From contig JANJXB010000058.1 of the NCBI GenBank assembly GCA_024709245.1, forward strand, positions 1 to 42,738: a stretch of 42,738 nt of DNA, read 5' to 3'. This document shows, piece after piece, positions 1 to 42,738 of the stretch. The DNA comes from Acholeplasmataceae bacterium. GTDB taxonomy: Bacteria; Bacillota_I; Bacilli_A; Acholeplasmatales; Acholeplasmataceae. How positions within the stretch are numbered: the first letter of the stretch is position 1; the number at the start of each line of letters is the position of its first letter. Position numbers and translations under genes: made by a program. The notes beneath the pieces were generated by a model. The model searched no databases and was not told the origin of the DNA. It worked only from the letters and a program-made list of their open reading frames with translations.

Positions 1-532
1 GCATCGCATTCTCGTGGTAGGTGACACTTTGTCTGGAAAGTCCGGATAATGATAGTAAGTAAACATAGGGATATAATGTTAAAGAAAAAATGAAAATGGC
101 ACCTGTCATGTTTAACATATGGATTTGAGAGGTCATCCCGAGCGTCATCATCAACCGAGTGATCGAACCCGTATAACTGGTCATATCTGCATAAACATAG
201 CCTGCAACATAGGATGGAATCGCCAAAGGCAATACAAGCATCCAACTCAGAAGCTTACGTCCCACAAATTGATATTTCGCAACGAAGTACGCTGAAAGAT
301 ATCCAATCACAATCGATAACAGTGCAACACCTGTCACCAATATGAAGGTATTCATGATGTATTCGAGTAACAGGTATCTTCTGATGTGTTCCCAGATTGC
401 ATTGGTTGGAACGAATAAGACAAAAAGGAGATTTGTCATCGGAATCAAAATCAGTAAACCGATGACAAAACTCATGATTCCAAACAGATTCACATGTCTT
501 CTCAAAAAACGAGTTACGACATGTAGCATCAT
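1..532 (-). CDS. Fe(III)-type ABC transporter permease (FbpB-like), N-terminal part, truncated by window edge
   Basis: Reverse-strand reading from ATG at 532 (MMLHVVTRFLRRHVNLFGIMSFVIGLLILIPMTNLLFVLFVP...LLSWMLVLPLAIPSYVAGYVYADMTSYTG...) stays open to base 1. The 'LPLAIPSYVAGYVY' segment is typical of iron ABC permeases. It starts directly after the stop of the binding-protein gene. It is absent from the ORF track because no stop lies in the window. Confidence 0.88.
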   Translation of the reverse strand, partial: MMLHVVTRFLRRHVNLFGIMSFVIGLLILIPMTNLLFVLFVPTNAIWEHIRRYLLLEYIMNTFILVTGVALLSIVIGYLSAYFVAKYQFVGRKLLSWMLVLPLAIPSYVAGYVYADMTSYTGSITRLMMTLGMTSQIHMLNMTGAIFIFSLTLYPYVYLLSLSGLSRQSVTYHENAM

Positions 533-1567
533 CTATTTCCAACCGATTTCATTCAAAATGAGTGTAGCTTTAGAACTATGGATTCCTAAATTGGACAATA
601 TCATATCCTGAGCAACAAATGTTCCCCAGGATGAAAGTAATGCATTGGGTGCGACATCAGGGTTGACTGGATATTCAAAGTTGGCATCAGCAAACGCACG
701 TTGTGCAACTTCACTCGATAAGAATTCTAAAAGTTTCATGGCATTCTCTTTGTTTTTTGCATACTTTGTGACACCCGCGCCACTCACATTGACATGAGTT
801 CCTGTTGTGTCTTGATTCGGGAAAAAGATACGAATCGTTTGAGCCACTTCAACCTCATAAGGATCGGATGAATGAAGCATACGCCCGATGTAATAGGTGT
901 TCATGATGGCAAGATCAGCAATCCCTGAGACGACTGCTTTGGCTTGGTCCCGATCATTGCCTTGAGGATCTCTTGCGAAATTCGCAACCAGACCTTCTGC
1001 CCACAATCTTGCTTCTTGTTCACCTTTGATGGCAATCATTGAAGCCATTAGGGACTGGGTATAGATATTTGTTGCTGATCTTGTCACGATTCTACCCTTC
1101 CATTTTGGATGGGTTAAATCTTCGTATGTCGACAAGTCTGAGATTTGAACTCGATCAGGATGATAGACAAAGACTCTTGCTCTTTTGGTTAATCCATACC
1201 AAAAGCCCTGTTCATCCCGATAGCTTTCTGGAATTTGCTCGTTTAGGATTTCAGATTCAACTGACTGAAATAAATCAAGTGATTTCGCACGTTCCAATCT
1301 TCCAGCATCGGCAATCATTAAGAGATCAGCTTCTGTATCTGAACCTTCGTTTTGCAATCTTGATATCAACTTATCCGCTTCATCGGATATGACATTGACT
1401 TGGATTCCGTAAGTTTCTTCAAAAAGATCATAGAGCATCTGATCGGTATCGTAATGTCTTTCGGAATATAAAGTGATGGATTCTTCGTTTTGATCGTTTC
1501 CAAATTGACAACCTGTCAATAAAATGATGGTGGATGATATGACCATCAGCATACTTATTTTTCTCAT
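533..1567 (-). CDS. ABC transporter substrate-binding lipoprotein, Fe(III)/FutA-FbpA type
   Basis: ORF 533..1612. ATG at 1567 gives a lipoprotein signal (MRKISMLMVISSTIILLTGC). Body fits the extracellular solute-binding family (ITLYSERHYDTDQMLYDLFEETYGI...). The ORF-track start at 1612 lies at the -10 of a consensus promoter. Confidence 0.88.
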   Translation of the reverse strand: MRKISMLMVISSTIILLTGCQFGNDQNEESITLYSERHYDTDQMLYDLFEETYGIQVNVISDEADKLISRLQNEGSDTEADLLMIADAGRLERAKSLDLFQSVESEILNEQIPESYRDEQGFWYGLTKRARVFVYHPDRVQISDLSTYEDLTHPKWKGRIVTRSATNIYTQSLMASMIAIKGEQEARLWAEGLVANFARDPQGNDRDQAKAVVSGIADLAIMNTYYIGRMLHSSDPYEVEVAQTIRIFFPNQDTTGTHVNVSGAGVTKYAKNKENAMKLLEFLSSEVAQRAFADANFEYPVNPDVAPNALLSSWGTFVAQDMILSNLGIHSSKATLILNEIGWK

Positions 1568-1612
1568 TGTTTTTGCTCCTTCTTCTACAAAAAAACATGG
1601 ATTACATCTCAC

Positions 1613-1641
1613 ATTGTAAAGAAATCAAGAACATCAGTCAA
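1613..1641 (-). promoter_or_regulatory. Sigma70-type promoter of the iron ABC operon
   Basis: Minus strand TTGACT - 17 nt - TACAAT, about 45 nt upstream of ATG 1567. Confidence 0.7.
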
Positions 1642-1717
1642 AGGATTCGATTCAGATAATAAACAACCCTCTTATTTATAATAAGTACGCTCATCTGATC
1701 ATTTCTTGAATCGACAT

Positions 1718-1745
1718 TTGACATCATCATGAATTGTGATATAAT
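1718..1745 (+). promoter_or_regulatory. Sigma70-type promoter of the MBL-fold gene
   Basis: TTGACA - 16 nt - TATAAT. It overlaps the ORF-track start codon (1729). Confidence 0.75.
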
Positions 1746-1770
1746 GTCTCAGGTGATTGAATTGGAAATA

Positions 1771-2361
1771 GTGAGATTTTCTTTAGGTGCTTTAAGAAGT
1801 AATTGTTATATCGTCTCCGAACGTGGAGAAGCTTTAATCATTGATCCTGGGTATGAAAGTGATGAAGTCATGAAATATATCCAGAAAAATATGCTTTCTG
1901 TCGAAGGCATTTATCTCACACATGGACATCCTGATCATGTCGGTGGCGTCAAACAAATAAAGGCGGTCTACCAAACCAAAGTATACGCACCCTCGAAAGA
2001 TAAAATTTGGATGGGGAAATCAACATATAACCAGATTGGATACGAAATTCCTGTGGATGTCTACGTGCATCACGGTGATACCTTTGATAAGATTGGTAGA
2101 ACTTGGAAGGTCTATGAAACACCTGGACACTCTCAAGGAAGTACTGTTTTATTCACACCCGGTGTTCTATTCACAGGTGATACTTTATTTTATGAAAGTA
2201 TCGGTCGAACAGATATCCCTCTATCAGATTTTGTTCATATCAAAAAGAGTATTAAGCATATCTTTGAATGGTTTGAAGAAGACACGATTTGTTATCCTGG
2301 ACACGGAAGATCAACAACCATCCTGCATGAAAAAAAACATAATCCCTTTGTAAAAATATAA
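1771..2361 (+). CDS. MBL-fold metallo-hydrolase (glyoxalase II-like)
   Basis: THGHPDHVGG, GHSQGS, GDTLF and CYPGHG motifs. GTG at 1771 follows GGAAATA and lies downstream of the promoter at 1718-1745. The ORF-track start is 1729. Confidence 0.9.
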   Translation: MRFSLGALRSNCYIVSERGEALIIDPGYESDEVMKYIQKNMLSVEGIYLTHGHPDHVGGVKQIKAVYQTKVYAPSKDKIWMGKSTYNQIGYEIPVDVYVHHGDTFDKIGRTWKVYETPGHSQGSTVLFTPGVLFTGDTLFYESIGRTDIPLSDFVHIKKSIKHIFEWFEEDTICYPGHGRSTTILHEKKHNPFVKI

Positions 2362-2383
2362 AAAAGGCGTGCGCCTTTTTTTT
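2361..2383. terminator. Intrinsic terminator between convergent genes
   Basis: AAAAAGGCGTGCGCCTTTTTTTT, directly between two convergent stop codons. Confidence 0.75.
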
Positions 2384-2385
2384 GA

Positions 2386-3039
2386 TTAGAGAAGCTGAAA
2401 CCATCGTGTTGTGGATTGGTTATTTTTGATGAATCCCATTTTTTGATAAATGGAAAGAGCAGGTTGATTTCGACTGGATACCAGAAGATAAGCATGTCCG
2501 CCCATATGGTTGATCAGACACCCTATGGATGAATAAGCATGTCCTTTTCCACGAAAACGTTTCGAGATTGCAAAAGATTCAATTTCATCTTTGGTATACA
2601 CAAAAGTACCAATGGTATGTCGACGGAATTTGATCAGACCAATGACTGAATCTGGATTCTTCATATAAAACGATGCTTCTTCGAAATCTGTAAAACTCAT
2701 ATTGTCAACATCAAAGGTTGCTTCCTTTGTGATGTTGACATATTTTCTTTTGGTTTGATTGCTTAAGATTTCAAGCGAATAGTCCGGATGGACTTCAAAT
2801 GTTTTCGTGATTTCATATTGGTCAATGGTATAGTGAGGGGTTCGATTTTGAAATGCATGGGTTTGAAATGGGGTTAGGTACACGGAAGTTGCACCCAGTT
2901 TCCGACATGTTTCCACCACATGTTTCGCTAATTTTTCTTCATCGATGCATGTGTTGAAATTAGCGTTTGCTCGTTTTTTTTGAGGGACATAAAAGACGGT
3001 ATATCTTCCATATTCGGTATCGATGCTATGTACTGGCAT
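2386..3039 (-). CDS. GNAT-family N-acetyltransferase
   Basis: C-terminal GNAT pattern (ESFAISKRFRGKGHAYSSIGCLINHM...LYLLVSSRNQPALSIYQKMGF type). ATG 3039 preceded by GGAG; overlaps the end of the upstream CDS. Confidence 0.8.
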   Translation of the reverse strand: MPVHSIDTEYGRYTVFYVPQKKRANANFNTCIDEEKLAKHVVETCRKLGATSVYLTPFQTHAFQNRTPHYTIDQYEITKTFEVHPDYSLEILSNQTKRKYVNITKEATFDVDNMSFTDFEEASFYMKNPDSVIGLIKFRRHTIGTFVYTKDEIESFAISKRFRGKGHAYSSIGCLINHMGGHAYLLVSSRNQPALSIYQKMGFIKNNQSTTRWFQLL

Positions 3040-4324
3040 GTTGCACACTCCGCTTGAGAATCACCAGTGTTTCCATTTCAGTTGTTTGAGGAAACATGCG
3101 AATCGGTATCACTTTCTTGATTTCAAATGCTGATGATAACATTTTTAAGTCTCTTGCCAATGTTTTTACATCACACGATAAATAAAACATCTGTGTCGCT
3201 AAGCTATTGTTGATCTCTTCAATCATTTCAGGCATGAGTCCATTTCTGGGAGGATCTGTGATGATGACATCTGATGTCAAGTGCTTCATGACTTCTTCAG
3301 CTTGTCCAGAAATGACATCGACATGATTCAATTGATATTTATCTTTGATTCGATTGGCCATTTCAATCGATTCTGGATTCGATTCAATCATGATGACTTT
3401 TCGTACATGATTGGCAATATGGAATCCGATACTGCCGATGCCACTGTAAGCATCGATGACCACACTGTCTCGAATGACTTCACGTTTGATGATGTCATAC
3501 GCCATCAAGGAAACGGGTAGATTGACTTGGAAAAAGGAACGGTCAGAGATTGAGACCTGAAGATTTCCAAGTGGCTCTGTAATGAGGTTATCACCATATA
3601 AACAGATGGAATGTCTACCCATGATATGTCGTGGATTATCCCTGATATTGAGTGTGATTCCTAGAATAAAATCAAGCGATTTTAAACGTTCAACAAAATC
3701 ATTTTGTCCTTTGAATAAGGGCTTACTTGTAACAATGGTAACAAGTGCTTCACCCTTGGGATTGGTTCTGATGATGAGATGCGAACAGGATTTATAATCG
3801 ATAATCACTGGATGATCATAAAGAAAAGAAATGATTTGATTGGTTGCTTCATCCGCGAGTACATAGGTTTTGAGTTGAATTAACTGATCGTTGCGAGTAT
3901 CGTAAAGACCTAGTTTCAACATGGGTGAATCCATCACGTGAAACACACTCTTATTCCGATAGTTTGATGCTTTATAATCTGTCAGGGTATCTTGAACTGA
4001 GACCTCGATACCCCCAATTTTTTTCAGTGTCTCTGCGGTAATGCGACGTTGCCAATCCAATTGAGCCTGTAATGAAAGGTGCAGTAAATCAGCACCCCCA
4101 AAGATTTCATCGGGATGATTGATCCGATCTTGACTTGTACTTAATCGATTCTCGACGACAGCTTCAGCATATTGATTTTTAACCTTAACGATACGGATTA
4201 AAGCAGTTTCTCCATTCAGTAGATGAGGAACAAAAATCACATATCCCTCATGCTTCACTACCCCTTGACCGAGGTAGTCCAAATCGATGGCTGTTGCGGT
4301 CAGTCTACTACCAACAGTTAACAT
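3026..4324 (-). CDS. 23S rRNA (uracil-C5)-methyltransferase, RlmD/RumA family
   Basis: TRAM-like N-terminus ([36 protein letters not shown]), SFFQVN, SAM motif DAYSGIGSIGF, DPPRNGL, and catalytic YLSCDVKTLARDL. ATG at 4324 overlaps the end of the serine dehydratase gene. Confidence 0.88.
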   Translation of the reverse strand: MLTVGSRLTATAIDLDYLGQGVVKHEGYVIFVPHLLNGETALIRIVKVKNQYAEAVVENRLSTSQDRINHPDEIFGGADLLHLSLQAQLDWQRRITAETLKKIGGIEVSVQDTLTDYKASNYRNKSVFHVMDSPMLKLGLYDTRNDQLIQLKTYVLADEATNQIISFLYDHPVIIDYKSCSHLIIRTNPKGEALVTIVTSKPLFKGQNDFVERLKSLDFILGITLNIRDNPRHIMGRHSICLYGDNLITEPLGNLQVSISDRSFFQVNLPVSLMAYDIIKREVIRDSVVIDAYSGIGSIGFHIANHVRKVIMIESNPESIEMANRIKDKYQLNHVDVISGQAEEVMKHLTSDVIITDPPRNGLMPEMIEEINNSLATQMFYLSCDVKTLARDLKMLSSAFEIKKVIPIRMFPQTTEMETLVILKRSVQHAST

Positions 4325-5522
4325 CGTCTTCCTCCTTGAAGTGTACTGCAAGTCCACCTTGTGATGTTTCCTTATAAGATGAATGCATGTCAAGACCTGT
4401 CTGATACATGGTCTTGATGACCATATCGAGTGATATTTTCCTTGAATCTGTCAAAAAATAAGCGAGCCCGCAAGCATCAATCGCTCGAAGAGCAGCAACC
4501 GCATTTCTTTCAATGCAGGGGATTTGAACATAACCATTAATCGGATCACAGGTGAGTCCTAAGTGATGTTCAATGGCAATTTCAGCGGCATACTCGACTT
4601 GGTCCATATTTAGATTAAACAACGTTGCGTGTGCGGCTGCAGCCATTGCGCATGCACTTCCGATTTCAGCCTGGCATCCAGCAACTGCACCTGAAATGGA
4701 TGCATTATGCTTAATCAAATTACCGATGAGTCCCGCCACAGCGAGTCCTCTGATGATGCGTTCCTGGGTGACAACATGATGTTTTTCATGCATATAATAA
4801 AGCAGTGCTGGTAAAACACCACAAGCACCACATGTTGGTGCTGTGACAATGATTCCTCCAGCGGCATTCTCTTCACTCACTGCAAATGCATAACTCGAAA
4901 CCAGTCTATTTTCAAATATCTCAGGTGCCTCATGATTGATGATCTTGCTGTATAATTCAGGTGCTTTTCGCTTTAGTTTGAGAGGACCTGGTAACACACC
5001 ATGAGTGGATATTCCTCGAACAATCGACAATCTCATGGCTTCCCAGATGTCATTTAGAAATTCCTTGAAACCTTCTCCTTCAATTTCAAAAACATAGTCT
5101 GCAAGTGATAGATGGTTAGCCTTACAGTACTTTTTGATATCTTTAAAGTTGTGATGAGGATAAATGGGTGATTCCATATCCGGTTCACCTTCAAAAAGAA
5201 TTCTACCACCACCGACAGACTTCACGGTTTTTTCTACGATGAGAACATCGTTTTCGAAACCTTTGATTGATAACGTGTTGGGATGCTTCAAAAGATCAAT
5301 CGATGTTGAAAAAATGACCTCTGAAGGGTGAAGTGCTGTCTTGATCGCTTCTTCGGTCAAATGACCTTTACCTGTTAAAGCTAGACTGTTATAGAGTGTA
5401 ATCTCGAACCGGTCCAAATTTGGATGGTTCTTTCGGATGATGTTAGCTGCCTTGGCAGGTCCCATGGTATGGGAACTCGAGGGTCCGAAACCGATTTGAT
5501 AAAGCGATCTGATGGAAAGCAT
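4308..5522 (-). CDS. sdaA: L-serine ammonia-lyase (iron-sulfur-dependent, single chain)
   Basis: [11 protein letters not shown]-terminal beta domain followed by the alpha domain ([33 protein letters not shown]). Confidence 0.93.
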
Positions 5523-5546
5523 GGGTGCTCACGTTCTTCTTTCTGT

Positions 5547-7037
5547 TTATCTAAATTTTGCTTTTAAATACTCTACATAGTAATGAGGATTAAAATCTTC
5601 TTGTGAACAAATCTGCAAGATTTCTTTAGGTGTCTTGGAACCTGCAAACTGGTGAACATGGATCTTCAACCATTCATTGATGGCTTTGATGTTGTTCTCG
5701 GCAATTGCTTTTTCAATATCGAGTTCCTTGTTCATGGCTTGATACATTTGAGCAGCATAAGCGGATCCAAGTGCATACGTTGGAAAATAACCGATCGCTC
5801 CTCCAGACCAGTGAATGTCTTGAAGTACGCCTTCACGATCCGTTTTTGGACGGATTCCAACATAGGCTTTCATCAGTTGATTCCATTTCTTTGGTAAATC
5901 TTTGACTTTGAGTGTTCCCTTAATCAATTGTTTTTCGAGTTCATAACGTACCATGACATGCAGGGCATATGTGAGTTCATCGGCTTCTATTCGGATGAGT
6001 GACCGTTTGGCTTGATTGATGTATGCCAAAAACTCGTCAACCTCAATATTTTTTAATTGTTTGGGAAATAATTCAACCAATTTAGGATAGTGTAAATCCC
6101 AAAAAACTTTGGAACGACCAATCATGTTTTCATACATTCTAGATTGTGATTCGTGAATTCCTAAGGAAGTTCCACCGTGTAAAAATGTATCATCATATTT
6201 CAAATCATTTTGCATCTCATAAATGGCATGTCCCATCTCATGGATGGTGGAAAAAATGGATGATGCCAATTGGTCTTCATGATAATGCGTGGTGATTCTC
6301 GTGTCTGTGCTTGTAACACCTGAAGTGAAGGGGTGTGCGGATTCCTTAAGTAATCCATGATTCTTGTTATAGGAAAAAACGTCCATCAAGTAGTGAGAAA
6401 ATGCTTTTTGTTGAAGTGCAGGAAATACCGACTTCGATAGTTTCCGGTTAAAGGTCTTAGGTTTTCTTGCTGTCACTTCCATGACGAATGGAACCAAATC
6501 GCGTTTCAGTGTATCAAAGAACAAATCGTATTCCTTCACACCAAAGCCTTCCTCAAAAAAATCAAGCAGAATATCATAACCTTTGAGTTCATCGGTCTCC
6601 AGATACTTGACAAGTTTACGATTAAACTCAACTATTTTTTCGAGAGTGGGTCGAAACAATTCAAAGTTGTTCTCTTCCTTAGCCTGTGCCCAAATGTGGG
6701 AACCTTGGCTTGTTAGAACCTGATAATCGATATACTCGTTCATTGGAACAAGTTTGATGACTCTCAATCCTTTATATGTCTTTTTGATCTCTGTCTTAAA
6801 ATCAGGGTCACCCAATTGATCAAGATTTTGATAGAGTCTTTCAATAGCTTCTAAATAGGCAGGATTGGATTCCACATGATACATTTCAGTTGCTATGATT
6901 TCATATTGTTTTGTCCGGTATTCAACTGAACCTTTTGGAGCTTCTGTTTCTTGATCCCAACTCATCAGCCATGTAAAATAGCCATATGCTTTGATTTTTG
7001 CTCTTGTTTCTTTAAATAGTTTAATATCGTTTTCCAT
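5547..7037 (-). CDS. M32 carboxypeptidase
   Basis: HEMGH zinc motif (STIHEMGHAIYE), WDQETEAPKG, HESQSRMYENMIGRS. ATG 7037 preceded by AGAAAGGAAAT. Confidence 0.93.
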   Translation of the reverse strand: MENDIKLFKETRAKIKAYGYFTWLMSWDQETEAPKGSVEYRTKQYEIIATEMYHVESNPAYLEAIERLYQNLDQLGDPDFKTEIKKTYKGLRVIKLVPMNEYIDYQVLTSQGSHIWAQAKEENNFELFRPTLEKIVEFNRKLVKYLETDELKGYDILLDFFEEGFGVKEYDLFFDTLKRDLVPFVMEVTARKPKTFNRKLSKSVFPALQQKAFSHYLMDVFSYNKNHGLLKESAHPFTSGVTSTDTRITTHYHEDQLASSIFSTIHEMGHAIYEMQNDLKYDDTFLHGGTSLGIHESQSRMYENMIGRSKVFWDLHYPKLVELFPKQLKNIEVDEFLAYINQAKRSLIRIEADELTYALHVMVRYELEKQLIKGTLKVKDLPKKWNQLMKAYVGIRPKTDREGVLQDIHWSGGAIGYFPTYALGSAYAAQMYQAMNKELDIEKAIAENNIKAINEWLKIHVHQFAGSKTPKEILQICSQEDFNPHYYVEYLKAKFR

Positions 7038-7111
7038 ATGATTTCCTTTCTGTTTCACTCTGTGTTCATTATAACATAATGACTTCCCCCAATTGGGAAA
7101 TCATGGTGATT

Positions 7112-8449
7112 TCATAAAAATACAAGTGTTGCAATGCCAAAGTAAATCAGGAGTGCGACCACGTCATTGATGGTGGTCATGATGGGACCTGATGCAGCAG
7201 ATGGATCTTGATGTGCTCGATCTAAAAGGATAGGAACAAAAACGCCCATCAGTGCCGAAATAAACATAGAACTGAAAACCGCAACCAAGACAATCCATGA
7301 AATTGATTCTGCAGATTGACGTCCGGTCGGGATGATGGATAGAAACACATAAGCAAAGAAAGCGCTCGAAAGTGCAATGATGATACTATTCAAGAGTCCA
7401 ACCCAAGTTTCTTTGATGATGTGTCTTTTGGGCATCTTTTCCCGATCGAATGCATCCAAATGCAACCCCAAAATGGTGACTGCGAGAGATTGTGTTCCAA
7501 TGTTACCCGCCATCCCAAGAATCAGTGGCTGAAACAAAACGAGTGCAGTCACTTCAGCAAGAGTGGCTTCAAAAATTGAAAGAAAACTCGCAATCAATAG
7601 GTTTAGTACAACAGCAATCATCAACCAAGGTAATCTTTGCTTCGTTCTTTCAATCGCAGATAACTCTGTTTCATGATCGCCTAATAAAGCCATTTTTTGG
7701 TAGTCTTCTTCTGCTTCTTCAATGATTTCATCAAAGATATCGTCCGCTGTGACAATCCCTAAAAGACGGTCTTCGTGATCCAAGACCGGGATTGCATTTT
7801 TGTCATAGTCCATGACTGTTTCTATGGCTTCCTCTATGGTTTGATCCTCATAGACAAAATGAAAGTCTTCTCTCATGATTTTGAGTAGTGTGTCTGAGGG
7901 TCTAGCTCTAATCAAATCTTTTAAATCAATGGATCCAATCACACGTCGTTCATCATTTGTGACAAACAGCATATCTATATAATCGTTTTCTTTAGAGGTT
8001 GTTACCACTTTCAGTGTAGCATCCTTGATCGATAATTCATGATCCAGACTTATCACATCCGTTGACATGATTGATGCTGCCAAGTCCTCATCATACTTCA
8101 ACAATAATTCAAGTGATTTTGCTTTGATTTGTGGTAAAAAGGCAATGATATCGGGTCTTTTCTCTATGTCTAGATCTTCAACAAACTCTTTCAAATCATC
8201 ACTTTCCAGACTTTTGAGAAGTGACTTCTTTCGAGGAGTCTCTAGCAATGTAAAAAGAGTGTACTGATCCTCAATATCAAGTTCAACAAACATATCGGAT
8301 AGTTTTTCAAGTTTCATTAAATGAATCAATCTACGTTGTTCTTCGATGTCCAAATTTGGATACATCACAGCCAAGTCATAAGCAAATATGGGTTGAATCA
8401 CTTTTCGAATTTGTTCGTCGGTGTGCTTAAAATTGATTTTTTTCAGCAT
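7112..8449 (-). CDS. mgtE: Magnesium transporter MgtE (paralogue 2)
   Basis: MgtE N domain, CBS pair (VFVTNDERRVIGSIDLKDLI..., IPVLDHEDRLLGIVTADDIFD) and MgtE membrane domain (QPLILGMAGNIGTQSLAVTI). Confidence 0.93.
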   Translation of the reverse strand: MLKKINFKHTDEQIRKVIQPIFAYDLAVMYPNLDIEEQRRLIHLMKLEKLSDMFVELDIEDQYTLFTLLETPRKKSLLKSLESDDLKEFVEDLDIEKRPDIIAFLPQIKAKSLELLLKYDEDLAASIMSTDVISLDHELSIKDATLKVVTTSKENDYIDMLFVTNDERRVIGSIDLKDLIRARPSDTLLKIMREDFHFVYEDQTIEEAIETVMDYDKNAIPVLDHEDRLLGIVTADDIFDEIIEEAEEDYQKMALLGDHETELSAIERTKQRLPWLMIAVVLNLLIASFLSIFEATLAEVTALVLFQPLILGMAGNIGTQSLAVTILGLHLDAFDREKMPKRHIIKETWVGLLNSIIIALSSAFFAYVFLSIIPTGRQSAESISWIVLVAVFSSMFISALMGVFVPILLDRAHQDPSAASGPIMTTINDVVALLIYFGIATLVFL

Positions 8450-8450
8450 A

Positions 8451-9776
8451 TTATATCCCTCCCAACATGAGGGTTGCTAACCCGAAATAAATCAAAAGAG
8501 CTGCGACATCAATGACAGTGGTAATAAACGGACCTGAGGCAACTGCAGGATCAAACTTCAAAGTTCTCAAAGTGAGCGGTATCAAAATTGCGGTAAGTGG
8601 AGCAATGATGACTGTCAACCACAAGGAAAGTCCAACAACAAACGCAATCAAAAAAGGTTGAGTGGTCAACGATGTGTTGATCATAGAAAAAATGAGCGTC
8701 ATCGAGAAAGCTATGAGTCCGATAGCAAATCCATTCATCATACCTGTCAAGATTTCACGAAATGAATTTTTGAATATCCCTTCTTCATGAGAAGCAAACA
8801 TTTTTAAAGTGACAGCAAGGGTTTGAGTTGCTACATTACCTGCAGATCCTAAAATCAATGGTTGAAAAACGATCAATATGGCGACTGTCGCAAGCACCTC
8901 TTCAAACATTGATGTCACAATAGCAATCGGAACAGAAAATAACAATAATGACAATAGCCACGGTAATCTGTGAAATGCAGTTTTGAATGGACTTGAATCA
9001 GGCATCGTTTCAGGAAGACCAGCAAGTTTTTCAAAATCCTCTTGAGCTTCTTCCTGATAAATATCCAATGCATCATCCAGTGTAAGCATACCTAACAATT
9101 GATGAGTACCATGTTCAAGTACTGGTATTTCATAAATGCCATAATTTCTAATGGCTTGAATCGATTGTGTGATTGGATCCGTATCGTAGACTGATGGATA
9201 ATCTTCGACAATTTCCGAGACTGCAAGTGGAGTTTTGGCTTTCAATAGTTTTTTGAGCGGTACAACGCCTAAAAAAACACCTTGTTCATTGACAACAAAA
9301 AGGGTGTTGATGGTTTCAGCATCGTTTGCTTCTTTAATCACTTTTTTAGTTGCCTTTTTAACATCCATGTCTGGTTGAATGACAACCATGGCATTGGTCA
9401 TTGCAGATCCTGTTTCATCTTCCCCGTATTCAATTAATTGAGCAATATCAGAATCATCACCAAGTACCTTGAGCAATTCTTGTTGTTTTTCATCTTCCAG
9501 TTCCAAAATGATGTCTGTAGCATCATCAGGTTCCATGAGTTCAACAATTTCCTTTTGCTCTTCAAGTTCGAACTCAGATAAGATTTCAGCAGCATCTTCA
9601 TGATCAATGTATGAAACCAATAAAGCAAGTCTTTCCACATCGAGTAAATCATAGACTTTTTGTTTTTCAGAATCAGAGAGTTCAACAAATAGTTCTGCCA
9701 AATCATGTGGATGTATGTCATACAGATATTGCTTTATTTCTTCAAGTGTAGCTTGATTTAACATTTCTTTGAGCAT
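8451..9776 (-). CDS. mgtE: Magnesium transporter MgtE (paralogue 1)
   Basis: Same architecture; QPLILGSAGNVATQTLAVTL. The downstream paralogue's GGAGGG ribosome site lies in its last codons. Confidence 0.93.
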   Translation of the reverse strand: MLKEMLNQATLEEIKQYLYDIHPHDLAELFVELSDSEKQKVYDLLDVERLALLVSYIDHEDAAEILSEFELEEQKEIVELMEPDDATDIILELEDEKQQELLKVLGDDSDIAQLIEYGEDETGSAMTNAMVVIQPDMDVKKATKKVIKEANDAETINTLFVVNEQGVFLGVVPLKKLLKAKTPLAVSEIVEDYPSVYDTDPITQSIQAIRNYGIYEIPVLEHGTHQLLGMLTLDDALDIYQEEAQEDFEKLAGLPETMPDSSPFKTAFHRLPWLLSLLLFSVPIAIVTSMFEEVLATVAILIVFQPLILGSAGNVATQTLAVTLKMFASHEEGIFKNSFREILTGMMNGFAIGLIAFSMTLIFSMINTSLTTQPFLIAFVVGLSLWLTVIIAPLTAILIPLTLRTLKFDPAVASGPFITTVIDVAALLIYFGLATLMLGGI

Positions 9777-9802
9777 ATTGAAACCTCCGTTCGTTGTTTA
9801 CT

Positions 9803-10468
9803 TTATAATCGAGGTAACTTGTGACCAAAGATCATTTTAGCAGTTTTCAAACTGATGGTGAGCATCTGACCTTCTTTGGATAAGGTCATCAATCCATTAA
9901 AACGATCCTTGCTGATGATATCATATTCATCTTTCAGCTTGATTTGATGCTCGTTTAAATAAACAAGCAATTCTCGAAAATCCATCACTCGGGTGATTTG
10001 AAATCGATCGCCCTCTTGCAACTGATCAAGACTTAAAGCACTGATTGAATTCATCTGTCCTTTCAGATTGGGAATGGGATTTCCATGTTGACAATATTTG
10101 GGTTCACCCAAATAACGATAGAGTTTTTCGAGTACTTCAGGCGATGTTGCGTGTTCAAGCATTTCAGCATCAACGTGGACACTTTCCCATGGAACTCCAA
10201 GTTTTTCAGTTAAAAAAACTTCCCAAATCCGATGTGCTCTCACCATACGAATGGCAACTTGTTTCCCTTTTGGAGTTAATGAAATGCCTTTGTATGGGAT
10301 AAAAGAAACCAGATGTTTCTTCTCCAATTTCTTAATCATTTCATTGACACTCTGATCCGAAAAGCCGAATCTTTCAGATAACTCATTGGTTTTTAACAGG
10401 GATTGTTTCTTCTCGATCGTGAGTTCAAATATCGTTTTTATATAATCTTCTTCCGCTCGATTCATCAT
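9803..10468 (-). CDS. DtxR/MntR-family metal-dependent transcriptional regulator with C-terminal FeoA/SH3-like domain
   Basis: HTH (LLKTNELSERFGFSDQSVNEMIKKLEKKHLV); metal-site pattern MVRAHRIWEVFLTEKLG, HVDAEMLEHATS, CQHGNPIPN. ATG 10468 preceded by GGGGTGATG. Confidence 0.92.
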   Translation of the reverse strand: MMNRAEEDYIKTIFELTIEKKQSLLKTNELSERFGFSDQSVNEMIKKLEKKHLVSFIPYKGISLTPKGKQVAIRMVRAHRIWEVFLTEKLGVPWESVHVDAEMLEHATSPEVLEKLYRYLGEPKYCQHGNPIPNLKGQMNSISALSLDQLQEGDRFQITRVMDFRELLVYLNEHQIKLKDEYDIISKDRFNGLMTLSKEGQMLTISLKTAKMIFGHKLPRL

Positions 10469-10472
10469 TTCA

Positions 10473-11297
10473 TCACCCCAATGCAACGTCTAATACCATC
10501 ATGATAATAAATCCAAGCATGACCCCGAAAGTCGCGTAGTGAGCCCCTTTAGGCGTCTGTTTCTGTTGTGCTTCAGGTATCAATTCTTCAACAACAACAT
10601 AAATCATCGCACCTGCTGCAAAAGCGAGTGCATAAGGCAATATGGCACTCACGTAAGTGACAAGTATTGCACCTAAGACACCTGAAATAGGTTCAACCAA
10701 ACCTGAGGCTTGACCGAGGAAAAATGCTTTTTTTCTCGAGACGCCTTCATGTCTTAAAGGAATGGATACTGCAGCACCTTCAGGGAAGTTTTGAATACCA
10801 ATCCCAATCGCAAGTCCGATGGCCGAGAGGGTTGCTGCTGTAGTATCACCCGTTATGTACTGGATTGCACCAAAGGCAACACCGACTGCAAGACCTTCAG
10901 GTATGTTATGGAGTGTAATGGAAAACACCAATAAGATGTTGCGCTTCAGTCTCGTTGGCAATCCTTCCTTTTCATGATTGAAACCAAAGTGAACGTGAGG
11001 AACAATCTTATCTGCAGCAAAGAGGAATAATCCACCTAAAGCAAATCCGATTGCGACAACAATCCATGAAATCACACCTTGCTCATCTGCCATATCGATG
11101 GCTGGAGCAAGTAATGACCAAAAGCTTGCTGCAATCATAACGCCTGATGCAAAACCTAACATCAAGTTAAACATATCACGTTGAATGTTTTTGAAAAAGA
11201 AAACCAAAGAGGCACCTAGTGCCGTCAAACCCCATGTAAAGAGGGTACCCAACAATGCCTGCTCCCAAACCTCTAAGCTCATAAACCATGTCAGCAT
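10473..11297 (-). CDS. ZIP-family divalent metal transporter (GufA-like)
   Basis: HNIPEGLAVGVAFGA and IQNFPEGAAVSIPL signatures. ATG 11297 preceded by AGGTGAT; the ORF track starts at GTG 11306. Confidence 0.92.
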   Translation of the reverse strand: MLTWFMSLEVWEQALLGTLFTWGLTALGASLVFFFKNIQRDMFNLMLGFASGVMIAASFWSLLAPAIDMADEQGVISWIVVAIGFALGGLFLFAADKIVPHVHFGFNHEKEGLPTRLKRNILLVFSITLHNIPEGLAVGVAFGAIQYITGDTTAATLSAIGLAIGIGIQNFPEGAAVSIPLRHEGVSRKKAFFLGQASGLVEPISGVLGAILVTYVSAILPYALAFAAGAMIYVVVEELIPEAQQKQTPKGAHYATFGVMLGFIIMMVLDVALG

Positions 11298-11319
11298 GAT
11301 GATCACCTAATCTTTCTAA

Positions 11320-11337
11320 TTTAAGGTATGCCTTAAA
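11320..11337 (-). promoter_or_regulatory. Candidate DtxR/MntR-type operator
   Basis: TTTAAGG-N4-CCTTAAA, a perfect 7-bp inverted repeat just downstream of the -10 and upstream of the ZIP RBS, in an operon encoding a DtxR-family regulator. Confidence 0.72.
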
Positions 11338-11346
11338 ATCAATTTA

Positions 11347-11375
11347 AGTATAACACTATAAAGTGGCCCTGTCAA
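11347..11375 (-). promoter_or_regulatory. Promoter of the ZIP-DtxR-MgtE-MgtE operon
   Basis: Minus strand TTGACA - 17 nt - TATACT. Confidence 0.82.
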
Positions 11376-11377
11376 TC

Positions 11378-11407
11378 AAAAAAGGGTAATGAGTTGACTC
11401 ACTACCC
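11378..11407 (-). terminator. Intrinsic terminator after tldE
   Basis: Minus-strand RNA GGGTAGTGAGTCAACTCATTACCC followed by TTTTTT. One G-U pair forms only on this strand. Confidence 0.8.
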
Positions 11408-11429
11408 TTTGGGATAGAATGAATATGAA

Positions 11430-12740
11430 CTATTCTCCACCGATCATGAGTGATTCGATGTGAACTGCGGGACTTGCGACTCCTGATAAGTTGAATTTAA
11501 GATCACTGCCAATACCGACAACATGATTCATCATCTCAAAGAAATTTCCTGAGACCACAATCATCTTCACAGGATAAGCTATTTTACCATGTTCAATCTT
11601 CTGTCCAGCTGCTTGTAAACTAAACTCACCTGATACTGTCTTCACACCTGCATGAAGTCCAACAAGGTCAGTGATCAAGACTCCGTCTTCAATATCTTTA
11701 ATCAATTCATCAAATCCTTGATTGCCGGGTTCTAATACGAAATTGGCCATTTGAATACCGCTACCAAAACTGTTTCCTGTCGGTGCTGTGTTGAAAATTT
11801 TCGCGGTTTTCAGATTATGATTAAACCCTGTGAAAACCCCATCTTTGATGACATGTCTCTTTTGACAAGCAACACCTTCATCATCAAATGGCAACTTGAA
11901 GAATGCATCTTGATGAAGTGGATCATTGACGAGATTGACTTTTGCATCAAAAATCTTTTCACCGACTTTGGTCTTGAGTGGTGTCATGTTTCGGAATGCC
12001 GCTTCTCCTGAAAAGATGCTGGAGAAGACATTGAGCATGTCAGAAAACATTTCATTGTTGAATACCACTGGATATGAACCTGTCTTGATGGTCTTTCCAC
12101 CAAGTTTTGCTACACCAAGATCAATGGTGGTCTTCGCCATTTCATGTGGATTGAAATCACTGAATTTCTTCGCTAATTTGATATCATATGCGGTTTGAAT
12201 ATCAGATTCACCCCGTTTAAACACACCAATGGCGTATGCATAAGCATAGGACTGATGTCTGGAAAGATTCAATCCTTTTGAATTCACAAGTGCTGTTTTG
12301 GTTTCAACTTCTTGATACATCGTGGTTTGAACTTGAGAAACATCAGGACAAGAAAGAATACTTTGTTCTAAAGTTTTGAGTAGATTGATTTTTTCAATGA
12401 CCGGAACTGCCTGAAAATCAAAGAGATCTTCGTGTACTTCCGGATATGAAGGAGATCCTTCATAGATGATTGCAGGTTCAACAACGGTGAGTGCTTTCGC
12501 GTTTTCTATCAATTGATCCAGCATTTTGCCGACATTGGCATTCGACAGGTTTTCAAATCGAACTGTAGAAAGCTTGTTTTGGTAAATACCTCTGATGGTG
12601 ACCGATTCGACATTGGACTGGACATGCTGGTCCAGTTTGTTCTGATAAACCGATAATTTTAGACTTCTATTTTTAACTGCATAGATTTCTAAATCTGTGA
12701 TGCCTTTTGATAATCCGAGTTTGATCCACTCTGTATACAT
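11430..12740 (-). CDS. tldE: TldE/PmbA-like subunit of the TldD/E metalloprotease
   Basis: PmbA/TldD fold pattern without the HExxxH motif; overlaps the tldD stop (TAATG). GGAGGTAAAAAGTA ribosome site. Confidence 0.88.
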   Translation of the reverse strand: MYTEWIKLGLSKGITDLEIYAVKNRSLKLSVYQNKLDQHVQSNVESVTIRGIYQNKLSTVRFENLSNANVGKMLDQLIENAKALTVVEPAIIYEGSPSYPEVHEDLFDFQAVPVIEKINLLKTLEQSILSCPDVSQVQTTMYQEVETKTALVNSKGLNLSRHQSYAYAYAIGVFKRGESDIQTAYDIKLAKKFSDFNPHEMAKTTIDLGVAKLGGKTIKTGSYPVVFNNEMFSDMLNVFSSIFSGEAAFRNMTPLKTKVGEKIFDAKVNLVNDPLHQDAFFKLPFDDEGVACQKRHVIKDGVFTGFNHNLKTAKIFNTAPTGNSFGSGIQMANFVLEPGNQGFDELIKDIEDGVLITDLVGLHAGVKTVSGEFSLQAAGQKIEHGKIAYPVKMIVVSGNFFEMMNHVVGIGSDLKFNLSGVASPAVHIESLMIGGE

Positions 12741-14125
12741 TACTTTTTACCTCCTGCGCCACCGACCGTCATCGATGAGACTCTAATCGTGGGTTGACCG
12801 ACATCAACAGGAATGCTACCGGACAATGATCCGCACATACCTTGACCAAATTCGAGGTTGTCTGCAACCTTATCAATCTTGAATAAGACATCTTTTCCAT
12901 GACCAATCAGCATTGCTCCTCTGACAGGTCTTGTCAGTTTGCCATCTTCAATCATGTATCCTTCCATGACTGCAAAATTAAACTCACCGGTTGCTGGAAC
13001 AACAGTTCCACCCCCCAGTTTTTTAGCAAACAAACCATATTTTGTATCTTTGATGATGTCTTCAAACTTATCTTTTCCGGGTGCGATGTATGTTGAATTC
13101 ATGCGAGACGTTGGAGAAAACTTATAGGATTGTCTTCTACCAGATCCTGTTGGATCCATCTTCATCTTGCGTGCATTTCGATAATCAATGAGATAACCTT
13201 TTAAAACACCATTTTCAATGAGTAAATTCTTTTGGGTTTTCTTTCCTTCATCATCATAAGAAAGTCTTCCCCATGCGCCTTCAACATCACCATCATCATA
13301 CGCTGTGACAATATCAGAACCCACTTTTTCACCCAATTTACCCACGAATGGAGATAAACCCTTCGCAACCGAAGTCGCTTCTAAGGGATGTCCACACGCT
13401 TCATGGAAGATGACACCGCCAAACGCATTGTGTAACACAACTGGCATGACTTGAGGAACCATATCTTCAGCAGTGAGTAGTGTGATGGAAGATACTGCAA
13501 CTTCCTTCGCTAAAGCTTTAAAATCGAGTTCATCAAAGATTTCAAAACCCATGTAGCGACCTGGACCTTCATAAGCTTGCTGCATCTGTCCATTTTCCAT
13601 GGATGCTGCCATCATAATGACTCGGGTGTATGTTCTGACATCGTCTTGATAAATGCCTTCCGTATTGGTGACCAATATCGTTTGTCGATTTTCAACGAGT
13701 TGTGTCATGGCTTGTACAATTCTTGGATCGTGTGATTTCATGATGTTCGAAAGTTCTTGAAGTCTCGCTGCTTTTTCAGCCATGGGTACAGAATCCATGG
13801 GACGTTTGATAGCATCCACATAGGGCTTCGCTGTTCCAAGTTTCTTCGCTTTAAAAAGGGGACCTGAGAAGGATTGAGACAAATTGTTCACTACGTTTTG
13901 TAGCGATTCATAGGAAACATCATTGGTGAATCCATACACTTCATCGATGCCCTGGATGAGTCTAACCCCAGCACCGAAAACATTGCCTCGGTCAATCGAT
14001 GTAACTTCACCATTCATGACACGAAGCACTGAAGATTGATTATCTTCCTGGAAAATCTCAGCGAAATCAGCACCTGTTGAGAGTGCTTTTTCGAGCAATG
14101 CTTGTAATTCCTTCTTTTTGAGCAT
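12740..14125 (-). CDS. tldD: TldD metalloprotease
   Basis: HEACGH zinc motif (GVIFHEACGHPLEATSVAKG), GSGRRQSYKFSPTSRM. Confidence 0.92.
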   Translation of the reverse strand: MLKKKELQALLEKALSTGADFAEIFQEDNQSSVLRVMNGEVTSIDRGNVFGAGVRLIQGIDEVYGFTNDVSYESLQNVVNNLSQSFSGPLFKAKKLGTAKPYVDAIKRPMDSVPMAEKAARLQELSNIMKSHDPRIVQAMTQLVENRQTILVTNTEGIYQDDVRTYTRVIMMAASMENGQMQQAYEGPGRYMGFEIFDELDFKALAKEVAVSSITLLTAEDMVPQVMPVVLHNAFGGVIFHEACGHPLEATSVAKGLSPFVGKLGEKVGSDIVTAYDDGDVEGAWGRLSYDDEGKKTQKNLLIENGVLKGYLIDYRNARKMKMDPTGSGRRQSYKFSPTSRMNSTYIAPGKDKFEDIIKDTKYGLFAKKLGGGTVVPATGEFNFAVMEGYMIEDGKLTRPVRGAMLIGHGKDVLFKIDKVADNLEFGQGMCGSLSGSIPVDVGQPTIRVSSMTVGGAGGKK

Positions 14126-14202
14126 GTCGATACCTCGTTTCTTGTTTATATTTTATCGTAAGACGGGATATGATTCAAGCGAATCAAGGATTGTGTGAAT
14201 GC

Positions 14203-16017
14203 TCATGCATTTTGAGGCATGAGCACAGATTGAGGATTTTCCTTTTCATCGTATTGTAATTGATAGAGGTTATAATATAAACCTTTGAGTTTGAGAAGTT
14301 CCTGATGAGAACCTGTTTCTTTAATCTCACCTTTCTGCATGACAATGATTTGATCAGCGTGTTGAATGGTCGATAAGCGATGAGCAACGATCAGCATCGT
14401 TGAGATGTTCATCATTTTTTCAAGTGATTCCTGAATGAGTTCTTCGGTTTCACTGTCAATGTTTGCAGTCGCTTCATCTAAGATCATCAGTGAGGGTTTA
14501 TAAACAATTGCTCGCGCAAAACTGATGAGTTGTCGTTGACCCGATGAAAAGTTGTTACCACGCTCAAGAACGACATGATCATAGGCATCCGGTAATTTTT
14601 CAATAAACGTATTGGCACCCACATATTCCGAAGCACTCTTGACTTCATCAAGCGTTACCTCATCATCACGAAGTGTAATGTTGTCTTTAATCGTGCCTGA
14701 AAACAGAAATACATCCTGAAGCATTTGTCCAATATGACGTCTCAAACTTGACCGTTTAATATCTTTGATGTTGATACCATCAATTAAGATTTCACCTTTT
14801 TGAATTTCATAATTTCGAACAATCAATGATAAGATGGTAGTCTTCCCTGAACCGGTTGCACCAACGAATGCGACGGTATCCCCAGGTTTAACTTTAAAAC
14901 TCACACCACGGAGTACCCACTCGCCAGGGATATAGGAAAACCAGACATCTCGAAATTCGATATGACCTGTAAAGGATTGGAGTTCAATTGCATCTTCCTT
15001 ATCTGTAATTTCAGGTTTGGTATCTAGGACATCAAATACCTTTTCTGCTGAAGCAAATGCACTTTGTAAGGAATTGAACTGTTCAGCGAGTTGCTGAATG
15101 GGTTCGAAGAAATCACCAACATAAGCATAATAAGTGAAGAGCATACCAAATGTAATGATTCCTGCAATCACTTCTTGATAACCCATGTAAAGGACTAAGA
15201 CAGCTCCAACCATGGATAAGAAATAGATGGTTGGACGATAAATGCCAAACACAAGAATTTCTTGAATATAACTTTGTTTCAGTTTTCCTGAATGCTTTTT
15301 AAATTCACCTTTTTTCTTCGTTTCTTGATTGAAGATTTGTGTGACTTTCATGCCGGATAGATTTTCAGATAAAAATGCGTTGACTTCAGAGACGTTGGCA
15401 CGTACTCGGCGATAACTCGCTCTCGAAAATTTTCTGAATAAATATGTAGCGAATAAAACCAAAGGTATGACAGCAACCACGTATAGAGTCAATTTGGGAC
15501 TCATGAGGGTGATGACAACTAAAATGGCTACAAGATGCAATACGTTTTTGACTAGATTGAGTAAGACATTGGTATACATTTCAGAGATGGTGTTCGTATC
15601 ATTGGTGACACGAGTCACCAGTTTGCCCACAGGAACTTGGTTGATTTGTCCAATGGCCAAGTGTTCAATGTGATTAAACACTTCATCTCGGAGTGTGACA
15701 ACCGTTTTTTGACCTACTTTTTGTAACATGACACTTTGAATGTATTGAACGACATTCCCGACAGTGAGTGCTATGATGAAGAAGATTGAAAGCATGATGA
15801 CAAATTCAATTTTCTCAGCACGAGATAAGGCATCCGATCCAACAATATCAACCGTTCTACCGATTAAAAATGGGGGAAGTAATTGAATGCCCAAACCAAC
15901 AAACATGAAGATGACAATCAATATAAATTCTTTTCGATAAGGCTTCATGTAAGAAAGCAGTCTTCTGATGACATCACTATCCTTACGTTCTCTTGTGTTA
16001 TCCTTGAAGTCCTTCAT
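14203..16017 (-). CDS. ABC exporter, fused TMD-NBD, subunit B of heterodimer
   Basis: Walker A GATGSGKT, signature FSSGQRQL, Walker B LMILDEAT; six-TM exporter N-terminus. ATG 16017 preceded by AAGGAGGTGCAACTC. Confidence 0.93.
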   Translation of the reverse strand: MKDFKDNTRERKDSDVIRRLLSYMKPYRKEFILIVIFMFVGLGIQLLPPFLIGRTVDIVGSDALSRAEKIEFVIMLSIFFIIALTVGNVVQYIQSVMLQKVGQKTVVTLRDEVFNHIEHLAIGQINQVPVGKLVTRVTNDTNTISEMYTNVLLNLVKNVLHLVAILVVITLMSPKLTLYVVAVIPLVLFATYLFRKFSRASYRRVRANVSEVNAFLSENLSGMKVTQIFNQETKKKGEFKKHSGKLKQSYIQEILVFGIYRPTIYFLSMVGAVLVLYMGYQEVIAGIITFGMLFTYYAYVGDFFEPIQQLAEQFNSLQSAFASAEKVFDVLDTKPEITDKEDAIELQSFTGHIEFRDVWFSYIPGEWVLRGVSFKVKPGDTVAFVGATGSGKTTILSLIVRNYEIQKGEILIDGINIKDIKRSSLRRHIGQMLQDVFLFSGTIKDNITLRDDEVTLDEVKSASEYVGANTFIEKLPDAYDHVVLERGNNFSSGQRQLISFARAIVYKPSLMILDEATANIDSETEELIQESLEKMMNISTMLIVAHRLSTIQHADQIIVMQKGEIKETGSHQELLKLKGLYYNLYQLQYDEKENPQSVLMPQNA

Positions 16018-17776
16018 GAGTTGCACCTCCTTGCACAAGATTTTCGAGTTGTTGACGTCTAACCATATCTTTATAAAGTGGTGATGTCTTCATCAGTTCC
16101 GCATGTGAACCAATGGCCACCAATTCACCTTGATCAAGTAAAATAATTTTATCCATTTTTTTAACCGTTGAAATACGATGCGCGATAAAAATGGTTGTTC
16201 TGCCTTTTCGAACACGGTGTAAGTTTTTAATGATGGCTTCTTCCGTTTTGGTATCTACTGCAGAAACCGAATCGTCTAGAATCAATACTTCTGGATCCTT
16301 CGCTAAAGCTCTAGCAATCGAAATTCTTTGTTTCTGTCCACCAGAAACTGTGACCCCACGTTCACCCAGCATGGTTTCAAAACCGTCTTTGAATTCAATG
16401 ACGTTATCATACACATCTGCGAGTTTTGCCGACTCTACAACTTTTTCTAACGTTGGTGAATCCATGGAGAATCCAATGTTATTCGTGATGGTATCTGAGA
16501 AAAGGAAATTATCTTGAGGAACATAACCAATGGTATTTCTCACAGAATGTGTCGTGAGTTTCATCAGATCTTTGCCATCGATGAAAACCATGCCCTCTTC
16601 AAGATTATAAATACGAAGTAACAAATCAACAAGAGATGACTTCCCACTGCCTGTTCGACCTAGAATACCGACCATTTCACCTTGTTTAATGTCAAAACTG
16701 ACATTTTTTAAGACGGGACGATCGCCATCCGGATACTGGAATGTTAGATTTCGAACTTGAATGCTTCCCTTGAGGTGAAGATCTTCTTCAGCATCCTTGG
16801 CATCGAAGACTTCAATTTTTGAGTCAAGAAATTTTTCAATACGACTTGCCGATGCTTTCGCTTGGCTATGAATATTGATGAATCCTGATAATGCCATCGT
16901 TGGCCAGATTAAAGTAAAGAAATACGATAAATATGTGGTCAACTGTCCTGCAGTCATCCCTGTTTGAGCCTGATTGATGACAAGCCAGCTACCTAAAGCA
17001 ACAATCATCAAAATCACAATATTCAAGCCAATACCAATGGCTATGTTGACGATGATGATGTATTTAACGAATTTAATGTTTTTATCGTATAAATCAAGGT
17101 TCCGATTTCTAAAAAACATCGCTTCTTTGATTTCTCGAACAAAGGCTTTGATGACGGTAATCCCTGAGAAATTTTCTTGCGTGAAATCCGAAAGCTTTTC
17201 AAATGATTCTTGTCGTTCCTTGAATCTTGCAGTAATTCTTTTTCGGATAAAAACGAGCACCACAGTGAGTAAAATCATGGGAATTGCTGCATAAAGCGTC
17301 AGTTGCCCATTCAGATTTGCCATACGATATACTGCAAATCCCCCTAAAAACAAACCATCAACGAGCATTAAGATACCTGGACCATACGATTGTCTGACGG
17401 CTTCTAAGTCGTTGATGAACAAAGTCATTAAACCACCTACTTTTTCTTGGCTATAATAACTTTGTGATAATTTGGTAGCATGAGAAAACATGGCATTTCT
17501 GAGTCGATATTCAATCATGCGTGATGCACCAAAGATGGTGTAACGCCATAAAAACCGACCGATGGTGATGGAAATCGCGAGCAGTGCAATCTCATAAATA
17601 TATCCTTCGATGATTGAGGGATCTGGATTAGCTTGTTTAAGAGTATCAATAATTTGACCCACATATTTCGGGATATCGAGTTGAACCCAGTCGACATAAA
17701 TCAAAACTGCAATACCGACGATAAAAAACGCTGAGTATTGCAGATAATATTTTCTAAAGTGTTTGCCTAATAACAT
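15998..17776 (-). CDS. ABC exporter, fused TMD-NBD, subunit A of heterodimer
   Basis: Walker A GRTGSGKS, signature VSGGQKQR, Walker B VLILDDSVSAVD (Asp replaces the catalytic Glu: degenerate site typical of heterodimeric exporters). Overlaps subunit B. Confidence 0.93.
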   Translation of the reverse strand: MLLGKHFRKYYLQYSAFFIVGIAVLIYVDWVQLDIPKYVGQIIDTLKQANPDPSIIEGYIYEIALLAISITIGRFLWRYTIFGASRMIEYRLRNAMFSHATKLSQSYYSQEKVGGLMTLFINDLEAVRQSYGPGILMLVDGLFLGGFAVYRMANLNGQLTLYAAIPMILLTVVLVFIRKRITARFKERQESFEKLSDFTQENFSGITVIKAFVREIKEAMFFRNRNLDLYDKNIKFVKYIIIVNIAIGIGLNIVILMIVALGSWLVINQAQTGMTAGQLTTYLSYFFTLIWPTMALSGFINIHSQAKASASRIEKFLDSKIEVFDAKDAEEDLHLKGSIQVRNLTFQYPDGDRPVLKNVSFDIKQGEMVGILGRTGSGKSSLVDLLLRIYNLEEGMVFIDGKDLMKLTTHSVRNTIGYVPQDNFLFSDTITNNIGFSMDSPTLEKVVESAKLADVYDNVIEFKDGFETMLGERGVTVSGGQKQRISIARALAKDPEVLILDDSVSAVDTKTEEAIIKNLHRVRKGRTTIFIAHRISTVKKMDKIILLDQGELVAIGSHAELMKTSPLYKDMVRRQQLENLVQGGATHEGLQG

Positions 17777-17793
17777 GGTTGCCTTCTTTCTTA

Positions 17794-17817
17794 TTGTGTG
17801 AATTCATGAACACACAA
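17794..17817 (-). other. RNA hairpin adjacent to the ABC exporter RBS
   Basis: TTGTGTG-AATTCATGAA-CACACAA, perfect 7-bp stem. Confidence 0.5.
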
Positions 17818-17821
17818 CAAT

Positions 17822-17854
17822 GTCAATAGAACGTCTGTGAAACGTCCTATTGAC
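17822..17854 (-). other. Long hairpin between the SHOCT-like gene and the ABC exporter, no U-tract
   Basis: Minus-strand RNA GTCAATAGGACGU-UUCACAG-ACGUUCUAUUGAC: 13-bp stem with one G-U pair. Confidence 0.6.
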
Positions 17855-17872
17855 CTTTGTAAGTATCTATCT

Positions 17873-18265
17873 CTATTCTACTACGATTCTGACAATGTCA
17901 CCATCTGCAGATTCAATATTGACCAATTCACCTACTGCACCACCATTGATCATTTCGATGATGGCATCGATATCGATGTCCTGATCTTCTAGATTGACAT
18001 TGAATTTTCCTGTCTTCAGGAGTTTTGCAAACTCGATTGGAATTTGAATTTTGACAACGTCACCATCTGCGGAGTCAACATAGATTTTGAGCATTTTAAA
18101 TGCATTCTTTTTACCGTTTGTTTGAACGATAACTGCATCTTCACCTTTGGTTGATCCACCATCCATTGCAGATAACAATTTTTCGGCATCTTCTGATGTG
18201 ATGACACCTTTAGCAAGCAGATCTAGGATCTTCATGCGTTCTTCTTTAAGTGCGTCTTTTGGCAT
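17873..18265 (-). CDS. SHOCT-like-domain protein (YvlB/LiaX N-terminal-like)
   Basis: N-terminal KILDLLAKGVITSEDAEKLLSAM helical motif, then a duplicated segment (VDSADGDVVKIQI ... IESADGDIVRIVV). Confidence 0.7.
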   Translation of the reverse strand: MPKDALKEERMKILDLLAKGVITSEDAEKLLSAMDGGSTKGEDAVIVQTNGKKNAFKMLKIYVDSADGDVVKIQIPIEFAKLLKTGKFNVNLEDQDIDIDAIIEMINGGAVGELVNIESADGDIVRIVVE

Positions 18266-18281
18266 GTTTTAAACATCCTTT

Positions 18282-18698
18282 CTATTTATTCTTTTTCAAG
18301 AGCTCTATGGCTTGAACGACCGACAGCTCGCCTTTTTCGATCTTCTCCAAAATGGAAGCTTTGGAGAACTTAGGTTCTTCTTTTTCCTTCTTCTCAGGTT
18401 CTTCATCATATGCATCTGGTGAATACCCGAGTCCTACAATGACATCATCAAGCATTTTCTTAACCGTTGGATAACTGATGTTGAGTTCTTTTTCAATCGC
18501 CTTGATGTTACCTCTGTTTTTCACGAATATCTCAATGAAATAGAGTTTTTCCGGTTCAAGATAATTGAACTTGGAGAGTGTAAACGCCCCCTCGATGGAC
18601 GTTTCACAGTGATCACAATACAGTCTGTGAACTTTTAGATCATGCTTACAAACTGGGCAAATCGATAAGACTGGGTTGGTCTTCATTCTTTCTTTCAT
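18282..18698 (-). CDS. DUF2089-family protein: zinc ribbon plus HTH, C-terminal SHOCT-like motif
   Basis: CPVCKHDLKVHRLYCDHCETSIEG; KNRGNIKAIEKELNISYPTVKKMLDDV helix-turn-helix; C-term SILEKIEKGELSVVQAIELLKKN. RBS GGAGGAATT. Confidence 0.83.
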   Translation of the reverse strand: MKERMKTNPVLSICPVCKHDLKVHRLYCDHCETSIEGAFTLSKFNYLEPEKLYFIEIFVKNRGNIKAIEKELNISYPTVKKMLDDVIVGLGYSPDAYDEEPEKKEKEEPKFSKASILEKIEKGELSVVQAIELLKKNK

Positions 18699-18706
18699 AA
18701 TTCCTC

Positions 18707-19060
18707 CTAAATGGTTCTGATGTTGACTTTTAAATGATCATGCGTTCTAACGGAGACACTGGTTCCTCTAATCGATATGAGACGGATGAGCTCTTCCGCT
18801 GAAATATCGACTGATTCACTGATCTCGAGTCTGCGACTGCCGGAAATGAAGAGTCTGAAGATGAAAATGGGGATGGGCAAGAAGAATAAGATGGATAAGA
18901 AAAAGGTAAGCCATTTTTCTTCGGGTACCCGAATACTGAGTTTCACAAAGGATGCACGTCGGGGTTTTAAAGTCTTCTGTCTGCCATACAATTGTTTGTA
19001 GGCTTCTTTCTTGCTGATCTTTTTTTGATTCAATTGATTCAAGACTTCATTTTTTGTCAT
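18707..19060 (-). CDS. Small membrane protein with N-terminal SHOCT-like motif
   Basis: EVLNQLNQKKISKKEAYKQLYG at N-terminus; hydrophobic segment WLTFFLSILFFLPIPIFIFRLFI. Confidence 0.7.
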   Translation of the reverse strand: MTKNEVLNQLNQKKISKKEAYKQLYGRQKTLKPRRASFVKLSIRVPEEKWLTFFLSILFFLPIPIFIFRLFISGSRRLEISESVDISAEELIRLISIRGTSVSVRTHDHLKVNIRTI

Positions 19061-19100
19061 TTCTTCAACACCTTAATTAATTTTTTTAACTTACACCTTA

Positions 19101-19129
19101 ATTATATGAATTTAAAATTGATTTGTCAA
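19101..19129 (-). promoter_or_regulatory. Promoter of the DUF2089/SHOCT operon
   Basis: Perfect consensus TTGACA - 17 nt - TATAAT on the minus strand. Confidence 0.85.
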
Positions 19130-19163
19130 CAAAAAGTGCATTTTTGTTTAATAAAATCAATTT
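19115..19163. repeat. Nested, almost co-centred inverted repeat overlapping the operon promoter
   Basis: Outer arms AAATTGATTT (19115-19124) / AAATCAATTT (19154-19163); inner arms AACAAAAA (19128-19135) / TTTTTGTT (19141-19148). Centres 19139 and 19138. Confidence 0.75.
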
Positions 19164-19248
19164 CAAACTTAATTTCATGCATCTTTTCCTCAAACTTTCA
19201 AGTTTTTTTGTGATATCATAAGATTAATTAGGAAAGAAGGTAATCTCT

Positions 19249-20460
19249 ATGAACCGACTCATTGAACGTTTTTTACGCTATGTTAAAGTCGATACCCAAT
19301 CAAATCACGACACGGGTACTCATCCTTCAACAGAAAAACAGAAGAATTTATCTCGCATGCTTGTCTCTGAATTGAAAGACTTAGGACTGCCTGCATTCAT
19401 GGATGACTTTGGCTATGTTTACACAAAAATCGAAAAGAATGTGCAAGGAGCTCCAGCCATTGGATTTGTTGCACATGTGGACACTTCTCCAGATGCTCCA
19501 GGTCTGGATGTTCATCCTAGAATCATCAAGAATTATGATGGATCCATCATTAGACTGAATGATAAGTTAGAAATGGGTCCCGCTTTGTATCCTTCATTGA
19601 AACGTGTGATTGGACAAGATATCATCGTCACCGATGGTAACACCTTACTTGGCGCCGATGACAAATGTGGTGTTGCAGAAATCATGGAACTTGCAGAGTA
19701 CTTTGTTGCCAATCCAAAAGAAAAGCATGGCGATATCTTCATTTGCTTCACACCCGATGAAGAAATTGGTGAAGGTGCTGATCATTTCAATTACGAGTAC
19801 TTTAAGGCTGATTTTGCGTATACAGCCGATGGTTCAGAAGTCGGTGGTATTGAATATGAAAATTTCAATGCCGCTTCTGCTGTTGTTTCTTTTATTGGTA
19901 AATCCATCCATCCAGGTACGGCAAAAAACAAGATGATCAATGCACTTCATCTTGCAATGGAATTTCATCACCTATTACCTGTCTTTAAAAATCCAGCTTA
20001 TACTGAAAAATATGAAGGTTTCAATCATTTGACTGGATTATCTGGTGAAGTGGAGAAGGCAACATCGAAATACATCATCAGAAATCATGACATGGAAAAA
20101 TTCACAACCCAAAAGAAAGAGTTTGAAACCATTCGTGATTATATGAACGCGCGTTACGGGTACGAGGCTGTTGTGTTATCCATGAAAGATACCTACTACA
20201 ACATGTATGAAATCATTAAAAACCATATGCACATCATTGATCTTGCTGAGCAAGCCATCAAGAATGTCGGGGTTACTCCATTCTTTGAAGCCATTCGTGG
20301 CGGTACCGATGGTGCAAGACTAACCTATCAAGGCTTGTTATGTCCTAATTTAGGTACAGGTGGCTATCAATTCCATGGCAGAATGGAATTTGCATCCATC
20401 CAACAGATGGAAAAAGCAGTATCCATCTTCATCGAGATTGTAAAACTGGCTGCTCGATAA
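19249..20460 (+). CDS. pepT: Peptidase T (tripeptidase, M20B)
   Basis: GFVAHVDTSPDAPG, GADDKCGVAEIMELAEY, TPDEEIGEGADHF, IRGGTDGARLTYQGLLCPNLGTGG. Confidence 0.95.
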   Translation: MNRLIERFLRYVKVDTQSNHDTGTHPSTEKQKNLSRMLVSELKDLGLPAFMDDFGYVYTKIEKNVQGAPAIGFVAHVDTSPDAPGLDVHPRIIKNYDGSIIRLNDKLEMGPALYPSLKRVIGQDIIVTDGNTLLGADDKCGVAEIMELAEYFVANPKEKHGDIFICFTPDEEIGEGADHFNYEYFKADFAYTADGSEVGGIEYENFNAASAVVSFIGKSIHPGTAKNKMINALHLAMEFHHLLPVFKNPAYTEKYEGFNHLTGLSGEVEKATSKYIIRNHDMEKFTTQKKEFETIRDYMNARYGYEAVVLSMKDTYYNMYEIIKNHMHIIDLAEQAIKNVGVTPFFEAIRGGTDGARLTYQGLLCPNLGTGGYQFHGRMEFASIQQMEKAVSIFIEIVKLAAR

Positions 20461-20464
20461 AATG

Positions 20465-20491
20465 AAAGAACTCTCGCGAGTTCTTTTTTTT
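20465..20491 (+). terminator. Intrinsic terminator of pepT
   Basis: AAAGAACTC-TCGC-GAGTTCTTTTTTTT. Confidence 0.85.
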
Positions 20492-20499
20492 CTTCTTCC

Positions 20500-21702
20500 T
20501 TATTGAGGATGATTTACGTCTACTTTTTTCTTATACGCTTTGGGGGTGTATCCTGTTTTTTTCTTGAATGCGGTAGAAAAATGGGCAGATGAGGAAAAAT
20601 TCAGTAGATCCGAGATATCCATTAGATTCAACTCATTTTGTTCGATAAGTTTTTTAGCTTCCATGATCTTATAATCCATGATGACATCTTGGATTGTTTT
20701 ATGTGTAATCTTTTTAAATGTTCGTGAAAGATGCTCTTTTGAAACATATAATGATGAAGCGATATCGGAAACAGAAAAAGGTTCTCTCAGATTTCGATAG
20801 ATGTAAAGATGTGTTTGTCTGATGAGTTCAGGAAAATTTTGTGTCTGATAATCTCGAACAGCCTCTGCAAAAGTCGATACAATTCTAAGTGACATTTGTT
20901 CCTGGTCAAGATCACTTTTCAATTGTTCGATTTCAATACCCAGTTTCGTTGAAATTTCATGAGCATGATAGATATCGAGTCCACCTTTGATTGCAGCACG
21001 TGTGGAAATCGAGTTTAGAATAATCATCTTATTTTTCGTGTTTCTCAGTGTATCTTTAGGTGCTCTGTCGGGCAGATAAAACGTAGCCAATGAATCGATC
21101 ATCGTTTTTACACCCTCTGGATCGCCAGTTTCAATGCATTTCATGAGCTTAGCTTCAAAAGCGTAGTTATTTTTGACATAAAGTCTAATCTCATTGATAT
21201 TCTCTTTGAGCATATAAGCATCCGATTTGGATTGAACCGTTTTCAAATGGATGATTTTCGAGTCGATGTGATAACCCTGATAGGTAGTGAGTAAATGATG
21301 AATGTAGCGCAAGTCATGGGGTAGTAAAATCTGCATGTCTTCATAGAACTGGTTGAGCATGTGTGTTCGATCAGCATCGAGCTTCAATACTCTTTTCATT
21401 TGATTGATGGTTTGAATCTGATAATCATTATCTAAGAAAGGACCAATCGTCATATGAAGATTCAAATACTTAAATGAGGTAAAAACGAAATCAGATTCCT
21501 GAAATTTTTGTGTAATGATCTCACCAACCTCATTGGATGATGTTTGAATGAAATCATGCAAGAGTGATTTGACATAGTGATCGAGTTCAACCAGACTGAT
21601 GGGGTTGAGATATTCAGAAATCAGTTCATGTTCTTGTTCAATGATGACATGCATTTTAAGACTATTTGACAAATGAAATGCCAATTGATTGTATTGATTC
21701 AT
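20500..21702 (-). CDS. AraC-family transcriptional regulator
   Basis: C-terminal double HTH (SVSDIASSLYVSKEHLSRTFKKITHKTIQDVIMDYKIMEAKKLI ... SSAHFSTAFKKKTGYTPKAYKK). Confidence 0.92.
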   Translation of the reverse strand: MNQYNQLAFHLSNSLKMHVIIEQEHELISEYLNPISLVELDHYVKSLLHDFIQTSSNEVGEIITQKFQESDFVFTSFKYLNLHMTIGPFLDNDYQIQTINQMKRVLKLDADRTHMLNQFYEDMQILLPHDLRYIHHLLTTYQGYHIDSKIIHLKTVQSKSDAYMLKENINEIRLYVKNNYAFEAKLMKCIETGDPEGVKTMIDSLATFYLPDRAPKDTLRNTKNKMIILNSISTRAAIKGGLDIYHAHEISTKLGIEIEQLKSDLDQEQMSLRIVSTFAEAVRDYQTQNFPELIRQTHLYIYRNLREPFSVSDIASSLYVSKEHLSRTFKKITHKTIQDVIMDYKIMEAKKLIEQNELNLMDISDLLNFSSSAHFSTAFKKKTGYTPKAYKKKVDVNHPQ

Positions 21703-21718
21703 CAGATCACCTCACCTC

Positions 21719-21747
21719 ATTGTATGATAAATCCGTAAATATATCAA
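21719..21747 (-). promoter_or_regulatory. Promoter of the AraC-family gene
   Basis: Minus strand TTGATA - 17 nt - TACAAT. Confidence 0.7.
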
Positions 21748-21770
21748 TATTATGTAAATAAATATCATAT
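21735..21770. promoter_or_regulatory. Direct repeat, candidate AraC-type operator
   Basis: GTAAATATATCAATAT and GTAAATAAATATCATAT; ATATCA cores offset by 21 bp. Confidence 0.55.
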
Positions 21771-21826
21771 TTTTAAATGAAAGCCTTTACAATTTAAGAT
21801 AAGATTATAGCATAGGAGGATCGGTT

Positions 21827-24091
21827 ATGAAAAAAACTCTATTGAATCAAAACTGGTTATTTATGAAAGAAAAAGTTGATTTGAATCATTTGGCGAAACA
21901 TCCATTTGAAAACATCAATGTACCTCACACTTGGAACAATCTCGATGGTCAAGATGGTGGAAATGATTACTTAAGAACAGTCAGTACTTATGTCAAGTAT
22001 TTCGATTATACAACACAAAGTGATCGCGTGTTTGTTGAATTTGAAGGTGTCAATTCAGTTTCAAATGTCTATATAAACGGCACTCATCTTGGTGAACATC
22101 GAGGTGGCTATTCTACATTCCGATATGAAATCACTGATTTGATCCAAGAAAAAAACAATCAACTCGTTGTTTACGTGGATAACACTCATCATGAAGATGT
22201 CTATCCTCTAGCCGCTGATTTTACATTCTATGGTGGTATTTACCGAAATGTTTCCGTGATTGAGGTTCAAAATTTATCCTTTGATCTCAGCTATTGGGGA
22301 GGTAAGGGTGTTTATGTGACTCAAACTCAGGTAAGTCATGAAAAAGCTCATCTGACCGTTGATAGTTACATCAATAATCAAGGTACTTCAGAATTCGTTT
22401 CACTACACGTTGAAATCACTGATCATCATCAAAACATCGTTGCCAAAACAACCGAAGAGATTTCATTTCAAGATCATCATCACTCAATCCTACATTTAAC
22501 CATTGATAACCCTCATTTATGGCAAGGTACAATCGATCCATATTTATACGATGTTACGGTAAAACTAATGCATCATGACCAAGTCGTGGATTCAAGAATC
22601 ATCAAAACAGGATTACGTTATTTCTCATTTGACCACGAAGCTTTCTATTTGAATGGTGTCAAGACCAAGCTCAATGGGGTTTCCCGTCACCAAGACCGTA
22701 AAGATATCGGTAACGCCTTATCTTCTGAAATGCATCAAGAAGACATGCGACTCATCCAAGAAATCGGAGCAAACTCCATTCGTTTAGCCCATTATCAACA
22801 GGCTGATGAATTCTACGATTTATGCGATGAAGCCGGTATGATCGTTTGGGCAGAAATTCCCTACATCTCGATGTCATCAAAAACAGATTTTCAAGGGACC
22901 AATGCATTATCGCAGATGAAAGAACTCATCATTCAAAACTATAACCATTCATCCATCATCATGTGGGGCATCTCCAATGAAATCACCATTGCTGGGAAGA
23001 AAAACAATGTCGATGAAATTTTGGTAAAGCTCAACGCATTGGCAAAACAACTCGATCCTTACCGTGTAACAACCATGGCTCAAGTATCAATGTTACCTGT
23101 CAATGATGTTCAAGCTACACTTTCCGATGTACATGGATATAATCACTACTTTGGTTGGTACTCAGGGAAAGTTGAAGACTTCAAAGATTGGTTGACATAC
23201 TACCGGAGTCAAAATCCGAATCGCCCACTTTCTCTCTCAGAATATGGTGTTGAGGGCATTCATACTCTCCACTCTGAGACGCCAGTTGTTAAAGATTATT
23301 CTGAAGAATATCATGCACTATGGCACGAAAAGGCGTATGAAATCCTTGAAAACACACCATTTGTCTGGGGAACTTATATTTGGAACATGTTTGCATTTGC
23401 TGCAGATTTTAGAGATGAAGGTGGTTCTAAGGGTATGAATAACAAGGGATTGGTAACCTTTGATCGAACCCTCAAGAAAGATGCCTTCTACTACTATCAA
23501 GCAAGATGGACGACAAAACCCATGCTGCATCTCACACAAAAAAGATTTAGAGATCGCGTATTAGATCAAATTGTCGTCAAAGCTTATTCCAACCAAAATG
23601 AAGTGTCATTTTACCTCAATGATCAATGGATTGAAACTGTAAGTTCTAAAAATTCGATATTTCAATCAAGAATAACTCTTCAAATGGGCGACAACAAAAT
23701 CACTGTCAAATCCGGCAATTTGAGAGATGAAACCATTTTTGTACGAGTTCTCGAAAAGAATGTATCCTACGAGGTTCCCGCATCCGACAAAAATAAAGGT
23801 ATCATGAATTTCAATATGGCAGGAAACTGGTTTGATGATTTGTCTGAAGCAGAAAATCCAATTCAAGTCGATCCAAACTACTTATCGGTAAAGAATTCAC
23901 TCCATGAAATCATGGAAAATGAACAGGGTAAACAATTTGTTCAATCCACTTTCAAGGATTTACTGAAGCACCCATTCTTTGAAATGCTGGGTGGAATGTC
24001 CATTCAGATGATGCGCGAGATGAGTAAAGAAGGATTTCCGTATGGAGCTTTCTATAAAATCAATGAAGCATTGCAAAAAATCAAGAAATAG
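21827..24091 (+). CDS. Glycoside hydrolase family 2 (beta-galactosidase/beta-glucuronidase type), cytosolic
   Basis: GH2 sandwich domain (YVKYFDYTTQSDRVFVEFEGVNSVSNVYINGTHLGEHRGGYSTFRYEIT), NGVSRHQD, acid/base WGISNE, nucleophile-region LSEYG. No signal peptide. RBS AGGAGG. Confidence 0.93.
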   Translation: MKKTLLNQNWLFMKEKVDLNHLAKHPFENINVPHTWNNLDGQDGGNDYLRTVSTYVKYFDYTTQSDRVFVEFEGVNSVSNVYINGTHLGEHRGGYSTFRYEITDLIQEKNNQLVVYVDNTHHEDVYPLAADFTFYGGIYRNVSVIEVQNLSFDLSYWGGKGVYVTQTQVSHEKAHLTVDSYINNQGTSEFVSLHVEITDHHQNIVAKTTEEISFQDHHHSILHLTIDNPHLWQGTIDPYLYDVTVKLMHHDQVVDSRIIKTGLRYFSFDHEAFYLNGVKTKLNGVSRHQDRKDIGNALSSEMHQEDMRLIQEIGANSIRLAHYQQADEFYDLCDEAGMIVWAEIPYISMSSKTDFQGTNALSQMKELIIQNYNHSSIIMWGISNEITIAGKKNNVDEILVKLNALAKQLDPYRVTTMAQVSMLPVNDVQATLSDVHGYNHYFGWYSGKVEDFKDWLTYYRSQNPNRPLSLSEYGVEGIHTLHSETPVVKDYSEEYHALWHEKAYEILENTPFVWGTYIWNMFAFAADFRDEGGSKGMNNKGLVTFDRTLKKDAFYYYQARWTTKPMLHLTQKRFRDRVLDQIVVKAYSNQNEVSFYLNDQWIETVSSKNSIFQSRITLQMGDNKITVKSGNLRDETIFVRVLEKNVSYEVPASDKNKGIMNFNMAGNWFDDLSEAENPIQVDPNYLSVKNSLHEIMENEQGKQFVQSTFKDLLKHPFFEMLGGMSIQMMREMSKEGFPYGAFYKINEALQKIKK

Positions 24092-24139
24092 CACCAAGAA
24101 TCACATCTTGACATACAATAAAAATAAGGGAGAATAAAA

Positions 24140-25579
24140 ATGGAGAATCAACAAAGCACAATCGTCTATAAAAGTGCAAAGCCTTGGCAAATTGGTTTCT
24201 TTGCTTTAAACAACACAGCAACCAACTTGTATATGTTTGTCTTTTTGTTCATAAGTTATTATGCAACAGGTATCGCAGGACTTCTCGTCGTTGCTGTATC
24301 AACCATTTTAACAGCGATGCGTATTTTTGATGGCATCACCGATCCAATCATCGGATTTGTCATCGATAAAACCAAATCTAGATTTGGAAAATTCAGACCT
24401 TTTATGCTCATCGGAAATATCATCTTAGCGATTTCAGCCATCATCATTTTCCAAACGACGCATCTCATTCCTGAAGCATTCAGATTATTTTACTTCATTT
24501 TCATCTATGTCATTTACATCATCGGTTATACTTTCCAAACAGCAACAACCAAATCTGCACAAACAGTATTAACCAACAATCCTAAGCAAAGACCTTTGTT
24601 TACACTCTTTGATGCGATTTACAACAGTGTTTTATTCATTGGTATGCAGATGCTTATTTCTGCAGTTCTCGTTCCAAAATATGGTGGATTTACTCAAGGA
24701 CTCTTTGACACATTGCTCATCATCGCAATCCCCCTATCCCTTCTTTTCACCATCATGGCTATGGCATCGATTTGGACAAAGGATGTTGAAGCAAACTGGG
24801 GTACCGGTGAAGTTACAAAGCTCAAGGTCAAAGATTATTGGCCTGTCATCAAAGGCAATCGTCCACTCCAAATGCTCATCATCGCTGCATCAACGGACAA
24901 ATTGGCCAATTCAACAAAATCCAATGCAGTCACCACAGTCATTCTCTTCGGTATTTTAATCGCCAATTATTCATTATCGGGTACTATTGGTTTAATTGCA
25001 GTCGTTCCCACTATTCTCATCACTTTAATCGGTATTCAGTATGCTCGAAGATTGGGTATCAAGAAAGCTTATGTCGCAGCAACTTGGATCAGTATTTTCC
25101 TAAGTGTTGGATTCCTACTCTACATGTGGGCGATTGACTTAACGACCATCTCCTTAAATCCAATCAATCTTCAGACCGTTGTTTTCCTTCTCTTCCAAAT
25201 CCTGCTCAGTGGTGCTGTAGCAATCGGTGGAAATATCGTGATTCCGATGATTGCAGACTGTTCAGATTATGAGACGTATCATTCGGGCAGATATGTTCCA
25301 GGAATGATTGGTACCATCTTCTCATTCGTGGATAAGCTCATCTCCTCTTTGGCAACTGTGATTGTTGGAGGTATGGTAGCCATCATTGGTTATAAGGAAG
25401 TATTACCTCAAGTGGGTGAGGCTGCAACTCCACAATTATTCTGGGTGGGTATGACATTCTTCATTTTCATTCCAATTCTTGGATGGATTGCATCACTGAT
25501 TTCCATGAAGTTCTATAAATTAGATGGAGAATATATGAAAGAAATACAACAAACCCTGCACGATCGTAGTCTTGCATAA
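24140..25579 (+). CDS. GPH-family (glycoside-pentoside-hexuronide) cation symporter
   Basis: DGITDPIIGFVIDKTKSRFGKFRPFMLIG signature; multi-TM; downstream of the GH2 gene. Confidence 0.92.
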   Translation: MENQQSTIVYKSAKPWQIGFFALNNTATNLYMFVFLFISYYATGIAGLLVVAVSTILTAMRIFDGITDPIIGFVIDKTKSRFGKFRPFMLIGNIILAISAIIIFQTTHLIPEAFRLFYFIFIYVIYIIGYTFQTATTKSAQTVLTNNPKQRPLFTLFDAIYNSVLFIGMQMLISAVLVPKYGGFTQGLFDTLLIIAIPLSLLFTIMAMASIWTKDVEANWGTGEVTKLKVKDYWPVIKGNRPLQMLIIAASTDKLANSTKSNAVTTVILFGILIANYSLSGTIGLIAVVPTILITLIGIQYARRLGIKKAYVAATWISIFLSVGFLLYMWAIDLTTISLNPINLQTVVFLLFQILLSGAVAIGGNIVIPMIADCSDYETYHSGRYVPGMIGTIFSFVDKLISSLATVIVGGMVAIIGYKEVLPQVGEAATPQLFWVGMTFFIFIPILGWIASLISMKFYKLDGEYMKEIQQTLHDRSLA

Positions 25580-25600
25580 AAAATAAAAATCATATAATCA

Positions 25601-25639
25601 AAAAACATGTCCTCGTATTCACGATGAGGACATGTTTTT
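25601..25639. terminator. Bidirectional intrinsic terminator
   Basis: AAAAACATGTCCTC ... GAGGACATGTTTTT, 14-bp arms with T-runs on both strands. Confidence 0.88.
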
Positions 25640-25662
25640 ATTCTGTTAAGTTAGGAAGTCAT

Positions 25663-25938
25663 CTATTGATAATAGAGGCTCACAAGGGGTAGAATGATAA
25701 TACCCAAGATGATTGAGATACGGGTGTAAAGAGATAAATCTTTCCATTCGCGTTTGGTGATTTGTTTTGTCCATAGAAAAAATGCTGAATCGATGCTCAT
25801 AAAGACAAAAGAGAGCATACTAAACAGAATTTTTGTTTCTAGAGGTCCTGGAAAAGATGGATGTGTATACGATAAAATGTTGATGAATATGAAGAATCCA
25901 TACCCTAAGGCTACATAACCATACTTTAAGATTGCCAT
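25663..25938 (-). CDS. Small multi-TM membrane protein, function unknown
   Basis: 91 aa, about three hydrophobic segments; overlaps the end of the Sel1 gene by 13 bp. Confidence 0.65.
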   Translation of the reverse strand: MAILKYGYVALGYGFFIFINILSYTHPSFPGPLETKILFSMLSFVFMSIDSAFFLWTKQITKREWKDLSLYTRISIILGIIILPLVSLYYQ

Positions 25939-27188
25939 GTTGATTTCTGCAATTTCTCATAGTTATTGATGGATAACATGAGTTTGACTGCAGCCTCCAA
26001 ACCTTGATTTGCAGCTCGCTGCCATAACTCTTTCGCTTTCAGTTCATCTTTTTCGACGACTCTACCTTCAAAATACATCATGCCAAGATTATATTGAGCT
26101 ATGGCCAAATTACTATTCGCTGCTTTTTCATACCAATAAAAAGCTTTATCCAAACTTTGCTCAACGCCGTCACCTTTTTGATACATGACAGCTAAGTTGT
26201 ATTGTGCATGCGGATGTCCGAGTTGGGATGCGGATTCTAATAATTTCGCAATATTTTGATAATCTTTAGGTTCTTGTTTAATTAAGATCATCGCTAGATG
26301 ATAGAGAGCATTCTTATCTTTTTTCAGTGCTGCTTTCTCAAACCAATAAACGGCCTGATCAATGTCGACCAAAACACCTTTTCCATTTTGATGATAGAGT
26401 CCAACATAGTATTCAGACTCTGTATGATGTTGTTTGGCAGCAACCATGAACCATTCGAATGCTTTCATGGGTGATTTCGGTTCCTTTTCATGATAATACA
26501 TCGCTAAAGTGTAGGCTGCCAAAGCGTATTGCTGCGAAGCGGCTTTTTCGAGATAAATAACAGCTTTGCTCCACTCTTCAGATTCAATTGCTGTCACGCC
26601 AAGTGCATAAAGTGCATAAGGATGATCTTGTTTAGCTGCAAGTTCATAATAATGCATTGCAGATTCTTTCTGCTTTTCATCATGTCCGACAGTTTCGTAG
26701 ATCATACCAAGCATATACTGACTATCTGCATATCCCAATTCCGAAGCCTTTAAAAACCATTCGATGGCTTTAAAGATATAGCGTTGAACGCCAAATCCAT
26801 AATAGAAATAAGTTCCTAAAATATGAACGGATACAGGGTCTTTACTTTCTGCTTCAATGAGAAGCATGTCATAGTTCTTTTTAAAATAATCCCTTGCAAG
26901 ATCTTCATCTTGATCAATGCCTGAACCTGTCTGATACATCAAACCGATGGCATAACCACATTTCGATGAACCTAGTTCGTAGCCTTTGCGATAATGTTCC
27001 ATGGCCATGGCTAAATCGAGTGAAATGCCATCGCCTAAACCATAAAAACGACCCAGGAAATAATGAGCGTCGGCATAACCTAACATCGCTGCTTGAGAAA
27101 AATGTTCGATGGCAACCATGATGTTTTTCTTTTTTGTATTCAATAGATAATTCGATAAACCTGCTTGATAATGTGTTGCTGCATTCAT
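25926..27188 (-). CDS. Sel1-like repeat protein (about ten repeats)
   Basis: Repeated A-x-x-x-L-G/A-x-x-Y-x-x-G-x-G-V ... A-x-x-W/Y-x-x-K-A-A units, e.g. HAQYNLAVMYQKGDGVEQSLDKAFYWYEKAAN. Confidence 0.9.
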   Translation of the reverse strand: MNAATHYQAGLSNYLLNTKKKNIMVAIEHFSQAAMLGYADAHYFLGRFYGLGDGISLDLAMAMEHYRKGYELGSSKCGYAIGLMYQTGSGIDQDEDLARDYFKKNYDMLLIEAESKDPVSVHILGTYFYYGFGVQRYIFKAIEWFLKASELGYADSQYMLGMIYETVGHDEKQKESAMHYYELAAKQDHPYALYALGVTAIESEEWSKAVIYLEKAASQQYALAAYTLAMYYHEKEPKSPMKAFEWFMVAAKQHHTESEYYVGLYHQNGKGVLVDIDQAVYWFEKAALKKDKNALYHLAMILIKQEPKDYQNIAKLLESASQLGHPHAQYNLAVMYQKGDGVEQSLDKAFYWYEKAANSNLAIAQYNLGMMYFEGRVVEKDELKAKELWQRAANQGLEAAVKLMLSINNYEKLQKSTWQS

Positions 27189-27238
27189 ATGATCAACTCC
27201 ATGAATAGAATATCATAACTTGATGATAAAACCTTGAA

Positions 27239-27265
27239 AAAGGAATGCCACGGCGACGTGGCATT
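27239..27265 (-). terminator. Intrinsic terminator after the SGNH gene
   Basis: AATGCCACG-N4-CGTGGCATT followed by CCTTTTT on the minus strand. Confidence 0.72.
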
Positions 27266-27872
27266 AGATTAAATTCAATTGAGATAAATAGATGGTATAA
27301 CCTTTTTGATTGAGATGGATACCATCGGTTGTGTATATTTCATTCAATTGATTGTCTTCTCCAAGCAAGACATGAAAGACATCGACAAATGAGGATTTTG
27401 GTAGTGCATCAGAAAGCATTTGATTGATGTTTTTTAAATCCTGATTCGTTCGATGTTGGATATAGTTCATGTTTGATAATGTAGAATTGAGTAAGACGGG
27501 TGTTGTCGAAACCACAGTCACAGGTATGCCTTTGGACTCGAGTTGATCTTTGATGGCTAAGATGTTTTTCACGATTTGATTTGGTGATAAATCTGTGAGC
27601 ACAAGATCATTTGAACCTATATTCAAGATAACTCTCGTGGGAGCTATACGATCAAGATCCATCAATCGTTTCATGACACCTATCGTCGTGTCACCTGGAA
27701 TACCAAGATTTTCGATTTCATCCTCGAGTCCGAAAGTTCTCAAGGGTAGATAAGCAATCATGGAATCTCCAAGCAAGACAATGTGATGTTTTCTCGTGAT
27801 TTTTTGAAACCGATGACGATATCTTTGATACTCAGCATCGATGATGGTTTTCATTTCAGAAATGGATTTCAT
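27264..27872 (-). CDS. SGNH/GDSL-family hydrolase
   Basis: Blocks GDSM, GDTTIG, NIGSNDL and DGIHLN; follows uvrB with a 3-nt gap. Confidence 0.9.
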   Translation of the reverse strand: MKSISEMKTIIDAEYQRYRHRFQKITRKHHIVLLGDSMIAYLPLRTFGLEDEIENLGIPGDTTIGVMKRLMDLDRIAPTRVILNIGSNDLVLTDLSPNQIVKNILAIKDQLESKGIPVTVVSTTPVLLNSTLSNMNYIQHRTNQDLKNINQMLSDALPKSSFVDVFHVLLGEDNQLNEIYTTDGIHLNQKGYTIYLSQLNLI

Positions 27873-27875
27873 GAA

Positions 27876-29831
27876 TCACGCCTCTGATTTCAATTCAAAG
27901 ATGGTATCTCTCAGTTCTGCTGCACGTTCGAAATCTAGGTTCTTCGCAGCTTCTTTCATTTGAGATTCTAAATCTTTAATCAGCTTTTCGCGATCTTTCT
28001 TGGTCATCTTGGTATAATCTTTGGGTTCTTCAATCAAATCTTCTTTAATTGTGATCTTGTCTCTGATGTCTTTTTGGATTGATACAGGTGTCACATTGTA
28101 TTTCTGATTGAAATCAAGTTGGAGTTGCCGTCTACGATTGGTTTCTTTGATGGCAAACGTCATGGCATCACTCACAGAATCTGCATACATGATGACTTTA
28201 CCATTGACATTTCTTGCTGCTCGACCGATGGTCTGAATAAGACTTCGCTCAGATCTTAAGAAACCCTGCTTATCCGCATCTAAAATAGCAACGAGAGAAA
28301 CTTCAGGCAAATCAAGTCCTTCTCGAAGTAAGTTAATACCAATTAAGCAGTCGTATTTCCCGATACGTAAGTCTCTTAAAATGGTAATCCGATCGAGCGA
28401 CTTAATTTCTGAGTGCAAATATGCAACTTTCATACCAAGTTGCTTGAAATAGGCTGTTAAATCTTCGCTCATCCGGATGGTAAGTGTTGTAACGAGTACA
28501 CGTTCACCAGCTTGGACACGCTTCTTAATTTCAAAATAGAGATCATCCATTTGTCCTTTGGATGAACGTATTTCAATTTCTGGATCAAGTAGATAAGTCG
28601 GGCGTATGATTTGTTCAACCACAGGAATCCCTTTTTCGAGTTCATAGGCACCTGGAGTTGCTGATAAATAAATCACTTTATCGATTTTAGATTCGAATTC
28701 ATCAAATTGAAGAGGTCTGTTGTCCAGTGCAGAAGGAAGTCGAAATCCATAATCCACAAGGGTTGTTTTTCTTGAACGGTCACCAAAATACATACCTCGG
28801 ACTTGAGGTATCGTGACATGCGATTCATCGATGATCATGATAAAATCGTCACCAAAAAAATCAATCAATGTTGCAGGAGTTTCCCCAGCGCCTCTTAATG
28901 ATAGGTGTCTCGAATAGTTTTCAATGCCTGAACATATCCCGATTTCTTCGAGCATCTCCATATCGTAACGTGTTCTTTGTTCAATCCGTTGGGCTTCAAG
29001 TAGAAGGTTTTGACCTTTGAAGTAAGCAATTTGTTCTTGAAGTTCATTTTTGATTCTTCGAATGGATTCTCGAAGTGTCTCTTTATTGGTGACGAAGTGT
29101 GTAGCAGGGAAGATACTCACATAGTTGATGGCTTCTAAAGCTTGTCCAGTGAGCACATCAAATCGTTTGATTTCTTCGACCTCATCACCAAAGAATGAGA
29201 TTCTGATGCCTTGAGCACGTTCATAAGCGGGTATGACTTCAACTGAGTCTCCTCTCACACGGAAAGTACCACGATGAAAATCAATATCGTTTCGTTCATA
29301 TGTCATTTCAACGAGTTTGTTGATGAGTTTATCTCTACCATAATCATCACCGATTCTCACAGCAATCATGGAGTTTTTATAATCTTCTGGATTACCAATA
29401 CCATAGATACAGGAAACGGAAGCGACAACAATGACATCATCATGATCGAGCAAGGATGAAGTTGCACTGTGTCTCATTTCATCAATTTCATCATTGATGG
29501 ATGAGTCTTTTTCAATATACGTATCTGTTGATACCACATAAGCTTCAGGTTGATAGTAATCGTAATAAGAAATGAAATACTCAACACGATTGTTTGGAAA
29601 AAAAGCCTTGAGTTCGCCATAAAGCTGACCCGCTAGGGTCTTGTTTGGGGCGAGAATCAAGGTTTTCTTTTGAATGCTTTGGATGATGTTGGCAATTGTA
29701 AATGTTTTTCCTGTTCCGGTTGCACCCAAAAGGACCTGTTCTTTAATGCCACTTAACATATTGTCTTTTAATGTTTCTATGGCTTTGATTTGGTCACCTT
29801 TTGGAGTATAGGGTGCTTTAAGATCAAACAT
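27876..29831 (-). CDS. uvrB: Excinuclease ABC subunit B
   Basis: [42 protein letters not shown]-terminal UVR motif [29 protein letters not shown] 29831 preceded by GAAGTGAT. Confidence 0.97.
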
Positions 29832-29847
29832 CAAAATCACTTCTTTC

Positions 29848-31554
29848 TTAAATATCCCGATCGAGTTCTTTCGGTTTCGGAATCAATACATTTTGAGGAA
29901 TATACATCGGCTCAATGACTGCAGAGGCGATATTCATTAAATGATCGCCGATCCGTTCAAGATTGGCTAAAATATCATTAAAATTCACAGCAACCGTAAA
30001 AGTAACTTCACGATTCTTTAAGCGTTCGATGTATCGGTATCTTGCTGAGAGTTCAAGTTCATCGACGATGTCTTCATTGACAACCACACGCTCTGCAACT
30101 ACTTTATCATTATTCATGAATGCATTGAGTGCATCATTTAACATTTCATTGAGTACATCATAGATTGTGTTTAAATCGTTTGAACCTTCTTGAGAAAGCA
30201 CTTGATTTTCCTTATAACGTTCAACAAAGAAATCAACGATATTCGTCAAATGATCTCCAATACGTTCAAAGTCTTTAATGGTATCTAGGTCTCTTGACAA
30301 TTTCTTGGAGTCATCATCATCAAGACCCTTAGCGGATATTTTAATGAGATAGTCGTGTAATTTTTCATCGTATTTATCAATCATCATTTCGTGCATATAC
30401 GCTTCTTCAACAAGTTTGGGATCTTCTTTGAAACTATAAGAGCGTGCAATATCAAAATAATCTTTGACGATAGATCCCATGTAAAGAATTGCTTTTTTAG
30501 CAAATTCGAGTGCAAGAGATGGTGATTCTTCGATGATCTTCTCATCAAACATTTCATCTGGGATCTGTTTGGTACTCTTATCTTTGACAATGACCTTGGC
30601 TAAAAAGATTAATTGTTTAATGAAGAAGTATAAAATGATCGTCATCAAAATATTCTGGAATGCATGTGCAAACGCAATCGATAGCATCGAGAACGGTTCA
30701 AGGAATCTCAGTTCGACCCATGCGATAAATGAACGATAAGGAATTAAGAATATCAATAATACAATGGCAGAAATCACGTTGAATAATACGTGAATGATGG
30801 CTGCTCTTCTTGATTCAACATTACCCCCTAATGATGCAAGATACGCTGTAATGGTTGTCCCGATGTTTGCGCCGAGTAGAATTGGAATCGCTCCATAGAG
30901 TGTAATGGTTTCAATACCTTCAGCATTCAAGGCATACAGTTTTTCTAAGACCCCAATGGCTGCGGAACTGGACTGGACGAGTGCTGTGAAAAAGGTTCCA
31001 AAGACTGTACCTAAAAACCAGTTATTCGAGAATGTCTGAAACATCATTTCAGCTTCAGGAGTTGCTGCAAGTGGCTTTAACCCTGCAGACATCGTTTCAA
31101 GTCCGACAAAGAGCATCCCCAAACCTGCAAGCACACCACCAAAATGATGAATTCTGCGTTTACCTATGAAGGTCATGATGACGCCAAAACCTAGAAACAC
31201 GTAACCAAACTTTGCAATCGGTAACCCAATGATGAATGCAGTCACGGTTGTTCCGATGTTTGCACCCATGATGACACCTACAGATTGAGGTAGGGTCATT
31301 AATCCAGCTCTCAGTAAACCAATCATTAACGCAGTGGTTCCTGAAGATGATTGCACCAAAATGGTTAAGAAAAGACCTACCAATATCCCTTTGAGCGGGG
31401 TGTTGGTCGTTTTCTCAATGATGAGCTTCAGTTTATTTCCTGCAGCTAACTTGAGCGAGTCGCTCATGAGATTGATTCCGAAAAGAAATAAGGCAAGACC
31501 TCCAAACACATACATTACACTTTGTCCGTATGCGAACGTCAGACCTATGTTCAT
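29848..31554 (-). CDS. Na/Pi-cotransporter family protein with C-terminal PhoU-like domain
   Basis: Duplicated [14 protein letters not shown] / [10 protein letters not shown] and [12 protein letters not shown] / [13 protein letters not shown]-terminal PhoU-like helices with repeated ERIGDHL. Confidence 0.92.
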
Positions 31555-31625
31555 ATGAACCTCCAGATGACATCATCACTTATATTTTAATCGATTATAC
31601 TCGATTTGATTCTTAGTTTTTTCCA

Positions 31626-31652
31626 TGAAAAAAGCATCATTGAATGATGCTT
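31626..31652 (-). terminator. Intrinsic terminator of pyk
   Basis: AAGCATCAT-N3-ATGATGCTTTTTTC on the minus strand. Confidence 0.85.
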
Positions 31653-31678
31653 GACCCTAAGGTCTGCATTCATAATCA

Positions 31679-33034
31679 TTAGTAGTTGATGAATTCGATT
31701 TGATATTTTCGAACCACGAGAATGGTATCACCCTTAACGACACCGAATTCTTTCAATTTACGCTCAAGTTCTTCTTGTCCGATGACAGGAAAAACACCGT
31801 AGTATAAAGATAATGATGTTGCTTTGTGATATGTATCAACCACACCGATAATGGGTGCGACAGACCGATATTTGGATAGATTATCCGAAGCCTTATAGCC
31901 GTAGGCAATGATGGCTTTGACATTGTAATTCATGGCTGCCTGAACGGCAGAAAAAGAGATGGCATCTAGGAGGTTATCTCCCTCAAAGAGTGCATATTGA
32001 GCAAATTGACGATGATTGACAAACCCTTCAGAACGTTCATTGATTTTTGCCATGTACTGAACGCTTTCTACTGGATAACGACCGGCTGCCATTTCCCCAG
32101 AAAGCATGGTAGCATCTGTGCCTTCATAAACTGCATTCGCGACATCTGAGACTTCTGCACGTGTGGGTCTCGGATTGTTTTGCATGGATTCAAGCATCTG
32201 TGTGGCAACAATGACCAGTTTACCACGTTGCTGACATTTATGAACAATCGATTTTTGAATATGGGGCAAATCTTCAGCAAAGACCTCGACACCTAAATCG
32301 CCTCTGGCCACCATAATGCCATCGGCAACTCCAATGATTTCATCTAAATTGTCATAGCCTTCTTGATTCTCGATTTTGGCGATGACTTGTATATATTCTT
32401 TTCTTCTGGATTGCAAAATCGCCTTGATCGCTAGCACATCTTCTGCTCGACGCGTGAAGGATGCTGCGATGTAGTCATAATCGTAATCACACGCAAGATT
32501 GATGTCTTCGATGTCTTTGTCCGATAGAAAAGGCATCTTTAATACGGTATTGGGGACATTGACACCACGTCTATTTTTGATCATGTGACTATTCTTAGCA
32601 ACCGTGATGATTTCACGATTTATTTTATCTTTTTCGATGACAAGAAGTGCAAGATAGCCATCATCAATTAAGATGGTTCTTCCAATTTCGATATCATCAA
32701 AAAGTTTTGGGTATGTGATTGAAAATCGTTCTTCAGTACCGAGTACTGGTTTCATAGAAATATAAACCGTTTGACCCTGCTTGATGTAGACTTTTCCATC
32801 GACAAAATCATGTGTTCTAATTTCTGGTCCTTTTGTATCCAATAAGGTACCTACATAAGTTCCTAGTTCCTGATTGAGTTCACGAACCAAATGAAAACGA
32901 TGAAGATGCTCTTGGTGGTCACCATGAGAAAAGTTATTGCGAACGACATTAACGCCGCTTTGAATGAGTTGTCTAAAGATCGCTTTATCTTCCGATACGG
33001 GTCCAATCGTACCGACAATTTTAGTTTTACGCAT
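31679..33034 (-). CDS. pyk: Pyruvate kinase
   Basis: MRKTKIVGTIGP start, NNFSHGDHQEH, LDTKGPEIRTHDF, MVARGDLGVE, ATQMLESM. The ORF-track start at 33166 lies upstream of the promoter. Confidence 0.95.
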   Translation of the reverse strand: MRKTKIVGTIGPVSEDKAIFRQLIQSGVNVVRNNFSHGDHQEHLHRFHLVRELNQELGTYVGTLLDTKGPEIRTHDFVDGKVYIKQGQTVYISMKPVLGTEERFSITYPKLFDDIEIGRTILIDDGYLALLVIEKDKINREIITVAKNSHMIKNRRGVNVPNTVLKMPFLSDKDIEDINLACDYDYDYIAASFTRRAEDVLAIKAILQSRRKEYIQVIAKIENQEGYDNLDEIIGVADGIMVARGDLGVEVFAEDLPHIQKSIVHKCQQRGKLVIVATQMLESMQNNPRPTRAEVSDVANAVYEGTDATMLSGEMAAGRYPVESVQYMAKINERSEGFVNHRQFAQYALFEGDNLLDAISFSAVQAAMNYNVKAIIAYGYKASDNLSKYRSVAPIIGVVDTYHKATSLSLYYGVFPVIGQEELERKLKEFGVVKGDTILVVRKYQIEFINY

Positions 33035-33083
33035 GTTGATTTTTGTGCTCTCCTGGAAGATGATCGCACATTCTTCCGCATGT

Positions 33084-33092
33084 ATTATAACA
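33084..33092 (-). promoter_or_regulatory. Extended -10 promoter of pyk
   Basis: TGTTATAAT (TGn-TATAAT) on the minus strand. Confidence 0.6.
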
Positions 33093-33124
33093 TAATACAA
33101 AGTCAATGATAGAACTCTGTAAAG

Positions 33125-33138
33125 TGAAAACGTTTTAT
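33125..33138. promoter_or_regulatory. cre-like element upstream of pyk
   Basis: TGAAAACGTTTTAT with palindromic core AAAACGTTTT; fits TGNAANCGNWNNCW except one position. Confidence 0.5.
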
Positions 33139-33213
33139 GTGTAAACTTTTTGTGGTGACTCATCATGAAGTATCGATTATAATAAAGATGTATTCTATTG
33201 AAAGAGGTACATT

Positions 33214-33645
33214 ATGCAAACCAATTCATATAAGAGTCTTCAATATAAAGATTATCCTCATCGCACCTATGACAAAATTCGTTACAGGGATACTGATCGT
33301 CAAGAACATGTCAATAACTCTGTTTTCTCAACATTTTTTGAAACAGGTCGTGTTGAATTTATGGTCAATCCAGATCAACAAATTGCATGTCCAGACTGTT
33401 CGTTTGTCATTGCAAGCATCAAGATGGATTTTGTACAGGAAATCAATTGGCCTGGGATCATTGAAATCGGAACAGGTATTACCAAAATAGGTAACAGTTC
33501 CATTGCGCTTGTTCAAGGCTTGTATCAACATCATGTCTTAGTTGGATATGCAGAAAGTGTGATTGTACAAGTCAGTAGCTTAACAAAAAAATCGCATCCT
33601 CTGTCCGAGCATGCGAAACATATCTTATCAGCTTATATGATTTAA
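33214..33645 (+). CDS. Acyl-CoA thioesterase (4HBT/hotdog family)
   Basis: RYRDTDRQEHVNNSVFSTFFETGRVEF pattern; RBS GAGG; upstream GTGACT-N17-TATAAT. Confidence 0.88.
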   Translation: MQTNSYKSLQYKDYPHRTYDKIRYRDTDRQEHVNNSVFSTFFETGRVEFMVNPDQQIACPDCSFVIASIKMDFVQEINWPGIIEIGTGITKIGNSSIALVQGLYQHHVLVGYAESVIVQVSSLTKKSHPLSEHAKHILSAYMI

Positions 33646-33669
33646 TCGAGCCTAAGGGTTCGATTTTTT
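33644..33669 (+). terminator. Intrinsic terminator of the thioesterase gene
   Basis: AATCGAGCC-TAAG-GGTTCGATTTTTT. Confidence 0.75.
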
Positions 33670-34234
33670 ATTTCAATGTACGAAACATAATAGCAACATC
33701 ATGTTTCCGATCGATTTCAACATATCCCTTTTCAACATACATATGAAGAGATCCATGATAATGCTTTTCCTTAGATTCTTGATCTGTTGAAGGCAGTGCA
33801 AGCATACCGTCATATCCCAAGTCTTGATAATACTGAATGGCATGATCAAGCAACCGTCTCGCGACTCCTTGTTTACGATACAAAGGATCAACAATGAAGC
33901 AGATTGAAAGTGCGACTTTTTGTCCTTCGACATACGGTTGTAGTTCTTTTTTGATTCGATGATAGGTGTCAAGATCATTGGCATTCATCCAACCAATCAC
34001 TTGATTCTGTTCATAAGCTAAAAATCCCGTCATGATGCGATCCTCAATGTTTCTAATAACATCGAGTTTATGTTGATGGATGATCTCTTTTGTCCATGGA
34101 AAGATGTTATCTTGACTGTGATAAAAATGACAATAGCAACCTCTCCACTCTGGCGCATGATGAAAATCAAGACGTTCGTGAAATGCAACATAGTCTTGTA
34201 TCCGATCAGGGTTCAATTTTTTGATTTCAATCAT
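33668..34234 (-). CDS. GNAT-family N-acetyltransferase
   Basis: SICFIVDPLYRKQGVARRLLDHAIQYYQDLGYDGMLALP. ATG 34234 preceded by GGAGTG. Confidence 0.87.
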   Translation of the reverse strand: MIEIKKLNPDRIQDYVAFHERLDFHHAPEWRGCYCHFYHSQDNIFPWTKEIIHQHKLDVIRNIEDRIMTGFLAYEQNQVIGWMNANDLDTYHRIKKELQPYVEGQKVALSICFIVDPLYRKQGVARRLLDHAIQYYQDLGYDGMLALPSTDQESKEKHYHGSLHMYVEKGYVEIDRKHDVAIMFRTLK

Positions 34235-34261
34235 TTGATTCACTCCATTCGTTGATTCAAA

Positions 34262-34290
34262 TTATACTCGATATCGCTTGATTTATCAAG
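34262..34290 (-). promoter_or_regulatory. Promoter of the GNAT gene
   Basis: Minus strand TTGATA - 17 nt - TATAAT. Confidence 0.75.
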
Positions 34291-34305
34291 GAGCTCCATG
34301 CCAAC

Positions 34306-34332
34306 AAAAAGACCCGCAAATCGCGGGTCTTC
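34306..34332 (-). terminator. Intrinsic terminator of ppdK
   Basis: AAGACCCGC-N5-GCGGGTCTTTTTG on the minus strand. Confidence 0.87.
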
Positions 34333-34343
34333 ATTGATTTTGA

Positions 34344-36968
34344 TTAACGTGGGTTCTTGATGTTTGCGTGTGCAGCAGCAAGTCTAGCAATTGGAACTCT
34401 GAAAGGTGAACAAGAGACATAAGTCAATCCGATTGAATGACAGAATTCAACAGAGAGTGGATCTCCACCATGTTCGCCACAGATACCAAGCTTCAAGTCT
34501 GGTCTGGTTTGCTTACCAAGTTTGCATGCCATATCCATCAATTTACCAACACCTTTAGTGTCGATGTGAGCAAATGGATCGCTTGCGAAAATCTTCTTTT
34601 CATAATAGTCGCCAAGGAACTTGCCAGCATCGTCTCTGGAGAATCCAAAGGTCATCTGAGTCAAGTCATTGGTACCAAAGCTGAAGAATTCTGCTTCTTT
34701 AGCAATGTCATCGGCCATGATGGCAGCTCTTGGAATTTCAATCATCGTACCGACTGAATATTCAAGTTCAACGCCAGCATCCTTGATGATCTTGTTGGCA
34801 GTTTCAACAACGATGTCTTTGACATATTGGAGTTCTTTTAATTCACCCACAAGTGGGATCATAATTTCAGGAACAACCTTCATGCCTTCTTTATTCACCT
34901 GAATGGCTGCTTCAATGACAGCACGTGTCTGCATCACAGCAATTTCAGGATAAGTGACAGATAGACGTACACCACGATGACCTAACATTGGGTTGGTTTC
35001 ATGAAGGTCATTGATGGTCTTGGAAAGTTCTTCATACGATAAATTCATTTCTTTTGCGAGAGCTCTAATATCAGATTCAGCAGTTGGAACGAATTCGTGT
35101 AGCGGTGGATCCAAATAACGGATGGTCACGGCATAACCCTTCATTTCCTTATAGAGTCCGATGAAATCTTCTCTTTGCATTGGAAGAAGTTTAGCCAGTG
35201 CTTTTTCTCTTTCAGCAACATTCTTCGCAACAATCATTTCACGGACTGCTGGAATTCTGTCTGCTTCAAAGAACATATGTTCAGTACGGCAAAGACCAAT
35301 GCCTTGCGCACCATAATTGTATGCAACACGTGCATCTCTTGGATTGTCAGCATTTGCTCTCACTTGGAGTGCTCTGAACTTGTCAGCCCATCCCATGAGA
35401 ATACCGAAATCACCCGAAACAGTTGCATCTTGAGTTTCAACTTTTTGACCATAAACCTTACCTGTTGAACCATCGAGTGAAATCCAGTCGCCTTCTTTGA
35501 AGATTTCGCCGTTAACTTCGAAATACTTCTTCGATTCGTATACATGGACTGAACCAGCGCCTGCAACACAGCATGTACCCATACCACGTGCAACAACCGC
35601 TGCGTGTGAAGTCATACCGCCTCTGGATGTAAGAATACCAGAAGAAACGATCATACCTTCAATATCTTCAGGTGAAGTTTCCTGACGTACTAAGACAACA
35701 GGAAGACCATCTTTTGCTTTTAATTCTTTTGCTCTTTCCGCTGTGAAGCATACACGACCTGTTGCTGCACCTGGAGATGCATTCAAGCCAGTAGCAATCA
35801 CTCTTGCTGCCTTTAAAGCTTTAGGATTGAACTGTGGGTGAAGAAGTGCATCAAGTTGAGAAGGTTCAACTTTGAGAACTGCTTCTTTTTCTGTCAATAC
35901 GCCTTCTTTAACAAGATCGATGGCAATCTTTAATGCAGCTTGTGCAGTTCTCTTACCATTTCTTGTTTGAAGCATGTAGAGTTTACCTCTTTCGATGGTG
36001 AACTCCATATCTTGCATATCACGATAATGCGCTTCAAGTTTCTTCGAAATATTGAAGAATTGTTCGTAAAGCGCTGGATTGTCTTTCTTTAATTCAGCAA
36101 TCGGTTTGGGTGTACGAATACCGGCAACAACATCTTCACCTTGTGCGTTAAAGAGGTATTCACCATAAAGTTCATTGGTTCCATCCGATGGGTTTCTAGA
36201 GAATGCGACACCTGTACCGGAGTCTTCACCCATGTTACCAAACACCATGCCTTGTACGTTGACTGCAGTACCCCATTCATAAGGAATGTGGTTAAGTCTT
36301 CTGTAGGTATTGGCACGTGGATTGTCCCAGGATCTGAAAACTGCTGTGATGGCTTCAATCAGCTGAACTTTTGGATCTTGAGGGAATTCTTCGCCTTTGA
36401 GTTCATGATACTTAACCAAGAACTGTGAAACAAGTTTCTTCAAGTCGTTTGCATCGAGTTCAGTGTCGAGTTCAACATGCTTTTGGTGCTTCATTTCTTC
36501 AAGCAGATGTTCGAAATTGCTCTTGTCAATTTCCATAACAACGTCAGCAAACATTTGAATGAAACGACGATAAGAGTCGTAAGCAAAACGTGGGTTGTTG
36601 GTCAATTGAGCTAGACCTTCAACTGAAACGTTGTTCAAGCCTAAGTTTAAGATGGTATCCATCATACCAGGCATTGAGGCTCTTGCACCGGAACGTACGG
36701 AGACTAAGAATGGATCTTTAGGATCTCCAAACTTCTTGCCTGCTTCTTTTTCTGTCACTTCTAATGCTTGATAAATCTGTTTGATGATTTCGGGAGCGAT
36801 TACTTTCTTTTTAGCATAGTAATCATTGCAGGCTTCCGTCGTCACGGTAAATCCTTGGGGCACGGGCATTCCAAGCGAAGTCATATCCGCCAGGTTCGCA
36901 CCTTTACCACCGAGAAGGTTCTTCATTGAAGCATTACCTTCTTTGAATAAATACACGTATTTAGTCAT
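34344..36968 (-). CDS. ppdK: Pyruvate, phosphate dikinase
   Basis: GGKGANLADM, phospho-His GGMTSHAAVVARGMG, SFGTNDLTQMTFGFSRDD, GICGEHGGDP. Confidence 0.97.
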   Translation of the reverse strand: MTKYVYLFKEGNASMKNLLGGKGANLADMTSLGMPVPQGFTVTTEACNDYYAKKKVIAPEIIKQIYQALEVTEKEAGKKFGDPKDPFLVSVRSGARASMPGMMDTILNLGLNNVSVEGLAQLTNNPRFAYDSYRRFIQMFADVVMEIDKSNFEHLLEEMKHQKHVELDTELDANDLKKLVSQFLVKYHELKGEEFPQDPKVQLIEAITAVFRSWDNPRANTYRRLNHIPYEWGTAVNVQGMVFGNMGEDSGTGVAFSRNPSDGTNELYGEYLFNAQGEDVVAGIRTPKPIAELKKDNPALYEQFFNISKKLEAHYRDMQDMEFTIERGKLYMLQTRNGKRTAQAALKIAIDLVKEGVLTEKEAVLKVEPSQLDALLHPQFNPKALKAARVIATGLNASPGAATGRVCFTAERAKELKAKDGLPVVLVRQETSPEDIEGMIVSSGILTSRGGMTSHAAVVARGMGTCCVAGAGSVHVYESKKYFEVNGEIFKEGDWISLDGSTGKVYGQKVETQDATVSGDFGILMGWADKFRALQVRANADNPRDARVAYNYGAQGIGLCRTEHMFFEADRIPAVREMIVAKNVAEREKALAKLLPMQREDFIGLYKEMKGYAVTIRYLDPPLHEFVPTAESDIRALAKEMNLSYEELSKTINDLHETNPMLGHRGVRLSVTYPEIAVMQTRAVIEAAIQVNKEGMKVVPEIMIPLVGELKELQYVKDIVVETANKIIKDAGVELEYSVGTMIEIPRAAIMADDIAKEAEFFSFGTNDLTQMTFGFSRDDAGKFLGDYYEKKIFASDPFAHIDTKGVGKLMDMACKLGKQTRPDLKLGICGEHGGDPLSVEFCHSIGLTYVSCSPFRVPIARLAAAHANIKNPR

Positions 36969-37021
36969 TGTGATTTCCTTTCTTTTATAGAATCATCTCT
37001 ATTATATATGATTTCGTTTCT

Positions 37022-37972
37022 TTATGAAACTTTTTTAACCAGATTATAAAGCTCATTCTTGGGACGCTTTTGTCCGACTACATTCGAGAATGGTAAATGA
37101 ACCATGCGTGAATCTCGAACTCCAACACAAACACCATAGATGTCATCGTTTAAGAGTTCTACAGCATAGGTTCCCATTCTAGATCCGAGTATACGGTCTT
37201 CTGGACAGGGTGATCCACCTCTTTGAATATAGCCTAATACCGTAGCTCTAGAACTAAACCCTGACTTCTCGGTAATTTCTGATGCGAAATCATGAACATT
37301 CACTTGATTCTCAGTGATGACAATGATGGCATGTCTTCTACCATCAGCCTTATGTTTTTTCAAGCGTTCAATGATTTTCTCTTTATTGATGGGATTTTCA
37401 GGTGTGATGATGAACTCAGCACCTCCACAAATTCCAGCGAAAAGTGCTAAATCTCCACAATGTCTACCCATCACTTCGACAATAGAACATCTTTGATGTG
37501 ATGCTGATGTATCTCTTAATTTATCAATAGCATCAACAATCGTTTCCACTGCAGTTTGAAATCCGATGGTAAAATCGGTTCCTGCGATGTCATTATCAAT
37601 CGTTCCAGGAAGTCCAATGGTTTTTAATCCCATCTTGGCAAGGTCCATTGCTCCACGATACGTACCGTCACCACCGATGACAATCAGTGCTTCAATACCT
37701 CGAGCGAGTAAATTATTGACTGCTTTTTGTCTGACTTCTTCTTTTAAAAAATCTTGAGATCTTGACGTTCCAAGAAACGTGCCACCTTTCGATAGCATGC
37801 CTGATACACTGTCGTGATTTAGAAGAATCAAATCATCGTTGATCATGCCTTGATAACCGTCTTTAATGCCATAAACTTCATGTCCATAGAGAATGCCAGC
37901 ACGAACAACTGCACGAATGGCAGCATTCATTCCTGGTGCATCTCCACCTGATGTCAAAACAGCGATTTTCAT
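37022..37972 (-). CDS. pfkA: ATP-dependent 6-phosphofructokinase
   Basis: TSGGDAPGMNAAIRAVVR, GGDGTYRGA, GLPGTIDND (Gly/Gly residues of ATP-type PFKs). ATG 37972; the ORF-track N-terminus spans the promoter. Confidence 0.95.
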   Translation of the reverse strand: MKIAVLTSGGDAPGMNAAIRAVVRAGILYGHEVYGIKDGYQGMINDDLILLNHDSVSGMLSKGGTFLGTSRSQDFLKEEVRQKAVNNLLARGIEALIVIGGDGTYRGAMDLAKMGLKTIGLPGTIDNDIAGTDFTIGFQTAVETIVDAIDKLRDTSASHQRCSIVEVMGRHCGDLALFAGICGGAEFIITPENPINKEKIIERLKKHKADGRRHAIIVITENQVNVHDFASEITEKSGFSSRATVLGYIQRGGSPCPEDRILGSRMGTYAVELLNDDIYGVCVGVRDSRMVHLPFSNVVGQKRPKNELYNLVKKVS

Positions 37973-38015
37973 CTTTTTATAACCGTCCTTGCTTCGTATG
38001 ACATATTCCTTTCTA

Positions 38016-38024
38016 ATTATAACA
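38016..38024 (-). promoter_or_regulatory. Extended -10 promoter of pfkA
   Basis: TGTTATAAT on the minus strand. Confidence 0.6.
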
Positions 38025-38070
38025 CAACCCACTTTCAATTTCATTGAGGAACTGCGAAAATGTTGATCAG

Positions 38071-38085
38071 TGAAAACGATTTTAT
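38071..38085. promoter_or_regulatory. cre-like element between the two PFK genes
   Basis: AGTGAAAACGATTTTAT, nearly identical to AGTGAAAACGTTTTAT upstream of pyk. Confidence 0.45.
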
Positions 38086-38096
38086 AACTGATTTCA

Positions 38097-38124
38097 TTGG
38101 TAAGAACTGAAATTATGGTAAAAT
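38097..38124 (+). promoter_or_regulatory. Promoter of the PPi-PFK gene
   Basis: TTGGTA - 16 nt - TAAAAT, with TGG before the -10. Confidence 0.55.
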
Positions 38125-38166
38125 GGTTTTTGGAAAATAAAAAAATAAAAACGGAATGGTGAATCT

Positions 38167-39411
38167 ATGAAAAACTTAGTCGGTGCGGCTCTCCTTGGAC
38201 AATCCGGAGGACCAACCAGTGTCATCAATGCCAGTGCGGCTGGTGTCTTCATCGAAGCTTTGAAACAGGAAAACATTACTGAAGTCTATGGTGCTATCCA
38301 TGGTGTCAAAGGGATATTGAATGAAGATTTTTATGATATTGCAAAGGAAGATTTAGAAGAATTGTATTTGCTTAAGAATACACCTTCTTCATCGATTGGT
38401 AGTGTACGTTACAAATTAAAGGATCCTAAAAAAGATTCAAGTGAGTATCAACGCTTACTAGATGTTTTTAAGAAATATAACATCCGTTATTTCTTCTATA
38501 ACGGAGGTAATGACTCTATGGATACTTGCAATAAGATTTCTAAGTTTTTCAAGAAGTCTGGATATGATTGCAATGTCATGGGTGTTCCAAAGACAATTGA
38601 TAACGATTTGAATGCAACTGACCATTCTCCAGGATATGCAAGTGCTGCAAAATATGTCGCAACGACAATGATGGAACTTTATCATGACGCAACCGTCTAT
38701 GATACCAAGCAAGTCACGATTGTTGAAGTGATGGGGAGAAATGCAGGTTGGTTAACAGCTGCTGCTGCACTCGCACAATATAAGGGTCAAGGTCCAGATT
38801 TGATATATCTTCCTGAAGTTCCATTTGATATCGAACAATTCTTCTCTGCTGTTGAACGTTTGATTAAAGAAAAAGGAAAAGTCATTGTTGCTGTTTCTGA
38901 AGGCATTAAAACCAAAGAAGGCAAATACATTCCAGAAATGTATCAAGAATTGAAACGTGATGCATTCGGTCATGCTCAACTCGGGGGTACTGCTCAAGTT
39001 CTAGCTGAGCAGGTTGCAAATCGTATTGATGTCAAAGTCAGAGCCATTGAATTCTCACTCATCCAAAGATCTGCAGCTCATCTTGCATCCAAAGTGGATG
39101 TTGAAGAAGCATTCAACGCTGGTAAAAAGGCTGTTCAAGCAGCGGTTCGTGGAACAACGGATAAGATGGTCGGGTTTAAGCGCATCAGTTCAAATCCTTA
39201 TAAGATTAAATACGTGCTTCTTCCACTGAAACTCGCAGCAAATACCGAACAAAAAGTTCCCCTAGAATGGATTCTTCCTGAAGGTAAGGGATTGACACAA
39301 GCATTTATTGATTATGCTCTACCTCTCATTCAAGGTGATTCGAAGGCTAAGCTTGAAGATGGTCTACCCAGATTCGCGAAATTAAAGAAGATTAGAGTAC
39401 CTAAGAAATAG
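38167..39411 (+). CDS. Pyrophosphate-dependent phosphofructokinase
   Basis: GGNDSMD and GVPKTIDND carry the Asp/Lys pair diagnostic of PPi-PFKs; VEVMGRNAGWLTAAAALA. Confidence 0.93.
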   Translation: MKNLVGAALLGQSGGPTSVINASAAGVFIEALKQENITEVYGAIHGVKGILNEDFYDIAKEDLEELYLLKNTPSSSIGSVRYKLKDPKKDSSEYQRLLDVFKKYNIRYFFYNGGNDSMDTCNKISKFFKKSGYDCNVMGVPKTIDNDLNATDHSPGYASAAKYVATTMMELYHDATVYDTKQVTIVEVMGRNAGWLTAAAALAQYKGQGPDLIYLPEVPFDIEQFFSAVERLIKEKGKVIVAVSEGIKTKEGKYIPEMYQELKRDAFGHAQLGGTAQVLAEQVANRIDVKVRAIEFSLIQRSAAHLASKVDVEEAFNAGKKAVQAAVRGTTDKMVGFKRISSNPYKIKYVLLPLKLAANTEQKVPLEWILPEGKGLTQAFIDYALPLIQGDSKAKLEDGLPRFAKLKKIRVPKK

Positions 39412-39419
39412 TCATTTCA

Positions 39420-39449
39420 AGAGACGCAAAACGATGCGTCTCTTTTTTT
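39420..39449 (+). terminator. Intrinsic terminator of the PPi-PFK gene
   Basis: AGAGACGC-N8-GCGTCTCTTTTTTT. Confidence 0.87.
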
Positions 39450-39510
39450 CATCCAACCTTTTGAATTATCAAGTATAATGAAAGAAAACATCACAAGTGA
39501 GGTGCTTTAC

Positions 39511-40239
39511 ATGGCGTTTTTGAATGCATGGTGGCTTTATGCAGTCGTTGGCATCATTTTTGTCTATATTTTATTACAGTCATCGATTTTTTTGATGAAA
39601 GCAATCCAAAGAGCGAGAGAACTCAAATTTACCAATGAACAGATTCGAAAGACCATCACATCGTCGATGGTATTTTCGATTGCTCCTTCAGCAGCCATAT
39701 TAATTGGCCTAGTAACATTGAGTAAAATCATCGGACCAGCACTTGCTGCTATGAGACTTGGCACTTTAGGTGCTGTAACTTATGAATTGCCAACCTCATT
39801 ATTGGTACTTGAAAGTTTTGGTTTAAATTCAGGTGATCTATTGAATACAAATGTTGTTGTCACCATCATTTGGGTGCTCACATTTGGTTGTATTCCTCCA
39901 CTGCTCATCATTCCTTTTTTCTATAAAAAAATGAGTGGAAAAATGAAGGCTGTCAAGGAAAAGGATAGTCGTTGGAATTCTATTTTAATGGATGCACTAT
40001 TCATTGGTATGATTTCAGCATTTGTGGGATTTGTGCTTGCTCCAAGAACAGTTTCTGGAGAAACCTATATTTCGTTACTTGCCATTTTAGTGTTACTTTC
40101 ATCCATGGCACTGATTGTGATTTTTGGACTACTTCTTAAAAAATTCAAATGGGAATGGTTAAGAAATTATGCACTCCCTTTATCGATGGTCATTGCAATG
40201 GCACTCGCCATTGTTTATGCTGGATTGGGGGTTAGATAA
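39511..40239 (+). CDS. DUF5058-family multi-TM membrane protein
   Basis: MAFLNAWWLYAVVGIIFVYILLQSSIFLMKAIQRAREL; multi-TM. ATG 39511 preceded by GTGAGGTG. Confidence 0.75.
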   Translation: MAFLNAWWLYAVVGIIFVYILLQSSIFLMKAIQRARELKFTNEQIRKTITSSMVFSIAPSAAILIGLVTLSKIIGPALAAMRLGTLGAVTYELPTSLLVLESFGLNSGDLLNTNVVVTIIWVLTFGCIPPLLIIPFFYKKMSGKMKAVKEKDSRWNSILMDALFIGMISAFVGFVLAPRTVSGETYISLLAILVLLSSMALIVIFGLLLKKFKWEWLRNYALPLSMVIAMALAIVYAGLGVR

Positions 40240-40240
40240 C

Positions 40241-40897
40241 ATGAGAACCTATCAAGATCAGATTCATTTTGAAGGAAGATACTGGATGCTCGGTGCACTT
40301 GCACTCTTCATCTCAGTTCCATTCATTTTAAGTTTAGTCACTGGTGTATGGCCAACATTCCAAGAGTTCTTACCCGGATTTATAGCAACCATCACAGTCT
40401 TCTGGCCTGTCACAACCATTGAAGTCTTCACATTCACTCCAATGCTTGGTGTGGGATCAAGTTATATGGCTTTTGTCACAGGTAATCTCACTTCTTTGAA
40501 AGTACCTGCAGCTTTGAATGCTCAAGATGCACTCGGTGTTGAAAAAGGGTCGGAAGAAGGCGATGTGATTTCGACAATCGCTGTGGCATCTTCAAACATC
40601 ATCACAACCCTCATCATTCTCACCGGTGCTCTATTGATCATACCACTCACACCCATTTTGGAATTAGAAGCTGTGAAACCTGCATTTGACAATGTGATTC
40701 CTGCACTCTTCGGAGCACTTGGATTTGTCTATATCAGTAAGCGTTGGAAAATAGCGCTTGTTCCACTCATTTTCATGGCGCTCTTCTTCTTATTTGTTCC
40801 AGGCAGTTCAGGTCTGGTAGGCATCATGGTTCCTGTAGGTGTTGTGATTTCGTTGACTATTGCAAGAATACTTTATAAGAAGGAGATGATTCGATGA
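40241..40897 (+). CDS. Multi-TM membrane protein, putative partner of the DUF5058 protein
   Basis: ATG one base after the DUF5058 stop (TAACATG); several hydrophobic segments. Confidence 0.8.
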   Translation: MRTYQDQIHFEGRYWMLGALALFISVPFILSLVTGVWPTFQEFLPGFIATITVFWPVTTIEVFTFTPMLGVGSSYMAFVTGNLTSLKVPAALNAQDALGVEKGSEEGDVISTIAVASSNIITTLIILTGALLIIPLTPILELEAVKPAFDNVIPALFGALGFVYISKRWKIALVPLIFMALFFLFVPGSSGLVGIMVPVGVVISLTIARILYKKEMIR

Positions 40898-42324
40898 ATC
40901 CCTGGCTCCATCTCTTATGGATCCCATTGTTCATTCTCATCGTTATCATTTATAAAACCATACGATTTCAACCTATCAACCATCCCACGATGAGAAAAAA
41001 ACATGAAATTGATGAGAAACATGCCATCCTTTCATTGTCTGAAATGATTCAACTGAAAACTGTATCCAGTGACAATCCGGACTTGATAGATCCTGTTGAA
41101 TTTAGAAAATTTAAAGACTATTTGGTCAGTCGTTTTCCACAGGTGTCCAAACACTCATCAGTTCAAGAAATCAGCACGGGAATCCTCTTTAAAATCACTG
41201 GGAAAAGTGATTTAGAACCTACAGTATTCATGGCACATTTTGATGTCGTTCCAGCATCTGGAACATGGAATGAAGATCCATTTTCAGGGCGTATCTCCAC
41301 AACAACGGTATATGGTAGAGGAGCACTCGATACCAAGAGCAGTTTGAATGCCATCATGGAAGCAATTGAACATGCATTACACCATGGAAAAGTATTCAAG
41401 AATGACCTTTATTTGGCTTTCTCAGGCGATGAAGAGACTTTAGGACATGGTGCACCTGCCATCATGAATGAATTGAGAAAAATGGGTGTTAAGCCTGCTC
41501 TTGTTTTAGATGAAGGTGGCGCAATTGTCTCAAAAATGTTTCCCGGTGTTCAATCAAAGGCAGCAGTTGTTGGCATTGCAGAAAAAGGATTTTTAAACAT
41601 ACGATTAATCGCTAAATCCAGTGGTGGTCATGCATCAACACCACCGAAAGATACTCCAGTAACCTTGTTATCTAAAGCCGTTGTCAAACTCAATCAAAGC
41701 AAGATTTTTAAACTCAAAATGACAACCCCAGTCCGTGAACTTTTTAAAGCACTTGCACCTCATTCCACATCACTTCCAATCAAAGTTTTATTTGCAAATT
41801 TATGGCTGTTCTTACCTGTTGTGAAGTTGATTGCAAAACTTTCGGGTGGTGAATTCTTATCGATGTTTAAAACCACTCAAGCGTTCACACTTGCCAGTGG
41901 ATCAGAAGCCATCAATGTCTTACCTGCAGTAGCAACGATTGGGATTAATTACCGTCTTAGACCTGATGAGACATCAGATCAAGTCATCAAGAATATTCGA
42001 AAAGTAATTAATAATGATTTGATTGAAATTGAAGTATTGAGTAAATCTGAAGCAACCAAATCTTCTTTGATTGATGAATCATTTGATTTGATCGAAAAGG
42101 CAATTCATCAGACATGGCCTGATGTACTTGTAGCACCCTATCTGATGGTAGCAACCACTGATTCAAGACATTATCATGAAATAAGCGATCATGTGTATAA
42201 GTTTTCACCGATGGATGTATCCAAACTCGACTTGAAGAAAATTCATGGTGTTGATGAAGATATCAGTATTGAGAATATTGTCAATGGTGTGAATTTCTAC
42301 CTGAATCTAATCGAATATTTATAG
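40894..42324 (+). CDS. Membrane-anchored M20-family metallopeptidase (CPS/PM20D1-like)
   Basis: Start overlaps the upstream stop (ATGA). N-terminal TM helix; MAHFDVVPA, GRGALDTKSSLNAIMEA, SGDEETLGHGAP. Confidence 0.9.
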   Translation: MNPWLHLLWIPLFILIVIIYKTIRFQPINHPTMRKKHEIDEKHAILSLSEMIQLKTVSSDNPDLIDPVEFRKFKDYLVSRFPQVSKHSSVQEISTGILFKITGKSDLEPTVFMAHFDVVPASGTWNEDPFSGRISTTTVYGRGALDTKSSLNAIMEAIEHALHHGKVFKNDLYLAFSGDEETLGHGAPAIMNELRKMGVKPALVLDEGGAIVSKMFPGVQSKAAVVGIAEKGFLNIRLIAKSSGGHASTPPKDTPVTLLSKAVVKLNQSKIFKLKMTTPVRELFKALAPHSTSLPIKVLFANLWLFLPVVKLIAKLSGGEFLSMFKTTQAFTLASGSEAINVLPAVATIGINYRLRPDETSDQVIKNIRKVINNDLIEIEVLSKSEATKSSLIDESFDLIEKAIHQTWPDVLVAPYLMVATTDSRHYHEISDHVYKFSPMDVSKLDLKKIHGVDEDISIENIVNGVNFYLNLIEYL

Positions 42325-42332
42325 TCATTAAG

Positions 42333-42357
42333 TCCTTGGGAAACCAAGGATTTTTTT
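42333..42357 (+). terminator. Intrinsic terminator of the DUF5058-M20 operon
   Basis: TCCTTGG-GAAA-CCAAGGATTTTTTT. Confidence 0.87.
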
Positions 42358-42371
42358 GATTGTTATAAAGC

Positions 42372-42402
42372 AAAAAGGCTGATGATTTTCACATCAGCCT
42401 TT
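42372..42402 (-). terminator. Intrinsic terminator of the gene at the right edge
   Basis: AAAGGCTGATG-N7-CATCAGCCTTTTTG on the minus strand. Confidence 0.85.
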
Positions 42403-42417
42403 GTTGATTCATTATGA

Positions 42418-42738
42418 CTAGTTGTTATTCTTGATGAGAGAAATGAGTGAAGCTCTCTTGATTCTAAATGGAGCAAATGCTTCGAAATCAGATGGTGCTA
42501 GTTGTGCCATGAGCAATGGTTGTGCTTGAACGAGTTCATCAACAATGTAGTAAATGATTGTGTTCGAGTTATCAAAGAGTAAATCAGCATCTGCATCAGA
42601 CATGCTCAGGATAGCTCCAATTGTAATACCACCTAGATCAAGTACGCTTGCAATACCTAAAACTTCCATTCCATCGACAACACCTTGCATTTCTGTACGT
42701 TTAATATCATCATTCACTGCAGTTGGATCGTAGTTCAC
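42418..42738 (-). CDS. C-terminal fragment of an unidentified protein, continues beyond window
   Basis: Frame open to the window edge; the GTG at the edge is probably not the true start. Confidence 0.6.
   Translation of the reverse strand: MNYDPTAVNDDIKRTEMQGVVDGMEVLGIASVLDLGGITIGAILSMSDADADLLFDNSNTIIYYIVDELVQAQPLLMAQLAPSDFEAFAPFRIKRASLISLIKNNN

Follow-up and report, generated by a model that had tools for sequence, protein, structure and literature searches.

DUF5058 and its membrane partner: a candidate two-subunit carrier accompanied by exchangeable amide hydrolases

DUF5058 has an obligate partner, judging by gene neighbourhoods in several bacterial phyla and in haloarchaea. The partner is a second membrane protein without a name (MP2 hereafter), and the two are confidently predicted by structure modelling to form a heterodimer. 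By gene context, the membrane pair is the constant part of these loci and amide-bond hydrolysis is the recurring chemistry of the third gene. A functional link between the pair and an amide hydrolase is well supported by computation. We consider it probable that the pair is a two-subunit antiparallel carrier, which imports N-acyl amino acids or small peptides for a cytoplasmic amide hydrolase; carrier function, import direction and substrate class are the parts of this reading that we infer. With slightly more doubt than belief, we further propose a new family of carriers encoded by two genes: antiparallel heterodimers, of a fold absent from the PDB, that are spread over bacterial phyla and haloarchaea, are dedicated to scavenging N-acyl amino acids or peptides, and work with interchangeable amide hydrolases of the cytoplasm. 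If true, a DUF of several phyla would acquire a function and a partner, obligate and as yet unnamed, and there would be a new family of transporters whose confident predicted structure has no solved counterpart. It could explain amino acid supply from conjugates in wall-less Acholeplasmataceae and gut Clostridia. Because the genes are small and the hydrolases are of known chemistry, substrate discovery is directly testable in E. coli.

The window (the whole stretch of 42,738 nucleotides that was analysed) comes from a draft genome of 1.54 Mb, which has a single DUF5058 gene and five M20-domain genes and whose close relatives are Acholeplasmataceae. The features of the trio are listed in Table 1. 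DUF5058 and MP2 are joined as TAA-C-ATG (40237-40243), and MP2 and M20 overlap as ATGA (40894-40897). This spacing suggests that the trio is translationally coupled. An alternative start of DUF5058 is possible at 39478, but the ATG at 39511 has GAGGTG on its 5' side. None of the shuffled sequences gave a hairpin as good as that at the operon end. The tight packing and single strong terminator described in the first-pass annotation are thus borne out by the coordinates and by the hairpin z of -3.9. Another M20-domain gene of the window (19249-20460) lies apart from the trio.

Table 1. Positions in the window of the trio genes, their conserved segments and the terminators at both edges
Feature	Position	Strand	Basis
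Terminator of preceding phosphofructokinase-type gene (upstream edge of operon)	39419..39444	+	
DUF5058 membrane subunit, 242 aa	39511..40239	+	PF16481, E 6e-54
DUF5058 conserved core G75-E92, invariant R82 and E92	39733..39786	+	alignments; R in 86/86 rows, E in 85/85 rows
MP2, second membrane protein, 218 aa	40241..40897	+	without Pfam or NCBIfam family
MP2 conserved core E61-P89 (E..P..G....Y....TGN....K/R.P)	40421..40507	+	alignments
M20 metallohydrolase, PRK08262/PM20D1-like, 476 aa	40894..42324	+	Pfam, NCBIfam
M20 predicted N-terminal membrane anchor, residues 3-20	40900..40953	+	K/R only C-terminal of anchor
Intrinsic terminator (operon end)	42330..42353	+	hairpin -15.1 kcal/mol, z -3.9

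DUF5058 and MP2 are uncharacterised membrane proteins. DUF5058 passes the gathering cut-off of Pfam PF16481 (183 bits against 28.2), and no mention of DUF5058 or PF16481 was found in the PMC literature searched. MP2 has no match in Pfam or NCBIfam profile scans. Neither protein matches any known transporter model in Pfam, NCBIfam or profile searches, in agreement with the earlier remark that they lack a transporter signature. The M20 protein is over the Pfam cut-offs for the catalytic domain (84.8 bits, E 1e-23) and the M20_dimer domain (40.6 bits). Its nearest NCBIfam model is PRK08262, at 298.7 bits against an equivalog cut-off of 825 that is not reached, and it is also under the cut-offs of the sister models. 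By these scores PRK08262 is its nearest relative only, not an equivalog.

Three other candidate relationships were rejected. The antiporter subunit MnhG matches DUF5058 weakly in NCBIfam (E 4e-4; 20 bits, where the cut-off is 158). In three loci (L013, L014, and L016), frames that resemble UppP (BacA) and are about 280 aa long score below cut-off and are unlinked genes; their matches involve the C-terminal half of DUF5058 and probably stem from common membrane-helix composition. A PDB sequence search with the pair profile gave MerF matches only, which are spurious.

In searches of sampled genomes with the DUF5058 profile, 11 of 295, 27 of 349, and 12 of 149 genomes were over the cut-off. Among 62 loci fetched by the PF16481 profile alone, 59 have MP2 directly 3' of DUF5058, mostly with a gap of -4 to 30 bases; the 62 loci represent 56 distinct pairs, our less biased set, of which 44 have an M20 gene alongside (all raw counts, kinship ignored). 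Conservation of the three-gene neighbourhood, the check proposed at first pass, is found, and separate occurrence of the genes is not the rule. The adjacency spans Mycoplasmatota, Bacillota, Spirochaetota, Actinomycetota, Pseudomonadota, and haloarchaea. Further cases, in haloarchaea, Paracoccus, Arthrobacter-type actinomycetes, and one Vibrio, come from plasmid records. Pairing fails in three loci: L153 is a solo copy, L167 is degraded, and L015 is a false match below the cut-off.

The solo DUF5058 (L153:1501-2350, without MP2) is in a spirochaete genome (G811) that also holds a complete trio (L192). It adjoins overlapping matches to the TD-1 and TD-2 RNA families and a gyrB-like gene. A decaying copy is found on a Vibrio diabolicus plasmid (L113:5466-6654), where the DUF5058 frame is broken into two fragments (about 80 and 151 aa), MP2 looks intact, and transposase genes lie on the flanks.

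The M20 gene adjoins 114 of 133 distinct pairs, mostly downstream and upstream in seven (raw counts, kinship ignored). MP2 and a close M20 occur in the identical 22 of 61 Acholeplasmataceae genomes (again raw counts, kinship ignored). In genus g124 (G298, G304, and G311), the M20 gene is retained although it and the pair are on separate contigs, implying that co-retention does not require linkage. A tree of the joined pair, which is a quick tree with several long branches, has two main clades; on it the third-gene state changes at least nine times and the upstream or downstream order of M20 at least four times. The first clade has anchored PRK08262-type M20s (the window, Clostridia, and some spirochaetes). 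The second has mainly soluble TIGR01891-type amidohydrolases (haloarchaea, other Clostridia, spirochaetes, and Paracoccus). Loci that lack the M20 often have another amide-bond hydrolase instead. In single members this is an M42 aminopeptidase (in L189), an Amidohydro_3 enzyme similar to D-aminoacylase (in L184), or a Xaa-Pro-dipeptidase-like amidohydrolase (in L187). PGA_cap-domain proteins replace or precede M20 after MP2 in two loci (L182:8148-9524 and L185:2840-4180), and one of them weakly matches the lasso-peptide epimerase MslH. A few pairs (L203, L190, L194, and L200) lack an adjacent amide hydrolase, which speaks against the reading that we favour. Beyond the trio, no neighbour is generally conserved across the loci surveyed.

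On family average, K/R-rich loops of DUF5058 are found at residues 30-50, 135-158, and 208-220, with acidic residues between them. By this charge pattern DUF5058 would have about six transmembrane crossings with both termini outside, and one broken segment that is probably re-entrant. In MP2, again on family average, K/R residues are concentrated at both termini and near 161-170. The pattern predicts about six crossings with both termini inside. As the two charge patterns are opposite, DUF5058 and MP2 appear to be oppositely oriented. In both subunits the most conserved stretch sits between the second and third crossings; the most conserved MP2 residues are E61, Y75, G81, N82, K/R87, and P89.

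In some orthologous pairs the two genes share a frame, divided by one stop, and can be read as one chain. The pair was modelled in this way with AlphaFold2, with L109 as the modelled chain. The first model (40 paired rows) reached pLDDT 80.9 and pTM 0.73. A better model (120 rows, 40 paired and 80 single, from a deeper alignment that excludes plasmid-collection records) reached pLDDT 88.6 and pTM 0.85, and only its linker (244-258) is disordered. The pTM is beyond the expectation for two unconnected halves, so that a defined heterodimer is predicted; for a pair read as one chain, this value speaks for the interface indirectly. At two thresholds, covariation between DUF5058 and MP2 is higher than in every one of 20 clade-restricted pairing shuffles, though the margin is small and at the stricter threshold narrow. 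The first-pass annotation had proposed a hetero-oligomeric carrier. The hetero-oligomer is supported by the single-chain AlphaFold2 model, and the carrier function stays at the level of suggestion.

Several pairs of small antiparallel membrane proteins are known, namely YdgE/YdgF, DUF606, Fluc, and UPF0016 (PMC3962082, PMC4067407, PMC3755343). Like DUF5058 and MP2, they have adjacent genes and opposite charge bias. Their subunits, however, are smaller and detectably homologous to each other, whereas by the tests run homology of DUF5058 with MP2 is unproven. An hhalign comparison (DUF5058 67-144, MP2 62-143) brings their most conserved stretches into register and is collinear with P 0.014, but 9 of 120 block shuffles score equally high.

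In the mechanism that we favour, DUF5058 and MP2 would be obligate subunits of one secondary transporter, an antiparallel heterodimer in which they take opposite orientations. Each subunit would contribute a conserved broken segment, and R82 and E92 of DUF5058 together with E61 and K/R87 of MP2 would likely line the substrate site. The carrier would bring in small amide-linked amino acid derivatives, either N-acyl amino acids or short peptides, and glycine conjugates may be a cargo in some lineages. The common denominator of the substrates would be an amino acid in amide linkage. The M20 enzyme, anchored at the cytoplasmic face in the lineage of the window and soluble elsewhere, would cleave the cargo to a free amino acid and an acid or another amino acid.

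The M20 residues H115, D117, D146, E180, E181, D206, and E207 are found in all 76 trio-linked orthologues, and H451 in 74 of 76. We take their metal and catalytic roles from what is generally known of M20 enzymes. The membrane anchoring noted at first pass is confirmed as an N-terminal anchor of residues 3-20, and the orientation, left open then, is cytoplasmic by charge. Anchored M20 orthologues have on average 0.14 K/R residues before the anchor and 3.36 after it, a pattern present in 86 of 86, which predicts a cytoplasmic catalytic domain and, in the window, an N-out anchor. A cytoplasmic domain fits import followed by hydrolysis. It is also compatible with the opposite direction, in which M20 cleaves cytoplasmic amide conjugates and the pair expels the product (an amino acid or acid), and gene order is uninformative here. 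We regard such an exporter as unlikely, though it is the strongest of the alternatives, since the haloarchaeal copies are located among glycine-consuming genes and PucR-type regulator genes are near several clostridial copies, both of which suit uptake for use. PucR-type regulators usually govern catabolism.

The haloarchaeal context also hints at a substrate. Four haloarchaeal loci adjoin glycine-cleavage, lipoyl, dihydrolipoyl dehydrogenase, or serine hydroxymethyltransferase genes. Three have a neighbour gene annotated TRIC, which is Gly_transporter by Pfam in the one tested, and two are also near fatty-acid genes or a thioesterase. A possible reading is that these are pathways for N-acylglycine or glycyl-peptides. 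Glycine conjugates are thus a haloarchaeal lead from six plasmids only and not a general claim. On haloarchaeal megaplasmids (L112, L116, L117, and L170), glycine-use islands with various combinations of gcv genes, lpdA, lipA, and SHMT, sometimes with TRIC/Gly_transporter, adjoin DUF5058-MP2-M20. Rfam scans of about 70 loci gave no riboswitch tied to the operon.

A known system offers a parallel to the proposed import and hydrolysis. In E. coli, AbgA and AbgB are the M20-family hydrolases for p-aminobenzoyl-glutamate cleavage. Their transporter AbgT carries PABA-glutamate, an N-acyl amino acid (PMC6002978). It is likewise a dedicated carrier working with M20-family hydrolases, and AbgA/B resemble the TIGR01891-type amidohydrolases of the second clade. 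AbgT, however, is a single protein of about 500 aa with its own Pfam family, while here there are two short, unrelated-looking subunits, and the AbgT family is absent from the profile matches of both. In the best explanation, DUF5058-MP2-M20 would work like AbgT with AbgA/B but outside that family.

The pair may instead form a membrane complex without transport, which presents or flips a lipid-like substrate (e.g., an N-acyl amino lipid) to the anchored M20. PM20D1 handles N-acyl amino acids and is extracellular (PMC7145423). The M20 of the window is membrane-anchored and PRK08262-like, resembles PM20D1, has the full M20 metal and catalytic motifs, and has PM20D1/PRK08262 as its nearest NCBIfam models; it differs in that it is predicted to be cytoplasmic and anchored. 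In the other clade, however, the partners are soluble M20s (22 of 23 without an anchor), M42 enzymes, or amidohydrolases, which makes a complex of this kind improbable, more so than an exporter.

Equally improbable is a distant kinship with the 7-TM inverted-repeat superfamily (UraA/SLC23, SLC26), of which the pair would be a split member with one repeat per gene. The inverted architecture predicted for the pair is also that of UraA, SLC23, SLC26, and BicA, which give the best partial likeness. The best Foldseek matches in the PDB are repeatedly SLC26, SLC23, UraA, and AZG1, with probability up to 0.99 but E of 0.007 or more, and no PDB match of the pair models has E < 1e-3. These matches reach TM-scores of at most 0.35 with the first model and at most 0.32 with the better one, and their rmsd is 17-21 A. 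The pair consists of two chains, and its charge pattern gives six full crossings per subunit, not seven. A search of a viral structure library gave no meaningful match for the pair model.

That the genes are chance or lineage-local neighbours with no functional link is refuted by the survey: sugar-kinase genes upstream are syntenic too in Acholeplasmataceae, but the adjacency extends over several bacterial phyla and the haloarchaea, where genes are reordered and hydrolases exchanged. Upstream of the trio in the window, a PPDK-like gene and two phosphofructokinase-type genes adjoin each other at 34344-39411, and the synteny of this block is kept in many Acholeplasmataceae.
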